Source: Chromatiales bacterium
Lineage (GTDB): Bacteria > Pseudomonadota > Gammaproteobacteria > UBA6429 > Thiohalophilaceae
Assembly: GCA_026984045.1 (NCBI GenBank)
Contig: JALSSV010000067.1
Span: forward strand, 62,001-126,000
Reading direction: 5' to 3'
Length of the DNA: 64,000 nucleotides
Shown here: piece after piece, positions 1 to 64,000 of the stretch
Numbering within the stretch: position 1 is the stretch's first letter
Layout: every line of letters starts with the position of its first letter
The notes under the pieces: model-generated
What the model was told of the DNA's origin: nothing
The model's input: only the letters and a program-made list of their open reading frames with translations
Database searches by the model: none
Position numbers and translations under genes: made by a program

Positions 1-1
1 G

Positions 2-112
2 GACATCCGGCTGGCCAGGGAAGCCCTGGGATGGGCGCCCAGGATAAAACTGGAAGAAGGCCTGAAGAAGACCATCGCCCATTTCGAGCAACTGCTGAGC
101 GAATCCGCCTGA
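2..112 (+). CDS. C-terminal fragment of a nucleotide-sugar epimerase/dehydratase (partial)
   Basis: An open frame enters from the left edge and ends at a TGA at 110-112, giving 36 residues. It contains the segment [18 protein letters not shown] followed by a TI-HF stretch. This is the usual C-terminal signature of short-chain NAD-dependent sugar epimerases and decarboxylases (GalE, UDP-glucuronate decarboxylase, dTDP-glucose dehydratase types). The catalytic part lies outside the window, so the exact enzyme cannot be named. Its place beside glycosyltransferases fits nucleotide-sugar supply for LPS or O-antigen. Confidence 0.6.
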
Positions 113-151
113 ACCGCCAGGCTGACGGCCGAGTGTGCCGCGCCGGCGACT

Positions 152-1252
152 TCATTGCCCGGCAAGCAGTTCGGTCAGGCGGGCGAAGTGTCCCTCCTCG
201 GTGAACTGGCGATCCGCAAAGGCCTCTCCGGCCCGCGCCAGCCTGCGGCGAAAGCCCGGCTCCGTCACCAGCCGGCGCAGGCAGCGGGCCAGATCCTCCG
301 CATCTTCCGAGGTGAATAGCAGCCCGGTCTTGCCATCTTCGATGATCTCCGGCACACCACCGGCATGGGAGCCGATTACGGCCACCCCGGCGCGCATCGC
401 CTCGGCGAGCACCAGACCGAAGGTTTCCTCCTTCGTCGCAAGCACCACGGTATCGAAGCAGCCCATGATGTCCGGAGGATGGGGATGAAAACCGGCGAAA
501 TGGATCCGTTCCGACAGCCCGCGCCGATCCACGCCCTCCTGCAATTCCTGCAGATACGCCTCGCTCATGGGCCGGCCGACGATTGCGAGGTGAATATCCA
601 AGCCCTCCGCCAGTAACCGGGAAACCGCATCGATCAGCAAATGCTGCCCCTTGCCCGGCTCGATGCGCCCGAAAATGGCCACCGTGAAGGCGTCGGCAGG
701 CACCCCTTGCCGACTCCGCCAGGCACGGCAATCCTCCTCCCGAGGCGGCTGCGGTTTGGGTACCCCGTAATACAGCGTGGTAATGCGCCCGGCCTCCAGG
801 GGCAGAAACCGTCTGGCATCCGCTTCGAGGCGGCGGGTAATCGTGACGTAGGCATCGACCCGGCGATAGAGGAACCGGTGCCACAACCCGCGTCGGGGCC
901 GGGTCAGCGCCATCTGGCGGGTGTAGACCAGGCGCAGGCTGCGCCTGGCCAGCAGCCTGGCGAAGACCGCGAGGGGCAAGTCCTTTCGCGCATGAAGATG
1001 GAGCACATCGATTGCCTCACGCCGAATCCAGCCGGCCAGCCGCCAGGCGGAAAGCAGCGGAAAATAGGTGCTGCGCGGCTGCAGGCGACGAACCGGAAGG
1101 CCGGCCTCCCGCAACCGTTCCTCCAGCAGGGTATCGCCGGCCACCACGGCCAGCCGCAAGGCGCCCTCCCTTTGATAGTGCCGGGCGACCTTGGCCGCAT
1201 AGAGTTCCAGCCCCCCAAAACCGGGTGAGGTGCACAATTCGAGCAATTTCAT
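152..1252 (-). CDS. Glycosyltransferase family 4
   Basis: This 366-residue protein is chosen to start at the ATG at 1252 (MKLLELCTSPGFGG), because the upstream in-frame extension is not family-like and would overlap the divergent gene at 1314. The N-terminal half has the GT4 acceptor-domain glycine-rich loop (GFGGLELY). The C-terminal half has the donor-domain features IFGRIEPGKGQHLLIDA and the EX7E-like stretch KEETFGLVLAEAMRAG followed by AGGVPEII. GT4 retaining transferases add sugars to LPS core or O-antigen at the cytoplasmic membrane face. Donor and acceptor cannot be inferred. It is transcribed divergently from the GT9 gene with 61 bp between. Confidence 0.88.
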   Translation of the reverse strand: MKLLELCTSPGFGGLELYAAKVARHYQREGALRLAVVAGDTLLEERLREAGLPVRRLQPRSTYFPLLSAWRLAGWIRREAIDVLHLHARKDLPLAVFARLLARRSLRLVYTRQMALTRPRRGLWHRFLYRRVDAYVTITRRLEADARRFLPLEAGRITTLYYGVPKPQPPREEDCRAWRSRQGVPADAFTVAIFGRIEPGKGQHLLIDAVSRLLAEGLDIHLAIVGRPMSEAYLQELQEGVDRRGLSERIHFAGFHPHPPDIMGCFDTVVLATKEETFGLVLAEAMRAGVAVIGSHAGGVPEIIEDGKTGLLFTSEDAEDLARCLRRLVTEPGFRRRLARAGEAFADRQFTEEGHFARLTELLAGQ

Positions 1253-1313
1253 GGTTTCGGGATTTGGGCTATGATGGGTTTTTCCGAATTCCGTCTGCAA
1301 AACGATACCAGCG

Positions 1314-2333
1314 ATGTCCTCTTCCGCGTCCCCCGTCCGAGTCCTCGTCATCCGTGCGGGCGCCTTGGGTGACACCGTCTGTGCCACGAGCATCATCGAA
1401 CCCCTGCGTTATGAATTCGGCGAGGACGTGCACATCGAGTGGGTCGCCAAGGCCGGCATGGGCGATCTGTTCGCCGCAGATCCGCGCATCGCCCGAGTCC
1501 ATGAACTCCGGAACCGTCGATTGCCCCTGCCGTTCAACCGCGACAAGGCGACCATCGTCAAGGCCTCCCGCCACCATCCTTATGATTATGTCATAAACCT
1601 GGAACTCGGCCCATTGTTCAACGATCTGGTCCGCACCGTTTCCGCCAGACACCGGATCGGCATGCCCTATCACTATTTTGCCGAACCCCCGGAAGCCCAT
1701 GCGGTGGAGAACCTGAAGTTGATTTACCAGAGTTTTCTGGGCAGCCAGTCGCTGAATCGCTCATGGCCGGTTCTGCAAGGGCTCGAGGAAACCGCGCTGC
1801 GGAAACGTTTCAATTTACCCTCGGCCTGGCATGTATTCGTGCCTGCAAACAGTCATGTAGGCAAAAGGCATCATCTCAACCATCGAGCCTGGCCACTATC
1901 ACATTGGCAGAATCTCCTTGAGCTATGCGATGTGGCAGGTATCCACATCGTCATGGTTGGCGGGCCAGCGGATCGTAGCCTGCTCGATGCCCTTCGACCG
2001 TTACCTGATACGGTGACCGATCTAATTGGCCGCACCCGATTTAGCGAACTCGTCGGCCTGATCCGCGCAGCACGCAGCGTCGTGACCACGGATACGGGAC
2101 CCGCCCACATTGCAGGTGCCGTGAACACTCCTGTCACCGTACTCATCGGCCCAACCAACCCGAAGCGTACGGCACCGTATTCCACACCGCACAACACGAT
2201 TCGGGTTATTTCTGCTGGCCTTCCATGCAGCCCGTGCTATCACACCCCTCGTCTGTCTGCCTGCAGTGATAACCGCTGCATGCAACAGATCAATCCTGAA
2301 CAGGTTTTTTCCGAACTGGCATCCTTCTCGTGA
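1314..2333 (+). CDS. Glycosyltransferase family 9 (heptosyltransferase-like)
   Basis: This 339-residue protein starts VRVLVIRAGALGDTV, the typical GT9 opening in which a glycine-rich loop and Asp contact the acceptor. The C-terminal half carries TTDTGPAHIAGAVNTPV and then IGPTNPKRTAPY, matching the ADP-heptose binding region of WaaC/WaaF/WaaQ enzymes. A cysteine-rich tail (CSPC, then two more Cys) is common in the family. It most likely adds a heptose during LPS inner-core assembly. It overlaps the next gene by 4 bp, so the two are probably translationally coupled. Which heptosyltransferase (I, III or other) is not determined. Confidence 0.87.
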   Translation: MSSSASPVRVLVIRAGALGDTVCATSIIEPLRYEFGEDVHIEWVAKAGMGDLFAADPRIARVHELRNRRLPLPFNRDKATIVKASRHHPYDYVINLELGPLFNDLVRTVSARHRIGMPYHYFAEPPEAHAVENLKLIYQSFLGSQSLNRSWPVLQGLEETALRKRFNLPSAWHVFVPANSHVGKRHHLNHRAWPLSHWQNLLELCDVAGIHIVMVGGPADRSLLDALRPLPDTVTDLIGRTRFSELVGLIRAARSVVTTDTGPAHIAGAVNTPVTVLIGPTNPKRTAPYSTPHNTIRVISAGLPCSPCYHTPRLSACSDNRCMQQINPEQVFSELASFS

Positions 2334-3412
2334 GTGATCGTGAACCCACCGCCGTTATCTGCCTGTCTCCTTTTCATGGCGGAATGGAGATGGACGCCAT
2401 ACGAATTGCCAGATTGCTTCATCCTCACACGGAAATGACAGTAATTCTCAGGAAGGATTCCCCCAGCGAACACCACTATCGTTCCCAACTCGAATCCGAA
2501 GGCATCCGGGTTGAATCAATCGCCTTTGTCACGGCACTGAGCCTGCCACTCATCCTGAAACTGCGCCACATGCTTCGCCGTCACAACATACGCAACATAC
2601 TGTTTTTTGGTGCTTCGGAACTTCGATCCCTGTACTTCTCCATCCAAGGTCTGGCAGTAAACCTTATGATTCGCCATGGAACAACCAAAACACACCCAAA
2701 AAAAGATCCCTTTCACCAGCTAATATACAGTCGCGTGAATTGGCATATTGCCATCTGTCAACATATCGCACGAAACGTGAGGCAGATCATTCCGTTCGGT
2801 CGACGAACACAATTGCGAGTTATCTATTCTTCACTGCGCAACGCGCCCGCTTCTCGACTCCCCACGATGCCAGAACATGGGCAACCCATCCGAATACTTC
2901 ACGTTGGCCGCGTCACAGGCGGCAAGGGACAGATTGACGCCATCCAGGCCTGTGGAATTCTTGAAGAACAAGGAATCCCATTCCAGCTACAATTTGCAGG
3001 GGAAATCGATCCCGGGATACGCGGAGACATTGACAAGGCTCTGTCATCCATCGCCTATCGTGACAAGGTCGAATTTCTCGGACACGTTTCCGATCCCCGC
3101 CCTCTGTACCGGACATCACACATTTTTCTTTTTCCAAGTCATGGAGAAGGATTGAGCAATGCCTTTATCGAGGCACTCGCAGAAGGGCTGGTTTGCGTGG
3201 CCTATGACAATACATCTTTTCCGGAACTGCAGGGACTGGGATTCGATATCCTTCTGGCCAGTGATCGAGACTCAACGGACCTGTCCAGAAAATTGATTGA
3301 AGCAGTCTCAGTCGTGCATTCCTCGACAAGAAGAAAAAAAAATCAGGCACTTGCAAAACACCTGTTTGATGCTCGCAGAGAACTACGGGAATATCTTTCC
3401 CTGATTTCCTGA
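2330..3412 (+). CDS. Glycosyltransferase family 4, LPS core/O-antigen type
   Basis: This 360-residue protein begins with a GTG at 2330 that overlaps the TGA of the preceding heptosyltransferase (GTGA overlap). Family-4 features are clear: ILHVGRVTGGKGQIDAI near residue 190, and FLFPSHGEGLSNAFIEALAEG near residue 265, which holds the Glu pair that binds the nucleotide sugar. Base composition is clearly AT-richer than the hldE or glnE regions, with runs such as AGAAGAAAAAAAAATC near 3330-3345. It shares this composition with the next two genes. That suggests an exchangeable O-antigen or outer-core segment. The donor sugar is unknown. Confidence 0.85.
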   Translation: MSDREPTAVICLSPFHGGMEMDAIRIARLLHPHTEMTVILRKDSPSEHHYRSQLESEGIRVESIAFVTALSLPLILKLRHMLRRHNIRNILFFGASELRSLYFSIQGLAVNLMIRHGTTKTHPKKDPFHQLIYSRVNWHIAICQHIARNVRQIIPFGRRTQLRVIYSSLRNAPASRLPTMPEHGQPIRILHVGRVTGGKGQIDAIQACGILEEQGIPFQLQFAGEIDPGIRGDIDKALSSIAYRDKVEFLGHVSDPRPLYRTSHIFLFPSHGEGLSNAFIEALAEGLVCVAYDNTSFPELQGLGFDILLASDRDSTDLSRKLIEAVSVVHSSTRRKKNQALAKHLFDARRELREYLSLIS

Positions 3413-3446
3413 TTCATCCGAATCGCTACAGGCTCAAATGAACATG

Positions 3447-4115
3447 TTACACATACACATATACGAAGTCTCTCGTAAAAATGTCCGACCCCGGGAATAT
3501 TTGGCACCAAGGTCTCTTGCGTGGGAAAACAAGATATTCTGAGAGTTCACATCCCGACCGGCGTCCGATTTCCAGAGCCATGGTCGGCGTATACCATGCA
3601 ACATGTTCGAAATTGACAAATGGTCTCCCTTTGGCAAACTTGATAACATTGTCTATGTAGAACGGATTCGGAGTCTTCACAATGATTCGACCATTTTTTG
3701 CAAGATGGCGCTTGGCAAAGCGCAATAATGCAACCGGATTATCAACATGTTCTATGACGTCTCCCAGAACAACAGTTTCAAATTGATCACCCAGATCCGC
3801 ATCCGACGTAGCATCGACAAAGCGGATATCATAACCTCGCTCTGACAACAACTCATGGTACTCGTCCAAAATATCGACCCCGACCAAGTATCGCGCCACT
3901 TTCGCCAATTGACCATGTTTCCATGAGGGCATATCGATAAATTTGATGTCATGTTCCACAGCTCCGATATCAAGACAAGACTTGCCCTGGACTTGTTGCA
4001 GCAACCATGACATGTAATCCCCGCGCATGATTTTTCTCCTATGCATCAGATGGGATTTCATTTTCTCCTGAACATCAGGGTTGCAAGGGTCCGCTGTCAG
4101 CTTGGTCCAGTCCAT
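3447..4115 (-). CDS. Class I SAM-dependent methyltransferase
   Basis: This 222-residue protein has a Rossmann SAM-binding motif CLDIGAVEHD near residue 46, an acidic second strand GVDILDEYHE, and motif DVIEHVDNPVALLRFA followed by NGRIIVKTPNP. It resembles the Methyltransf_11/23 group often found in O-antigen loci, which methylate sugars or terminate chains. It lies between a GT4 and the O-antigen ligase/polymerase but on the opposite strand, with only 15 bp to the divergent start at 4131. The substrate is unknown. Base composition is AT-rich like its neighbours. Confidence 0.82.
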   Translation of the reverse strand: MDWTKLTADPCNPDVQEKMKSHLMHRRKIMRGDYMSWLLQQVQGKSCLDIGAVEHDIKFIDMPSWKHGQLAKVARYLVGVDILDEYHELLSERGYDIRFVDATSDADLGDQFETVVLGDVIEHVDNPVALLRFAKRHLAKNGRIIVKTPNPFYIDNVIKFAKGRPFVNFEHVAWYTPTMALEIGRRSGCELSEYLVFPRKRPWCQIFPGSDIFTRDFVYVYV

Positions 4116-4130
4116 AGGGATAACCTCGAA

Positions 4131-5459
4131 ATGAAAAACACAAATACGGAATCTCTTATCCGATCATATAATAAATGGAAAGGGCATGACATATTAGAAC
4201 GGCTAGTTCTTGTTAGTCTGTTTTTCATGCCAATACTTTCGCTTAGTATCCGCCACTGGCTGAGCGGTTGGTTTTCCTTCTTATCTCTCTTGGCCGTAAT
4301 TTCCTTGTCACGCAACCTGCGTAATCCACTTGGCAGGGAAGAAAAAGCTCTACTATGGGTCTTCTCAGCGTTTCTGTTCAGCTTCATCCTTTCCGCCACA
4401 CTCAATGACTGGACATCCAGTTCGATCCGTCGCATTGGCACAGAATTCAAATATCTCCTTTTCATACCATTATATATACTGATTCGCCGTTACACTGATT
4501 CAGAAAAATATTTTTTTTCCGGGGTAATTGCAGGTGGCTTGGTACTTGGTCTCCAAGCCTTATATGAAGTCCTGGTTCTCGGAAATACCCGTGGGGTAGG
4601 TATTTATGGTGCCATCGTATTTGGCGACTTATCAATCCTGTTTGCATTTTTTGGCATACTTTTCCTTGCCTACAAAAGGCCTTCCGGAAAAATACGAATA
4701 TTTTGTCTTCTCTCCATCGCCTTGGCTCTGACAGCGACATACCTTTCCGGAGATCGGAATGGTTGGCTAGCCGGCATCATTCTTGGCTTGATGGCACCGT
4801 TTCTCCTGCCGTCGCGCATCAATTTAAAAAAACTCGTAACAACCTATGCTTTTCTCAGCGTTCTGCTCGCACTGTTATTTTTTGTTATAGACAACCCTAT
4901 CTCCAAACGGGCAGAACTGGCAATTGACCAAACAACCCATTATTTCGAAAACATGGGGGCACCTGATTTCAAAGACTACAACTTGAGGGGTGACTCAGCA
5001 GGATTCCGACTAGAACAGTGGAGAGTCGGACTCATTGCATTCAGGGATGCTCCTTGGATTGGGTATGGCCCGGGAAATGCGGCACGAACCGAAAACGAAT
5101 ACGTTAAACGTGGCATCGGACATCCACATTTGTACAATCCTAAAGCGTACACCAATATTGGCGGACTACACAGCACTTACTTCGAAACCCTCGTAAATCA
5201 AGGCATACTGGGCGTTCTGGCACTGTTCTTTTTCTTGGGATACCCGTTGTATGTTTTTTATCGCAACCGACACCGCTCACCTTTCATCAGCACTTCAGGA
5301 ATCATTCTGATTCTTTCCTATATGATTTTCGGCTTGACAGAAAACCCTTTTGTTCACGACAACTTTTCTTCATTTTATCTAACTGCTCTCGCAGTGCTGT
5401 TCACCGCTGCCGTCAGACAGACTCAGAAGAATGATTCACACAATATGCCTACTGCTTGA
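4131..5459 (+). CDS. O-antigen ligase/polymerase family membrane protein
   Basis: This 442-residue protein is chosen to start at the ATG at 4131 (MKNTNTESL), because a longer frame runs back into the divergent methyltransferase. It is almost entirely hydrophobic, with about ten to twelve predicted membrane segments. A large periplasmic loop after the middle contains WIGYGPGN, then the conserved HLYNPKAY and GGLHSTYFETLVNQGILG segments. The H-(S/N)-x-(Y/F)-L-(E/Q)-x-x-x-x-x-G-(I/L) pattern is the hallmark of the Wzy_C/WaaL fold. It is either the ligase joining O-antigen to lipid A-core or the Wzy polymerase; sequence alone does not separate them. AT-rich codon usage. Confidence 0.82.
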   Translation: MKNTNTESLIRSYNKWKGHDILERLVLVSLFFMPILSLSIRHWLSGWFSFLSLLAVISLSRNLRNPLGREEKALLWVFSAFLFSFILSATLNDWTSSSIRRIGTEFKYLLFIPLYILIRRYTDSEKYFFSGVIAGGLVLGLQALYEVLVLGNTRGVGIYGAIVFGDLSILFAFFGILFLAYKRPSGKIRIFCLLSIALALTATYLSGDRNGWLAGIILGLMAPFLLPSRINLKKLVTTYAFLSVLLALLFFVIDNPISKRAELAIDQTTHYFENMGAPDFKDYNLRGDSAGFRLEQWRVGLIAFRDAPWIGYGPGNAARTENEYVKRGIGHPHLYNPKAYTNIGGLHSTYFETLVNQGILGVLALFFFLGYPLYVFYRNRHRSPFISTSGIILILSYMIFGLTENPFVHDNFSSFYLTALAVLFTAAVRQTQKNDSHNMPTA

Positions 5460-5500
5460 AACTCCACGCGAAAGGTTAGTGGATGCATCCATAACAGCAC

Positions 5501-6280
5501 TCACTCTTCCGGAGGAACATGGCTATGCTGTTCTCCATAGACGATTACCTTGCTGTATTTCACAAAGGCATGCACTCCCGAGAGCACGGATACCACCACC
5601 CCTGCATAACCATCGAGAAAACCGCGCTTGATCACCAGCATACGAAAAAACGTCCAGAATCCATGTGTCATCGGTGCGAATCTTGAGACCTGTTTTCCGT
5701 GTCTCAGAATCTCCTTCGCCCCTATTTCCGTGAAATGGTCGATGGTTTTCAGGTGTTGACTGATACTGTCAAAGGAATAATGCAGAATATCGCCTTTCAG
5801 GGTTAACACCTCGCCTTCGGCCACCTCTACCCGATCGTGAGGATTGATCCCTCCCCAGCGCGCCTTGTGACGATTGAACAGGCGGATTTTCCGATCGGGA
5901 TACCAGCAGTGATTCAGCCAGCGGTAGACGTAGAAGGTCTTGCGGGCCATGCGATACGCGCTTACATCGTCTTCGCCCAATCGCTCCTTGATGGCGAGGA
6001 TTGATGCGGTGAGGGTTTCATCGAGGCGTTCATCACAGTCGAGGCTGAGGATCCAGTCGTGACTGGCCTTCTCCACGGCCAGGTTCTTCTGTTCCACGTG
6101 GCCAAGGAAAGGTTGTTCGAAGATCTTGTCGGTGTATTGCGCCGCGATTTCACGGGTGCGATCGGTGCTGAGGGAGTCGATCACGACGATTTCGTCGGCC
6201 ACGGGCAGGAGGGACTTGAGGCAGTCCTCGATTTTGGCTTCCTCGTTGTAGGAGATGATGCAGGCGGAGATTTTGGGCAT
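5501..6280 (-). CDS. Glycosyltransferase family 2 (WaaE/LgtF-like)
   Basis: This 259-residue protein begins KISACIISYNEEAKIEDCL, the standard GT2 start, followed by VVIDSLSTDRT and the metal-binding SLDCDERL (DxD) near residue 82. The region RWLNHCWYPDRKIRLFNR with WGGINPHDRVEV is typical of LPS core beta-1,4-glucosyltransferases of the WaaE/KdtX/LgtF group, which modify heptose I. It is convergent with the O-antigen gene, 41 bp apart. It returns to high-GC composition, so it probably belongs to the stable core locus rather than the AT-rich island. Confidence 0.85.
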   Translation of the reverse strand: MPKISACIISYNEEAKIEDCLKSLLPVADEIVVIDSLSTDRTREIAAQYTDKIFEQPFLGHVEQKNLAVEKASHDWILSLDCDERLDETLTASILAIKERLGEDDVSAYRMARKTFYVYRWLNHCWYPDRKIRLFNRHKARWGGINPHDRVEVAEGEVLTLKGDILHYSFDSISQHLKTIDHFTEIGAKEILRHGKQVSRFAPMTHGFWTFFRMLVIKRGFLDGYAGVVVSVLSGVHAFVKYSKVIVYGEQHSHVPPEE

Positions 6281-6322
6281 GGGGATTCGCGATTTCAGGG
6301 GGCGCCGAACGCGCCAAGGATT

Positions 6323-6345
6323 TCGCGGCGGGGCGCCGCTCCTAC
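6323..6345 (-). repeat. REP-like palindrome (GTAGGAGCGGCG family)
   Basis: On the minus strand this reads GTAGGAGCGGCGCC followed by a short loop and CGCCGCGA. It has the same arms as about ten other copies in the window. It sits between the VOC gene and the GT2 gene. This is the class of repetitive extragenic palindromes seen in pseudomonads and relatives. Confidence 0.75.
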
Positions 6346-6370
6346 AAATGTCACTCCATACCAGGCAAGT

Positions 6371-6760
6371 TTACGGGGGCAGGTCATGACTTGCCAGTTC
6401 GATGAGGTTGCCGTCGGGGTCGCGGAGGTAGATGGATCGCAGGGGGCCGCGGGCGCCGGTGCGGTCGACGGGGCCAAACAGGCAGGTGGCGCCGGCGCGC
6501 TGGATCTCGTCGATGGTGTTCTCAATCCGACCCTCAACGATGAAGCAGAGGTCGGCAGTGCCGGGAAGCGGATGAGTCGCGTGGGGCTCGATGGGCTTGT
6601 CGGCCTCGTGGAGGTTGATCTTCTGGTCGCCGAAATGGAGGGCGATGCGGTCGTCGCCGAAGGTTTCGGCGCGCATGCCGAGGACGCGGGTGTAGAAATC
6701 GACGCTGCGCTGCCGGTCGGTGACGGTGAGGACCAGGTGGTCGAGGGCGCGGACTTTCAT
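6371..6760 (-). CDS. VOC family (glyoxalase/bleomycin-resistance/dioxygenase fold) protein
   Basis: This 129-residue protein has the two beta-alpha-beta-beta-beta modules of the vicinal oxygen chelate fold: LDHLVLTVTDRQRSVDFYTRVLGM at the N-terminus and SIYLRDPDGNLIELASH at the C-terminus. His8, the His near residue 51 and the Glu near 121 are plausible metal ligands. These proteins catalyse varied metal-dependent steps on small electrophiles, and the substrate is not predictable. Its ATG overlaps the end of waaF by 4 bp, so it is the last gene of a coupled four-gene operon. Confidence 0.85.
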   Translation of the reverse strand: MKVRALDHLVLTVTDRQRSVDFYTRVLGMRAETFGDDRIALHFGDQKINLHEADKPIEPHATHPLPGTADLCFIVEGRIENTIDEIQRAGATCLFGPVDRTGARGPLRSIYLRDPDGNLIELASHDLPP

Positions 6761-7776
6761 GGGGTTTGCAGGCGTTCGAGGGTGGCGTGGACCTGTGCCG
6801 GGGCGATTTGCGTGAGGCAGCGGGTGTGGCCGAGCGGGCAGGTGCGTTCGAAGCAGGGGCTGCAGTCGAGGTCGAGATAGACCACCTCGGCCCGGTCCGA
6901 CAGGGGCGGGGTGTAGGCGGGGGTGCTGGAGCCGTAGATCCCGACGACGGGGATACCGGTGGCGCAGGCGACGTGCATCAGGCCCGAGTCGTTGCTGACG
7001 GCGGCGCGGCAGGCGGCAAGCAGGTCCGCCGTGTCGGTGAGGGTGGTGCGGCCGCAGAGGTTGGTGGCGCCCTCCCCCGCCTCGGCGATGGCCTCGGCGG
7101 CGGGGCGTTCCGATTTGCTGCCGAATATCCAAATCCGGAAACCCTCAGCCAGCAGGGTGTCGGCCAGATCCCGCCAGTGGTCGAGCGGCCACTGCTTGGC
7201 CGGGCCGTAGGCGGCGCCGGGCAGGAGGGCAACAGCGGGGCGGTCGGTTTCGAGGCCGAGGGATTCGAGCCGCCTTCTCTGGTTGTCCGTGTCCACCGTG
7301 AGCCGGGGAAAGGGGGCCTCGGGCGGCAGGGGTGCCTCCTTCGGCAGGCCGAGGGCGACCTGGCGCTGGACGGTGCGGGTGAGGACTGACTTGTCCAGCG
7401 GGCGGATGTCGTTGAGCAGGCCGTAACGCAGCTCGCCCCGGTAGCCGGTGCGCACCGGGACGCCGGCGAAGAAGGGTACCAGGACCGCCTTGGCCGAGCG
7501 GGGGATGACGATGGCATGGGTGTAGCCCTTCCGGCGCAGGGCGCGGCCGAGCCGCCAGCGCTTGCGCAGGGCCAGTTCGCCGTGGGCCACGGGCAACGGG
7601 ATACCTTCGTTCACCTCGGGCATGCGTTCGAGGAGGGGCAGGGACCATTCGGGGGCCAGCACGTCGATGACGGCGTCCGGATATTGGCGGCGCAGGGTGA
7701 TGAAGAGGCTCTGAGCCATCACCATGTCGCCCACCCAGGCGGGGCCGGCGATCAGATAGCGCCGCGGGCCGGTCAT
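6757..7776 (-). CDS. waaF: ADP-heptose:LPS heptosyltransferase II
   Basis: This 339-residue GT9 enzyme starts YLIAGPAWVGDMVMAQSLF, the WaaF-type opening. It carries LLPGAAYGPAKQWP, SNDSGLMHVACATGIPVVGIYGSSTPAYTPP and the cysteine-containing LDCSPCFERTCPLGHTRCL, all diagnostic of heptosyltransferase II. It transfers the second L-glycero-D-manno-heptose to heptose I in the inner LPS core, using ADP-heptose made by HldE encoded about 2 kb upstream on the same strand. It overlaps the aldo/keto reductase by 4 bp and the VOC gene by 4 bp. Confidence 0.93.
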   Translation of the reverse strand: MTGPRRYLIAGPAWVGDMVMAQSLFITLRRQYPDAVIDVLAPEWSLPLLERMPEVNEGIPLPVAHGELALRKRWRLGRALRRKGYTHAIVIPRSAKAVLVPFFAGVPVRTGYRGELRYGLLNDIRPLDKSVLTRTVQRQVALGLPKEAPLPPEAPFPRLTVDTDNQRRRLESLGLETDRPAVALLPGAAYGPAKQWPLDHWRDLADTLLAEGFRIWIFGSKSERPAAEAIAEAGEGATNLCGRTTLTDTADLLAACRAAVSNDSGLMHVACATGIPVVGIYGSSTPAYTPPLSDRAEVVYLDLDCSPCFERTCPLGHTRCLTQIAPAQVHATLERLQTP

Positions 7777-8561
7777 GGGCGGGCCAGCAGCGCCTCGACG
7801 ATGGCCACGTTGTCGCGCAGGTGGGCGGGGTTGATGGTGCCGGTGATCATGCTGGAGACGCCGGGGGTGTTGAACACGTATTCCATGGCCGCGGCGATCC
7901 CGCCGCCGCCCGCCGAGGTGTCGGCATGGCCGCTCATCAGACCCTTCTTGACCAGCACGCCCTTGCCCAGTTCATGCGCCCGGGCGATGACCGGCAGATC
8001 GTGGGTGTCGCGGGGGTTGCAGGTGGCCATGACCACGTCGGTGTGCTCCACGATCCACAGGCCGCCTTCGGTGGTCTTGGTGGACATGCCGAAGGACCGG
8101 ATCTTGCCCTCGGCCTTGAGCCGGTCCAGTTCCTCCAGGGCGCCTTCGTGTTCGATGATCCGCATGTCGTCGCCGCTGGAGTGGACCAGCACCAGATCCA
8201 CCCAGTCGCGGCCGAGGCGGCGCAGGCTGCGCTCGACGCTCATGCGGGTGTAGGCGGCGGAGAAATCGAAGCGGGATTCGCCGTTTTCGAATATCTCGCC
8301 CACCTTGGTGACGATCACCCAGTCGGCCTTGGCGGGCAGCAGCTGGCCGAGCCGTTCTTCCGAGTTGCCGTAGGCGGGGGCGGTGTCCACCAGATTGATA
8401 CCGAGTTCCTTCGCCAGTGCCAGCAGGTCGCGCACCGCGTCGTCGTCGGGGATGGTGAAGCCGCGGGGGTACTTGACCTGCTGATCGCGGCCGATCTTGA
8501 CCGTGCCGAGGCCCAGCGGGCTGACGTCGATGCCGGTGGATCCCAGGGGTCTCAGTTCCAT
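7773..8561 (-). CDS. Aldo/keto reductase
   Basis: This 262-residue protein starts MELRPLGSTGIDVSPLGLGT, the standard aldo/keto reductase opening. The catalytic tetrad is visible as Asp59 and Tyr64 (DTAPAYGNSEERLG), Lys86 (VIVTKVGE) and His127 (LVHSSG). The C-terminal STPGVSSMITGTIN-like segment for NADP binding reads NTPGVSSMITGTINPAHLRDN. The substrate is unknown. The gene begins inside the end of the FAD oxidoreductase gene (10-bp overlap) and ends in a 4-bp overlap with waaF. The operon makes a role in sugar or glycerol-derivative metabolism possible, but that is inference. Confidence 0.88.
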   Translation of the reverse strand: MELRPLGSTGIDVSPLGLGTVKIGRDQQVKYPRGFTIPDDDAVRDLLALAKELGINLVDTAPAYGNSEERLGQLLPAKADWVIVTKVGEIFENGESRFDFSAAYTRMSVERSLRRLGRDWVDLVLVHSSGDDMRIIEHEGALEELDRLKAEGKIRSFGMSTKTTEGGLWIVEHTDVVMATCNPRDTHDLPVIARAHELGKGVLVKKGLMSGHADTSAGGGGIAAAMEYVFNTPGVSSMITGTINPAHLRDNVAIVEALLARP

Positions 8562-9733
8562 CGTTCTTCCTCCTGCCAGGGCAGTGGTGCGATTTCGGGG
8601 CGCGGCAGCCGGCGCAGGGCGTCCGCCGGCTGCTCGCCGCCGGGGGCGATGCCGCCCGCCTCGAGCAGGATCTCGATCCGCCCCGCGACCTCCGGCGCCA
8701 GTGCCAGCTTGGTGGGCCAGACGGTGATGACGCCTGCGTCCTCTTCCACGAAGGCGTCGTCCGGCAGGGCGCCGCCGGCCTGGACCTCGGCCCGGTCGAC
8801 GGGCAGGGTGATCCACTCGCAGGCGCCGAAGTCGTGCCAGGGGAACAGGGCCGCCAGTTCCGCCTGCGCGGCGGCGATCTGTTCGGCGGCGCTGCGGCCG
8901 ACGCCCTCCTCGGCCAGTTGTCCGCCAAGATACCAGACCGGACGGCCAGCGGCGTCCCGGTGGGTGGTGATGGTCAGGCGCGGCTTGCTGGAGGCGCCGA
9001 GGCAGTGGGCCCACAGATCGGGCAGATCGCCACGCAGAGCCACCATCTGCAGGGGGCGGAGCTGCATGGCCGGCCGTTCCCGGCCCAGTTTCGCCAGCAG
9101 GCCGCGGTTGCCGCCGCCGGCGGCGAGGACCAGACGGCGGGCCGCGAAGGTCACCTTGGGCAGGCGAATCAGCCAGGGCTCGCCGGCCTCGAGGGGCAGT
9201 GCCTCGGGATCGAAAGCCACCGTGGCCTCGCGCACGGGTTCGGCCAGGGCCGCGAGCAGCGAGGCGACGTCCAGCACCGGCTCGTCGAGGCGGTAGACCT
9301 GGCCGCGGAAGGCCGTGTCCCGGAACAGGGCCGGGTAGTCGGCCGCCTGCAGCGGCGTCATGCGGCTGCGCATCAGGCGGCTGGCGAAGAAGCCGGCCAG
9401 CCGGGAAGCGATGTCGCGGGTGGACCAGAGGTACTGGTGATCGGAGAGCAGCCGGGCGGCGCGCAGATCCAGCTCCCCCTCGCCGGCCAGGCAGGCGCGC
9501 CAGCGGGCCGGCATCGCCGCCACCATTTTCGCGGCGTCGGAGACCTTGCCGGTGAGGGCATACTTGGTGCCGCCGTGGATGATCCCCTGGGAATAACGGG
9601 TCTGACCGGCACCGAGGCGGTCGCTCTCGAACAGCGCGGCCCGGTAGCCCCGCTGGCGCAGGCGATTGAGCAGCCACAGGCCGGCGATGCCGCCGCCGAA
9701 GATGGCCACGTCGAGATGAAGGGAGGTGTTCAT
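8552..9733 (-). CDS. FAD-dependent oxidoreductase (DAO / glycerol-3-phosphate dehydrogenase-like)
   Basis: This 393-residue protein has an N-terminal FAD-binding Rossmann motif (VAIFGGGIAGLWLLNRLRQRG, residues about 9-29, with the acidic FESD just after). It then has GAGQTRYSQGIIHGGTKYAL, which resembles the glycerol-3-phosphate dehydrogenase and amino-acid-oxidase group, and a second FAD-contact region RRLVLAAGGGNRGLL. It opens the operon with the aldo/keto reductase, waaF and VOC genes. Substrate is not recognisable. The start at 9733 is followed upstream by a repeat-filled gap to hldE. Confidence 0.83.
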   Translation of the reverse strand: MNTSLHLDVAIFGGGIAGLWLLNRLRQRGYRAALFESDRLGAGQTRYSQGIIHGGTKYALTGKVSDAAKMVAAMPARWRACLAGEGELDLRAARLLSDHQYLWSTRDIASRLAGFFASRLMRSRMTPLQAADYPALFRDTAFRGQVYRLDEPVLDVASLLAALAEPVREATVAFDPEALPLEAGEPWLIRLPKVTFAARRLVLAAGGGNRGLLAKLGRERPAMQLRPLQMVALRGDLPDLWAHCLGASSKPRLTITTHRDAAGRPVWYLGGQLAEEGVGRSAAEQIAAAQAELAALFPWHDFGACEWITLPVDRAEVQAGGALPDDAFVEEDAGVITVWPTKLALAPEVAGRIEILLEAGGIAPGGEQPADALRRLPRPEIAPLPWQEEERWN

Positions 9734-9776
9734 GGATAACGGATTCGGGCGGATTTGCGGCTGGCGAGGGGCCCCC

Positions 9777-9820
9777 GCCCCCTCACCCCGACCCTCTCCC
9801 CCATGGGGGGAGAGGGGGCT
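9777..9820. repeat. CCCTCACCCCGACCCTCTCCC palindromic repeat
   Basis: A pyrimidine arm (CCTCACCCCGACCCTCTCCC) is followed by a short spacer and a GGGGGAGAGGGGG arm. A second copy with the same left arm lies at 17361-17406. It fills the gap between hldE and the FAD oxidoreductase. It is a dispersed intergenic palindrome, not a gene. Confidence 0.7.
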
Positions 9821-9853
9821 CCTCGTTCGGAGGCAGCAGCGGCTGTGCGGGGT

Positions 9854-11305
9854 TCAATCCTCATCCCGGGAGCCTGTCTGGCCTTCGCGCTGGCGGATGG
9901 TGCCGATGATGCCGGTGGTGGAAACGCCGTCCACGTAGGTGAGCACCTTTACCTCGCCGCCGGCTTCGCGCACGCAGTCGCCGCCGGGGATCCTGTCGGG
10001 GTCGTTGTCGCCGCCCTTGACCAGCAGATCGGGCAGCACGCGGCAGATCAGGCGGGTGGGCGTGTCCTCGTCGAAGCCCACCACCCAGTCCACGCAGTCG
10101 AGGGCGGCGAGCACGCGCATGCGCCGCTCCTGGGTGTTGACCGGCCGCTCCGGGCCCTTGAGGCGCCTCACCGAGGCGTCGTCGTTGACGGCGACGATGA
10201 GGCGATCGCCGAGGGCCGCGGCCTGTTCCAGGTAGGTGACATGGCCGGCGTGGAGGATGTCGAAGCAGCCGTTGGTCATCACCACCGTCTCGCCGTGGGC
10301 ACGGGCCTCCTGCACCAGGGCCACCAGCCGGTCTTCGTTCACGATGCCGCGCTCCACTTCGCTCTGGGCCCGCAGAGCCTGGCGCAGTTCGTCCACCGAA
10401 ACCTTGGCGGTGCCCAGCTTGCCGACCACGATGCCGGCGGCGAGGTTGGACCAGGCGGTGGCCTCGACCAGCGGCTCGCCGGCGGCCAGGGCGGCGGCCA
10501 GCACCGAAATCACCGTGTCGCCGGCGCCGGTCACGTCGTACACCTCACGGGCCTGGGTGGGCAGGTGCAGGGCCTCGCGACCCGCGTGCAGGAGGGTCAT
10601 GCCCTTCTCGCTGCGGGTGATGAGCAGGGCCTCGAGATCCAGCGCCTCGCGCAGGCGCTCGCCCTTCTCGACGATGGCCGCATCGGAACCGCAGGCGCCG
10701 ACGATGGCTTCGAACTCGTGCAGATTGGGAGTGATGAGGGTCGCGCCCCGGTAACGGGAAAAGTCGCTGCCCTTGGGATCGACCAGCACCGGCACGTTCT
10801 GCTTGCGAGCGGCGGCGATGAAGTCCTGGACCCGGGCGAGGGTGCCCTTGCCGTAGTCGGAGAGCACCACGGCGCCGGCCCCCGGCAGGCGGCCGGCAAA
10901 ATCGTCGAGCAGGGGCGTAGCGTCGGTGACGTGGAAGCCGTCCTCGAAGTCCAGGCGGATGAGCTGCTGGTGGCGCGAAAGCACCCGCAGCTTGGTGATG
11001 GTGGCACTGCCGGGCACGGGAGTGAAGTGCCAGAGCACATCGTGATCGGCGAAGATCTTCGCCAGTGCGCCAGCCGCCTCGTCCTCGCCGGTGAAACCCA
11101 GCAGCTCGGACCGGCCACCCAGGGCGGCGATGTTGAGCGCCACGTTGCCGGCCCCCCCGGCCCGCTCCTCGGCCTGCCCCACGTGCACCACCGGCACCGG
11201 CGCCTCGGGGGAGATGCGTGAGGTCTCGCCGTGCCAGTAGCGATCCAGCATGAGATCGCCGACGACGAGAACGCGGGCGGCGGGGAAATCGGGGAGAGTT
11301 TTCAT
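9854..11305 (-). CDS. hldE: Bifunctional D-glycero-beta-D-manno-heptose-7-phosphate kinase / heptose-1-phosphate adenylyltransferase
   Basis: This 483-residue, full-length two-domain enzyme makes ADP-heptose for the LPS inner core. The N-terminal ribokinase-like domain (about residues 1-320) has [31 protein letters not shown] and the catalytic [15 protein letters not shown]. The C-terminal cytidylyltransferase-like domain (about 345-483) has [22 protein letters not shown], with the HxGH nucleotide-binding motif, and [12 protein letters not shown]. It supplies substrate to waaF and the GT9 genes in this window. It is transcribed towards the FAD/AKR/waaF operon, about 120 bp of repeat away. Confidence 0.96.
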
Positions 11306-11333
11306 CAGGGATCAGGCGGTAACGAAAAAGACA

Positions 11334-11561
11334 TCAGGCAGCACGCAGCACGGCCTCTTCCACGTTGCGCGGCAGGGTCACCGGAACGAAATACGCTTGC
11401 GGATAGAGATAATCTTCTCCGGATTCGTCGATGACCCGAATCTGCCCGTGCCGCTCGGCTTCGGCATCGGCCAGCCGTTCGTAAATTTTTCGCTTGACCA
11501 GAGAGGCCGGATAATCGGCGTTTTCCACGCAGATGACGAACTGGTGTTGCGCTGTATTCAT
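11334..11561 (-). CDS. Small protein of unknown function (75 aa)
   Basis: The frame from the ATG at 11561 encodes 75 residues beginning MNTAQHQFVICVENADYPAS. It is rich in charged residues with no signal peptide, membrane segment or metal motif. It contains ASLVKRKIYERLADAEAE and the segment IRVIDESGEDYLYPQAYF. It follows the 79-residue gene by only 7 bp, so the two form a pair. Similar short pairs occur as hypothetical genes in many proteobacteria, and I do not recognise a named family. A toxin-antitoxin role is possible but nothing specific supports it. Confidence 0.7.
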   Translation of the reverse strand: MNTAQHQFVICVENADYPASLVKRKIYERLADAEAERHGQIRVIDESGEDYLYPQAYFVPVTLPRNVEEAVLRAA

Positions 11562-11568
11562 GTTTCGT

Positions 11569-11808
11569 TCACACGTCCGGCAGGTAACGCTTGATTTTGA
11601 ATTCCCGACGGCCAATGCCCGTCGCTTCGTACCAGTGTAGTTCAACCCGGCAGATGGAGCCATCGGCCAGTTTCACCTCGGCAATTCCCTTGCGTTTTCG
11701 CCAACGCCCCCGGCCATAAACGCGCTGCAGGCGTGCCAGTTCCCGGATCCCCTTGCCACTGGCAAAAGTTTCCTCCTGCGTAATGGGGCCAAGGATTTCG
11801 AAGTCCAT
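11569..11808 (-). CDS. Small basic protein of unknown function (79 aa)
   Basis: It starts at the ATG at 11808, directly behind a strong Shine-Dalgarno (AAGGAGGGAGAA). It encodes 79 residues with MDFEILGPITQEETFASGKG, a basic central run YGRGRWRKRKG and a C-terminal ELHWYEATGIGRREFKIKRYL. No catalytic motif is seen. The basic, beta-rich look could suit nucleic-acid or protein binding, but that is speculation. It is the first gene of the pair with the 75-residue protein, downstream of a REP-like repeat at 11839. Confidence 0.75.
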   Translation of the reverse strand: MDFEILGPITQEETFASGKGIRELARLQRVYGRGRWRKRKGIAEVKLADGSICRVELHWYEATGIGRREFKIKRYLPDV

Positions 11809-11838
11809 TTCTCCCTCCTTTCCCTGGTTGGCGTATGG

Positions 11839-11861
11839 GTCGCGGCTTGCGCCGCTCCTAC
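11839..11861 (-). repeat. REP-like palindrome (GTAGGAGCGGCG family)
   Basis: The minus strand reads GTAGGAGCGGCGC then AAGCCGCGAC. It is a single copy between the 79-residue gene and the zinc-finger gene, with the same arms as the other copies in the window. Confidence 0.7.
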
Positions 11862-11909
11862 CGGGAATGGGCAAACGCCGTGCAGGCGCGGCGCCTCGCC
11901 CCGACCGGC

Positions 11910-12119
11910 TCAGTCCTCGTCCTTCAGCACGTACAGCGCGCCGCAGTAGGGGCAGCGGGCTTCGCCCGTCTCTTCGATGGGCAGCCAGACCCGGGGGTGG
12001 GAGTTCCACAGGGTCATGTCGGGCATCGGGCAGTGCAGGGGGAGATCGGCGCGGGTGATCTCGTAGCGCTTGACGGCGTTGGCTTCGCGGGGCTTGCGTA
12101 CGGCGGATTGCACGTTCAT
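11910..12119 (-). CDS. Small CHCC zinc-finger protein
   Basis: This 69-residue protein starts at the ATG at 12119 (MNVQSAVRKPREANAVKRYEI). The metal site is visible as C (LPLHCPMP), H (WNSHPRVW) and CPYCGALYVL, giving the C-H-C-C pattern of the zf-CHCC family, which includes mitochondrial NDUFS6. Free-standing bacterial members are common next to ilvE in proteobacteria and are of uncertain function. It begins 14 bp after the ilvE stop, so it is the second gene of an ilvE operon. Confidence 0.85.
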   Translation of the reverse strand: MNVQSAVRKPREANAVKRYEITRADLPLHCPMPDMTLWNSHPRVWLPIEETGEARCPYCGALYVLKDED

Positions 12120-12132
12120 GGGCTCTCCCGGA

Positions 12133-13062
12133 TCAATCGTTGACGTAGTCCAGCCACTCACCATACCGCCCCAGGCGGCCGTGCACCAGATCGAAGTACT
12201 GGCTTTGCAGCTTCTCGGTGACGGGGCCGCGGGTGCCGCGGCCGATGGTCCGACCGTCCAGCTCGCGAATGGGGGTCACCTCGGCGGCGGAGCCGGTGAA
12301 GAAGGCTTCGTCGGCCACGTAGACCTCGTCGCGGGTGATCCGCTTCTCGCGGATCTCGTAGCCGTTGTCCTTAGCCAGGGCGAAAATGGTGTCGCGGGTG
12401 ATGCCTTCCAGGGCGGAGGTGAGATCGGGGGTGTAGATCACCCCGTCGCGGACGATGAAGACGTTCTCGCCGCTGCCCTCGGCCACGAAGCCGTCCACGT
12501 CCAGCAGCAGGGCTTCGTCGTAGCCGTCGCGGACGGCTTCCTGCAGGGCCAGCATGGAATTGATGTAGTTGCCGTTGGACTTGGCCTTGCACATGGTGAT
12601 GTTGACGTGGTGGCGGGTGAAGGAGGAGGTCTTGATCCGGATCCCCTTCTCCAGCCCCTCCTCGCCCAGGTAGCTGCCCCATTCCCAGGCGGCGATCATC
12701 ACGTGCACCCGCAGGTTGTCGGCGCGCAGGCCCATGCCCTCGGCGCCGTAGAAACACATGGGCCGGATGTAGGCCGATTCCAGGCCGTTTTCGCGCACCA
12801 CCTGCTTCTGCGCGGCGTTGAGGGTGGCCTTGTCGAGGGGCATGGGCATGCCGAGGATGTGGGCCGAGCGGAACAGCCGGTCGGTGTGGGCCCTGAGGCG
12901 GAAGATGGCCGTGCCCTGCTCGGCCCGGTAGGCGCGCAGGCCTTCGAACACGCCCATGCCGTAGTGCAGGGTGTGGGTGAGCACATGGACCTTCGCCTCG
13001 CGCCAGGGAACCAGTTCGCCATCCAGCCAGATGACGCCGTCTTGATCGGCCATGGTGGACAT
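12133..13062 (-). CDS. ilvE: Branched-chain amino acid aminotransferase
   Basis: This 309-residue protein is chosen to start at the ATG at 13062 (MSTMADQDGVIWLDGELVPW), which has GAAGGAG upstream. A longer in-frame ATG at 13113 lacks support. Fold-type IV PLP enzyme features are present: LHYGMGVFEGLRAY, the PLP lysine in MCKAKSNGNYINSMLALQEA, and AEGSGENVFIVRDGVIYTP. It catalyses the reversible last step of Val, Leu and Ile synthesis with 2-oxoglutarate and glutamate. The zinc-finger gene follows it closely. Confidence 0.95.
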   Translation of the reverse strand: MSTMADQDGVIWLDGELVPWREAKVHVLTHTLHYGMGVFEGLRAYRAEQGTAIFRLRAHTDRLFRSAHILGMPMPLDKATLNAAQKQVVRENGLESAYIRPMCFYGAEGMGLRADNLRVHVMIAAWEWGSYLGEEGLEKGIRIKTSSFTRHHVNITMCKAKSNGNYINSMLALQEAVRDGYDEALLLDVDGFVAEGSGENVFIVRDGVIYTPDLTSALEGITRDTIFALAKDNGYEIREKRITRDEVYVADEAFFTGSAAEVTPIRELDGRTIGRGTRGPVTEKLQSQYFDLVHGRLGRYGEWLDYVND

Positions 13063-13197
13063 GCCGGGAAACTCCTTCGCCAGAATTCGTTGGAAAATCG
13101 CGCTCTTGGGCACGACAAGTTCGGTATTCTACCAAATCGGAGGGAGATGCGAGGGTTTGGAAAGTTTGTTGCCCCCTCCCCCTGCCCTCCAGCCGTG

Positions 13198-13276
13198 GTA
13201 GCCCGGATGGAGACCCGCAGGGTCGGAATCCGGGGAAGTTTCATTCCCGGATTCCGCTGCGCTTCATCCGGGCTAC
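13198..13276. repeat. Inverted pair of GTAGCCCGGAT-type palindromic repeats
   Basis: A left copy (GTAGCCCGGATGGAG, then GGAATCCGGGGA) faces a right copy (TCCCGGATTCCGCTGCGCT, then TCATCCGGGCTAC). The outer ends are exact complements. This is a widespread proteobacterial intergenic palindrome class, here filling the gap between ilvE and glnE. A relative lies at 62555-62586. Confidence 0.72.
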
Positions 13277-13299
13277 AAACTGCGTCCATGCAGTCGTCG

Positions 13300-16158
13300 T
13301 CACTCGGCCCTGCCCCCGATAATCCGCGCCCAGATTTCCCTGACCGCCGCGCGTTCGCTGGCAAAACGCTCGGCAGATACCCGCGCGGGAGCGTCCTGCA
13401 GAGCCTGGGCGTGGGCGGCATCGCGATAGCGGCGGTAGGCGTCGGCGAGGATGTCGGCATCGGCCTGCGGCAGCACGCCACAGGCGCCGAGGGTCTCCAG
13501 CAGGCGGATGTTGTCGGTCCACTCCAGCAGTTGGGGATGGGCGTGGGCGTTGACCAGCACGCCGTACTGGACGAGGAATTCGATGTCCACCATGCCGCCC
13601 TCGCCCTGCTTGAGGTCGAAGCGGTCCCGGTCGGACTTGTCGAGGTTCTCGCGCATGCGCCGGCGCATGTCGAGGATCGCGGAACGCACGGCTTCCGGAT
13701 CCCGGCGTTGGCCGAGGATCCGGCGGCGAATTTGCACGAACTCGGCCTGAATGGCCGGATCGCCGGCCACCGGTCGGGCCCGGACCAGGGCCTGGTGCTC
13801 CCAGAGCCAGGCCTGCTCGCGCTGGTAGGCCTCGAAGGCCGACAGGCTCGAGACCAGCATGCCCTTGGCCCCGTCGGGACGCAGGCGCATGTCCACCTCG
13901 TAGAGGCGGCCGGCGGCGGTGTAGGCCGTGAGCACGTGAATCAGGCGCTGGCCCAGGCGGGCGTAGAACACCGGCAGGGCCAGGGGCGCGGGGCCGGTGG
14001 TGGTGGCCGCGGGATCCGCGGTGCCATGCAGGAAGACCAGGTCCAGATCCGAACCGTAGCCCAGCTCGAAGCCGCCCAGCTTGCCGTAGCCGATGACGGC
14101 GAAGCCCTTGTCCTCGCCCGGCGGCGGACCGTGGCGGCGGGCGAGATGGAACCAGGCCTGTTCCAGCGACTCCACCAGCACGACTTCGGCGATCCAGGTG
14201 AGGTGATCGCTTACTTTCATCAGGGGAAGCGCGTCCACGATGTCCGCCGCCGCCACCCGCAACACGTTCACGTGCTTGAACTGGCGCAGGGCGTCGAGAC
14301 GGGCTTCCTCGTCGGCCGGTTCGATGCCGGCCAGGCGCCGGGCCAGCTCGGCGGCCAGCTCGGGCCGATCCGGCGGGGCGTAGAGGCTGCGGGGATCGAG
14401 CAGTTCGTCGAGCAGCAGGGGGTATTTCTTCACGTAGCCGGCGATCCAGGCCGAGGCGGCGCACAGGCGCACCAGTTGCGACAGGGCCAGGGGATTCTCC
14501 ACCAGCAGGGCCAGATAGACCGAGCGACCGGCGATGTGCTCGACCAGATCCAGCAGCCGACCGAGGGTCTGATCCGGGTTCGGCGCGCCGGCGGCGGCCC
14601 CCAGCAGCAGCGGCATGAGCCGGTCCAGCCGCTCGCGGGCAAGGCGGCTGAGGTTGTGATAGAGGCGGCTCTGGCGCAGGGCCTCGAGACGTGCCAGCAG
14701 CTCGCCGGGATGCCGATAGCCCTGCGCCGACAACAGGGCACGGGCCTCTTCCGGCTCCAGCGCGCCGAGCCACAGGGAGGCCAGATCGTCCTTCTCGCCG
14801 GCGGTTTCCGACTGGGGCGCCTCGAATACCTGCTCGAAATGGTGCTGCACCCGCCGCCGGTGCCGGTTCAGCTCGGCCTCGAAGGCCGGCCAGTCGGAAA
14901 AGCCCATGCCGAAGGCCAGGCGCAGACGGCCCCCCTCGTCCTCCGGCAGCAGGTGGGTCTGCTCGTCGCGCCATTCCTGCAGGCGATGTTCGGTGTTGCG
15001 CAGGAACACATAGGCGGCGATCAGCTCTTCCACGACATACTCGGGCAGGTAGCCGGCCCGACCCAGGTAGTCGAGCACCTTGAGGATCTTGCGCGCCGTG
15101 AGTTTGGGATCGCGTCCGCCGCGGATGAGCTGGAAGGCCTGGCCGATGAACTCGACCTCGCGGATCCCGCCCGCGCCCAGCTTGACGTTGCGGGCCAGGC
15201 CCTTGCGTCGGACTTCGCGGTTGATCAGGGCCTTCATCTCGCGCAGGGACTCGAACACCCCGAAATCGATGTAGCGGCGATAGACGAAGGGTCGCAGCAG
15301 GCTCATGAGCTGCTCGCCGTCCCGCCGATCGCCGGCCACCACCCGCGCCTTGACCATGGCATAGCGTTCCCATTCGCGGCCGTGGATCTGATAGTAGTTC
15401 TCCATCGCCGCGAAGCTGGTCACCAGCGCCCCCGAATCGCCGAAGGGCCGCAGGCGCATGTCCACCCGGAACACGAAGCCGTCTTCGGTACGGGCATCCA
15501 GGGCCCGGATCAGGCGGCGCGCCAGGCGGGTGAAGAACTCGCCGTGGCTGAGACGGCGCCCGCCCTGCGCCACCTCCCCCTCCTCGGCGAAGGCGAAGAT
15601 CAGATCGATGTCGGAGGAGACGTTCAGCTCCCAGGCGCCGAGCTTGCCCATGCCCAGCACCACCAGGTTCATGGGCCGTCCATCGGGATGACGCGGCATG
15701 CCAAGCTGCGCGCACTGCCAGGCATAGAGGGTCTCCAGCGCCCCCTCGATGCAGGTCTCGGCCAGGTGGGCGAGATCCCGGGTGGTCTCCATCAGCCGGG
15801 CATGGCCGGCGATGTCACGCCAGACGATGCGCAGCATTTCGCGGTTGCGGAAACGACGCAGGGCGCGCAGCAGCCCCGCCTCGTCCTGCACGCCGGCCAG
15901 CCGCGCGGTCAGGCGCCGCCGGTAGTCGTCCAGGGTGAGGGATTCCGGCACGTCCGCCGCCAGTGCCGCCAGCGAAGCGGGATCGGCGGCGCACTGGCCG
16001 CCCACGAAATCGGAGCAGGCGAAGACCTTCGGCAGCTCGGCCACGATGCCCGCCGGCAGTTCGGGGGCACCTCCCGCCGCTGCGCACAGCGCCTCCCAGC
16101 GCTGGCGCGGCGTCTCGCGCAGGGGGGATGGCAGGGTATCGAAATCGGGGGAGTTCAT
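13300..16158 (-). CDS. glnE: Bifunctional glutamine synthetase adenylyltransferase / adenylyl-removing enzyme
   Basis: This protein has 952 residues from the ATG at 16158 (MNSPDFDTLP); an in-frame ATG at 16194 would add 12 residues. It has the two nucleotidyltransferase-like halves expected of GlnE. The N-terminal deadenylylase contains VVLGMGKLGAWELNVSSDID, and the C-terminal adenylylase contains IGYGKLGGFELGYGSDLDLVF. Both have the GS-DxD metal motif. A helical linker carries the PII-dependent regulatory region. It tunes glutamine synthetase activity to nitrogen status through GlnB and GlnD. Length is normal for the family. Confidence 0.96.
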   Translation of the reverse strand: MNSPDFDTLPSPLRETPRQRWEALCAAAGGAPELPAGIVAELPKVFACSDFVGGQCAADPASLAALAADVPESLTLDDYRRRLTARLAGVQDEAGLLRALRRFRNREMLRIVWRDIAGHARLMETTRDLAHLAETCIEGALETLYAWQCAQLGMPRHPDGRPMNLVVLGMGKLGAWELNVSSDIDLIFAFAEEGEVAQGGRRLSHGEFFTRLARRLIRALDARTEDGFVFRVDMRLRPFGDSGALVTSFAAMENYYQIHGREWERYAMVKARVVAGDRRDGEQLMSLLRPFVYRRYIDFGVFESLREMKALINREVRRKGLARNVKLGAGGIREVEFIGQAFQLIRGGRDPKLTARKILKVLDYLGRAGYLPEYVVEELIAAYVFLRNTEHRLQEWRDEQTHLLPEDEGGRLRLAFGMGFSDWPAFEAELNRHRRRVQHHFEQVFEAPQSETAGEKDDLASLWLGALEPEEARALLSAQGYRHPGELLARLEALRQSRLYHNLSRLARERLDRLMPLLLGAAAGAPNPDQTLGRLLDLVEHIAGRSVYLALLVENPLALSQLVRLCAASAWIAGYVKKYPLLLDELLDPRSLYAPPDRPELAAELARRLAGIEPADEEARLDALRQFKHVNVLRVAAADIVDALPLMKVSDHLTWIAEVVLVESLEQAWFHLARRHGPPPGEDKGFAVIGYGKLGGFELGYGSDLDLVFLHGTADPAATTTGPAPLALPVFYARLGQRLIHVLTAYTAAGRLYEVDMRLRPDGAKGMLVSSLSAFEAYQREQAWLWEHQALVRARPVAGDPAIQAEFVQIRRRILGQRRDPEAVRSAILDMRRRMRENLDKSDRDRFDLKQGEGGMVDIEFLVQYGVLVNAHAHPQLLEWTDNIRLLETLGACGVLPQADADILADAYRRYRDAAHAQALQDAPARVSAERFASERAAVREIWARIIGGRAE

Positions 16159-16298
16159 CGAGTCAGTGTAGGGGCCCGCTATCGGTGGAGCCACTGGAGA
16201 TCAGCCTGCGGCCGCAATGGGGCAACACCCGCCACCGCAAGTTGGCGGCTTGCGCCGCGCCGGCCCATCCAACCCGGTGCAGACGAAGTTTTCTTCGA

Positions 16299-17291
16299 TC
16301 AGAGTTCGTGCGTGATCTCGGGGACCGATTCCACCAGCAGGGGCAGGGCCTGCTGATAGCGGGTGGTGCGGCGCTTGGACTGGATATCGGCATACACCCG
16401 TTCGGCCTGTTCTTCACTGAGGTCCAGCTTGCGCGCCAACTCGGCGGCGGGCACGTCGTGATTGAGCGACCACAGCGCCAGATCCATCTTGTCATAGGGC
16501 AGGGCAAAGTAGAACTCGTCCTGGCCCTGGCTGAGGCTGTAGGTGTCGGTGGTGGGCCTGGCCGTGGCCACGGCTTCCGGAAGATCCAGATGCCGGGCGA
16601 GTTGGTAGACCTGGGTCTTGTACAGATGGGCGATGGGCTTGATGTCGGCCGAGCCGTCACCGTTCTTGACGAAGAAACCCTGATCGTATTCCAGCCGGTT
16701 GGGGGTGCCGATGACGGCGTAGTTGAGCCGGTCGGCATGGAAGTATTCGATGGCCTTGCGGATCCGCTGCTTGTAGTTGGTGGCGGCGACGATCTGCAGG
16801 TATTCGGGCAGGGGCAGGCGCCGTGCCTCGAGCTGACCGTCGGGCCTTTCCACCACCAGATCGAAATGGTTGAAGCCCCCCTCCAGGCCGCCCTTGATCA
16901 CGATCTTGTTCTTCCAGGTGCCGTCGTAGTCGGGAAAGACCTTGCGGATGGCTTCGTCCCGCCAGCGGTAGCAGCCGATGGCCTCCAGGGTGGCGGCAAT
17001 GTCTTCCGTGGCATAGGGGATGCCCAGCGTCTCGGCCACCTGGCGGCCGAGGGTGACGGATTCACCAGAGGAGTCCTGCTCGGGCATCAGCAGGCCGAAC
17101 ACCTTGTCCGGCCCGACGGCGCGTGCGCAGAGAGCGGCGCAGACACCGCTGTCCACCCCGCCGGAAATGCCCACCACCAGGCCACGGCGGCGCAGCTTGC
17201 GCAGCGACTGTCGCAGGCCATCGACGATGCGCCCGATTTCCGCTTCGGCGTCGAGCGCCAGCACATCGGTATCCAGAATGGGGGTGGACAT
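16299..17291 (-). CDS. nadE: NAD(+) synthase
   Basis: This 330-residue protein starts at the ATG at 17291 (MSTPILDTDVLALDAEAEIG). The ATP-pyrophosphatase P-loop is LVVGISGGVDSGVCAALCAR near residues 40-60. Further hallmarks are LLMPEQDSSGES, TNYKQRIRKAIEYFHADRLNYAVIGTPNR and FFVKNGDGSADIKPIAHLYKTQV. It amidates deamido-NAD to NAD. There is no N-terminal nitrilase domain, so it is the ammonia-dependent type. It is somewhat longer than E. coli NadE owing to an insertion around residues 110-145. Confidence 0.93.
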   Translation of the reverse strand: MSTPILDTDVLALDAEAEIGRIVDGLRQSLRKLRRRGLVVGISGGVDSGVCAALCARAVGPDKVFGLLMPEQDSSGESVTLGRQVAETLGIPYATEDIAATLEAIGCYRWRDEAIRKVFPDYDGTWKNKIVIKGGLEGGFNHFDLVVERPDGQLEARRLPLPEYLQIVAATNYKQRIRKAIEYFHADRLNYAVIGTPNRLEYDQGFFVKNGDGSADIKPIAHLYKTQVYQLARHLDLPEAVATARPTTDTYSLSQGQDEFYFALPYDKMDLALWSLNHDVPAAELARKLDLSEEQAERVYADIQSKRRTTRYQQALPLLVESVPEITHEL

Positions 17292-17360
17292 CTCGGGTTT
17301 TCTCCTTGCGGTATGTGAAACAATGTGTCGACGCATTTCAAAATGCGAGGCGGTGCGCTT

Positions 17361-17406
17361 CCCCCCTCACCCCGACCCTCTCCCCCGCCTTGCGGAGGAG
17401 AGGGCG
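17361..17406. repeat. CCCTCACCCCGACCCTCTCCC palindromic repeat, second copy
   Basis: It carries the same CCCTCACCCCGACCCTCTCC arm as the copy at 9777, followed by a GGAGGAGAGGG arm. It lies between the HemK gene end and nadE. Confidence 0.7.
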
Positions 17407-17431
17407 CGCCGGTTCAGTGAAATCATGACCT

Positions 17432-18328
17432 TCAGGCACGCTGCACGGCGAGGGCGCGGATGGCACCCTGGTCGTCGGTGAAGCTCTCCACCTTGGCAAA
17501 ATCACGGTTGCCGGCGAGGCGGCGGGCCAGGATCTCGCCCTGGCCCAGTCCCACCTCGAAGGCCAGCCAGCCGCCGGGCTTGAGGTAACGGGGCGCTTCC
17601 TGGATCAGCCGCTGCAGGATGCTGATGCCGAAGGGACCGCCATCGAAGGCCAGCGAGGGTTCGTGTTCGGCGATCTCCGCTTCCATGGCGGAGACCTTGC
17701 CGCTGGAGATGTAGGGCGGATTGCAGGACAACAGATCCACACGACCAATAAAGTCCGGCGAATCGAAGGGGGCAAGAAGATCGCCTTCGTGGACGGTGAT
17801 CCGTTCCGCGTGACCGGTGAAGGCCACGTTGCGCTGCGCCAGGGAGACGGCCCGGGGGCACAGATCGGCCGCATGGATGCGGCTTTGAGTCGTGTGCTGC
17901 GCATAGACGATGGGCAGGTTGCCCGCGCCCGTGCAGACGTCGATGACCAGGGGCGCGTCCTGCGTCTTCTCGATCTGCTGCAACCCCTCGAGGACGCAGG
18001 CGGCGAGGATCTCGGTTTCCCGGCGCGGGATCAGCGCATCGGGGCCGGCCAGCATCTCGATGCCCATGAAGCGCTGGCGTTCGGTCAGGTGCGCCAGGGG
18101 CACGCCATCGATCCGTTTTTGCACCAGGGCCTCGAGGATCCGGTGCTGATCCTCGTCGAGTTCCGGGAGGGGTGTCTCCATGGCGGCCTCGGCCGACACC
18201 GGCGTGCCGCTGGCCGTGAGCCACAGGGCGCGCAGGGTCGATTCGGCCGTCTCTTCCGGCTTGTCCGACAGGAACCGCACCTCCTCCCCGAGCCGGTCGA
18301 TCCATGTCTCGGTCGTCGCCTCGTTCAT
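17432..18328 (-). CDS. HemK-family N5-glutamine/amide methyltransferase
   Basis: This 298-residue protein starts with the ATG at 18328, which overlaps the AMP ligase stop (ATGA). The SAM motif is VIDVCTGAGNLPIVYA near residue 128. The catalytic NPPY (LLSCNPPYISSGKV) is intact near residue 190. An N-terminal helical domain with RIDGVPLAHLTERQRFMGI and LIPRRETEIL is HemK-like. HemK/PrmC and PrmB methylate the side-chain amide of glutamine in release factors or ribosomal protein L3. This copy is the last gene of the asnB-ACP-ligase operon, which raises the possibility that it methylates an amide made there. Alternatively it is an ordinary PrmB/PrmC in unusual company. Confidence 0.85.
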   Translation of the reverse strand: MNEATTETWIDRLGEEVRFLSDKPEETAESTLRALWLTASGTPVSAEAAMETPLPELDEDQHRILEALVQKRIDGVPLAHLTERQRFMGIEMLAGPDALIPRRETEILAACVLEGLQQIEKTQDAPLVIDVCTGAGNLPIVYAQHTTQSRIHAADLCPRAVSLAQRNVAFTGHAERITVHEGDLLAPFDSPDFIGRVDLLSCNPPYISSGKVSAMEAEIAEHEPSLAFDGGPFGISILQRLIQEAPRYLKPGGWLAFEVGLGQGEILARRLAGNRDFAKVESFTDDQGAIRALAVQRA

Positions 18329-19920
18329 TCCCACCCCCTCTCGGCCTTGATCCGTTTCTTGTCGATCTTGCCGTTGGCCGATTTGGGCAAGGCCTCGACG
18401 ATGAACACCTGTTGCGGCACCATGAAATTCTCCAGATGCGCCAGACAGTGCTTGCGGATCCGGCGCTCGTCGAGCACGGCACCGTCCCGCGGCACCACCA
18501 GGGCCACCAGCGCCTGGCCGAGAATCGCGTCGGCCACCCCCAGCACGGCGGCTTCCTGCACGCCTTCCATGGCCTGCAGCACGTTCTCCACTTCGATGGG
18601 GCTGACCTTCTCGCCGCGGGTCTTGACGATGTCGTCGGTGCGGCCCACGAAATAGAGAAAGCCCTCCTCGTCCATGCGGAACAGATCGTGGGTGCACAGC
18701 ACCCGCTCGCCGGGCAGGTCGCCGGGTCTGAGCATCCTTGCCGACTGCTCGGGCTTGCGCCAGTAACCGAGCATGATGTGCGGGCCGCGCACGTGCAGGA
18801 TCCCCTCTTCGCCCGGGCCGGCCCGCTCGCCCGATTCCTTGACCAGGAAGACTTCGGTCCCCGGAATGGCCTTGCCCACGGAACCCGGCTTGGCTTCCAC
18901 CAGTTCCGGTTCCAGGTAGCTGACCCGTTTGCATTCGGTCAGGCCGTACATCTTGTAGATCAGCGCATTGGGGAACATCTCGCGCAGTTCCGGCAGCAGG
19001 GCCTCGGGCAGGGCCGCGGCGGTGTTGGTGATCCGGGTCACCGAGGGAAAATGCAGCGGCTGCTTGCGATGGCTGGCGGCCATCATGGCGAAGATGGTCG
19101 GCACGGCGGGAAACACCGTCACCGCCTCTTCGTGCATGCGCTGGTAGATCTTCGCCGGAAAGGTGAAGGAGCGCTCCACCACCAGGGTCGCGCCCAGTTT
19201 CACGCTCATCAGCAACTGGTAGAGACCGTAATCGAAGGCCAGCGGCAGCACCAGCATCAGGCGATCCCGTTCCGACAGGCGCAGGTATTCGATCAGGCTC
19301 CAGGCCGCGAACACCATGGACTGATGGGTCTGCATGACGCCCTTGGGATCACCGGTGCTGCCCGAGGTGTAGATCAGGGCCGCCAGATCGTTCGGTACCA
19401 CCTCCACCGGGGCCTGCAGCGGGGTCTCCGTGGCCAGCACTTCGTCGAAATCTCGCACCGGCATGGCCGATGGCGCCCGTTCAGGGCGTTGTCCCGAGAC
19501 GATCAGGGCCCGAAGCGAAGCCACGTCGGCCACCACGTCGGAAAACACCCCGGCCAGGTGCCAGTCGGTGAGCAGCACCTTCGCCTCGCTGTCGCTCAGC
19601 ACGTAGCGCAGCTTGTCGGCCTTGGTCTGGGGGTTGACCACCATGAACACCCCGCCGGCCAGCAGCACGGCATAAACAGAGACCACGCAGGGCCAGGTGT
19701 TGTCCATGTAGATGGCCACGCGGTCTCCCCGCTCGACCCCTTCGGCCTGCAGGCGGTTGGCGAGGATCTGCGCCGAAACCAGCAGCTCACGGTAGCGGTA
19801 GGGCCGGCCTTCGACGATCACCGCCACCTTGTCGGGGTGACGGGCCGCGGCGGCCAGCAGGCCTTCGCGCAGCAGGCGTTGCGGGCGGGTGACGAGGCTG
19901 GGCAGGGGCTGGCCGGACAT
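18325..19920 (-). CDS. AMP-forming acyl-CoA/acyl-ACP ligase
   Basis: This 531-residue ANL-superfamily enzyme has the P-loop-like LIYTSGSTGDPKGVMQTH near residue 190, MYGLTECKRVSYLEPEL, then DLFRMDEEGFLYFVGRTDDIVKTRGEKVSP (A8 hinge), and the catalytic lysine in LPKSANGKIDKKRI at the C-terminus. It activates a carboxylate as an adenylate and passes it to CoA or a carrier protein. The ACP gene ends upstream with only 2 bp between, so loading of that ACP is likely. It resembles the ligases found with exosortase-type polysaccharide loci, but no exosortase is present here. Confidence 0.88.
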   Translation of the reverse strand: MSGQPLPSLVTRPQRLLREGLLAAAARHPDKVAVIVEGRPYRYRELLVSAQILANRLQAEGVERGDRVAIYMDNTWPCVVSVYAVLLAGGVFMVVNPQTKADKLRYVLSDSEAKVLLTDWHLAGVFSDVVADVASLRALIVSGQRPERAPSAMPVRDFDEVLATETPLQAPVEVVPNDLAALIYTSGSTGDPKGVMQTHQSMVFAAWSLIEYLRLSERDRLMLVLPLAFDYGLYQLLMSVKLGATLVVERSFTFPAKIYQRMHEEAVTVFPAVPTIFAMMAASHRKQPLHFPSVTRITNTAAALPEALLPELREMFPNALIYKMYGLTECKRVSYLEPELVEAKPGSVGKAIPGTEVFLVKESGERAGPGEEGILHVRGPHIMLGYWRKPEQSARMLRPGDLPGERVLCTHDLFRMDEEGFLYFVGRTDDIVKTRGEKVSPIEVENVLQAMEGVQEAAVLGVADAILGQALVALVVPRDGAVLDERRIRKHCLAHLENFMVPQQVFIVEALPKSANGKIDKKRIKAERGWE

Positions 19921-19922
19921 GT

Positions 19923-20171
19923 TCAGGCCGCGGTCTTGCTGGCCACGAACTTGCCGATGTTGCGCACCGAATCCAGGTTCTCCGGCACGATCTCGTCGTC
20001 CATGACCTTGATGTCGAATTCCTCCTCGAGGAACAGGATCACTTCCATCACCCCGGTCGAATCGATGATCCCCTTGTCGAGGAAGGAGTCCTCCTCGCCG
20101 AGGGCGGTCGGATCATCCGTGAACAGAAAGTTCTCTAGTATGAAACTCTTGACGCGTTCTTCCACGTTCAT
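19923..20171 (-). CDS. Acyl/peptidyl carrier protein
   Basis: This 82-residue acidic protein has the phosphopantetheine attachment site SFLDKGIIDSTGVMEVILFL, with the modifiable Ser at about residue 38. The usual DSL is replaced by DST, as in many stand-alone carriers of ligase-linked systems. The four-helix ACP pattern ends with DSVRNIGKFVASK. Its start lies inside the 3' end of asnB (59-bp overlap), and the AMP ligase starts 2 bp after its stop. It is therefore a dedicated carrier, not the fatty-acid acpP. Confidence 0.9.
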   Translation of the reverse strand: MNVEERVKSFILENFLFTDDPTALGEEDSFLDKGIIDSTGVMEVILFLEEEFDIKVMDDEIVPENLDSVRNIGKFVASKTAA

Positions 20172-22128
20172 CTTTTTCCTTCCTTCTTGTCTCAGGTGTG
20201 GCATGAAAATGGTCCCGGAATCGCTCCACGAAATGATGGTGCCAGAGCTGGGTGGAGAGGATCCCGATGAAGGCCATGTTGTCCTTGTAGCCGCTGGCAC
20301 GGCCGCGCCGGGCCTTCTCCAGCAGGCGGCGGGCGCGGGCGGGGTCGAAATAGCCGTAGTCGCGCAGCGTGCCCTCGTCGAACATGGCCTCCACGTAGTC
20401 AGGCGTCCGGCCGCCGAAGAAGGCCGGAATGTCCGGCGCCCGGTAGGGCTGCTTGAAGCGGTCCACGATGGGGGCCGGCAGGGCGTCACGCAGGGCCTGC
20501 TTCAGCAGGTATTTCTCGTTGAGCACCTTCATCTTCAGGCGCGGATCCAGGCGCCCGGCGAATTCGATGACTTCGTGATCCAGGAAGGGGAAGCGGCCCT
20601 CCACCGAGTTGGCCATGAGCATGCGATCCCCCTGCGAGGAGAGCAGATAGCCGGACATGAGGGTGCGCGCTTCCACGTACTGGGTACGGTTGAAGGGATC
20701 CCAGCGCTCGATGCCCGCCGGCAGGATGGCCTGCAGGCCGTCCAGGGCCGTTTCGCGCAGGCGCCTGCGCACGTCTTCGGCCAGGAAGTGCTTGGCATGG
20801 GCGGTGGTGGCCATGCGCGGGATGTGGGCGAACCAGGGAGCGTCGGCCTGGTCGAGCCCCTGGCCGAAGAAGGCCTGCAGGTAGGCCTGGCCCTGGCGCT
20901 GGGTGAGATCGAGATAGGGATAGAGGCGCTGCAACAGGCGCGGGCGCCAGCCTGAATCGGGCTGGCGGGCCCAGAAGCGGCGCAGCTTGCCTTCCTTGAA
21001 GAGGTCGTAGCCGCCCAGGACCTCGTCGGACCCCTCGCCGGTGAGCACCACCTTGTAGCCGTTGTCGCGCACCAGGCCCGAGAGCAGCATCATGGGCACC
21101 GGGGCGGTGCGCAGGATGGGCTGCTCGCCGTGCCAGATGGCGCGGGGAAAGGCCTCGCCCACATCGGCATTGTCGATGTGCAGGAAACTGTGGCGGGCGC
21201 CCAGGTGTTCGATCATCAGGCGCTGGTAGTCGCCCTCGTCCAGTGCCTTTTCCTCGAAGCCGATGGAGAAGGTGCGCAGATCCGCGTCCAGATCGTGCAT
21301 CAGGGCTGTGAGCACGGAAGAATCGAGCCCGCCCGAGAGATAGGCCCCCACCGGCACGTCGGCGCGCAGGCGGAGGCGGGTGGCCTCGGTCAGGCGCTGG
21401 CGCAGCTCGGCGGCCAGATCTGCCTCGCTGCCTTGCAGATACTCGCCGGGCTCGGCAAAGGTCCATTCCCACCAGCGGCGCTGCGTGATGCGACCGTGCT
21501 CGAACACCAGCATCCCGCCGGGCGGCAGAGCCTGCACGCCTTCGAACACGCTGCGCTCGCCGAGCGGTGCCCAGAAGGTGAAGATCTGATCGAGGGCGGT
21601 GAGATCCAGGGCCGGCGCCGTGTCGAAGGCCGGCAGCAGCGCCTTGACCTCGGAGGCGAACAGCAGCCGGCCATCGCGCCAAGTCCAGAACAGGGGATGG
21701 ATGCCCGGCCGGTCGCGCACCAGCAGCAGGCGCCGGCGAGGCGCATCCCACAGGGCGATGGCGAACTGACCGTTGAGGCGGCGGGGAAAGTCGTCCCCCC
21801 ACTGCTCGTAGGCGTGGACGATGACCTCGGTATCGCTGTCGGTGGCGAAGCGGTGACCGGCGGCGCGCAGCGCCTCACGCAGCTCCACGTAGTTGAAGAT
21901 CTCGCCGTTGAAGACCACGCGGATGCAGCCGTCCTCGTTGGCGATGGGCTGGCGGCCGCCGGCCACGTCGATGATGGACAGGCGCGCATGCCCCAGCGCC
22001 ACCTGCGCATCGACGTGATGGCCGGCCTCGTCGGGGCCACGATGTGCCAGGCGCGCCACCATGCGCCGCAACAGTTCGGCGTCTTCTTGCGGATTGTTTA
22101 TCGGGCAAAAGCCCGCCAGACCACACAT
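20113..22128 (-). CDS. asnB: Glutamine-dependent asparagine synthase family amidotransferase
   Basis: This 671-residue protein begins MCGLAGF, so Cys2 becomes the glutaminase nucleophile. The class II glutaminase domain (about 1-210) has HRGPDEAGHH, NGEIFNY and SDTEVIVHAY. The synthase domain (about 230-620) has the ATP-pyrophosphatase loop AYLSGGLDSSVLTALM and TGEGSDEVLGGYDLF. The RDR-GxKPL motif is RDRPGIHPLF here, with His in place of Lys. It amidates a carboxylate, aspartate or an analogue, using glutamine. The last 19 codons overlap the ACP gene. The context (ACP, AMP ligase, HemK) points to a pathway-specific amidotransferase rather than plain asparagine supply. Confidence 0.87.
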   Translation of the reverse strand: MCGLAGFCPINNPQEDAELLRRMVARLAHRGPDEAGHHVDAQVALGHARLSIIDVAGGRQPIANEDGCIRVVFNGEIFNYVELREALRAAGHRFATDSDTEVIVHAYEQWGDDFPRRLNGQFAIALWDAPRRRLLLVRDRPGIHPLFWTWRDGRLLFASEVKALLPAFDTAPALDLTALDQIFTFWAPLGERSVFEGVQALPPGGMLVFEHGRITQRRWWEWTFAEPGEYLQGSEADLAAELRQRLTEATRLRLRADVPVGAYLSGGLDSSVLTALMHDLDADLRTFSIGFEEKALDEGDYQRLMIEHLGARHSFLHIDNADVGEAFPRAIWHGEQPILRTAPVPMMLLSGLVRDNGYKVVLTGEGSDEVLGGYDLFKEGKLRRFWARQPDSGWRPRLLQRLYPYLDLTQRQGQAYLQAFFGQGLDQADAPWFAHIPRMATTAHAKHFLAEDVRRRLRETALDGLQAILPAGIERWDPFNRTQYVEARTLMSGYLLSSQGDRMLMANSVEGRFPFLDHEVIEFAGRLDPRLKMKVLNEKYLLKQALRDALPAPIVDRFKQPYRAPDIPAFFGGRTPDYVEAMFDEGTLRDYGYFDPARARRLLEKARRGRASGYKDNMAFIGILSTQLWHHHFVERFRDHFHATPETRRKEKDERGRTRQEFHTRELSVHG

Positions 22129-22410
22129 GTCCCTGTTCCGGTATCTCTGAATCCGTCAGTCGGGGCAACGGATCACGTCGCACGAGTTCGATCGCGCGCC
22201 CTCATGTCTCAAGGGGGGTTTCCCCGACAAACGACGAAATGAATGCAGCCAGGCCACAGATACTTGTCTTGTGCCGACGCCGACTCCCTGTCTTCTTCAA
22301 CGAAACGTCCGTTTTTCCGCGTTGCTTCGTCGACAAGCCTACCCCATCGCCCCCGATCGCACACTACAGCATTGGTCAGAGGCACCGGCGAAACCCTGAC
22401 GAAAGGCATA

Positions 22411-22441
22411 AAAAAACCCCGCTGTCGCCAGCGGGGTTTTT
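22411..22441 (-). terminator. Intrinsic terminator of groESL (bidirectional shape)
   Basis: The hairpin CCCCGCTG / CAGCGGGG (22417-22424 with 22429-22436) has a TCGC loop, A6 on one side and T5 on the other. It lies 25 bp past the groEL stop on the minus strand and can also stop reading from the left. Confidence 0.9.
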
Positions 22442-22465
22442 GTGGTGCGCCAGAAACGGCCGGGC

Positions 22466-24139
<1,674 letters not shown>

Positions 24140-24145
24140 TTACGT

Positions 24146-24436
24146 TCAGTCTTCGATGACACCCATGATGTCTTCTTCGCGCATGACCAGGAGCTCCTCG
24201 CCATCCACCTTGACCTCGGTGCCGGCATACTTGCCGTACAGCACCTTGTCACCGACCTTGACGTCGAGGGGACGCAGCTCGCCGTTCTCCAGCAGCTTGC
24301 CGTTGCCCACGGCAATCACTTCGCCCTGGATCGGCTTCTCCGCGGCGGTGTCGGGGATGACGATGCCACCGGCGGTGGTGTGCTCTTCCTCCATGCGACG
24401 AACGATCACGCGATCATGCAAGGGACGGATCTTCAT
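24146..24436 (-). CDS. groS: Co-chaperonin GroES (10 kDa)
   Basis: This 96-residue protein begins [19 protein letters not shown]. The mobile loop region [15 protein letters not shown] is intact, and [16 protein letters not shown] and the [10 protein letters not shown] end are typical. It caps the GroEL chamber and is the first gene of the groESL operon. The start has AGGAGAAGCAAA upstream. Confidence 0.99.
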
Positions 24437-24527
24437 GTTTTGCTTCTCCTGATTTGGACTCTTTCGGTTGCGTTCCTGTGGCTGGCCACCCTCCTGGAGG
24501 GGGCCGAATCGGGTTCGAGCGCCATTG

Positions 24528-24554
24528 TTAGCACTCGGGCTTGGTGAGTGCCAA
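24528..24554 (-). promoter_or_regulatory. CIRCE operator (HrcA-binding inverted repeat)
   Basis: The sequence is TTAGCACTC-N9-GAGTGCCAA, differing from the CIRCE consensus at one base. It lies about 90 bp upstream of groES. HrcA bound here represses groESL until heat or unfolded-protein stress titrates GroEL. Confidence 0.92.
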
Positions 24555-24581
24555 TGATAGCGGCGCTTTTCGCCCTGTCAA
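24554..24581 (-). promoter_or_regulatory. Sigma-70-type promoter of groESL
   Basis: On the minus strand the -35 is TTGACA (24576-24581), the spacer is 16 bp and the -10 is TATCAT (24554-24559). Transcription would begin inside the CIRCE element, so HrcA would block RNA polymerase directly. Confidence 0.82.
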
Positions 24582-24675
24582 GCTGCCGCAGTGAATGGGG
24601 AAAGTGGAGTTGGATTTCAAGGATGCCGCTGCCGGATCCGGAATCGATAATCACAAGACATTGTTTTATAAGGTA

Positions 24676-25134
24676 TTATTTTTTCTCTTCTCGGCCGACC
24701 ACCTCACCCTCGATGGTTCGCGGCCCGCTCTCGCGCGGGGCGTGCCCCGGCCCGCCAGGCGGAAAACCGGCGTTCAGCAGGCCCTTGCGGATCAGCCATT
24801 TCGCCATCTGCCGCCGCAGGGGCGGCAACAGGAGCAGAAAACCGAGGGCATCCGTGACGAAACCGGGGGTGAGCAGCAGGGCCCCGGCCAGCAGCAGCAA
24901 CAGGCCCTCCAACAGCTCGGCGGCCGGCAGGCGTCCCGCCTCCAGGCTGGCCTGGACCCGCTGCAGGGTGGTGAGCCCCTGGGCCCGCAGCAGGGCGGCG
25001 CCGAGCACGGCGGTGAAGACCACGAAGAACACGGTCCAGCCGGCACCAATCACCCTGCCGACCTGGATCAGGAACCAGATCTCGACCAGCGGCACGAGCA
25101 GGAACAGCAGGAACAGGTAACGGAACACGGGCAT
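24676..25134 (-). CDS. fxsA: FxsA family membrane protein
   Basis: This 152-residue protein has four hydrophobic segments: LFLLFLLVPLVEIWFLIQVG at the N-terminus, GAGWTVFFVVFTAVLGAALL, AAELLEGLLLLLAGALLLTPGFV and DALGFLLLLPPLR. A polar tail follows. This is the FxsA pattern, named for suppression of phage T7 exclusion when overproduced in E. coli. Its position just upstream of groES is the conserved gammaproteobacterial arrangement. It is divergent from cutA, 75 bp away. Confidence 0.92.
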   Translation of the reverse strand: MPVFRYLFLLFLLVPLVEIWFLIQVGRVIGAGWTVFFVVFTAVLGAALLRAQGLTTLQRVQASLEAGRLPAAELLEGLLLLLAGALLLTPGFVTDALGFLLLLPPLRRQMAKWLIRKGLLNAGFPPGGPGHAPRESGPRTIEGEVVGREEKK

Positions 25135-25209
25135 GGCAGGATGCAGTGGTGGGCGGGAATCCTGCCATTATACCTTTTCGCCTATCCCCCGGGCTGCTAT
25201 CTTTCCCGC

Positions 25210-25542
25210 ATGCCCGATCCCGCTGCCCAGCTCGTGCTCTCCACCTGCCCGGATCGGGATACGGCCGAGCGGCTGGCCCGAATGCTGGTGGGGCGTCGCC
25301 TGGCCGCCTGCGTCAACATCGTCCCCGGCCTGATTTCCGTGTACCGCTGGCAGGGCGCAGTCCAGCGCGACGACGAACACCTGCTGCTGATCAAGACCAA
25401 CAGCGAGCGGTATTCGGCCCTGGAGACGGCGTTGCGCACGGAACATCCCTATGAACTTCCGGAGATCGTCGCGGTCACGATCACCAATGGATCGACCGAC
25501 TATCTGCGCTGGATCACCACCGAACTGGAAGCGTCCCCATGA
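25210..25542 (+). CDS. cutA: CutA divalent-cation tolerance protein
   Basis: This 110-residue protein has STCPDRDTAERLARMLVGRRLAACVNIVPGLISVYRWQG and the C-terminal HPYELPEIVAVTITNGSTDYLRWI. These two blocks form the trimeric ferredoxin-like CutA fold. It is linked to copper and other divalent-metal tolerance, although the biochemical role is unclear. Its stop overlaps the dsbD start by 4 bp, the same cutA-dsbD order as in enterobacteria. Confidence 0.95.
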   Translation: MPDPAAQLVLSTCPDRDTAERLARMLVGRRLAACVNIVPGLISVYRWQGAVQRDDEHLLLIKTNSERYSALETALRTEHPYELPEIVAVTITNGSTDYLRWITTELEASP

Positions 25543-27833
25543 CCAAAACCACAAGCATAAGAAGGTTTCTGCTGTTCCTGCTTCTCTCCCTGCCGCTGCT
25601 GGCCCAGGCCAGCCACGGCAACGACGCGGAGTTGCTGCCCCCCGACGAGGCATTTCCCTTCACCGCACGGGTGGAGGGCGACACCCTGAAGCTGGAATGG
25701 AACACCCATGAAGGCTACTACCTCTACAGGGACAAGATCCGCCTTTCCACCAATACGCCCGGCGTGCGCATCGAACCGCCGGCCCTCCCCCCCGGGGAGG
25801 TGAAGAACGACGAGTTCTTCGGCCGCCTGGAGGTCTATCACCATCCGATCCGGGCCACGGCGAAAATCGTGCGCGAGGATCCCTCGGTGCAGGCCTTCAC
25901 CCTCACCGCCCGCTATCAGGGCTGCGCCGATGCCGGCGTCTGCTATCCCCCCATCACCAAGACCATCATGCTCAACCTGCCGGCCGCCGCCGGCAAGGCG
26001 GGCGCCGGGGCCCGGCTCGGCGCCCTGAACCGCGCCCTCGGCGCCGCGCCGGCCGTCGATGCCAATGAACCGCTGGATCCGGATCAGGCCTTCGTCTTCA
26101 CCCTCGAGGTGGCCGACGCCAATACGCTCAAGGCCCATTGGTCCATCGCGCCCGACTACTACCTGTATCGTGACAAGATCGCTTTCCGCAGCCTGGATCC
26201 CAAGGTCCGGATCAGTACCGTGAAACTGCCGCCGGGCCAGAAGAAGCAGGACGAATTCTTCGGCGAGATCGAGGTCTATCACGGCGAGGTGGACGTACCG
26301 GTGCCGCTGATCCGCAGCCGCGGCGAAGCGCAGGACGTGAGCATCGAAGTCCGCTACCAGGGTTGCGCCGAGAAGCTGGGGATCTGTTATCCCCCCATCA
26401 AGAAACAGTTCCTGCTCTCGTTGCCGGCCAGCGGCAAGACCGCGACCGTCCTGCCACCGGACGAAGCCGCTCCTCTGGCCCCGGAACACCCCATCGCGGT
26501 CAGTGAACAGGATCGCATCGCCCAGTCGCTGCAAGGCGGCAAGACCTGGCTGGTGATCCTCTCCTTCTTCGGTTTCGGCCTGCTGCTGGCCTTCACGCCC
26601 TGCGTGTTCCCCATGATTCCCATCCTCTCCAGCATCATCGTCGGCCAGGGCGAAGGCATCACCACCCGCCGGGCCTTCACCATGTCGCTGGTCTACGTGC
26701 TGGCCATGGCCCTCACCTACACCGCCGCCGGGGTGATCGCCGGCCTGGTGGGCGAGAACGTGCAGGCGGCCTTCCAGAATCCGTGGGTGCTGGGCGGCTT
26801 CGCCGCGGTGTTCGTGGCCCTGTCGCTGTCCATGTTCGGCTTCTACGATCTGCAGGTGCCGGCGGCCCTGCAGAGCAGGATCACCGAGGTGAGCAACAAG
26901 CAGAAGGGCGGCACCCTCACCGGCGTGGCCATCATGGGCTTCCTCTCGGCGCTCATCGTCGGCCCCTGCGTGGCCGCGCCGCTGGCCGGCGCGCTCATCT
27001 ACATCAGCCAGACCGGCGACGCGGTGCTCGGCGGCATCGCCCTGTTCGCCCTGAGCCTGGGCATGGGCGCGCCGCTCATCGCCATCGGCACCTCCGCCGG
27101 CAAGCTGCTGCCCAAGGCCGGCCCCTGGATGGATGCCATCAAGGCCGTGTTCGGCGTGCTGCTGCTGGCAGTGGCCATCTGGATGCTCGAGCGCATCCTG
27201 CCGGTGGCCGTGATCATGTTCCTGTGGGGCACCCTGCTCATCGTCTCGGCCGTGTACCTCAAGGCCCTGGATCCGGTGGATCCCCAGGGCAGCGGCTGGC
27301 AGAAACTGTGGAAGGGGGTGGGCGTGATCCTGCTGCTTCTCGGCAGCTTCGAGATGATCGGCGCCTTCGCCGGTGCCAGGGACTATCTGCGCCCGCTACA
27401 CGGCATCGGCGGTGGCGGGGCCATGATGGCCGGCCTGCCCGTCCAGCAACAGGAGCTGCGCTTCAAGCGCATCAAGAGTGTGGCCGATCTGGAACGGGAG
27501 CTGAAACAGGCCTCGGCCCAGGGCAAGCCGGTGATGCTCGACTTCTACGCCGACTGGTGCATCTACTGCAAGGACTTCGAGAAATACGTGTTCACCGATC
27601 CCCGGGTGATCGCGGCCCTGAAGGACGTGGTGCTGCTGCAGGCCGACGTGACCGACAACGACGAGGTGGACAAGGCCCTGCTCAAGCGGGTCAGGGTCAC
27701 CGCGCCGCCGGCCATCCTGTTCTTCGACGCCACGGGCCGCGAGCTGCGTGAATATCGCCTGGTGGGTTCCACGAGCGCCGACGACTTCCTGGCGCATCTG
27801 AACAAGGTGCTCCGGGCCGGACGCAAGCGATGA
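25539..27833 (+). CDS. dsbD: Thiol:disulfide interchange protein DsbD with two N-terminal alpha domains
   Basis: This 764-residue protein is much longer than the ~565 residues of E. coli DsbD. A signal peptide (residues 1-24) is followed by two tandem DsbD-alpha domains, about 28-150 and 178-300. Both have the YYLYRDKI and DEFFG-EVYH blocks and their own Cys pair (C129/C135 and C276/C283). The eight-TM beta domain (about 335-610) holds the redox cysteines in FTPCVFP (C355) and VGPCVAAP (C477). A C-terminal thioredoxin domain has DWCIYCKDF (C674, C677). It moves electrons from cytoplasmic thioredoxin to periplasmic acceptors. The duplication may feed two different partners, one perhaps the TlpA-like protein encoded next. 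Confidence 0.95.
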   Translation: MTKTTSIRRFLLFLLLSLPLLAQASHGNDAELLPPDEAFPFTARVEGDTLKLEWNTHEGYYLYRDKIRLSTNTPGVRIEPPALPPGEVKNDEFFGRLEVYHHPIRATAKIVREDPSVQAFTLTARYQGCADAGVCYPPITKTIMLNLPAAAGKAGAGARLGALNRALGAAPAVDANEPLDPDQAFVFTLEVADANTLKAHWSIAPDYYLYRDKIAFRSLDPKVRISTVKLPPGQKKQDEFFGEIEVYHGEVDVPVPLIRSRGEAQDVSIEVRYQGCAEKLGICYPPIKKQFLLSLPASGKTATVLPPDEAAPLAPEHPIAVSEQDRIAQSLQGGKTWLVILSFFGFGLLLAFTPCVFPMIPILSSIIVGQGEGITTRRAFTMSLVYVLAMALTYTAAGVIAGLVGENVQAAFQNPWVLGGFAAVFVALSLSMFGFYDLQVPAALQSRITEVSNKQKGGTLTGVAIMGFLSALIVGPCVAAPLAGALIYISQTGDAVLGGIALFALSLGMGAPLIAIGTSAGKLLPKAGPWMDAIKAVFGVLLLAVAIWMLERILPVAVIMFLWGTLLIVSAVYLKALDPVDPQGSGWQKLWKGVGVILLLLGSFEMIGAFAGARDYLRPLHGIGGGGAMMAGLPVQQQELRFKRIKSVADLERELKQASAQGKPVMLDFYADWCIYCKDFEKYVFTDPRVIAALKDVVLLQADVTDNDEVDKALLKRVRVTAPPAILFFDATGRELREYRLVGSTSADDFLAHLNKVLRAGRKR

Positions 27834-28393
27834 GCAAGCGTGCCCTGCTCGGTGTGCTGGTGATCGCCCTCGGCGCGGTCGGCGGCAGCCTCACCCATCA
27901 ATGGCAGCAGCGCCGGTCACCCGCCACAGCGCCGGTGGCCGGACGACAGCTGGCGCCCGCGGAACGGCCCACCGGCAGCGAACACCGGCCCGACTTCCGC
28001 CTGCCCGACGTGGAAGGGCAGATCCATTCCATCGACGAATGGAACGGCAAGGTGATCGTGCTCAACTTCTGGGCCACCTGGTGTCCGCCCTGCGTGCGCG
28101 AGGTTCCGGCCCTGGAGAAACTCTACGAAACCTACCGGAACCGGGGGCTGGTGGTGCTGGGCGTGGCCCTCGACACCCCCCAGCAGGTCGTCGACTTCAT
28201 CGATCCCCAGGGCGTCGAATATCCCGTGCTCATCGCCGATCAGGACGGCCCCGCCCTCACCCGGCGCTACGGCAACCGCCTCACCGTGCTGCCCTACACC
28301 GTGGTCATCGACCGCCAGGGCAACATCGTCTACCGCCACCGCACGGAGATCACCTTCGGGCAGGCGAAGGCCGTGATCGAGCCGTTGTTGTGA
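27830..28393 (+). CDS. TlpA/ResA-like periplasmic thioredoxin
   Basis: This 187-residue protein has an N-terminal signal anchor (ALLGVLVIALGAVGGSLTH) and then a thioredoxin fold. The active site is WATWCPPCVREVP near residue 84, and TVLPYTVVIDRQGNIVYRH contains the cis-proline. It reduces disulfides in the periplasm, often apocytochrome c or copper-site cysteines. It overlaps dsbD by 4 bp, so DsbD is the likely electron donor. Confidence 0.9.
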   Translation: MSKRALLGVLVIALGAVGGSLTHQWQQRRSPATAPVAGRQLAPAERPTGSEHRPDFRLPDVEGQIHSIDEWNGKVIVLNFWATWCPPCVREVPALEKLYETYRNRGLVVLGVALDTPQQVVDFIDPQGVEYPVLIADQDGPALTRRYGNRLTVLPYTVVIDRQGNIVYRHRTEITFGQAKAVIEPLL

Positions 28394-28420
28394 TGCTGTT
28401 TTTTGGCTGCGCTGGAAATA

Positions 28421-28614
28421 ACGCAGAGGGCGCAGAGGGCGCGGAGTTATTCGTTTCCAATGCGGGGAAAGACGATCCTGTCGGGCCAATGACCAAGGGG
28501 CACACCGAGCCTAACCCACAATTTCACGTACCCGCATGCGGCTGCCGCTGTGTGCCGATTCAGCACACAAACAATCCTCTCCGCGCCCTCTGCGTCTCTG
28601 CGCCCTCTGCGTTC
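28421..28614. repeat. Inverted pair of ACGCAGAGG-type tandem repeats
   Basis: The left copy (28421-28446) reads ACGCAGAGGGCGCAGAGGG and so on. The right copy (28577-28614) is its complement with four units (CCCTCTGCGTCTCTGCGCC and so on). The 130 bp between hold no gene. They lie between the tlpA-like gene and djlA, which converge. The family is related to the ACGCAAAGG and ACACGGAGG copies elsewhere in the window. Confidence 0.7.
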
Positions 28615-28628
28615 CTTCCACCGAATTT

Positions 28629-29435
28629 TTACGCGTCCTGCCGCGCCTTGCGGATCAGTTCGTAGGCGGCCTTGATTTCCTGGGTCTTTTCCGTGGCCAG
28701 GCGGATCATTTCCTCGGGCAGGCCGCGGGCGACGAGTTTGTCGGGGTGGTGCTGGTTCATGAGGCGGCGGTAGGCCTTCTTGATCTCGGCATCGGAGGCG
28801 GACTCGTCCACGCCGAGCAGGGCGTAGGCCTCGCGCAGTCGATCGGCGCGGGGAGCGGCTTCGGGACCCTCGCCGCCGGTGAAGAACTCGCGCTGGGCGC
28901 GGACCATGGCCGCCAGGCGCTCGTAGACGGCGCTCGGGAAACCCAGGCCGTCGGCCACCCGCCGCAGCAGGCGATCCTCGTCGGGATGGAGGATGCCGTC
29001 GGCCCAGGCGGCGTGCAGCAGAATCTCGAGAAACATGCGCTGCAGGTTGGTGCGCCGGCGACTCTCCTCGCGGAACTGGGCCACCACCGCGTCCAGGTCG
29101 AAGTCGGGCTGCTTGCCGGCATTGAAGAGATCGATGGCCACCCGTTTCTGGGCCTCGTCGAGCGCCATCTGCTGCATGACGCTGCGGGCCATGGCGATCT
29201 CGTCCTCGCTGACCCGCCCGTCGGCCTTGGCCAGCGCCCCCATCACCGAGAACAGGCTGGTGAAGAAGGCCGCCTGCACCCGTTCCTGCCCGCCCGGTGC
29301 CCCGAGCCGTTCCAGCCCGGCGCTGTCCAGCCCCCGATCGAACTGGTGGCCGATGGCCGCCCCGAACAGCGCCCCCAGCGGCCCGCCCAGCATGAAGCCG
29401 AAGGCGCCGCCGACGAGTTTTCCCCACCAGCTCAT
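28629..29435 (-). CDS. djlA: DnaJ-like co-chaperone DjlA
   Basis: This 268-residue protein has an N-terminal single membrane segment with glycine-rich GAFGFMLGGPLGALFGAAIGH, then a TerB-like domain (FSVMGALAKADGRVSEDEI). At the C-terminus is a J domain: AYALLGVDESASDAEIKKAY, then the HPD motif in LMNQHHPDKLVARG. It is an inner-membrane DnaK partner. Length and domain order match DjlA. A GGGTAGCGGG repeat sits 2 bp upstream of its start. Confidence 0.94.
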   Translation of the reverse strand: MSWWGKLVGGAFGFMLGGPLGALFGAAIGHQFDRGLDSAGLERLGAPGGQERVQAAFFTSLFSVMGALAKADGRVSEDEIAMARSVMQQMALDEAQKRVAIDLFNAGKQPDFDLDAVVAQFREESRRRTNLQRMFLEILLHAAWADGILHPDEDRLLRRVADGLGFPSAVYERLAAMVRAQREFFTGGEGPEAAPRADRLREAYALLGVDESASDAEIKKAYRRLMNQHHPDKLVARGLPEEMIRLATEKTQEIKAAYELIRKARQDA

Positions 29436-29437
29436 TG

Positions 29438-29472
29438 GGGTAGCGGGTGGCGGGTGGCGGGTGGCGGGGAAA
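29438..29472. repeat. GGTAGCGGGTGGCGGG repeat, left copy
   Basis: GGGTAGCGGGTGGCGGG is followed by two more GTGGCGG units and AAA. It faces an inverted copy at 29604-29627. The same family is found at 59057-59140 and at 62509-62776. Confidence 0.65.
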
Positions 29473-29603
29473 TACGGATTCGGGGTTCCGTAAAGAGACA
29501 GCGCAATTTCATGATGTTTTCCGTTTGATATGCCTGTGGCGGGACGAACACAACCATTGCGATTCTAGCAGGCTGTGGCAGATTCTTTCGCAACAGATAA
29601 CGC

Positions 29604-29627
29604 CTTTCCCAGCCACCCGCTACTCGC
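29604..29627. repeat. GGTAGCGGG-family repeat, inverted partner
   Basis: CTTTCCCAGCCACCCGCTAC followed by TCG. The CTA inside it is the TAG stop codon of the 22-residue peptide read on the minus strand. Confidence 0.6.
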
Positions 29628-29688
29628 TCAACCAGAACCACCAGACGATGAACCCGATAAGCAGCAGCCCAATCAGATTGACGATCAT
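29620..29688 (-). CDS. 22-residue single-span membrane peptide coupled to the copper ATPase
   Basis: The ATG at 29688 overlaps the copA TGA (ATGA), with GGAGA 7 bp upstream, and a TAG follows at 29620-29622. The 22 residues are almost all hydrophobic ([14 protein letters not shown]), ending in SE. It looks like a minimal single-pass membrane peptide. Coupling to a P-type copper ATPase recalls CcoS next to CcoI, but it is shorter and lacks the CcoS sequence. It could be a small ATPase regulator or subunit. Its stop lies in a repeat, so the natural end may once have been further downstream. Confidence 0.6.
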
Positions 29689-31940
29689 GCTTCGTTCTCC
29701 GGTTGCGAGCGAAACCTCGGAGAGCGGAACCAGCGCAGGCGGTTGGCGTTGCTGACCACCGTGACCGAGGAGGCGGCCATGGCGGCGCCGGCGAGGATGG
29801 GGCTGAGCATCATGCCGGTCACCGGGTACAGGACACCGGCGGCGACGGGGATGCCGATCACGTTGTAGACGAAGGCGCCGAACAGGTTCTGCCTGATGTT
29901 GCGCACGGTGGCGCGGGACAGGGCGATGGCGTCGGCCACGCCATGCAGGGAGCCGCCCATGAGGGTGATGTCGGCGCTTTCGATGGCGATGTCGGTGCCG
30001 GTGCCGATGGCGATGCCCACATCGGCGCGGGCCAGGGCCGGGGCGTCGTTGATGCCGTCGCCGACCATGGCCACCACTTCGCCGCGGGCCTGCAGTTCGG
30101 CCACGGCGCGATCCTTCTCGTCGGGATGGACGTCGGCGATCACCGCGTCGATGCCCACCTGGCGGGCCACGGCCTCGGCGGTGGGCCGGGCATCGCCGGT
30201 GAGCATCACCACCTTCAGGCCCAGCCGGTGCAGGCGGGCGATGGCCGCTTTCGAGTCGGGCTTGACGGGATCGGCCACGGCCACGAGGCCGCGCAGTTCG
30301 CCGTCCACGGCCAGGTACATGGGGGTACGCGCCTCGACGGCCAGCGCCGCGGCCCGTTCGCGCAAGGGGGTGACGTCCACGCCCCGTTCGGCCATCAGGG
30401 CAGCGTTGCCGAAGGCCACCTGGCGCCCCTCGACCTCGCCGGTGACGCCGCGCCCGGCATGGGCGGCGAAGTTTTCCACCGCGGGCACCTCGATGCCGCG
30501 GCGCGTGGCCTCGGCGGTGATGGCCGCGGCCAGGGGATGTTCGGAGACGGCTTCGAGCGCCGCGGCGTCGCGCAGCAGGGCGTCCGGTTCGCCCGCTTCC
30601 CGGGGCAGCAGATCGGTGACCTGGGGACGGCCCTCGGTGACGGTGCCGGTCTTGTCCAGCACCACCGTGTTCAGACGGCCGATCTGCTGCAGGGCGTCGC
30701 CGTTGCGGATCAGGATCCCCATCTCGGCGGCGCGGCCGACCCCGACCATGATGGAGATGGGCGTGGCCAGTCCCAGGGCACAGGGACAGGCGATGATCAG
30801 CACGGTCATGGCCGCGGTGACCGCATAGCCGAGACCGAGTTGCGGTGCCAGGTTGTACCAGGCCAGGAAGGCCACCACGGCCACGATCATCACGCTGGGC
30901 ACGAACACCCCGGCCACCTTGTCCACCAGCCGGGCGATGGCCGGCTTGCTGGCCTGGGCCTTGCGCACCATCTCGATGATCTGCGCCAGCACCGTGTCGG
31001 CGCCGATCCGGGTGGATCTGAAGAGAAAACTGCCGGGGCCGTTGATGGTGCCGGCCACCACTTCGTCGCCCGGCCCCTTGGCCACCGGCAGGGGTTCGCC
31101 GGTGAGCATCGATTCGTCGATGCTGGAGGTCCCTTCGAGAATCACCCCGTCCACCGGGATCCGCTCGCCGGGCCGCACCCGCACGGTCTCGTCCAGCCCC
31201 ACCTGCTCGATGGGCACGTCCTGTTCCTGGCCGTTGCGCAGCACCCGGGCGGTGCGCGGCTGCAGGCCGACCAGCTTGCGGATGGCCTCGGAGGTGCGGC
31301 CGCGGGCCCGCAGCTCCATGGCCGAGCCGAAGTTGATGAAGGCGATGATGATGGCCGCCGCCTCGAAATAGGCATGGCGTGCCAGCGAGGGCACCGCCTC
31401 CGGCCACAGCAGCACGGCCATGGAGTAGAGCCAGGCCGAGCCGGTACCCAGGGCGATGAGGGTGTCCATGTTGGCGTCGTGATGGCGGAAGGCCTTCCAG
31501 GCGCCGGTGAAGAAATGGCCGCCGGCCTGGATCAGCACCGCGAGGGTGGCCAGGCCCACGACGAACCAGAATCCCCGGCCCGTCTCGATGGAAGGCAGCC
31601 AGCCCAGCAGGCCGGCCGCGAACAGGGGAAAGCCCACCGCGGCGGCCACCGCCGCCTGGCGCAGCAGCCGGCGGGTATGGGCCCGCTCGGCGGCCTCCCG
31701 TTCACGACCGTCGTCGATGCCGCGCAGTTCGGCGGCGTCGTAGCCGGCGTCGCGCACGGCCTGCACCAGCGCCTGCGCCGCCACGTCGCCACGGATCACC
31801 GCCGTGTGCTCGGCGAAGTTGACGCTGGCCGAGGTCACGCCCGGCACCGCCTGCAGGGCCTTTTCCACCGAGGCCACGCAGCCGGCACAGCTCATTCCGG
31901 CGATGGAGAGGCGGATTTCGTTTTGCACCTTCTGATCCAT
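29685..31940 (-). CDS. copA: Copper-translocating P1B-type ATPase
   Basis: This protein has 751 residues from the ATG at 31940 ([21 protein letters not shown]). One N-terminal heavy-metal-associated domain carries C18-x-x-C21. Transmembrane features are ACPCALG (385-387, the CPC copper site), YNVIGIP and MAASSVTVV. The catalytic Asp is D429 in [10 protein letters not shown], the actuator loop is TGEP, and the hinge is [13 protein letters not shown]. It pumps Cu(I) or Ag(I) out of the cytoplasm. It may be the detoxifying CopA or a CcoI/FixI-type supplier for cytochrome oxidase; the nearby TauE/SafE gene keeps the second option open. Confidence 0.93.
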
Positions 31941-32108
31941 GTTGTGAGGTTTTCCGTGCAGGATGCTGAATAATCTGCTAATTGTAAAAAATTGTGACGC
32001 CGTTCCGGTTTCCGGGCTGCACCTGTGCCGGACGGGTAATATACTGAAAACCCATGGACCACCGAGCGCTTCCGGGGGTTCCCCCCGCATGAACAGGGAA
32101 GAGACTCC

Positions 32109-32957
32109 ATGCCCCTTTCGCCCCCTGATCTCATCCACGACAACCTGGAACTGATCTCCCTGCCGGAAATCGTGACCCGCATCAACGACATGATCGCGGA
32201 TCCGGAATCCACCGCGGTGGACATCGCCGAGGTCATCGCCGAGGATGCGGCGCTCACCGCCCGCCTGCTGAAACTGGTCAACAGCCCCTTCTACAACTTC
32301 CCCTCCCGGGTGGACACCCTCTCCATGGCCATCACCATCGTCGGCACCCGGCAGTTGCGGGATCTGGCCATGGCCGCGGCCATCACCGGCCGTTTCCGCC
32401 GCATTCCCGAAGGGCTGCCGGGCCCCGACGCCTTCTGGCATCACAACCTGGCCTGCGCCACCGCGGCCCGCCAGATCGCCAGGGAATGCGGCTTGCGTCA
32501 GCAGGAACAGCTGTTCGTGGCCGGCCTGTTGCACGACATCGGCAAACTGGTGATGTATCTCACCGAGCCGGAACGCGCCCGCGAGGTACTGGAACGCCTG
32601 GAGGCTCCCGAGTCGGATCCGGCCACCATCGAGGCGCAGGTGTTCGGCTTCGATCACGCGGAACTCGGCGCCGAACTCCTGCATCAGTGGCGACTGCCCG
32701 AGACGCTCGTGCAACCGGTCCGCTGGCACCACGCGCCGGGCGAAGCCACGGATTTCCGTCAGGAAGCGGCTGTGCTGCACCTGGCCGAGGCCATCGCCAA
32801 TACGGTGGCCCCCTCCCTGTCGGCCGACGACGATCGGCCCATCGATCTGCAGGTGTGGGAGACCCTGGCGCTGGATCCGAAACGCCTGGAGAACCTGATC
32901 CCGGACACCGAGCGCCAGTTCCCGGCAATCGTCGCCATCATCTACGAGGCCGCCTGA
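32109..32957 (+). CDS. HDOD domain signalling protein
   Basis: This 282-residue protein is covered by an HDOD domain: [26 protein letters not shown], then [31 protein letters not shown] near residue 50, and [19 protein letters not shown] near residue 140, where HD residues are kept. HDOD proteins regulate motility, chemotaxis or stress responses, usually through nucleotide second-messenger pathways. The start at 32109 has AGGGAAGAG upstream. It is divergent from copA and 36 bp before the TauE/SafE gene. Confidence 0.9.
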
Positions 32958-32993
32958 TCCCGATCAAGGCAGGACCGGCCGCGTCCGGGCAGC

Positions 32994-33767
32994 ATGCTAA
33001 CATGCGTATTTTGCCCAGCGGACAATCCCGTGGAGCTGACCCTTTTCAGCGTTTTCGTGGTGGGGCTGTTCAGTACCCTCCACTGCGTCGGCATGTGCGG
33101 TGGCATCATCGGCGCCCTGACCTTCAGCCTGCCCCCGACGGTGCGTGCCGACCGCCTGCGCCTCGCCGGCTTCGTCGCCGCCTACAATGCCGGTCGCCTG
33201 GCCAGCTACAGCCTGGCCGGCGCCCTGGCCGGGGGCATTGGCGATCGCCTGCTCGCCTGGATCAGCCCCGCCCACGGCCGCCTGGCCCTACTGCTGCTGG
33301 CCACCGCCTTCATGGTGGGCATCGGGCTCTATCTGGCCGGCTGGTTTCCCCGCTTCGCCGCCATCGAGCGGATCGGCAGCCCCCTGTGGCGGCGGCTCGA
33401 GCCCGTCGGCCAGCGCCTGCTGCCGGTCACCTCCCCCTGGCAGGCCCTGCTGTTCGGGGCCATCTGGGGCTGGTTGCCCTGCGGCCTGGTCTATTCGGTG
33501 CTGTTGTGGGCCATCACCACCGGCAGCGCCCCCGGTGGCGCCCTGTTCATGCTGGCCTTCGGTCTTGGCACCTTGCCCGGCGTCATGACGACTGGCATAT
33601 TGACCGGATGGATGACGCGGTTTTCCCGCACCCGCGGCCTGCGCCAGGGCATCGGCCTGCTGCTGATCGCCCTAGCCCTGGCCAGCCTGTGGCTGAACCT
33701 CGAACACGCCGGACACCTTCCGGCCCTGAACACACCAGGTACGCCGAACCATGAGCATCGATACTGA
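32994..33767 (+). CDS. TauE/SafE family membrane protein (heavy-metal/sulfite exporter type)
   Basis: This 257-residue protein has six hydrophobic segments. The family signature is [17 protein letters not shown] near residue 30, repeated in the second half as [16 protein letters not shown]. This subfamily (DUF2182/YtfB-like, cd SafE) is often found beside ccoI/ccoS or copper genes. The start is uncertain: the ATG at 32994 has no clear Shine-Dalgarno, and a GTG at 33030 (VELTLFSVF) is an alternative. Its end overlaps the sigma-54 activator by 17 bp. The His-rich C-terminus (HEHRY) could bind metal. Confidence 0.83.
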
Positions 33768-34719
33768 GCATTCCCCCCTTGAGCAGATGCTGGGCGAATC
33801 CCCGGCCTTCCAGGCCGTGCTGCGGGCCGCCGCCATCACCGCGGTGACCGATGCCACCACCCTCATCCAGGGCGAGAGCGGCACCGGCAAGGAACTCCTG
33901 GCCCGGGCCATCCACGCCCAGAGCCGGCGCGCCAATGGCCCCTTCGTCACCATCAACTGCGCCGCCCTGCCGGAGAACCTGGCCGAGTCGGAACTCTTCG
34001 GCCATCGCCGGGGCGCCTTCACCGGCGCCACCGCCGACCAGCGCGGGCGCATCCAGGCCGCCCACGGCGGCACCCTGTTCCTCGACGAGGTGGGTGAACT
34101 GCCGCCCGCCATCCAGGCCAAGCTGTTGCGCTTCCTCGAAGGCGGCGAGGTCCAGCCCGTCGGCCAGCCCCGTCCGGAACGGGTGGACGTGCGGGTGGTG
34201 GCGGCCACCAACCGGGATCTGTTCACCGAAGCGAAGGCGGGCCGTTTCCGCGAGGATCTCTTCTACCGCCTCAACGTGGTGCCCCTGCTGCTGCCGCCCC
34301 TGCGCGAGCGGGGCCGCGATCTGGACCTGCTGGTCCGGCGCCTCACCGCCCGCCTGGCCATGGCCCACTGTCTCGATGCGCCCCGCTACAGCGTCGGCGC
34401 CCTGGAAGCCCTGCAGCGCTATCCCTGGCCCGGCAACGTGCGGGAGCTGCGCAACGTCTGCGAACGCATGGTGATCCTGTTCCCGGGCCGCACCATCCGG
34501 CCCGAAAACCTGCCGGGGGAAATTCGCCACAGCCGGCCCGGCGTGCAGGAAGGCGACTTCGTCCTGCCCGAGTCCGGCGTGCATCTCGACAGCCTGGAGC
34601 GGGATCTCATCCGCCAGGCCCTCGAGCGCACCCGCGGCAACCAGAGCAAGGCCGCCCGGCTGCTCGGACTCTCCCGCGGCACGCTGATCTACCGGATGAA
34701 GAAATACGCCATCGGGTGA
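33751..34719 (+). CDS. Sigma-54-dependent transcriptional activator without a sensor domain
   Basis: This 322-residue protein begins almost directly with the AAA+ domain: Walker [16 protein letters not shown] near residue 41, the sigma-54-contacting [10 protein letters not shown] near residue 88, and Walker [14 protein letters not shown]-terminal Fis-type helix-turn-helix ([25 protein letters not shown]) follows. There is no receiver, GAF or PAS domain, as in PspF, so activity must be controlled by a partner protein or expression level. It overlaps the TauE/SafE gene by 17 bp. Targets are unknown. Confidence 0.92.
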
Positions 34720-34936
34720 AGGGCCAAGGTGGCAGGGGCAACCGGATTGCCTGCCTTTGCAACGCAAGGGCGCGAAGGTTTTCCGAATCGCAGGAGCGAC
34801 GCAAGCCCCGATTCGGGGACAGGAGGTGTCTGGGCAAAATCACATCCGTTACCAGCGACTCGTCCCCAGCCCGGCCATCCGCTTTCAAACAGTCGCAGCT
34901 TGCGCCGCTTTTACAGCGAATCCCGACCCCATCATG

Positions 34937-34960
34937 GTCGCGGCGAGGCGCCGCTCCTCC
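34937..34960 (-). repeat. REP-like palindrome (GTAGGAGCGGCG family)
   Basis: GGTCGCGGCGAGGCGCCGCT then CCTCC, with one mismatch to the GTAGG end. It belongs to the family found at 6323, 11839, 59026 and elsewhere. Confidence 0.65.
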
Positions 34961-35009
34961 TGCGCGTGGTGTCACAAAAGACGCCGACAAGGCCCTCTTG
35001 CCCCACCCC

Positions 35010-35036
35010 AAAAAAAGACCGGCCTGACGGCCGGTC
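35010..35036 (-). terminator. Intrinsic terminator of the copper receptor gene
   Basis: GACCGGCC-TGAC-GGCCGGTC (35017-35036) is followed on the minus strand by T7. It lies 33 bp past the receptor stop. Confidence 0.88.
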
Positions 35037-35069
35037 GAAATGACGGACAGGGAGATTGCCCGGAAAGGA

Positions 35070-37118
35070 TCAGAATTTCACGACCACCCGTGCCCAGTAG
35101 CTGCGCCCCGGGGCATTGACCTGATTGGCGCCCGGATCGTAGGCATTGGGCTTGTTGAGGTGTTCGGCGTAGAGCCGATCGAAGAGGTTGTCGATCCCGA
35201 ACTTGACCTCGGTGTTCGGCGCCGCCTGCCAGCGGCCATAAATGTTCCAGACGGCGAAACCCGGTGTCCGGCCGGCATCGAGGCCGCTGTCCACGAGCGG
35301 ATCGTCCTCCACCCGGGTCTGCTTCAGGGTGGCCCGTACCTTCATCCCCAGCATCCAGCGTTCTTTCTCATAGTCCAGTGAGGCCGTGGCTTCCGGCGGC
35401 GGGGTCTGGGCGATGGGACGATCGTCGGTGGTGTTGGTGGCGTTGACGTAGGCCAGGGTGAAACGGCTGCGCCAGTGTGCCGACCACTGCCGGGTGGCTT
35501 CGGCATCGAAACCGTAGAGGCGGGCGTCCACGTTGCGGTAGATGGCCGCGTTGTCGCTCTGCAGGATGCCGGCCTGGCCATGGGCCCGGTCGCGCAGGAT
35601 GTAATCCTGCACGCCGTCGTAGTACAGCGAGAAAGACGCCCGGGTCCGGCGGCCGCGCCAGTTGGCGCCCAGATCCAACTGCCGGTGCACTTCCGGATTC
35701 AGATCGGGATTGCCGATCCAGCGCTTGCTGGTGGTCATGTTGTTACCGGCCATGTAGCGTTCGCTGGCGTCGGCGGTGCGCACGGTGCGGCTCAGGCCCC
35801 AGAAGACGGTGGTGCGGGAACTCGGATCGTGTTCCATGCGCAGCAGGGCACCCAGGTTGTTCTCGGTCTTGCTTTCGGCCGTGATCCCGTAATAGGCGGT
35901 GTAAAGCGCATTCGGACTCATGCCCGACGCAGGCGTCTCGGCCGCCCGGGTGGCGTCGGCCGTCACGTGATCCAGCCGCAGGCTCGCCGTGTAGCGGCTG
36001 GCCTTGCCCAGCGCCGCGTTGTATTCGGCAAACAGGCCGGTCTGGCGCAGCTCGGTCCCCGGCCACAGGAAGGACTGGCTGGCCGTGGGCACAGTGGCCG
36101 TCATGCTGCTGTAGCGGGTCGAATCCCGATCCGTGTTCTGCACGTCGAGGCCGAGGGTCAGCGTGCCCTCGCCCACGCCAATATCGCCGAGCAGGCGCCC
36201 GCCGCGCGTGTCCGAATCGGACGCCACCCGCATCCACATCATGCCGGCCGGGCGCAGGCTGTAGTTGTCCATCTCGTGATAGACGTCGGAGCGGTAGATT
36301 TCCGCGCGCAGGTTCTCGACCGCGCCCGCGGCGGGCATGTCCATGCGCAGCTTGTAGACGTTGCTCTCCTCCCTGGGCGCATCCATCGGTGCCCCGGCAT
36401 AGAGGATGTCCCGCCCCCGGGTGACATCGACATCGAGCCGCAACAGGCGGCCACCTGCCGTGCGTGTACCCAGGGTCAGGGCGCCGGTGCGGTTCCGGTA
36501 GCCGGAATGCACCTCGTTGCCGTCCCCGTCCTTGTACGGGTTGGCTTCGCGGGCAGAGACGATGCCGCGGGCGAAGGCCTGCTCGCGGCCTCCGGCCAGG
36601 TCGATGAAGCCATCCCGGGCCTCGCCGTTGGACCGATAGCCGCCGCCGGCACGGCCCGTGAAGGTCCGCCCTGCTTCGAACACCGGTTCGCTGCGCTCGA
36701 ACAGTACGGTGCCCCCGCTGCCGCCACTGCCATAGAGCAGGCTCTGCACCCCCTTGATCACGGTCACCGCATCGTAGCCTGCGGCATCGGCGAAAACCGT
36801 GGGCGGATCCATGCGATTGGCACAGCCACCGTAAACGAAGGCCCCATCGAGCAGAACGTTGAGCTGATTGTATTTCTGGCCCCGGATCACCGGATCCACG
36901 CCTTTGGCCCCCATGCGGATCCCCGAAACGCCGGGCACCTCCAGGATCCATTCACCGCCATCACTGGGCGTTGGACGCACACCGTTCTCCGCCGTGAGGG
37001 TGGCGGAAGTGGAATCCACCGGCAGGGCGGCTTCCACCTCGATCACCGGCACGGCTTCTTCGGCCAGCGCCGGCGCAGCCAGACAACTCATCACGGCAAT
37101 CCAGATCTTCTTGTCCAT
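35070..37118 (-). CDS. TonB-dependent copper receptor (NosA/OprC family)
   Basis: This protein has 682 residues from the ATG at 37118 (GGAG upstream). A signal peptide (about 1-19, ending ALAEE) leads to a plug domain with VPGVSGIRMGAKGVDPVIRG and the family-defining YGGCANRMDPPTVFADAAGYD (Cys and Met near residues 95-100). The beta-barrel ends YWARVVVKF with the terminal Phe. NosA/OprC proteins import copper across the outer membrane, in some species for nitrous-oxide reductase. A TonB gene is divergent, 243 bp away, and copA is 3 kb off. A candidate FNR box and a perfect palindrome lie in the shared promoter region. Confidence 0.92.
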   Translation of the reverse strand: MDKKIWIAVMSCLAAPALAEEAVPVIEVEAALPVDSTSATLTAENGVRPTPSDGGEWILEVPGVSGIRMGAKGVDPVIRGQKYNQLNVLLDGAFVYGGCANRMDPPTVFADAAGYDAVTVIKGVQSLLYGSGGSGGTVLFERSEPVFEAGRTFTGRAGGGYRSNGEARDGFIDLAGGREQAFARGIVSAREANPYKDGDGNEVHSGYRNRTGALTLGTRTAGGRLLRLDVDVTRGRDILYAGAPMDAPREESNVYKLRMDMPAAGAVENLRAEIYRSDVYHEMDNYSLRPAGMMWMRVASDSDTRGGRLLGDIGVGEGTLTLGLDVQNTDRDSTRYSSMTATVPTASQSFLWPGTELRQTGLFAEYNAALGKASRYTASLRLDHVTADATRAAETPASGMSPNALYTAYYGITAESKTENNLGALLRMEHDPSSRTTVFWGLSRTVRTADASERYMAGNNMTTSKRWIGNPDLNPEVHRQLDLGANWRGRRTRASFSLYYDGVQDYILRDRAHGQAGILQSDNAAIYRNVDARLYGFDAEATRQWSAHWRSRFTLAYVNATNTTDDRPIAQTPPPEATASLDYEKERWMLGMKVRATLKQTRVEDDPLVDSGLDAGRTPGFAVWNIYGRWQAAPNTEVKFGIDNLFDRLYAEHLNKPNAYDPGANQVNAPGRSYWARVVVKF

Positions 37119-37225
37119 GCAACGACTCCGGGAGTGAAAATGACAGGTGCCGTTACATGGCAAGATGCGTGCCGCCCTTCGCAGCCCGGCCAGCAGGCGT
37201 TTTCCCTCAGTCAGCGCTGAAATCC

Positions 37226-37243
37226 CTGTCGCAAATGCGACAG
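37226..37243. promoter_or_regulatory. Perfect 18-bp palindrome, candidate operator
   Basis: CTGTCGCA-AA-TGCGACAG has arms of 8 bp that match exactly. It lies between the divergent copper receptor and tonB genes, 108 bp and 118 bp from their starts. It has no U-tract, so it is more likely a protein-binding site than a terminator. The regulator is unknown. Confidence 0.55.
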
Positions 37244-37264
37244 ATTGACGCATCTGCCACAGCC

Positions 37265-37278
37265 CCGATCCAGATCAA
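37265..37278. promoter_or_regulatory. Candidate FNR/Anr box
   Basis: On the minus strand this reads TTGAT-CTGG-ATCGG against the consensus TTGAT-N4-ATCAA, matching 8 of 10 defined bases. It is in the receptor/tonB divergent region. Oxygen control would suit a NosA-type receptor, but a chance match is possible. Confidence 0.35.
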
Positions 37279-37361
37279 GCCAGCCGGGATTCGCCCTTGC
37301 CCAATGTCCGCCAGGTATCGATACTGTTTCGGTCGTTTCGCCGTCTTCGTATCGTTTCAAC

Positions 37362-38015
37362 ATGGACTTGCGCATACAGGCCATTCACCTTGCCGCCCTG
37401 GCCTCCGTGCTGGTCCATGCCGGTGCGTTGGTCGAAATCGGTCACCGTGACACGGCGCTGGGAAAACGGCCAGAGAATCCGGTGGTCACCTTCCAGGCCG
37501 TCATCGCCTCCCCCCGAGCCCGACCGCCGGCTCCGCCGCCGGAACCGGCGCAAACACCGCCGGCGCAGAAACCCGTGGTGACGCGCTCACCGGCCCCGCC
37601 TGTCCGGCCAGGGCCCCGCCCTGCGCCGCCACCAGGACCGGTACCGAAACCGGCCAGGCGGGTGCAGGCCACGGTGCCGCCAAGTGTTCCGGCGCCCAGC
37701 CCGCCTGCGGCACCATCCGGGATGGTCTCGGTGGTCACGCTGCAACGGGACTACACCCGGCGGATCCTGCAACGGATCGAACGGCACAAGCGCTATCCGA
37801 CCGCCGCCCGGCGCCGGCGCCTCACCGGCAGCGTCACCCTGTCCCTGCGGATCGCCGCCGACGGTCACATCGAGACCCTCCACTGCCTTTCGGGCACATC
37901 GGTCCTGTGCCGGGCCGCCGAACGGGCCGCCCGTGACGCCGCCCCCTTTCCGCCATTGCCCGCAGGCACCCGGCATCTGGCTTTCGAATACCGGATGCGC
38001 TTCCGCCTGCATTGA
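37362..38015 (+). CDS. tonB: Energy transducer TonB
   Basis: This protein has 217 residues from the ATG at 37362 (MDLRIQAIHLAALASVLVHAG). One N-terminal membrane segment with the His/Ser pattern typical of TonB is followed by a Pro-rich spacer across the periplasm (many PAPP and PKPA units). The C-terminal TonB domain has RDYTRRILQRIERHKRYPTAARRRRLTGSVTLSLRI. The final FEYRMRFRLH fits the family. It probably energises the adjacent copper receptor. No exbB/exbD is in the window. Confidence 0.88.
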   Translation: MDLRIQAIHLAALASVLVHAGALVEIGHRDTALGKRPENPVVTFQAVIASPRARPPAPPPEPAQTPPAQKPVVTRSPAPPVRPGPRPAPPPGPVPKPARRVQATVPPSVPAPSPPAAPSGMVSVVTLQRDYTRRILQRIERHKRYPTAARRRRLTGSVTLSLRIAADGHIETLHCLSGTSVLCRAAERAARDAAPFPPLPAGTRHLAFEYRMRFRLH

Positions 38016-38028
38016 GACAACAGCGCAA

Positions 38029-38063
38029 ACGGAAAGGGCCGGGATGAACCCGGCCCTTTCCGT
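38029..38063. terminator. Bidirectional terminator-like hairpin between tonB and DUF302
   Basis: There is a perfect 15-bp stem, ACGGAAAGGGCCGGG with CCCGGCCCTTTCCGT, and a 5-nt loop. It lies between two convergent genes. The U-tract is short on both sides, so termination efficiency is uncertain. Confidence 0.75.
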
Positions 38064-38084
38064 CTGCAAAAGTCGAAATGCCGT

Positions 38085-38471
38085 TCAGCCGAGCGCGTCA
38101 CACACCCGCTGCAGACGGGCCCGGGCCTCCTTGGCCACCTCGGCCACGCCGGGGTTCTCGGTGAGCTTTTCCATCACGGCCGGGTCGAGGAAGGCGACGG
38201 TGATCCGGCCCTCGGCCTCTTCACGCACCAGCACGTTGCAGGGCAGCAGCAGGCCGATGTCGGCCTCGGCATCGATGGCCTGACTCGCCAGAACCGGATT
38301 GCAGGCGCCCAGGATGAGATAGGGGCGCATGTCCTTGTCGATCTTCTTCTTCATCACGGCCTTGACGTCGATTTCGGTCAGCACGCCGAAGCCTTCAGCC
38401 TTCAGGGCTTCGGTGACCTTCTGCACGGCTTCGTCGTAACTGCAGTCGATGGAGGTACTGAATCCATACAT
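38085..38471 (-). CDS. DUF302 family protein
   Basis: This 128-residue protein starts at 38471. It has the DUF302 pattern: [33 protein letters not shown], then [34 protein letters not shown], and IAFLDP-like VAFLDPAVM. Two conserved cysteines (GACNP and LPCNV) are present. Function is unknown; members are often near sulfur-oxidation or cytochrome genes. It is the third gene after the DUF3365 and cytochrome genes, 43 bp behind the latter. Confidence 0.88.
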
Positions 38472-38514
38472 GATTTTCTTCCTTTGCGGTTGAGGGAAAA
38501 TGTTGTCGATCGAT

Positions 38515-38973
38515 TCAACGGCGCTGACGCCGCTGCCACTCGGCCCGAATCTCCTCCGGCCACAGGGACCGGAGCCAGACGAGGATGGCATCCATCTCCG
38601 CCTCGCTGAGCTTGTCGCCCCAGCCGGGCATGGATCCCCCGAGCTTCACCGTGCCGTCGCGAATGGTCGTCCTGAGCACTTCATGGGAATGATGCCAGGC
38701 GTGACCGGTGCCGTTGAGGGGCGGCGGGGGGAACGTGCCGTCGGGGCGGCGCCGACGCCAGTTCGGATCGCCCTCGGCATTCGGCCCGTGACACTGTGCG
38801 CAGTGTTGCCGGAACAGGCGCCGTCCCGTCTCCGGCGTGAAAGCGCCGCTCGTCTCCGCCACCGGCGTGGAGGCGGACTTCCCTGGATGCGGTGTTCCGG
38901 TTTTCTCGCCGCAGGCGGCCAGGATCAGTACCAGACCGGCGCTGGTCAGCAGGGCTCGCCGTTTTCTGGCCAT
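38515..38973 (-). CDS. Small c-type cytochrome lipoprotein
   Basis: This protein has 152 residues from the ATG at 38973. A lipoprotein signal ends in LVLILAAC (Cys about residue 21). One heme site CAQCHG sits near residue 58 in [20 protein letters not shown], and a distal methionine is probable in [23 protein letters not shown]. It is a monoheme cytochrome c of the cbb3-type/class I group, tethered to a membrane. It starts 10 bp after the DUF3365 stop, so they share a transcript. Confidence 0.88.
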
Positions 38974-38983
38974 GGATTCCTCG

Positions 38984-39562
38984 TCAGTCCAGGGGCTGGA
39001 TGATGGTGAAGGCCCCGCGAATGTCACCCACCTTGAACCCCCGTGCCCTGTCGTGGGGATAGAACTGCTTCAGGGTCTGATCCACGGCCGGGTCCAGCTT
39101 CGCCCCATGGCACCGGAGGCAGATCCGGCCGGTGGGAATGGCCTTCATGTAACGAAACTGCTTCTTGCCATTGACCGCAACAATCTCTGCATGTTCCAGC
39201 TTGCGCACGTCTTCGCCCCGGGCCTTGCGGGCCTCGAAGTCCTGCAGCACGCGTCGCTCCCAGGCATCCGGCGCGTTGTTCGGGTTGCGGACCTTGAGCG
39301 AAGTTCGGCCCACCCGCCAACCGGTCTGCTGCGACATCTCGCCGGCAATCGCCGGGGCCTCGTTCCGGCAGACCTCGATGGCCTTGACCGGGCCGCCGGC
39401 CTTCATGGCCCGCTGCAGCTCGCCCTTGAGCCTGCCCATGAACTGCTTGACGATCTTGCGGCTTTCGAGGATGCGCTGCGACGCTTGATCAGGCGTGCCG
39501 GCCAGGGCGGGGGGAATCAGTCCCAGGGCCAGGCCGGCGATCAGGATTTTGCCGTTTTTCAT
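38984..39562 (-). CDS. DUF3365 (Tll0287-like) heme-binding protein
   Basis: This 192-residue protein has a signal peptide (ILIAGLALGLIPPALAG). The DUF3365 sensor-like fold appears as GGPVKAIEVCRNEAPAIAGEMSQQTGWRVGRTSLKVRNPNNAPDAWE. One heme-binding CLRCHG follows in GRICLRCHGAKLDP. Such proteins are periplasmic, and their roles in redox sensing or electron transfer are not settled. It is the first gene of a three-gene operon with the cytochrome and DUF302 genes, 121 bp downstream of cbbR on the same strand. Confidence 0.88.
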   Translation of the reverse strand: MKNGKILIAGLALGLIPPALAGTPDQASQRILESRKIVKQFMGRLKGELQRAMKAGGPVKAIEVCRNEAPAIAGEMSQQTGWRVGRTSLKVRNPNNAPDAWERRVLQDFEARKARGEDVRKLEHAEIVAVNGKKQFRYMKAIPTGRICLRCHGAKLDPAVDQTLKQFYPHDRARGFKVGDIRGAFTIIQPLD

Positions 39563-39683
39563 GGTGTTTTCTCCCGTGGATTGGCTCGCGAAAGGAACGG
39601 GGACAGTGTGCCGTCCCTTCCGCCGGCCTGCGGTGACCTTGTCACATTCGTGTCGCTCGACATGGGGCGGCGGCGCCCGGAAC

Positions 39684-40604
39684 TCAAGCCCCGTTGGTCG
39701 GCACCGCCGACACGAAGCTGGCGGCTTCGGCGAGCACGAAGCGCTGAAAGGCCTGGGCCACCGGCGACAGCCGTTTGCCCACGCGGTGAACCACATACCA
39801 GTGGCGCAGGATCGGAAAGTGCTCCACGTCCAGCACCACCAGCCGTCCCGCCTCCAGCTCCAGCTCAAGGGTATGGATGGAGACGATGCCCAGCCCCAGC
39901 CCGGCCTCCACCGCCTGCTTGATGGCCTCGTTGGAGGTCATCTGCATGCCGGTGGTCAGGGCCATGCCATGTTCCTCGAAAAAGCGCTCCATGGCGATGA
40001 AGGTACCCGAGCCCGCCTCCCGTACCACGAAGGTCTCCGAGGCCAGGCGCTCGAAGGGAATGGCCGTCTCCCCCGCCAGGGGATGTTCCGGCGGCGCCAC
40101 CACCACCAGCGGATTGTCCATGAAGGCCTCGGCCACCAGGTTCATGCCCGCCGGCGGGCGGCCCATGATCACCAGATCCTTTTCGTTCTCCTCCAGCTGG
40201 CGGACCAGGGTGGCCCGGTTGGTCACGTCGAGGGTGAAGGTGGTGCCGGGATAGCGCCGGGCGAAGGCCGCCAGCAGGCGGGTGGCGAAGGCGTTGGCGG
40301 TGCTGGCCACCGAGATGTCCAGCCGCCCCCGCTGAACCCCCTTGAGCTGCTCCAGAACCTCCTCGGCCTCTTCGAGCTGACCGGCGATGCTGCGGCTGTA
40401 ATGGTACATCTCGTGGCCGGCCTCGGTGAGGAAGATTTTCTTGCCGATCTGTTCGAACAGGGGCAGGCCCACGTTCTCCTCCAGCTGCCGGATCTGCATG
40501 GAGACGGCGGGCTGGCTCAGATGCAGCTCCTGGGCGGCCTGGGTGTAACTCAGGTGCCGGGCCACGGCCTCGAAGACCCGCAACTGGCGGAACGTGACAT
40601 TCAT
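39684..40604 (-). CDS. cbbR: LysR-type regulator of CO2 fixation genes
   Basis: This 306-residue protein has an N-terminal winged helix-turn-helix: TFRQLRVFEAVARHLSYTQAAQELHLSQPAVSMQIRQLEE. The effector domain contains LDISVASTANAFATRLLAAFARRYPG and EAGSGTFIAMERFF. Divergent position to the RuBisCO gene identifies it as CbbR. It activates cbb genes in response to metabolites such as RuBP, PEP or NADPH in studied species. Its start is 11 bp from the 37-bp box at 40615-40651, so it may autoregulate. Confidence 0.95.
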   Translation of the reverse strand: MNVTFRQLRVFEAVARHLSYTQAAQELHLSQPAVSMQIRQLEENVGLPLFEQIGKKIFLTEAGHEMYHYSRSIAGQLEEAEEVLEQLKGVQRGRLDISVASTANAFATRLLAAFARRYPGTTFTLDVTNRATLVRQLEENEKDLVIMGRPPAGMNLVAEAFMDNPLVVVAPPEHPLAGETAIPFERLASETFVVREAGSGTFIAMERFFEEHGMALTTGMQMTSNEAIKQAVEAGLGLGIVSIHTLELELEAGRLVVLDVEHFPILRHWYVVHRVGKRLSPVAQAFQRFVLAEAASFVSAVPTNGA

Positions 40605-40614
40605 AAGGTTTATC

Positions 40615-40651
40615 TTATCATTTCAATCAAAACATTTGAATTTTAATTATG
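40615..40651. promoter_or_regulatory. Candidate CbbR operator upstream of cbbM
   Basis: This AT-rich 37-bp stretch starts TTATCAT and contains TCAA-AACAT-TTGA and TTTTAATTATG. It is identical at 30 of 37 bases to 42531-42567 upstream of cbbQ, with no gaps. The imperfect dyad and location between cbbR and cbbM fit a LysR-type recognition site. No footprint is available. Confidence 0.7.
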
Positions 40652-40786
40652 GATGCATGCCCGTATAGTGCCTGCACTCTTTCGGGGCCAGACCCCAGAC
40701 CGCCGGCATCCGTCGTTCGAGACCGTCCGTTCCCGTGCCACGGCCCCATCCCGGCTTATCGCAGATCCAAACAGAGGAGAGATCCC

Positions 40787-42172
40787 ATGGCTATGGACCA
40801 ATCCAGTCGTTACGCCGACCTCAGCCTGAAGGAAGAAGACCTGATCGCAGGCGGCAAGCACATCCTGTGCGCCTACAAGATGAAGCCCAAGGCCGGTCAC
40901 GGCTACCTGGAAGCCGCGGCCCACTTCGCTGCCGAGTCCTCCACCGGCACCAACGTGGAAGTGTCCACCACCGACGAATTCACCAAGGGCGTGGACGCCC
41001 TCGTCTATCACATCGACGAGGCCAACGAAGACATGCGCATCGCCTTCCCGATCGAACTGTTCGATCGCAACGTGATCGACGGCCGCATGATGCTGGTTTC
41101 GTTCCTGACCCTGACCATCGGCAACAACCAGGGCATGGGCGACATCGAGCACGCCAAGATGATCGACTTCTACATGCCCAAGCGCGCCATCGAGCTGTTC
41201 GACGGCCCGGCCAAGGACATCTCCGATCTGTGGCGCATTCTCGGCCGCCCCATCAAGGACGGCGGTTACATCGCCGGTACCATCATCAAGCCCAAGCTGG
41301 GCCTGCGCCCCGAGCCCTTCGCCGAGGCGGCCTACCAGTTCTGGCTGGGTGGCGATTTCATCAAGAACGACGAGCCCCAGGGCAACCAGGTCTTCGCCCC
41401 CCTGAAGAAGGTGATCCCGCTGGTGGCCGATGCCATGAAGCGGGCCCAGGACGAAACCGGACAGGCCAAGCTGTTCTCGGCCAACATCACCGCCGACGAT
41501 CACGACGAGATGATCGCCCGCGGCGAATACATCCTGGAAACCTTCGGCGAATTCGCCGACCACGTGGCCTTCCTGGTGGACGGCTTCGTTGGCGGCCCCG
41601 GCATGATCACCACCGCCCGCCGCTGGTTCCCCAACCAGTACCTGCATTACCATCGTGCCGGCCACGGCATGATCACCTCGCCGAGCGCCAAGCGCGGCTA
41701 CACCGCCTATGTGCTGGCCAAGATGTCCCGCCTGCAGGGCGCCTCGGGCATCCACGTGGGCACCATGGGCTATGGCAAGATGGAAGGCGACAAGGACGAC
41801 CGTGCCATCGCCTACATCATCGAGCGTGACGAATACCAGGGCCCCGTGTACAACCAGAAGTGGTACGGCATGAAGCCCACCACGCCGATCATCTCCGGTG
41901 GCATGAACGCCCTGCGCCTGCCCGGCTTCTTCGAGAACCTGGGTCATGCCAACGTGATCAACACCGCTGGCGGCGGTTCCTACGGCCACATCGACAGCCC
42001 GGCGGCCGGCGCCATCTCCCTGCGCCAGGCCTACGAATGCTGGAAGGCCGGTGCCGATCCCATCGAGTGGGCCAAGGAGCACAAGGAATTCGCCCGGGCC
42101 TTCGAGTCCTTCCCGCACGATGCCGACGCCCTCTACCCGGGCTGGCGCGAGAAGCTGGGCGTGCACAAGTAG
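40787..42172 (+). CDS. cbbM: Form II ribulose-1,5-bisphosphate carboxylase/oxygenase
   Basis: This protein has 461 residues from the ATG at 40787, behind GAGGAGAG. Form II features are clear: [11 protein letters not shown] (K168), the carbamylated lysine in [13 protein letters not shown] (K193, with D195 and E196 for Mg), HRAGHGM and loop 6 [11 protein letters not shown] (K331). It carboxylates RuBP to two 3-phosphoglycerates. No small subunit is needed. A strong terminator follows at 42195. Activation should depend on CbbQ/CbbO encoded downstream. Confidence 0.98.
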
Positions 42173-42194
42173 GATCGCGTTTACCCGCGGCCGA

Positions 42195-42226
42195 AAAGCC
42201 CCCGTCACGCCAGTGACGGGGGCTTT
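42195..42226. terminator. Bidirectional terminator after cbbM
   Basis: The stem AAAGCCCCCGTCAC / GTGACGGGGGCTTT has a GCCA loop, with T5 on the plus strand and T4 on the minus. It separates cbbM from the converging 63-residue gene and means cbbQO needs its own promoter. Confidence 0.92.
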
Positions 42227-42238
42227 TTCATGCCCGCC

Positions 42239-42430
42239 TCATTCGTTGACCAGGCCTTCCTTGCTCTCCTCCAGCCAGGCGGTGAGCCACTGATCGAGTT
42301 CCTCCACCTGCTGCATCGGCAGCTCGATGCGGTTCACATTGCCCTGCGCATCGGTCTGCTGCAGGAATACCCGGTTTTTGTCCACTTCGCCGATTTCGAG
42401 GGGGCGCTCCCCCTGGATGATGCCAGACAT
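42239..42430 (-). CDS. Small acidic protein (63 aa) between cbbM and cbbQ
   Basis: The ATG at 42430 has GGAGGAAAG 6 bp upstream. The 63 residues read MSGIIQGERPLEIGEVDKNR and continue with a glutamine-rich QQTDAQGN segment and an acidic end (LDQWLTAWLEESKEG). There are no cysteines or membrane segments. It faces cbbM across the shared terminator and lies between cbbM and the cbbQ promoter box, which suggests a role in RuBisCO function or regulation, but no family is recognised. Confidence 0.7.
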   Translation of the reverse strand: MSGIIQGERPLEIGEVDKNRVFLQQTDAQGNVNRIELPMQQVEELDQWLTAWLEESKEGLVNE

Positions 42431-42530
42431 GGTGCTTTCCTCCTGACAGGCTGTTGTCATCCCTGAGATGGGGGCCAGGGCGGAAATTGCCATCCCCCCC
42501 GGTATATGAATCACGATCATAAGTTATTCA

Positions 42531-42567
42531 TTATCATAACAATCAAGATAATTGAGTTTTACTTATG
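42531..42567. promoter_or_regulatory. Candidate CbbR operator upstream of cbbQ
   Basis: It contains TTATCAT, then TCAA-GATAA-TTGA and TTTTACTTATG, gaplessly aligned to the box before cbbM (30 of 37 identical). It lies 55 bp before the cbbQ start. It makes cbbM and cbbQO likely co-regulated but separately transcribed. Confidence 0.68.
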
Positions 42568-42622
42568 GGATAATCCGCGTATCCTCGCCCCATTCATCAA
42601 CCCCCCTTTCGAGGATGCCGTC

Positions 42623-43432
42623 ATGGCCAACGACACCGATGCCTACCGGATCCGGCAGGAACCGTTCTATCAGCCCCAGCACAACGAGATCGCCCTGTAC
42701 GAGGCGGCCTATGCGGCCCGCCTGCCGGTGATGATCAAGGGCCCCACCGGCTGCGGGAAGTCCCGCTTCGTGGAATACATGGCCTGGAAGCTGGACCGGC
42801 CCCTCATCACCGTGGCCTGCAACGAGGACATGACCGCCTCGGATCTGGTCGGCCGCTTCCTGCTCGACAGCGAGGGCACCCGCTGGGTGGATGGCCCGCT
42901 GACCACCGCCGCCCGGATCGGCGCCATCTGCTACCTGGACGAAGTGGTGGAAGCCCGCCAGGACACCACCGTGGTCATCCACCCCCTCACCGACCACCGC
43001 CGCACCCTGCCGCTGGACAAGAAGGGCGAGGTGGTCGAGGCCCATCCCGACTTCCAGCTGGTGATCTCCTACAACCCCGGCTACCAGAGCCTGATGAAGG
43101 ATCTCAAGCAGTCCACCAAGCAGCGCTTCTCGGGGCTGGACTTCGACTACCCGGAAGCCGACGTGGAGAGCGAGATCGTCAGCAAGGAGACCGGGATCGG
43201 CGGCGACACCGCCGCGAAACTGGTGCAGATCGCCCACACCGCCCGCAATCTCAAGGGCCACGGTCTCGACGAGGGGATCTCCACCCGCCTGCTGGTGTAC
43301 GCCGCTTCCCTGATCAACCACGGCATCGCCCCGCGGGATGCCTGCCGCATGGCCCTGGTGCGGCCCATCACCGACGACACCGACATCCGCGACACCCTGT
43401 TCCACGCCATCGACGCGGTGTTCGGCGAATGA
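42623..43432 (+). CDS. cbbQ: RuBisCO activase AAA+ subunit CbbQ
   Basis: This protein has 269 residues from the ATG at 42623 (MANDTDAYRI); a longer frame from 42506 runs through the promoter box and is unlikely. It is a MoxR-type AAA+ ATPase with Walker A MIKGPTGCGKSRFVEYMAW, Walker B AICYLDEVVEAR and sensor 1 LVISYNPGYQ. CbbQ hexamers together with CbbO remove inhibitory sugar phosphates from form II RuBisCO. cbbO follows after 55 bp. Confidence 0.95.
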   Translation: MANDTDAYRIRQEPFYQPQHNEIALYEAAYAARLPVMIKGPTGCGKSRFVEYMAWKLDRPLITVACNEDMTASDLVGRFLLDSEGTRWVDGPLTTAARIGAICYLDEVVEARQDTTVVIHPLTDHRRTLPLDKKGEVVEAHPDFQLVISYNPGYQSLMKDLKQSTKQRFSGLDFDYPEADVESEIVSKETGIGGDTAAKLVQIAHTARNLKGHGLDEGISTRLLVYAASLINHGIAPRDACRMALVRPITDDTDIRDTLFHAIDAVFGE

Positions 43433-43487
43433 CGGAAGCCGCATCGCTCCCACACACGAGAGCCTTTGCGTTGACACCTCTTGCCCC

Positions 43488-45737
43488 ATGAACGAAAGCG
43501 AACTCCAGGCCTGGCGCGAGCGGCTCACCTGCAATCATCCGCAGGTGGACGACGTGTTCGCCGACTGCCTCGCCGCCGCCCTGGAACGGCTCGATGCCGA
43601 CGGCGTGGCCGCCTGGCTGGAAGGCGCCTCGCTGATCTGCCTGACCGGCCGGGGCGCCGAACCGGTACTGGTCTATCTGGAGGAGACCGCGGAGATCGCC
43701 GAGCACCTGGGCACCGCGGCGCTGGATCGCATCGCCCGGGCCACCTTCAACATGGCTCGCACGCCCAACGCCAGGGCCCTGGTGCCCTTCCTGCAGTCGC
43801 TGCCGGAAGCGGCCCGCCGCCTCGGCAGCCTCGACTCCCTGGAGCACTACATCGCGCTGGTGATGGATCTGCTGGAGCGCACCACCGTCTCCATCCACGG
43901 CCATCATGCCACCCTGCCCAGCCCGGCCCTGCCGGACTTCCTCGAACGGGCCCCCCACCTGCTCAACCAGCTCTCGCTGGAGGGCCTGAAGAACTGGGTC
44001 GAATACGGCATCCGCAACTATGCCAATCACCCCGACCGTCAGCGGGACTACTTCTCCCTGCAGTCGGCGGACAGCCGCGCCGTGCTGCAGCGGGAACGCC
44101 ACGGCGTGCTGTTCGCCGACAATGAACGCAGGCTGGCGCTGTATCTGCGCAGCCTGTGGAACGATCACGATCATTTCGTACCCTACTCCACCGCCTTCGA
44201 CGAACTGCGCAAGCCCATGCCCTACTATGACCGGCTGGGGATCCGCGTGCCCGACGTGTACGACGACACCGAGGCGGTCAGCGGCCTGGATCGCTACCGC
44301 GCCCTGCTCGCCCACATCGCCGCCCACCGGCACTGGAGCGAGGCCATCATCGCCGACAACTACAGCCCCTTCCAGCGCGTGGCCATCGAGGTCTTCGAGG
44401 ACTCGCGGGTGGAACACCTGGCCATGCGCCGCTATCCCGGCCTGCGGCGGATCTTCCAGGCCCTGCATCCGGTGCCGGTGGAAGACGCCTGCGATCCGCA
44501 GATCGAATCCTGCATCCGCCACCGCCTGGCCATGCTCTCACGGGCCATCCTCGATCCGGATCACGGCTATCGCAACGAACACATCCGCGAATTCGCCGAA
44601 CGCTTCCATGCGGCGCTGGCCCGGGGCGAATCCTCCACCGCCGAGATGGCCGAGCTGGCCATCCATTTCATCGCCCGCACCCGCCAGCCCAGCGATCTGC
44701 AGGCCAACGTCCGCTTCGAGGACACGGAAGTGGAATACCGGGACGACAACCGGCACCTGTGGAAATTCATTGAGGAAGGCGACGAGGAAGAAGCCTTCGA
44801 GGAACAGCGCAAGCTCGAACCCGACGAGGAAGAGCACCCCGGCCTGCCGCCGCGCCATTATCCCGAGTGGGATTATCAGACCCGGACCTACCGCCCCGAC
44901 TGGGTGAGCCTCTACGAGGCCCTGCACCCGAGCGGCGATCCGGCCGTGATCGACGCCGTCCTGCGCAAGCACGCCGCCCTGGCCAAGCGCCTCAAGCGCC
45001 TGCTCGACCTGCTCAAGCCCCAGGAAGTGGAGCGGATCCGCTACCAGGAGGAGGGCACCGAGCTCGATCTGGACGTGGCCATCCGCTCGCTCATCGACTA
45101 CCGCAGCGGGCACACGCCCGATCCGCGCATCAACATGCGCTACCGGCATGCCGGGCGCAACCTCGCCGTGACCCTGCTGCTGGATCTCTCCGCCTCCCTC
45201 AACGAAGTGCCTCAAGGCTGCGATCAGACCATCCTGCAACTCAGCCAGGAGGCCGTCACCCTGCTGGCCTGGTCCATCGAACAGCTTGGCGATCCCTTCG
45301 CCGTCGGCGGCTTCCATTCGGACACCCGCCACAACGTGCGCTACTTCCACTTCAAGGGTTTCACCGAGCACTGGGGCGACGAGGTGAAGGCCCGCCTGGC
45401 CGCCATGGACGCCGGCTATTCCACCCGCATGGGCGCCGCCATGCGCCACGCCGGCCACTACCTGAAGAACCAGAAGGCCGACAAAAAGCTGCTCCTCCTC
45501 CTCACCGACGGAGAGCCTTCCGACATCGACGTGCACGACGAACGCCTGCTCATCGAAGACGCCCGCAAGGCGGTGCTGGAGCTGGACGGGGACGGGATCT
45601 TCACCTGGTGCATCAGCCTCGACACCAAGGCCGACGACTACATCGGCGACATCTTCGGCCAGCAATACACGGTGATCGACCACGTGGAACGGCTGCCCGA
45701 GAAACTGCCCCTGCTGTTCGCCGCCCTCACCTCCTGA
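43488..45737 (+). CDS. cbbO: RuBisCO activase adaptor CbbO (VWA domain protein)
   Basis: This protein has 749 residues from the ATG at 43488 (MNESELQAWRERL). The long N-terminal helical region has an acidic insert around residues 420-450 (many Glu). The C-terminal von Willebrand factor A domain starts near residue 555 with the metal-ion site in TLLLDLSASLNEV (DxSxS) and later LLLLTDGEPSDIDVHD. CbbO binds the CbbQ hexamer and docks on RuBisCO through the VWA domain. The acidic insert looks disordered and could aid docking. Confidence 0.94.
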   Translation: MNESELQAWRERLTCNHPQVDDVFADCLAAALERLDADGVAAWLEGASLICLTGRGAEPVLVYLEETAEIAEHLGTAALDRIARATFNMARTPNARALVPFLQSLPEAARRLGSLDSLEHYIALVMDLLERTTVSIHGHHATLPSPALPDFLERAPHLLNQLSLEGLKNWVEYGIRNYANHPDRQRDYFSLQSADSRAVLQRERHGVLFADNERRLALYLRSLWNDHDHFVPYSTAFDELRKPMPYYDRLGIRVPDVYDDTEAVSGLDRYRALLAHIAAHRHWSEAIIADNYSPFQRVAIEVFEDSRVEHLAMRRYPGLRRIFQALHPVPVEDACDPQIESCIRHRLAMLSRAILDPDHGYRNEHIREFAERFHAALARGESSTAEMAELAIHFIARTRQPSDLQANVRFEDTEVEYRDDNRHLWKFIEEGDEEEAFEEQRKLEPDEEEHPGLPPRHYPEWDYQTRTYRPDWVSLYEALHPSGDPAVIDAVLRKHAALAKRLKRLLDLLKPQEVERIRYQEEGTELDLDVAIRSLIDYRSGHTPDPRINMRYRHAGRNLAVTLLLDLSASLNEVPQGCDQTILQLSQEAVTLLAWSIEQLGDPFAVGGFHSDTRHNVRYFHFKGFTEHWGDEVKARLAAMDAGYSTRMGAAMRHAGHYLKNQKADKKLLLLLTDGEPSDIDVHDERLLIEDARKAVLELDGDGIFTWCISLDTKADDYIGDIFGQQYTVIDHVERLPEKLPLLFAALTS

Positions 45738-45749
45738 AACCGTGCCGGT

Positions 45750-46466
45750 TCATCGGCAACCCGTACGCTGTGGCGGCAGCATGGCCAGGGCGTCCGCAGC
45801 CCGGGCAAAGCCATTGCGGCTGGAGGCGGTGAACCAGCGTCGGGCCTGGCAATAGTCGGGCGAGGCCGGTTCGCTGGCATAGAGGGTGGCGAGATTGTAC
45901 TGGGCGGCGGCATCGCCGTGGCGGGCGGCCTGCAACCACCAGTAGCGGGCCCGCTGGCGATCGGGGCGCACCCCGTTGCGGCCCAGTGCATAGACCAGAC
46001 CGAGGTTGTACTGGGAATCCACATTGCCCTGGCGGGCGGCCTTGCGCCACCAGTAGAGGGCCTGTGCCATGTCCACCGGCACGCCCTCCCCGTTCATCAG
46101 CGCCAGTCCCAGATTGTGCTGCGCGTCGCTGTGGCCCAGTCGCGCCGCCCGGCGATACCAGAACAGGGCCGCCACGCCGCCGGGCGCGCGGCGCTCGTAG
46201 AGCAGGGCGAGATGGTAGGCGGCATCGGCATTCCCGGCCCGGGCCGCGGGCAGCCACAGCCGCTCGGCGATCTCCAGATCGCCGATCTCGAAGGCCGCCA
46301 GCCCCTGCCGGAAGGCATGCCGGGCCGCATTCACCCGCTGGCCGACCTGCGTCAGGCTCGTGGCCGCTTTCAGTGGACCCGCCCCCAGCACCGCCGCCGG
46401 CACGGCGACAGGCAGGCCGAGGAACAACCCGAAAAGTCCCGCCCGGCGGGTGATTTGGCGCAACAT
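45750..46466 (-). CDS. Sel1-like repeat protein, secreted
   Basis: This 238-residue protein has an N-terminal signal peptide (GLFLGLPVAVPAAVLGAG) and then five or six Sel1 repeats of about 36 residues, for example ADAAYHLALLYERRAPGG, DAQHNLGLALMNGEGVPVD and DSQYNLGLVYALGRNGVRPD. Such alpha/alpha repeats bind protein partners in the periplasm. The gene converges with cbbO 12 bp away and has no recognised functional neighbour. Confidence 0.87.
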   Translation of the reverse strand: MLRQITRRAGLFGLFLGLPVAVPAAVLGAGPLKAATSLTQVGQRVNAARHAFRQGLAAFEIGDLEIAERLWLPAARAGNADAAYHLALLYERRAPGGVAALFWYRRAARLGHSDAQHNLGLALMNGEGVPVDMAQALYWWRKAARQGNVDSQYNLGLVYALGRNGVRPDRQRARYWWLQAARHGDAAAQYNLATLYASEPASPDYCQARRWFTASSRNGFARAADALAMLPPQRTGCR

Positions 46467-46607
46467 GACGATGACCCCGCATTGTTGAGGGTTCCATCGT
46501 CTTAGCGGACCGGCGGGGGGCGAACTTTAGCCCGGCGCAGGGGACATTCGCGCAACGACGCACCACAGGCCGCGAGGCGCTGCCGCGCGAGCGCGCCCGA
46601 CCCTGCC

Positions 46608-46642
46608 TCCTCTCCGTGTCCTCCGTGTCTCCGTGACCTCCG
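46608..46642. repeat. ACACGGAGG-type tandem repeat
   Basis: On the minus strand this reads GGAGGTCACGGAGACACGG followed by AGGACACGGAGAGG. It is in the 208-bp gap between the 87-residue gene and the Sel1 gene, and is matched by the copy at 60095-60130. Confidence 0.65.
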
Positions 46643-46674
46643 GGTTTGTTTCCGGCGACGCCGGAAACCGGGAA

Positions 46675-46938
46675 TCAGCCGCGGATGGCCTTTTCCATGC
46701 GGGCGATGGCCGCGTCCCATTCGGGGCCGGTGTTGCGGCCTTCGGCCATGTGTTCCATCAGGGCGTAGGCCAGGGCGCGGGTGTCGGAGGTCATCTCGCG
46801 CAGTTTCTGCAGCATGTACATGTGTCCGCCGCGGGGCATGTCCAGGGTCTTGGCCAGGGCGAACAGCAGCAGCGACTGGCCGCTGTGGGGATCGGCCTCG
46901 ATTTTCGCGATCACGCGTTGCAGGACGTCTTCGGTCAT
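46675..46938 (-). CDS. Small protein of unknown function (87 aa)
   Basis: The frame from the ATG at 46938 (MTEDVLQRVIAKIEADPHSG) is all-helical in appearance, with LLLFALAKTLDMPRGGHMYML and ALMEHMAEGRNTGPEWDAAI. There is no signal peptide and no cysteine. It lies beyond the fba terminator (47040), so it is probably transcribed separately or by read-through. The region just before its start is a pyrimidine-rich repeat. It is conserved-looking, but no family is named. Confidence 0.68.
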   Translation of the reverse strand: MTEDVLQRVIAKIEADPHSGQSLLLFALAKTLDMPRGGHMYMLQKLREMTSDTRALAYALMEHMAEGRNTGPEWDAAIARMEKAIRG

Positions 46939-46953
46939 TTTTCGGCAGTACAA

Positions 46954-47024
46954 AGAGGCAAGAGGAAAGAGGAAAGAACGAAAGGGATGCCCTCTTGTCT
47001 CCTGTCTCTTTCCTTTTTCCTCTC
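46954..47024. repeat. Purine/pyrimidine-rich inverted repeat (TTTTCTCTTGTCTC family)
   Basis: An arm of AGAGGCAAGAGGAAAGAGG faces an arm of CCTCTTGTCTCCTGTCTC plus TTTCC. Similar runs lie at 50992, 60170 and 61743, all directly upstream of genes. Confidence 0.6.
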
Positions 47025-47039
47025 AATGTCAAAAAAAAA

Positions 47040-47071
47040 CGGCGGATACGGGTTTGCCCCGCATCCGCCGC
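47040..47071 (-). terminator. Intrinsic terminator of fba / carbon operon
   Basis: On the minus strand the stem CGGCGGATGCGG / CCCGTATCCGCCG, with one internal mismatch, is followed by T8 or more. It is 20 bp past the fba stop. Confidence 0.88.
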
Positions 47072-47091
47072 CGTGCGTGCACGCCCTGGCC

Positions 47092-48168
47092 TCAAGCCGC
47101 TTTCGACTTGACCTTCTGGGCCAGCTCGCCGGAGGCGTAGCGGGCGACCATGTCTTCCAGCCGCACGGGCTTGATCTTGTCGGCCATGCCGGCGGAGCCG
47201 AAGGCTTCGTAGCGGGCCTTGCAGATTTCCTTCATGGCTTCGGTGGAGGCCTTGAGGAACTTGCGCGGATCGAAGTTGGACGGGTTTTCGGCCAGGTGCT
47301 TGCGGATGGCACCGGTGGAGGCCATGCGCAGATCGGTGTCGATGTTGACCTTGCGCACGCCGTGCTTGATGCCTTCCTGGATTTCCTCGACGGGCACGCC
47401 GTAGGTCTGGCCCATGTCGCCGCCGTAGTTGTTGATGATCTGCAGCCATTCCTGGGGCACCGAGGAGGAGCCGTGCATGACCAGGTGGGTGCTGGGGATG
47501 CGCTCGTGGATCTCCTTGATGCGGTCGATGCGCAGGATGTCACCGGTGGGCTCCTTGGTGAACTTGTAGGCGCCGTGGGAGGTGCCGATGGCGATGGCCA
47601 GGGCGTCCACGTCGGTCAGGGAGACGAACTCGGCAGCCTGCTCGGGATCGGTGAGGAGCATGTCCATGTCCAGCTTGCCTTCGGCGCCGTGGCCGTCTTC
47701 CTCACCCATTTCGCCGGTTTCCAGGGAGCCCAGGCAGCCCAGCTCGCCTTCCACGGAGACGCCGCCGGCATGGGCCATTTCCACCACCTTGCGGGTCACT
47801 TCCACGTTGTACTCGAAGGAGGACGGGGTCTTCATGTCTTCCATCAGGGAGCCGTCCATCATCACCGAGGTGAAGCCGGACTGGATGGAGCGCAGGCACA
47901 CGCCCGGCGAGGAGCCGTGGTCCTGGTGCATGCAGATGGGAATGTGCGGATACTGCTCGACGGCGGCCTGGATCAGGTGGCGCAGGAAGGGCTCGCCGGC
48001 ATAGGCGCGGGCCCCGGCGGAACCCTGCATGATGACCGGGCTGTTGGTCTCGTCGGCCGCCTGCATGATGGCGTGCACCTGCTCCATGTTGTTGACGTTG
48101 AAGGCCGGCATGCCGTAGCCGTGCTCGGCGGCATGATCCAGCAGTTGACGAAGGGAAATCAGGGCCAT
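47092..48168 (-). CDS. fba: Fructose-bisphosphate aldolase, class II
   Basis: This 358-residue protein is of the class II, zinc-dependent type. [16 protein letters not shown] is at the N-terminus, and the metal ligands are in [10 protein letters not shown] (His near 81-84) and [20 protein letters not shown] and INIDTDLR-like [11 protein letters not shown] complete the type-B family signature. It acts on FBP and sedoheptulose-1,7-bisphosphate in the Calvin cycle and glycolysis. It is the last gene of the tkt-gap-pgk-pyk-fba set. Confidence 0.96.
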
Positions 48169-48233
48169 TTCGGGACCTCCTTGAACGATGTGATTGATTG
48201 GTTTTATGTCGCTGACAGCGGCCGCGGAGCGGC

Positions 48234-49697
48234 TCAGTCCACCTGGGACGTGATGTCCTCTTCGGTGTTGAGCAGTTCCCCGACACGGACGATCTTCAGG
48301 GCATTCGTGCCGCCCATCACCCCGGTGAGATCGCCCTTGGTGATGATGACCAGATCGCCTTCCCGGACCGCGCCCCGCCGCAGAAGCTCGTCGATGGCTT
48401 CCTTGTTGAGGACTGCGTGATCCTTGGTCGTTTCCTCGAAACTGACCGGGTAGACGCCCCGGTAGAGTGTCACCTTTCTACGCGTCTCCACATGACGCGT
48501 CAAGGCGTAGATGGGGATCCCCGAGCTGATCCGGGACATCCACAGGGTGGTGGAGCCCGACTCGGTGAGCGCCGCGATGGCCTTCACCCCCAGGTGGTTG
48601 GCGGTGTACATGGTGGCCATGGCGATGGCCTCGTCGATGCGCTTGAAGACCGTGTCGATGCGGTGGTGGGAGTGGGTGGCCACCCGCTGCTTCTCGGCCT
48701 CGAGGCAGACCCGGTCCATGGCGCCGATGGCCTTGTCCGGGAACATGCCGGTGGCGGTCTCGGCGGAGAGCATCACCGCGTCGGTGCCGTCGAGCACGGC
48801 GTTGGCCACGTCGAAGACCTCGGCCCGGGTGGGGATGGGGCTGGAGATCATCGATTCCATCATCTGGGTGGCGGTGATCACCACCCGGTTCATGTTCCGG
48901 GCCTTCTTGATCAGGGACTTCTGCACCGGCGGCAGGGCCGCGTCGCCGATCTCCACGCCCAGATCGCCGCGGGCGATCATGATGGCATCGGAGGCCTCGA
49001 TGATCTCGTCGATGTTGTCGAGGGCGTCGGCGCGCTCGATCTTGGCGATGATCCCGGCATGGCCGCCGGCCTCGGTGAGCAGGCGCCGGGCTTCGTGGAT
49101 GTCCTCGGCGTTGCGCGGGAAGGACACGGCCAGGTAGTCGGCCTGCATGGTCGCGGCCATGCGGATGTCCTCACGATCCTTGTGGGTGAGGGCCGGCGCC
49201 GAGAGGCCGCCCCCCTGGCGGTTGAGGCCCTTGCGATCCGACAGCTCGCCGCCCACCACCACCCGGCAGATGACCTCGGTGCCTTCCACCGAATCCACCC
49301 ACAGGACGATGCGCCCGTCGTCCAGCAGCAGGGTGTCGCCGCGGCTGACGTCCTCGGGCAGGGACTTGTAGGCCATGCCCACCCGCTCGGCGGTGCCGCC
49401 GTCCGGATCCCAGGCGGTGTCGAGGATGAAGGTGTCGCCCTCCTGGAGGAAGACCTTGCCGTCCCTGAAGCGTTCGATGCGGATCTTGGGGCCCTGCAGA
49501 TCGCACAGCACGCCCACCTGGCGGCCGTGGGCGCGGGCCCGGTTGCGGACCTTCTCGGCCCGTTCCTGGTGCTCGGCGTGATTGCCGTGAGAGAAGTTGA
49601 TCCGCACCACGTCCACGCCGGCCTCGATCATGCGATCCATGATCTTGGGATCGTCGGTGGCGGGACCCAGCGTGGCGATGATTTTGGTTCTGCGCAT
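48234..49697 (-). CDS. pyk: Pyruvate kinase
   Basis: This 487-residue protein opens [15 protein letters not shown], with [11 protein letters not shown], the catalytic region [22 protein letters not shown] and [11 protein letters not shown] containing the PK signature. The C-terminal regulatory domain ends [19 protein letters not shown]. It converts PEP and ADP to pyruvate and ATP, and in autotrophs drains fixed carbon from 3-phosphoglycerate. It is 65 bp upstream of fba and 57 bp after pgk. Confidence 0.97.
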
Positions 49698-49754
49698 AGT
49701 CTTGTCGGGTTTCCGGAAAGGGCCGGGGCGCCAGAGCGCCCCGGCTGCGGCGAA

Positions 49755-50936
49755 TCAGCCGGCCGCGCGCTGCTCCAGGATTTCCACCGCGGGCAGCTTC
49801 TTGCCTTCCAGGAACTCGAGGAAGGCGCCGCCGCCGGTGGAGATGTAGGAGATCCTGTCGGCCACGCCGTACTTGTCGATGGCCGCCAGGGTGTCGCCGC
49901 CGCCGGCGATGGAGAAGGCCGGGCTCTCGGCGATGGCCATCGCCAGGGCCTTGGTGCCGCCGGCGAACTGGTCGAACTCGAAGACGCCCACGGGACCGTT
50001 CCAGACGATGGTGCCGGCCTTCTTCAGCAGCTCGGCGTACTGGGCGGCGGTTTCGGGACCCACGTCGAAGATCATGTCGTCGTCGGCCACCTCGTCCACC
50101 TTCTTGGTCTCGGCCGCGGCGTTCTCGGAAAACTCCTTGCCGGTGACCACGTCCACCGGAATGGGAATGTCGGCGCCCTTGGCCTTGGCGTCGGCCATCA
50201 GGCGCTTGGCTTCCTCGACCAGATCCGGCTCGTAGAGCGACTTGCCCACGTTGTAGCCCATGGCGGCGATGAAGGTGTTGGCGATGCCGCCGCCGACGAT
50301 GAGCTGATCGACCACCTTGGACAGGGAATCGAGCACGGTGAGCTTGGTGGACACCTTGGAACCGCCGACGATGGCCACCATGGGCCGATCCGGGTTCTCC
50401 AGGGCCTTGCCCAGCGCTTCCAGCTCGCCCACCAGCAGCGGGCCGGCGCAGGCCACGGGGGCGTACTTGGCCACGCCGTGGGTGGAGGCCTGGGCGCGGT
50501 GGGCGGTGCCGAAGGCGTCCATCACGTACACGTCGCACAGGGCGGCGTACTTCTTCGACAGTTCGTCGTCGTTCTTCTTCTCGCCCTTGTTGAAGCGCAC
50601 GTTCTCGAGCACCACCACTTCACCGTCTTCCAGCTCGGGCGGATTTTCGAGATAGTCGGTAATCAGGCGCACCGGCTTGCCCAACAGTTCGGAAAGGTGA
50701 TCGGCCACCGGCTTGAGGGAGAACTCCTCGGCCGGCTCGCCCTCGGTGGGCCGCCCCAGGTGGGACATGAGCATCACCTTGGCGCCCGCCTTCATGGCGT
50801 GTTCGATGGTGGGCAGGGAGGCGCGGATGCGCTTGTCGGAGGTGACCTTGCCGTCCTTCACGGGCACGTTGAGGTCTTCGCGGATCAGCACGCGCTTGCC
50901 GGCCAGATCCAGGTCGGTCATCTTGATTACGGACAT
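49755..50936 (-). CDS. pgk: Phosphoglycerate kinase
   Basis: This protein has 393 residues from the ATG at 50936 (CAGGAG upstream). [31 protein letters not shown] and the nucleotide site GNGPVGVFE (as [17 protein letters not shown]), with [16 protein letters not shown], are all intact. It phosphorylates 3-phosphoglycerate from RuBisCO in the Calvin cycle. A hairpin at 51035 lies between gap and this gene. Confidence 0.97.
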
Positions 50937-50991
50937 GTGGACTGCTCCTGAGTCAAAAGAACTTGGATGAAGGTGGGCCCTCAGCCAAGTA

Positions 50992-51033
50992 CTCTTTTCG
51001 AGAGGAAAGTGAAAAGCGACAAGAGCAAAGGGA
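50992..51033. repeat. Pyrimidine/purine-rich repeat upstream of pgk
   Basis: On the minus strand this is CCCTTTGCTCTTGTCGCTTT and then TCACTTTCCTCTCG. It is similar to the runs before bioA and rsmE and starts about 56 bp before the pgk start. Confidence 0.55.
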
Positions 51034-51034
51034 T

Positions 51035-51059
51035 GGTGGCGGGCCTTCGGCCCGCCACC
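51035..51059. terminator. Hairpin between gap and pgk (possible attenuator)
   Basis: GGTGGCGGGCC-TTC-GGCCCGCCACC is a perfect 11-bp stem. On the minus strand, the direction of the operon, no T-run follows directly, so it is more likely an mRNA-stabilising or partial-stop element. On the plus strand T6 appears 12 bp further on. Confidence 0.6.
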
Positions 51060-51076
51060 ACACATTCCCTTTTTTC

Positions 51077-52093
<1,017 letters not shown>

Positions 52094-52117
52094 TCAGTCG
52101 AAAGGTTGGATACGAAA

Positions 52118-54112
52118 TCAGAGTACCGACTTGACGGCCTTGACCACGTTTTCCGCGGTCAGACCGAAGTGCTTGAACAGCTCGCCGGCCGGGGCGGACT
52201 CGCCGAAGCGATCCACGCCGATGATGCGGCCCTTCGGGCCGACATACTTGTACCAGTAGTCGGGCACCCCGGCCTCCACGGCCACCCGGGCAGTGACGTC
52301 GGAGGGCAGGACCGATTCCTTGTAGTCGTCGTCCTGCTGCTCGAAGACCTCGGCGCAGGGCATGGAGACCACGCGCACCTTCCTGCCTTCGTCGGCGAGG
52401 GTCTTGGCGGCCTCCATGGCCAGGCCCACCTCGGAGCCGGTGGCGATGATGATGGCTTCGGGGGTGCCGTCGCAGTCCTGCAGCACGTAGCCACCGTGGG
52501 CGATCTCGGTGAGCTGATCGTCGGAGCGCACCTGATGGGGCAGGCCCTGGCGGGAGAAGATCAGGCAGGTGGGGCCGGCCTGGTACTCGATGGCCGCCTT
52601 CCAGGCCACGGCGCTCTCGACCGCGTCACAGGGCCGCCAGACCTGCATCTTCGGGATCATGCGCAGGGTGGCGATCTGCTCCACCGGCTGGTGGGTGGGA
52701 CCGTCCTCGCCTAGCCCGATGGAATCGTGGGTGTAGACGAAGATGGTCCGGATCCCCATCAGGGCCGCCATGCGCAGGGCGTTGCGGGCGTATTCGGAGA
52801 ACATCAGGAAGGTGCCGCCGAACGGAATGAAGCCGCCGTGCAGGGCCACGCCGTTCATGATCGCGGACATGCCGAACTCGCGCACGCCGTAGGAGATGTA
52901 GTTGCCATCGGCCACCGTGTCAGTGATCTGCTTCGCTTCCGGCCAGGCCGTCAGGTTGGACGGGGTCAGGTCGGCAGAGCCGCCCAGGAACTCGGGCAGA
53001 GCCTTGGCGTAGGCGGTGATGGCGTTCTGGGAGGCCTTGCGCGAGGCGATGGACTCGCCCTTCTCGTCGGTGGCCTTGATGTAGTCGTCGGCCACCTTCT
53101 GCCAGTCGGCGGGCAGCTCGCCCTGCATGCGGCGTTCGAACTCGGCAGCCAGTTCCGGAAATTCCTGCCTGTAGGCGGCGAACTTCTCGGCCCAGTGGGC
53201 TTCGGCCTGCTTGCCCTTCTCGCGCGCATCCCAGCCCTGGTAGATCTCGTCCGGAATCTCGAACGGCGCGTAGGGCCAGTTCAGGTTCTCGCGGGTGGCC
53301 TTGATCTCGTCTTCGCCCAGCGGCGCGCCGTGGCAGTCGTGGCTGCCGCAGAGGTTGGGCGCGCCATAGCCGATCACGGTCTTGCAGCAGATCAGGCTGG
53401 GCTTGTCGTTGACGGCCTTGGCCTCGCGGATGGCCTTGTCGATGGCCTCGGCGTCGTGGCCGTCCACGTCGCGGATCACGTGCCAGCCGTAGGCCTCGAA
53501 ACGCTTGGCCGTGTCTTCGGTGAACCAGTGCTCGGTGTGGCCGTCGATGGTGATGCCGTTGTCGTCCCAGAAGGCGATCAGCTTGCCCAGGCCCCAGGTG
53601 CCGGCCAGGGCGCAGGACTCGTGGGAGATGCCTTCCATCATGCAGCCGTCGCCGAGGAACACGTAGGTGTAGTGATCGACGATGTGGTGGCCGGGGCGGT
53701 TGAACTGGGCGGCCAGGGTGCGTTCGGCCAGGGCCATGCCCACGGCGTTGGTGATGCCCTGTCCCAGCGGGCCGGTGGTGGTCTCCACGCCCGGGGTGTA
53801 GCCGTATTCGGGATGGCCGGGGGTCTTGGAGTGGAGCTGGCGGAACTGCTTGAGATCCTCGATGGAGAGATCGTAGCCGGTCAGGTGCAGCAGGGAGTAG
53901 ATGAGCATGGAACCGTGACCGTTGGAGAGCACGAAGCGATCGCGATCCCACCACTCGGGGTTGGTCGGGTTGTGCTTCAGGTGGTCGTTCCAGAGGACTT
54001 CGGCGATGTCCGCCATGCCCATGGGTGCGCCGGGATGCCCGGACTTGGCCTTTTGCACCGCATCCATGCTCAGCGCACGGATGGCATTGGCGAGATCTTT
54101 ACGAGATGGCAT
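52118..54112 (-). CDS. tkt: Transketolase
   Basis: This protein has 664 residues from the ATG at 54112 ([20 protein letters not shown]). The ThDP site [32 protein letters not shown] is near residue 155. The middle domain has [13 protein letters not shown] and the C-terminal domain [19 protein letters not shown]. It transfers two-carbon units in the regenerative Calvin cycle and the pentose phosphate route. It opens the carbon operon and follows a leader of about 300 bp. Confidence 0.97.
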
Positions 54113-54443
54113 AACGTTCCCCTCAGTGCTGAAAAAAAGAAATCTGGTGTGTCGTTCGGCGTGCGGATCCGGTGCCACGGGATCGCCGCAGACGGCCGCG
54201 CCGGGCGCGCCCGTCGTTGTTCGGTTCGTTCGGTCCGGAGATTTTCCTCCCTCGCGGATTCAGCTCGGCACCGGGATGCAGGTCGTGCGGTCGTCGGCTT
54301 GCGCGACCGGATTGTGATTGGCTTCGCAATCTCCCGGAATCAACGAGCCCGGGATTTTCCCACTTCTACCGGGCGCGGGCAATAGGCGTCGGGGCTTGTC
54401 CCCTGGTTGGGGATATACCTTTATAAGTGGCTTTTATTGGACA
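54113..54443 (-). other. Gene-free leader of the tkt operon
   Basis: There is no convincing gene here. On the minus strand an AT-rich segment (about 54415-54440, with TTATAAAGGTATAT) looks promoter-like. It is followed by about 300 bp of GC-rich DNA with short inverted repeats such as GGGGACAAGCCCC. No known riboswitch was recognised. The tkt start at 54112 is preceded by GAGGGGGAACGTT. Confidence 0.5.
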
Positions 54444-54445
54444 AA

Positions 54446-54470
54446 AGGCCGCAGGCGGACGATCCGGCCT
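54446..54470 (-). terminator. Weak terminator of the redoxin gene
   Basis: The short stem AGGCCG/CGGCCT (54446-54451 with 54465-54470) overlaps the redoxin stop codon and is followed on the minus strand by T4. The stem is only 6 bp with a long loop. Confidence 0.45.
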
Positions 54471-55024
54471 CATTCCTTCCATTTGATGGAACAGCCCATG
54501 CTCGGGATCTGTTCCTGCGGTCCCCGGCCGGTCTCGGCCACCTGCACCATCGCCTCGAACAGCTCGCGCCGGGCGTCGGGCGGCGCCGTCTCCTTGCGCG
54601 AGGCGTCCAGCCGCCCCCGGTACTGGAGCTTAAGATCGGCGTTGTAGCCGAAGAAGTCGGGAGTGCACACGGCGCCGTAGGCCCTGGCCACTTTCTGGGT
54701 CTCGTCGAACAGATAGGGGAAGGGGAAGTCGTATTCCTCCGCCACCTGCTTCATGTTCTCGAAGGAGTCCTCCTCGTACAGGGCGGGATCGTTGGCCATG
54801 ATGGCCACGCTCTTCACCCCGTATTCCAGCAGCTCGCGGGTGTCACGCACCAGGCGCTCGCGGATGGCCTTCACGTAAGGGCAGTGGTTGCAGATGAACA
54901 TCACCAGGGTGCCCTTCTCGCCCCGGCAGTCCTCCAGGGTCCAGATCCGGCCGTCCACGCCCGGCAGGGCGAAGTCCACGGCCGGCTTGCCGAATTCGCA
55001 GACAGGGGTCTCGAGGCTGACCAT
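54470..55024 (-). CDS. Thioredoxin-like peroxiredoxin-fold protein
   Basis: This protein has 184 residues from the ATG at 55024, with GGAGAGAACG upstream. It is an AhpC/TSA-like fold with the redox motif VMFICNHCPYVKAIRERL (CxxC near residue 45) and the conserved GAVCTPDFFGYNADLKLQYRGRLD. The family is annotated as thioredoxin family protein or ScoI-like redoxin and is cytoplasmic, since no signal peptide is seen. Substrate unknown. It stands alone upstream of the tkt leader. Confidence 0.86.
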   Translation of the reverse strand: MVSLETPVCEFGKPAVDFALPGVDGRIWTLEDCRGEKGTLVMFICNHCPYVKAIRERLVRDTRELLEYGVKSVAIMANDPALYEEDSFENMKQVAEEYDFPFPYLFDETQKVARAYGAVCTPDFFGYNADLKLQYRGRLDASRKETAPPDARRELFEAMVQVAETGRGPQEQIPSMGCSIKWKE

Positions 55025-55184
55025 TGGCGTTCTCTCCTGATTCTTGCGGTTTTTCAACGAGTTGCACACCGGCATCGGGGTGCCGGAGCGCCATTATCCG
55101 TCAAAGCTCGCCATTTCGCGAGACTGGCATATACTTTGAGTCGCCATACGAATTTTTTATGAATCCCGAAAGTGGAGGCTCCCC

Positions 55185-55985
55185 ATGCCGCGCCCCTGCC
55201 GCCTGCTGTCGCTGTTGCTCGTGGCCAGCCTGGCTTGCGTGCCGCCGGTCGTCGCCGCCACCTGGCAACTGGCCATCCAGCCCATCCTGCCCCGGGATCG
55301 CACTCTCGAGGCCTATGCCCCGCTGGCCGACTACCTGAGCCGGGCCAGCGGCCAGACCATCCGCATCCGCGCCAGCCACAATTTCGTGGACTACTGGGAA
55401 TCCATGCGCCAGCCGCCGGGCTTCGATCTGGTGCTCGACGCCGCCCATTTCACCGATTTTCGCAACCAGCGCATGGGCTACCGGGTGCTGGCCAAACTGC
55501 CCGACACGGTAACCTACTCCCTCGTCACCCGTGAGGAAACCCTGCTCTTCGAGCCCGCCGAGCTGATCGGCAAGCGGATCGCCACCGTCCCCCCGCCCAG
55601 CCTTGGCGGCCTGCGCCTGGCGCAGATGTTTCCCAATCCCCTGCGTCAACCGGTGATCGTGGCCACCAACAACGCCCAGGCGGCCCTGGAGCGCCTCAAG
55701 GCCGGCAAGGCCCTGGCGGCGCTGGTGCCCACCCCGCTGATCCGTGGTGACACCAGCCTCAACGTCGTCACCACCACCGACCCGGTGCCGCACATGGCCC
55801 TGTCGGTCTCGCCCAGGGTGCCTGCCGCGATGCGCAAGAAACTGCGCCAGGCGCTCCTGCAGGCCGGCAAGACGCCCGCCGGCAAGGCCATGCTCCAGGC
55901 GCTGAAACTGCCCGGTTTCGTGCCGGCCGACAACGCCCTCTACACCGGCTACGCCCGCCTGCTGGAGGGAACCTGGGGATACTGA
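55185..55985 (+). CDS. PhnD-like periplasmic substrate-binding protein
   Basis: This 266-residue protein has a signal peptide (LLSLLLVASLACVPPVVAA). The phosphate/phosphonate-binding type II periplasmic fold shows as LAIQPILPRDRTLEAYAPLADYLSRASG and later IATVPPPSLGGLRLAQMF and NNAQAALERLKAGKALAALVPT. No transporter genes are adjacent, so it may be an orphan binding protein that signals or delivers to a remote ABC system. The ligand could be a phosphonate, phosphite or another anion. Confidence 0.85.
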   Translation: MPRPCRLLSLLLVASLACVPPVVAATWQLAIQPILPRDRTLEAYAPLADYLSRASGQTIRIRASHNFVDYWESMRQPPGFDLVLDAAHFTDFRNQRMGYRVLAKLPDTVTYSLVTREETLLFEPAELIGKRIATVPPPSLGGLRLAQMFPNPLRQPVIVATNNAQAALERLKAGKALAALVPTPLIRGDTSLNVVTTTDPVPHMALSVSPRVPAAMRKKLRQALLQAGKTPAGKAMLQALKLPGFVPADNALYTGYARLLEGTWGY

Positions 55986-55989
55986 GGCT

Positions 55990-56018
55990 TTGACATTCCC
56001 CCCTCCCCTGCCTACAAT
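55990..56018 (+). promoter_or_regulatory. Sigma-70 promoter of metK
   Basis: The -35 is a perfect TTGACA (55990-55995), the spacer is 17 bp and the -10 is TACAAT (56013-56018). The predicted start near 56025 places the riboswitch at the very 5' end of the transcript. Confidence 0.88.
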
Positions 56019-56030
56019 CCCAAACCGATT

Positions 56031-56083
56031 CAGCGCCGATTTGACGATCAGATTGCGGGCGCTATAGAAATGCGGCTAAAGCG
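56031..56083 (+). ncRNA. SAM-II-type (S-adenosylmethionine) riboswitch upstream of metK
   Basis: The stem P1 is AGCGCC / GGCGCT (56032-56037 with 56058-56063). Its loop contains GATTTGAC and GATTGC, and the 3' side reads ATAGAAATG then GGCTAAAGC. These conserved blocks and their spacing match the SAM-II pseudoknot. A terminator follows at 56109, so SAM binding would cause premature termination. SAM-II is known mainly from alphaproteobacteria. SAM-V, its structural relative, is an alternative. Confidence 0.78.
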
Positions 56084-56108
56084 AGGCAGGAAAACCCGGA
56101 TTCCCGAA

Positions 56109-56140
56109 CCCGCCTGAGCCGATGCCCAGGCGGGTTTTTT
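56109..56140 (+). terminator. Intrinsic terminator in the metK leader
   Basis: CCCGCCTG (56109-56116) pairs with CAGGCGGG (56127-56134), followed by T6. It lies between the riboswitch and the metK start, so it is the likely expression platform. Confidence 0.88.
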
Positions 56141-56165
56141 CGTTTGCGAGGAGCAAAAAGACATC

Positions 56166-57323
56166 ATGAGCGACTTCCTGTTCACTTCCGAATCGGTCTC
56201 CGAGGGCCATCCCGACAAGATGGCCGATCAGATCTCCGACGCCGTGCTCGACGCCATCATCCGCCAGGATCCCCACGCCCGGGTAGCCTGCGAAACCCTG
56301 GTCAAGACCGGCATGGTGGTGCTGGCCGGCGAGATCACCACCACCGCCCAGGTGGAATACGAAAAACTGGTGCGCGACACGGTCAACGGCATCGGCTACA
56401 CCCATTCGGACATCGGCTTCGACGGCCACACCTGCGCGGTGCTCAACGCCCTCGGCCAGCAGTCGCCCGACATCAATCAGGGCGTGGATCGCCAGACCCG
56501 CGAGGAACAGGGCGCCGGTGATCAGGGCCTGATGTTCGGCTACGCCAGCAACGAAACCGAGGTGCTGATGCCCGCCCCCATCACCTATGCCCACCGCCTG
56601 GTGCGCCGTCAGGCCGAGGTGCGCAAGAACGGCATCCTGCCCTGGCTGCGGCCCGACGCCAAGAGCCAGATCACCTTCCGTTACGAGAACCACAAGCCGG
56701 TGGGCATCGAGGCCATCGTGCTCTCCACCCAGCACGCGCCGGAAGTGGAACAGAAGGTGCTGCACGAGGCGGTGATGGACGAAATCATCAAGCCGGTGAT
56801 CCCCGCCGAATGGCTGGACGGCAACACCCGCTACCACATCAACCCCACCGGCCGCTTCGTGATCGGCGGCCCCATGGGCGACTGCGGCCTGACCGGGCGC
56901 AAGATCATCGTCGACACCTATGGCGGCATGGCCCGCCACGGCGGCGGCGCCTTCTCCGGCAAGGACCCCTCCAAGGTGGATCGCTCGGCCGCCTACGCCG
57001 CCCGCTACGTGGCCAAGAACATCGTCGCCGCCGGCCTGGCCGAACGCTGCGAGATCCAGGTCTCCTACGCCATCGGCGTGGCCGAGCCCACCTCCATCAC
57101 CGTGCAGACCTTCGGCACCCACCGAATCGACGAGGAGCAGATCAGCCAGCTGGTGCGCGAGCACTTCGACCTGCGTCCCTGGGGCATCATCACCATGCTG
57201 GATCTGCTCGAGCCCCACTACCAGCCCACCGCCGCCTACGGCCACCTGGGCCGCGACGATCTCGACCTGCCCTGGGAGCGCACCGACAAGGCCGAACTGC
57301 TGAAGGAGGTGGCCGGGGTCTGA
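56166..57323 (+). CDS. metK: S-adenosylmethionine synthetase
   Basis: This 385-residue protein starts [22 protein letters not shown] with GAGGAG upstream. Family signatures are present: [16 protein letters not shown] (the ATP-binding hexapeptide region) and [19 protein letters not shown]. It makes SAM from methionine and ATP. It is controlled by the riboswitch and terminator just upstream, and followed by ahcY and metF. Confidence 0.98.
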
Positions 57324-57334
57324 CATCGGTTTTC

Positions 57335-57388
57335 AAGGCAAAGGCGCGAAGGACGCAAAGGGGATTTTTGTTGCGGTAGGAGCGGCGC
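57335..57388. repeat. ACGCAAAGG-type motif plus half REP
   Basis: AAGGCAAAGGCGCGAAGGACG continues to CAAAG (57335-57361), followed by GTAGGAGCGGCGC (57376-57388), a single arm of the REP-like palindrome without its partner. They lie between metK and the ahcY promoter. Confidence 0.6.
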
Positions 57389-57396
57389 ACTCTGCG

Positions 57397-57424
57397 TTGA
57401 AATTTCACGCAACTGGTTTACACT
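57397..57424 (+). promoter_or_regulatory. Candidate sigma-70 promoter of ahcY
   Basis: The -35 is TTGAAA (57397-57402), the spacer is 16 bp and the -10 is TACACT (57419-57424). It would start transcription just before the SAH riboswitch. Confidence 0.7.
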
Positions 57425-57435
57425 CGAACGGCCTC

Positions 57436-57511
57436 ACCCGAGGGGCGCTGCAGCGGGGTTCTCCCGTCAGGCTCGGGTCGGGGTTCGCAACTGGCAACAA
57501 CGGCGCTCATT
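57436..57511 (+). ncRNA. SAH (S-adenosylhomocysteine) riboswitch upstream of ahcY
   Basis: The conserved core is present: CCCGAGGGGCGCTGCAGCGG, CCCGTCAGGCTCGGG and CAACGGCGCTC at the 3' side. These form the P1, P2 and pseudoknot pairings of the ahcY-associated SAH aptamer. It lies 29 bp upstream of the ahcY start. SAH binding is expected to switch expression on, probably by exposing the ribosome site. Confidence 0.93.
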
Positions 57512-57540
57512 CCACCTGCAATCACTGAGGAGAATGAACC

Positions 57541-58962
57541 GTGAACGCTGTATCCCCGACTGACTTCACCGACTACAAGGTCGCCGACATCAACCTGGCC
57601 GACTGGGGCCGCAAGGAAATCGCCATCGCCGAGACCGAGATGCCCGGCCTGATGGCCATCCGCGAGGAGTTCGCCGATCAGCAGCCCCTCAAGGGCGCCC
57701 GCATCACCGGCAGCCTGCACATGACCATCCAGACCGCGGTGCTCATCGAGACCCTGGTGGCCCTGGGCGCCGAGGTGCGCTGGGCCTCGTGCAACATCTA
57801 CTCCACCCAGGATCACGCCGCCGCGGCCATCGCCGCCGCCGGGATCCCCGTGTTCGCCTGGAAGGGCGAGACCATCGAGGAATACTGGTGGTGCACCGAG
57901 CAGGCCCTCACCTGGCCCGACGGCCAGCAGCCCAACATGATCCTCGACGACGGCGGCGACGCCACCTTGCTGATCCACAAGGGCGTCGAGTTCGAGAAGG
58001 CCGGCAAGGTGCCCGATGCCTGCCCCGGCGACAACGAGGAATGGGTGGCCATCCTCGACCTGCTGCGCCGCACCCTCGAGTCCAGCCCCGGCAAGTGGAC
58101 CGCCATGGCCGAGTCCATCCGCGGCGTGACCGAGGAGACCACCACCGGCGTGCACCGCCTCTACCAGATGCAGGAGAAGGGCGAGCTGCTGTTCCCGGCC
58201 ATGAACGTCAACGACTCGGTGACCAAGAGCAAGTTCGACAACCTCTACGGCTGCCGCGAATCGCTGCTCGACGGCATCAAGCGCGCCACCGACGTGATGA
58301 TCGCCGGCAAGATCTGCGTGGTGCTCGGCTACGGCGACGTGGGCAAGGGCTGCGCCCAGGCCTTCCGCGGCATGGGCGCCACCGTCTGGATCACCGAGAT
58401 CGATCCCATCTGCGCCCTGCAGGCGGCGATGGAAGGCTACCGGGTAGTGACCATGGACGAGGCCGCCAGCCAGGGCAACATCTTCGTCACCGCCACCGGC
58501 AACGTGAACGTGATCGACCACCACCACATGGCGGCCATGAAGAACGAGGCCATCGTCTGCAACATCGGCCACTTCGACTCGGAGATCAACATCGCGTCGC
58601 TTGAAAAGTACGAATGGGAGGAGATCAAGCCGCAGGTGGATCACGTGATCTTCCCCGACGGCAAGCGGATCACCATCCTCGCCAAGGGCCGCCTGGTGAA
58701 CCTCGGCTGCGCCACCGGCCACCCCAGCTTCGTCATGTCCGCCTCCTTCACCAACCAGGTGATCGCCCAGATGGAGCTGTACCAGCACTCCGAGAACTAC
58801 GAGAACAAGGTCTACATCCTGCCCAAGAAGCTGGACGAAAAGGTCGCCCGCCTGCACCTCGGCAAGCTCGGCGCCCACCTCACCCAGCTCTCGCCGGAAC
58901 AGGCCGAGTACATCGGCGTGCCGGTGGAGGGGCCGTACAAACCGGAGCACTACCGGTACTGA
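57541..58962 (+). CDS. ahcY: S-adenosylhomocysteine hydrolase
   Basis: This protein has 473 residues from a GTG start at 57541, with GAGGAGAATG upstream. It has the NAD-binding [18 protein letters not shown] and DQTA-like catalytic segment [22 protein letters not shown]. The C-terminal end PEHYRY supplies the Tyr/Lys pair that closes the NAD site. It splits SAH to adenosine and homocysteine, relieving methyltransferase inhibition, and is regulated by the SAH riboswitch. Confidence 0.98.
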
Positions 58963-58980
58963 GGCAAGGAAGGAACAGCC

Positions 58981-59188
58981 AACGCAAAGGCGCGAAGGCG
59001 CAAAGAACGCAAAGGTTGGGAAGGGTGTAGGAGCGGCGCCCTCGCCGCGACCATGCGGTAGCGTAGCGGGTGACGGGTAGCTGGTAGCTGGGAAAAGCGT
59101 GGTTTTGTGCCCAGCCACCCAGCCCCAGCTACCCGCTACCGCCACATCGCGGCGAGGACGCCGCTCCTACCAGACAAACCTTTGCGTC
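58981..59188. repeat. Concentric composite of three inverted repeat families between ahcY and metF
   Basis: From outside in: ACGCAAAGG motifs (58981-59014 and, inverted, 59179-59188); REP-like palindromes (59026-59052 and 59147-59170); GGTAGCGGGT repeats (59057-59098 and 59110-59140). Each family has an inverted partner in mirror order around about 59104. It contains no open reading frame of note. Confidence 0.7.
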
Positions 59189-59216
59189 AAAAACCCAACC
59201 CCAACCCCGGACCCCC

Positions 59217-60071
59217 ATGGAAACCCAACGCCAACATCCCCAGCAGTTCAGCTTCGAGTTCTTCCCGCCCAAGACCGAGGAAGGCAAGACAAAGCTGGAA
59301 AAAACCCTGGCTACCCTCGGGGCGCTTGAGCCGGCCTACTTTTCCGTGACCTTCGGCGCCGGTGGCAGCACCCAGGAGGGCACCTTCGAGACGGTGAAGA
59401 TGATCATGGCCGCCGGGTTCGCGGCGGCGCCGCATCTGTCGTGCATCGGCTCCACCCGCGAGAACATCCGCGCCATTCTCGAGCAGTACCGGGCGGCCGG
59501 CGTGCGGCGCATCGTGGCCCTGCGCGGCGACATGCCCTCGGGCATGCGCGAGGCCGGCGAGTTCCACTACGCCAACGAACTGGTGGCCTTCATCCGCGAG
59601 ACCACCGGCGATCACTTCCACATCGAAGTGGCCGCCTACCCCGAATTCCATCCCCAGGCCCCGGGCGCGCGGGCCGACCTGGCCAACTTCGCCCGCAAGA
59701 TGGCCGCCGGCGCCAACAGCGCCATCACCCAGTACTTCTTCAACCCCGACGCCTACTTCCGCTTCGTGGACGACGTGGAAAAACTGGGCGTGACCGCGCC
59801 CATCGTGCCCGGCATCATGCCCATCACCAACTACACGCAACTGGCCCGTTTCTCCGACATGTGCGGCGCCGAAATCCCCCGCTGGATCCGCAAGCGCCTC
59901 GAGGACTACGGCGACGACCGCGAGGCCATCCGCGCCTTCGGCGAGGAGGTGGTCACCGATCTCTGCCACCAGCTCCTGGAGGCCGGCGCGCCGGGGCTGC
60001 ACTTCTATACCATGAACCAGGCGGGGCCGACGTTGTCCATCTGGAAGAACCTCGGGCTGCCTGAGGGGTGA
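59217..60071 (+). CDS. metF: 5,10-methylenetetrahydrofolate reductase
   Basis: This 284-residue protein starts METQRQHPQQFSFEFFPPKT, the standard MetF opening. FAD-site segments are YFSVTFGAGGST, LRGDMP and TQYFFNPDAYFRFVD. IVPGIMPITNY with the C-terminal GLHFYTMN are conserved. It makes 5-methyl-THF, the methyl donor that regenerates methionine from the homocysteine released by AhcY. The start has no recognisable Shine-Dalgarno; the sequence before it is C/A-rich (CCCAACCCCAACCC). Confidence 0.96.
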   Translation: METQRQHPQQFSFEFFPPKTEEGKTKLEKTLATLGALEPAYFSVTFGAGGSTQEGTFETVKMIMAAGFAAAPHLSCIGSTRENIRAILEQYRAAGVRRIVALRGDMPSGMREAGEFHYANELVAFIRETTGDHFHIEVAAYPEFHPQAPGARADLANFARKMAAGANSAITQYFFNPDAYFRFVDDVEKLGVTAPIVPGIMPITNYTQLARFSDMCGAEIPRWIRKRLEDYGDDREAIRAFGEEVVTDLCHQLLEAGAPGLHFYTMNQAGPTLSIWKNLGLPEG

Positions 60072-60094
60072 TCCTTTTCGGGTCCTCTGCAAGG

Positions 60095-60130
60095 AACACG
60101 GAGGACACGGAGGCACGGAGAGCACGGAGA
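60095..60130. repeat. ACACGGAGG-type tandem repeat
   Basis: AACACGGAGGACACGGAGGC then ACGGAGAGCACGGAG gives four degenerate 9-bp units. The complement of the same motif is at 46608. Confidence 0.65.
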
Positions 60131-60138
60131 TTTGTTGT

Positions 60139-60166
60139 TGCAGGAGCGGCGCGAGCCGCTCCTGCA
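60139..60166. repeat. REP-like palindrome, perfect 12-bp arms
   Basis: TGCAGGAGCGGC-GCGA-GCCGCTCCTGCA. It is the most symmetrical member of the family, in the metF-bioA gap. Confidence 0.72.
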
Positions 60167-60169
60167 CAC

Positions 60170-60208
60170 CACCTTTTCTCTTTCATCCTGTATCTTGTCT
60201 CTATTCTC
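60170..60208 (+). repeat. Pyrimidine-rich run directly before bioA
   Basis: CCTTTTCTCTTTCATCCTG, then TATCTTGTCTCTATTCTC. It abuts the bioA ATG at 60210 and takes the place of a Shine-Dalgarno sequence. Confidence 0.55.
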
Positions 60209-60209
60209 T

Positions 60210-61571
60210 ATGCACAACGCCGATCTCATCCAGCGTGATCTCCGCCACCTCTGGCACCCCTGCACCCAGATGAAGGATCACGAATGGCTGCCGCTGGTGC
60301 CCATCCGCCGCGGCGAGGGAGTCTGGCTGGAGGACTTCGAGGGCAAGCGTTATCTCGATGCCATCTCCTCCTGGTGGGTCAACCTGTTCGGGCACTGCAA
60401 TCCGCGCATCGGCGAGCGCATCAAGCAGCAGCTAGACACCCTGGAGCACGTGATCCTGGCCGGCTTCACCCACGAGCCGGTGGTGGAACTCTCCGAACGC
60501 CTGGCGGCCTTCACGCCCGGCAATCTGCGCCACTGCTTCTATGCCGACAACGGCTCCTCGGCCATCGAGGTGGCCCTGAAGATGAGCTTCCACTACTGGC
60601 AGAACCGGGGGAAGACGCAAAAACGCCGCTTCGTGAACCTGGCCAACAGCTACCACGGCGAGACCCTGGGCGCGCTGGCGGCGGGGGACGTAGCCCTGTA
60701 CAAGGAGACCTACGGCCCGCTGCTGATGGAGACGATCACCGTCCCCTCCCCCGACTGTTTCGAGCGGGCGCCGGACGTCTCCTGCGAGGAACACTCCCGG
60801 CGGATGTTCGCGCCCATGCGCGAGACGCTGGAGAAACAGGCCGACGAGATCTGCGCGGTGATCGTCGAGCCGCTGGTGCAGTGCGCCGGCTACATGCGCA
60901 TGTATCACCCCGTGTATCTGACGCTGCTGCGCGAGGCCTGCGACGAATACGGCGTGCACCTCATCGCCGACGAGATCGCCGTGGGCTTCGGCCGCACCGG
61001 CACCCTGTTCGCCTGCGAGCAGCCCGGCATCGCCCCCGACTTCCTGTGCCTGTCCAAGGGCCTCACCGGCGGTTATCTGCCCCTCTCGGTCACCCTCACC
61101 ACCGACGACATCTATTCGGCCTTCTACGACGACTACGCCACCCTGCGGGCCTTCCTCCACTCCCACAGCTACACCGGCAACCCGCTGGGCTGCAGCGCCG
61201 CCCTGGCCACCCTCGACATCTTCGCCGCGGACGACGTGATCGGCGACAACCGTCAAAAGGCCGCGCGCATGGCCGAGCTGACCGCACCGCTGGCCGACCA
61301 TCCCCACGTGGGCGAGGTGCGGCAAACCGGCATGATCCTGGCCATCGAAATGGTCAGGGACAAAGCCACCCGTGAACCCTATCCCTGGCAGGAACGCCGC
61401 GGCCTCGCCGTCTACCGCCACGGCCTCGAACGGGGCGTGCTGCTGCGGCCGCTGGGCAACGTGATCTATTTCATGCCGCCGTATGTCATCACCGATGACG
61501 AAATGGCGTTGATGGTGGCTGTGGCGACCGAGGGGATCGACATGGCCACCGGAACCCAGAGCGGCCGGTAG
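60210..61571 (+). CDS. bioA: Adenosylmethionine-8-amino-7-oxononanoate aminotransferase (DAPA synthase)
   Basis: This protein has 453 residues from the ATG at 60210. DLRHLWHPCTQMKDHEWLPL is the BioA opening. It has DAISSWWVNLFGHCNPRI, the PLP lysine in FLCLSKGLTGGYLPLSVTL, and LIADEIAVGFGRTG. It uses SAM as amino donor in biotin synthesis, which links it to the nearby metK. No other bio genes are in the window. Confidence 0.97.
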   Translation: MHNADLIQRDLRHLWHPCTQMKDHEWLPLVPIRRGEGVWLEDFEGKRYLDAISSWWVNLFGHCNPRIGERIKQQLDTLEHVILAGFTHEPVVELSERLAAFTPGNLRHCFYADNGSSAIEVALKMSFHYWQNRGKTQKRRFVNLANSYHGETLGALAAGDVALYKETYGPLLMETITVPSPDCFERAPDVSCEEHSRRMFAPMRETLEKQADEICAVIVEPLVQCAGYMRMYHPVYLTLLREACDEYGVHLIADEIAVGFGRTGTLFACEQPGIAPDFLCLSKGLTGGYLPLSVTLTTDDIYSAFYDDYATLRAFLHSHSYTGNPLGCSAALATLDIFAADDVIGDNRQKAARMAELTAPLADHPHVGEVRQTGMILAIEMVRDKATREPYPWQERRGLAVYRHGLERGVLLRPLGNVIYFMPPYVITDDEMALMVAVATEGIDMATGTQSGR

Positions 61572-61618
61572 GCTGGACCGCATCCAAGCCGAGGGCCAGG
61601 GTATCCGGCCTGCGGCCG

Positions 61619-61686
61619 GTCGCGGCGGGGGCGCCGCTCCTACAGGGTTGCTCTCTGCCTTGTAGGAGCGGCGCCTCGCCGCGACC
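61619..61686. repeat. Inverted pair of REP-like palindromes
   Basis: GTCGCGGCGGGGGCGCCGCT with CCTACA (61619-61643) faces TGTAGGAGCGGCGCCTCGCC with GCGACC (61661-61686). The pair forms a BIME-like unit between bioA and rsmE. Confidence 0.78.
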
Positions 61687-61742
61687 ACACCAAACCCGGC
61701 GGCGAGGCACGCGGGGCGAGCAAAGATGCCGGTTCCGGCACG

Positions 61743-61778
61743 CTCCCTTTTCTCTTGTCTCTTTTCTCTTGTATCTTT
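61743..61778 (+). repeat. Pyrimidine-rich run before rsmE
   Basis: CTCCCTTTTCTCTTGTCTC, then TTTTCTCTTGTATC. It ends about 6 bp before the rsmE ATG and closely resembles the run before bioA. Confidence 0.55.
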
Positions 61779-61783
61779 GACCG

Positions 61784-62521
61784 ATGCCCATTCCCCGCAT
61801 CTTCCTTCCCGTTCCTCTCGCCTCCGGCCAGGTCGTCGAGCTGGACGACAACGCCCGCCGGCATGCGGTGCAGGTGTTGCGCTTGCGCGATGGGGACGCC
61901 CTGGTGCTGTTCAATGGCGAGGGGGGTGAGTTCGAAGCCGTGATCGACAGCGCCGGCAAGCGCGCGGTGACGGTGCGCGTGGGCGCGTTTCACGACGCGG
62001 AACGCGAATCGCCGCTGGCGGTTCACCTGGGCTTGGGAATATCCAAGGGCGAGCGCATGGACTTCGCCCTGCAGAAGGCCACCGAGCTGGGCGTGGCGGC
62101 CGTCACGCCGCTGTTCACCGAGCGGGTGGTGGTGCGGCTCGACGACAGGCGCGCGGCGAAACGCCTCGCGCACTGGCAGGGCGTGATCGTCGCCGCCTGC
62201 GAACAGTGCGGCCGCAACCGGCTGCCCGTGCTGCATGCGCCGCAGCCCCTGGCGACCTGGCTCGCCGGGCGCGACGAGAACCGGCGCCTATTCCTCGATC
62301 CGCAGGCCACCCAGGCCCTGGGCGGGCTGCCCGCCCCTGCGGGCCCGCTGGCCCTGGCCATCGGGCCGGAAGGCGGCTTCACCGGAGACGAACGCCGGGC
62401 CATCGCCGCGGCGGACTTCACCGGCGTGCGCCTGGGCCCGCGGGTCCTGCGCACCGAGACCGCCGTTCTCGCCGCGCTGGCGGCGGTGCAGGTGTTGTGG
62501 GGGGATCTGGGTGGCGGGTAG
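61784..62521 (+). CDS. rsmE: 16S rRNA (uracil(1498)-N(3))-methyltransferase
   Basis: This 245-residue SPOUT methyltransferase has HAVQVLRLRDGDALVLFNGEGGE in the N-terminal PUA-like domain. The C-terminal knot contains GISKGERMDFALQKATELGV, RVVVRLDD and LAIGPEGGFTGDERRAI. It methylates the ribosomal decoding region with SAM. Its TAG stop (62519-62521) lies inside a GGGTAGCTGGG repeat, so the last residues (GDLGGG) are repeat-derived. It lacks a clear Shine-Dalgarno. Confidence 0.95.
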   Translation: MPIPRIFLPVPLASGQVVELDDNARRHAVQVLRLRDGDALVLFNGEGGEFEAVIDSAGKRAVTVRVGAFHDAERESPLAVHLGLGISKGERMDFALQKATELGVAAVTPLFTERVVVRLDDRRAAKRLAHWQGVIVAACEQCGRNRLPVLHAPQPLATWLAGRDENRRLFLDPQATQALGGLPAPAGPLALAIGPEGGFTGDERRAIAAADFTGVRLGPRVLRTETAVLAALAAVQVLWGDLGGG

Positions 62522-62776
62522 CTGGGTAATCTCGCAAAACGTATCACACTCACAATGCCGGCTCCGCTGCGCTTGAGCCGACCTACGAAGCTGTCGCCGG
62601 AAACCCGAACGGCAAATCGCGGCGGGGGCGCCGCTCCCACGGGGTCTTGCCACCTTCTGCAAGATGTCGATGGACTCTCCGAGGGCAAGGATTCGGAATC
62701 GATTCCGGAAAAGCAGGAGCGGCGCCCCCGCCGCGACCGGGAAAACCAAACGCCTTTCCCGCCCACCCGCTACCCC
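62509..62776. repeat. Composite repeat cluster between rsmE and cheW
   Basis: The outer pair is GGTGGCGGGTAGCTGGG (from 62509) facing CCCGCCCACCCGCTACCCC (62753-62776). Inside it lie a GTAGGTCGG-type palindrome (62555-62586) and two REP-like copies facing each other (62616-62640 and 62713-62738). No gene lies in this gap. The outer repeats provide the stop codons of rsmE and cheW. Confidence 0.7.
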
Positions 62777-63273
62777 TTCTGCAGCCGGTCGATGCGGGCT
62801 TCGAGTTCGTCGAGGTCGGGGATCAGGAGGGTGCGGTCGTTGATGCGCAGTTCGGCGGCGGTGCAGGGACGGCGGCTGCGGGCTTCCTGCTTGCCGAGGG
62901 TGGTGGGCTGCACCAGTTGCAGGCGCGGGATGCCCTGCAGGACGACGGCGACATAGGGCACCCGGGGATTGCGGTTGAGGGTGTTGAGCACGGCGATGCG
63001 GGCGCCGCCGAGAGCGGTGTATTCGCCGTCGCTGAGGCGTTCGAAGGCGACCAGCGGCACCTGGTGATCGCGCCACAGGAACTTGCCCAGCAGCCAGTCG
63101 GGGGCGTCGGCGATGGGCTCGGCGTCCAGGTAGCCGATGACCTCGGCCACGGCGGCGTTGGGCAGCAGCAGGTATTCGCCCTGCACGGGCATCAGCAGGC
63201 AGTGCACGGCGTCGATCCGCTTGCCGGGCAGGGCGCTCTGGCGCGGGGTCGGCGTGGCTGTGGTTTCGCTCAT
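62770..63273 (-). CDS. CheW-like chemotaxis coupling protein (ChpC-type)
   Basis: This 167-residue protein has one CheW domain: HCLLMPVQGEYLLLPNAAVAEVIGYLDAEPI, then WLLGKFLWRDHQVPLVAFERL and VPYVAVVLQGIPRLQLVQ. This form, with an ALPNAAVAEV-like opening, matches ChpC/PilI-type couplers of the Pseudomonas type-IV-pilus Chp system rather than flagellar CheW. The preceding CheB-like gene supports this. Its TAG stop falls in a repeat. Confidence 0.87.
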   Translation of the reverse strand: MSETTATPTPRQSALPGKRIDAVHCLLMPVQGEYLLLPNAAVAEVIGYLDAEPIADAPDWLLGKFLWRDHQVPLVAFERLSDGEYTALGGARIAVLNTLNRNPRVPYVAVVLQGIPRLQLVQPTTLGKQEARSRRPCTAAELRINDRTLLIPDLDELEARIDRLQKG

Positions 63274-63313
63274 GGTCTCCTCGGCGCACGTGGCGCGTAT
63301 GCTTGTCAGGCTG

Positions 63314-64000
63314 TCAGTTCTGATAGCGGCGGATCAGTTGCCCTGCCAGTTGGCGCGGCGTGCCGGCGTAACCGCTGAGGCCGGCCTCGCGCACCTTGTC
63401 CGGCATGTTGCTGATCACGCAGCTCTCGGCGTTCTGGGTCCAGACCTCGCCGCCGGCGGCGGCCACGGCGGCGGTGCCCTGCAGGCCATCGTCGCACATG
63501 CCGCTGAAGACGATGGCATGGCAGCGCGCACCGTAGCGGCCCGCCAGATCGGCCATGACCGTGTCGATGGACGGGCTGTAGGGGCCGCTTGCCTCCATCG
63601 GCAGCAGTTCCACCGCGCCGATCGGATTGATGCGCAGGCGCTCGCGGGTCGGCACCACCAGGGCCTCGCCGTGGCGCAACACGTGCCCGACCCGGGCGGG
63701 GGCCACCCGCAGGGGCGTGGCCCGATCCAGTTGCCCGGCGAGCAGCTGGTTGAAATGATCACCCATGTGCTGGGCGATCACGAAGGCCACCGGCAGATCC
63801 GCGGGCAGGGCGCCGAGAAACTGCTTGAGGGCATCGGGCCCGCCCAGCGAGGCGCCGAGCACCCACACTTCACGGGCCGGCTGCTGGCGCAGATCGAACT
63901 GGCCGCTGGGCTCCGGCGCCGGTTGCCAGCCCAGATCCACGTCCAGCTCTTCCCACTCCAGCCGCCCGGTGATCTCGGCGATCTTGCCGAGCAGCTTGCC
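63314..64000 (-). CDS. CheB-like protein-glutamate methylesterase (ChpB-type), N-terminus beyond window
   Basis: The frame is open to the right edge (upstream residues read GKLLGKIAEITGRLEWEELD), so the true start lies outside. The esterase domain has the catalytic Ser in LGASLGGPDALKQFL, His in VIAQHMGDHFNQLL and Asp in FSGMCDDGLQGTAAV. CheB removes methyl groups from chemoreceptors. Followed 40 bp later by the CheW-like gene, it matches the chpB-chpC order of twitching-motility clusters. A chpA would be expected further right. Confidence 0.88.
   Translation of the reverse strand, partial: GKLLGKIAEITGRLEWEELDVDLGWQPAPEPSGQFDLRQQPAREVWVLGASLGGPDALKQFLGALPADLPVAFVIAQHMGDHFNQLLAGQLDRATPLRVAPARVGHVLRHGEALVVPTRERLRINPIGAVELLPMEASGPYSPSIDTVMADLAGRYGARCHAIVFSGMCDDGLQGTAAVAAAGGEVWTQNAESCVISNMPDKVREAGLSGYAGTPRQLAGQLIRRYQN

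Follow-up and report, generated by a model that had tools for sequence, protein, structure and literature searches.

Between ahcY and metF in an uncultured Chromatiales bacterium, several kinds of inverted repeat are arranged in mirror order around one centre, which raises the question of whether they arrived by successive insertions at a dyad or together as one composite mobile unit. The window is the whole 64,000-nt stretch of DNA analysed, and positions without a prefix are window coordinates. Its genome of origin (the own genome, G000) comprises 2.98 Mb in 104 contigs with 99% completeness; the congeneric genome G001 served as the relative for two-species comparison. In the features below, K denotes short, degenerate unit arrays (usually three or four units per arm), R a REP, and H an array of 7-bp units.

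57541..58962, plus strand: ahcY, upstream gene (stop 58962), from its open reading frame, its name in the initial annotation and gene order in relatives
58981..59015, plus strand: K left arm, four units AACGCAAAG-GCGCGAAG-GCGCAAAG-AACGCAAAGG, of the K1 dialect CGCAAAG/CGCGAAG
59027..59050, plus strand: left REP, GTAGGAGCGGCGCCCTCGCCGCGA, with its own stem-loop; left end of the REPIN-like unit
59055..59096, plus strand: H left arm, array of 7-bp units (GGTAGCK), from sequence reading
59097..59109, no strand: central loop, from the RNA fold
59110..59142, minus strand: H right arm, from sequence reading
59147..59170, minus strand: right REP; right end of the REPIN-like unit
59177..59187, minus strand: K right arm, one unit left, 11/11 complementary
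59217..60071, plus strand: metF, downstream gene, from its open reading frame, its name in the initial annotation and gene order in relatives

Read directly, the layers run K> R> H> loop H< R< K<, with a mirror centre at about 59103, which confirms a hairpin in a hairpin in a hairpin between two methionine-cycle genes. The 37-nt inverted repeat 59027-59063/59134-59170 has 86% complementarity. As RNA, the nest is predicted to fold at -126.6 kcal/mol, compared with -84.0 (sd 4.7) for dinucleotide shuffles (z -9.0); none of 200 shuffles folded as well, and the window, tiled into 614 stretches of 208 nt, gave no lower value. The long RNA hairpin proposed in the initial annotation is thus predicted by folding. 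That annotation had also described three mirrored inverted-repeat families with each motif present twice, inverted. The mirror order stands on the direct reading and on the fold, but the layers amount to two things rather than three, and the two-copy description fails for K, which has four units on the left and one on the right, and for exact GGTAGCGGGT, which is confined to the right H arm (59131-59140, minus strand). The H arm on the left is the same type of array in degenerate form, lacking exact GGTAGCGGGT.

The two things are distinguished by how their parts are dispersed. A search of the own genome with the nest as query gave 117 matches, and about 30 places cover the whole R-H-H'-R' (query 52-196). 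Based on 18 copies compared beside the focal one, this unit is about 137 bp long, with GTAG/CTAC ends, a near-constant spacing from REP to array, and a variable centre. The REP scan gave 93 matches against 5 in a Markov control, which was used because the reversed REP resembles the REP and so makes an unfair control. The single-motif H scan was weak (70 matches vs 43 reversed and 24 Markov), and its hits were therefore left out. In the own-genome sequence examined there are 26 distinct head-to-head REP dimers, with interiors of H in 18 cases (121-144 bp), of D (arrays of units like GGGACGA) in 5, and of other sequence in 3. R and H therefore form one composite unit that is dispersed whole. By its anatomy, this is a GTAG-type REPIN with an array palindrome as its interior: it has GTAG-ended REP stem-loops in head-to-head pairs and in many copies, and the one Y1_Tnp (RAYT) gene of the own genome has these same REPs on either side. 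The anatomy is as in Bertels and Rainey 2011 (PMC3116915). With known REPINs and RAYT-associated GTAG REPs the unit shares GTAG/CTAC ends, head-to-head REP stem-loops, a hairpin-forming spacer and many intergenic copies, and in known REPIN systems the Y1_Tnp gene likewise lies between REPs (PMC3116915; PMC3733652). Unlike in known REPINs, the spacer here is itself palindromic, built from arrays of 7-bp units that come in two kinds (H and D), and the surrounding palindrome belongs to a family associated with a different gene. Such nesting has been seen before: Di Nocera 2013 describes REP dimers inserted within palindromes in three species (PMC3733652).

K behaves as a separate element. The own genome contains 27 K arrays vs 0 for the reversed pattern, and a 752-kb sample of it contains 11 clusters with K>K< alone and 9 with H>H< alone, together with REPs in several arrangements. 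Among 26 own-genome K pairs examined (the focal nest, whose right K arm is one unit, is left out of this count), 22 have loops empty of R, H, D and the dispersed palindrome P, and the filled loops hold one REPIN with H, one REPIN with D, one P, and one R plus P. In G001, 12 of 31 K pairs, taken from stretches chosen for K arrays, have filled loops, 9 of these with R and H or D, so that 16 of 57 pairs across the two congeneric genomes hold a REP, REPIN or other palindrome. One K pair (C13:192138) is empty in the own genome and filled by a REPIN with H in its G001 orthologue; between the two genomes, intergenic sequence is too diverged for exact junctions. These filled and empty pairs, and the orthologous empty and filled site, indicate that nests arise by insertion into K loops. 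K is thus a separate inverted-array palindrome that received a REPIN unit in its loop.

A single composite mobile unit, with K and all inner layers transposing as one, would account for the complete REPIN found in the same order inside two further own-genome K pairs (L060 and L064). It is very improbable given that most own-genome REPIN copies lack K, that the great majority of own-genome K pairs hold none of the inner elements, that an orthologous pair is empty in one species and filled in the other, and that other palindromes (P) also occupy K loops; the empty K pairs and the K-less REPINs led us to reject one unit for all three layers. The alternatives offered by the initial annotation, successive insertions or one composite unit, therefore each hold for a different layer: R plus H is composite, and K is a separate recipient. 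The order seen elsewhere, on which that annotation had staked the mirror arrangement, is mixed. K lies outside R, and R outside H or D, in the two further own-genome pairs and in the nine from G001, whereas further copies are one-armed or differently ordered.

The window holds one further nest and two partial ones:

62510..62776, no strand: second nest, with H outside and a P element and tail-to-tail REPs inside
57345..57386, plus strand: K array with a partial REP upstream of ahcY, from sequence and comparison with G001
60097..60165, plus strand: after metF, a CACGGAG-dialect K array accompanied by a short REP hairpin, from sequence

The second nest reads H> (62510), P< (62560), R< (62630), R> (62713), H< (62765). 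The initial annotation had called it a similar two-layer nest; it is real, but it has H outside and its REPs point the opposite way to those of the focal nest, so layer order is not fixed. The orthologous G001 gap is apparently almost absent (extrapolated to 3 nt). The P element, GGCTCAAGCGCAGCGGAGCC (62560-62579; also L063 and L080), is a dispersed palindrome that also occurs inside K loops. In the own genome, the gap before ahcY and the one after metF each contain a nest that is damaged or only half present. In G001, a K array, a REPIN enclosing D and a K remnant occupy the first gap, and a full K[R D R]K nest occupies the second. Two RNA motifs were matched nearby, a SAH riboswitch (RF01057, 62.2 bits) at 57434-57515, just upstream of ahcY, and SAM_alpha (RF00521) at 56023-56102, the latter with a score exactly at the cut-off of 36 bits.

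Among 110 loci examined in relatives, 101 retain the order ahcY-metF and 9 have one gene only. Comparison of this gap among relatives, as the initial annotation had advised, revealed many different hairpins; at the focal site, the REPIN of G001 encloses D and has another REP loop, and of K there is a mere remnant.

Within K pairs, the two arms are no more alike than arms of different pairs (p 0.41 and 1.0; 10 and 6 pairs), which gives no sign of pair-specific selection for pairing. The same likeness test rules against arms that arise by inverted duplication, or are corrected through a hairpin, within each pair. For H, the arms of one unit resemble each other less than they resemble those of other units (17 units), most likely as a result of mixed orientations. 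In one G001 K pair (L350:4200-4414), both arms have two outer CACGGAG units and inner CGCAGAG and CGCGGAG units in the same chimeric order; this pair is possibly an intermediate of a dialect switch with arm correction.

A gene partner for K was suggested by a K pair in a distant genome that encloses a GxxExxY gene (Pfam PF13366; NCBIfam TIGR04256). The only GxxExxY gene of the own genome (C98:9949-10299) is framed by CGCAGAG K arrays, and the G001 gene at the orthologous place by CACGGAG arrays. We compared the left and right 200-nt flanks of 30 PF13366 loci from 274 genomes of the class as inverted repeats; loci were placed by HMM match positions, as the motif expression alone found 7 of 33. 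Flank scores were at least 12 in 27 of the 30 loci, at least 14 in 25 and at least 16 in 22, compared with 16%, 11% and 7.6% of mismatched left/right pairs (n=870). Inverted short-unit arrays thus lie on both sides of the gene at the 25 loci scoring at least 14, the own gene included. Among other own-genome genes, 7 of 692 had a flank score of at least 16, several of them lying between neighbouring K arrays. The units vary by locus (CACAGAG, CACGGAG, CGCAGAG, CGCAAAG, CACGAAG, CGCCAAG, CATGAAG, CACGGAA, CGCGAAA and others), and K consensus arms of three dialects match both flanks of 12, 10 and 13 of the 30 loci; none of 30 PF05635 loci was matched on both flanks by these arms.

Association across genomes agrees with this pattern. 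Of the 274 genomes, 25 have the K1-type pattern, 45 have PF13366 and 16 have both, vs 4.1 expected (Fisher p 1.5e-8, ignoring phylogeny); 9 of the 25 K-positive genomes have no PF13366 match, some at 99-100% estimated completeness. The more alike two GxxExxY proteins are, the more alike their units tend to be (Mantel r 0.53, p 0.0001, n=28, ignoring phylogeny), and this also holds by another measure with near-identical proteins dropped (r 0.54, n=24). Comparison of sequences therefore shows that the GxxExxY gene and its arrays travel together, with recognition of the arrays by the protein being putative. Because arrays of the K family also flank GxxExxY genes, K pairs look like gene-less GxxExxY elements. 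The focal K dialect, CGCAAAG, differs from the CGCAGAG flanks of the sole GxxExxY gene in the own genome, and the focal K thus has no cognate gene there; GxxExxY genes with CGCAAAG flanks occur elsewhere (L363 and L368). To the known description of the family (TIGR04256 / PF13366, PDDEXK_3), our data add members flanked by inverted K-type arrays; in the open-access literature we found no description of flanking arrays or dispersed gene-less copies for GxxExxY.

In an alignment of 30 GxxExxY proteins, G21, G23, L25, E26, Y29, E76, K78, Q90, Y94, N107 and F108 are invariant and D66 is kept in at least 90%; we take E76, K78 and Q90-Y94 to be RecB-type active-site motifs. The predicted structure (mean pLDDT 95.5) had its best match in SSO0001 (Foldseek E 5e-4, low TM-scores), presumably a Cas4 protein, with weaker PDB matches to lambda-type exonucleases. 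A weak Cas4 model match, below cut-off, supports the Cas4 likeness. The protein is accordingly predicted to be a Cas4/lambda-exonuclease-like nuclease.

The two species differ in K dialect throughout their genomes. The pattern CRCRGAGRCRCRGAG has 115 matches in the own genome and 143 in G001. Counted by hand, the 100 own-genome matches listed comprise 88 of CGC type, 10 CACGGAG and 2 mixed, and the 50 G001 matches listed comprise 6, 41 and 3, respectively (Fisher p 3e-20, among the matches listed). The main unit is CGCAGAG in the own genome and CACGGAG in G001, a genome-wide switch that occurs at sites the two species share. The G001 stretches examined contain 37 K sites, 15 of which could be mapped to examined own-genome sequence; of these, 10 have arrays in both species (6 switched dialect, 1 mixed and 3 unchanged), and 5 have no array in the own genome. 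Two of the 6 switched sites are the two flanks of the GxxExxY gene, and in both species the dialect of these flanks is the main genome dialect. Between the species, GxxExxY shows 63% protein identity, compared with 81-97% for other genes in the stretch except a gene call inside GxxExxY itself (65%); this divergence reflects either replacement at the same place or fast divergence. In the open-access literature we found no description of a concerted dialect switch or of an association between arrays and GxxExxY.

Array position bears on whether K is mobile at all. With gene positions from a codon-based gene caller, the 50 clusters containing both orientations lie between codirectional genes in 32 cases, convergent genes in 17 and divergent genes in 1, and never inside genes; the background of 459 gaps of 30 nt or more comprises 304, 70 and 85, respectively. 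Of these paired clusters, 49 of 50 are placed after genes, and a role at transcript ends is plausible from this placement. The K arrays and hairpins could then be immobile host parts (terminators, uptake sites or protein-binding sites) selected at gene ends, with GxxExxY lying between them by chance. Such parts would be expected after genes, the K sites common to both species are consistent with them, and a dialect changed in place fits them as well, since one host protein reading a set of sites would have this effect; the different hairpins that fill the ahcY-metF gap in different relatives point the same way. We nevertheless regard this explanation as unlikely, as arrays frame GxxExxY on both sides in many genera, the array unit follows the GxxExxY protein, and a third of the mapped G001 sites (5 of 15) have no array in the own genome.

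The mirror order could reflect either targeting of loops or survivorship. In gaps with K pairs, both genomes taken together, 14 of 15 R units lie inside loops, against an expected 60% (p 0.005). Random insertion, followed by the loss of inserts that fall outside loops and break a hairpin or gene, would leave the same order as a residue. This is a serious contender that we rate slightly below an even chance: 60% of the free bases in such gaps are loop to begin with, and the K loops of the own genome, taken by themselves, show no enrichment of REPs (3 inside, 1 outside, p 0.61), with a REP density below the intergenic mean. G001 argues against it: 11 REP units lie inside K loops and none outside (expected share 0.53, p 0.001), and their density in K loops is 3.8 per kb vs 1.7 in all intergenic DNA. 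The random-insertion account bears on loop targeting alone and is compatible with a REPIN lying in a K loop.

The reading we prefer, with a probability of about 0.62, starts from what the sequences show, a REPIN lodged within the loop of a palindrome built from GxxExxY-type arrays, and adds that such arrays would be kept or moved by GxxExxY. The nuclease would maintain or move arrays of its own dialect, a relation modelled on RAYT, which is thought to do likewise for REPs. REPINs would enter K loops because these are non-essential and perhaps single-stranded targets, and the mirror order would be a record of successive survivable insertions at a dyad. Once transcribed, the nest would form one long hairpin at the transcript end.

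The inner layer has a possible counterpart of its own. Genes of PF05635 (the 23S rRNA intervening-sequence protein, a four-helix bundle) occur in 57 of the 274 genomes, and 25 of 30 loci have inverted repeats in their flanks scoring at least 14, vs 2% of mismatched pairs. These repeats are mostly arrays of 7-bp-like units, and the arms covary with the protein (r 0.31, p 0.0004, n=25). The H and D consensus match both flanks in just 1 and 3 of the 30 loci, respectively; flanks close to H occur at L406 and close to D at L386, L390 and L409. Copies of PF05635 in the own genome use units other than H and D, and one of them adjoins AAGAG-like arrays. H and D may be gene-less relatives of PF05635/IVS elements, whose loci have inverted short-unit arrays, but they match those loci in sequence too rarely to be assigned to that group; unlike IVS elements, the H palindromes of the own genome carry no gene. 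The Coxiella 23S rRNA IVS (S23p / PF05635) has been described as stem-loops with inverted ends and a small gene, replacing a hairpin loop (PMC4990558), and the own 23S rRNA gene likewise holds an intervening sequence. That sequence (L411, G000:C90:4900-6300) includes a PF05635 gene with short repeats CAGTTATCAGTATTCAG adjoining. At L393, L402, L406 and L407, the PF05635 genes have a common right flank, GGGGAATCGTCTA, apparently a tRNA gene, and the array unit differs in each.

Cyanobacterial heptanucleotide repeats are short, degenerate 7-bp units in hairpins and resemble these arrays by description. Our search of the open-access literature found no relevant account of array-flanked four-helix-bundle genes and no relevant description of the K, H or D unit sequences.

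Considering the sequence patterns of both families, we infer that GxxExxY and PF05635 proteins may mobilise the arrays. More tentatively, K with GxxExxY and H/D with the IVS four-helix-bundle protein might belong to one unrecognised class of mini-element: a small gene framed by inverted arrays, with many gene-less palindromes, in which the unit dialect follows the protein, can switch genome-wide at kept positions, and which enters hairpin loops to give concentric nests. A likely partner is thereby offered for a protein family whose NCBI name is no more than its motif, and also for puzzling short-unit arrays between bacterial genes. Because the arrays accompany the gene and their unit varies with the protein, a partnership like that of RAYT and REP is directly testable. 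The two species provide a case of concerted change, in which numerous scattered arrays stayed where they were but took on a new unit; such a change requires conversion between copies, turnover or an altered reader protein.

Two larger palindromic inserts in the own genome (G000:C63:47146-47527 and C98:8051-8368) have a common core with GTCACG. Both are missing from the orthologous G001 gaps, and the gaps measure 382 nt in the own genome vs 180 nt in G001 and 318 vs 113 nt, respectively.
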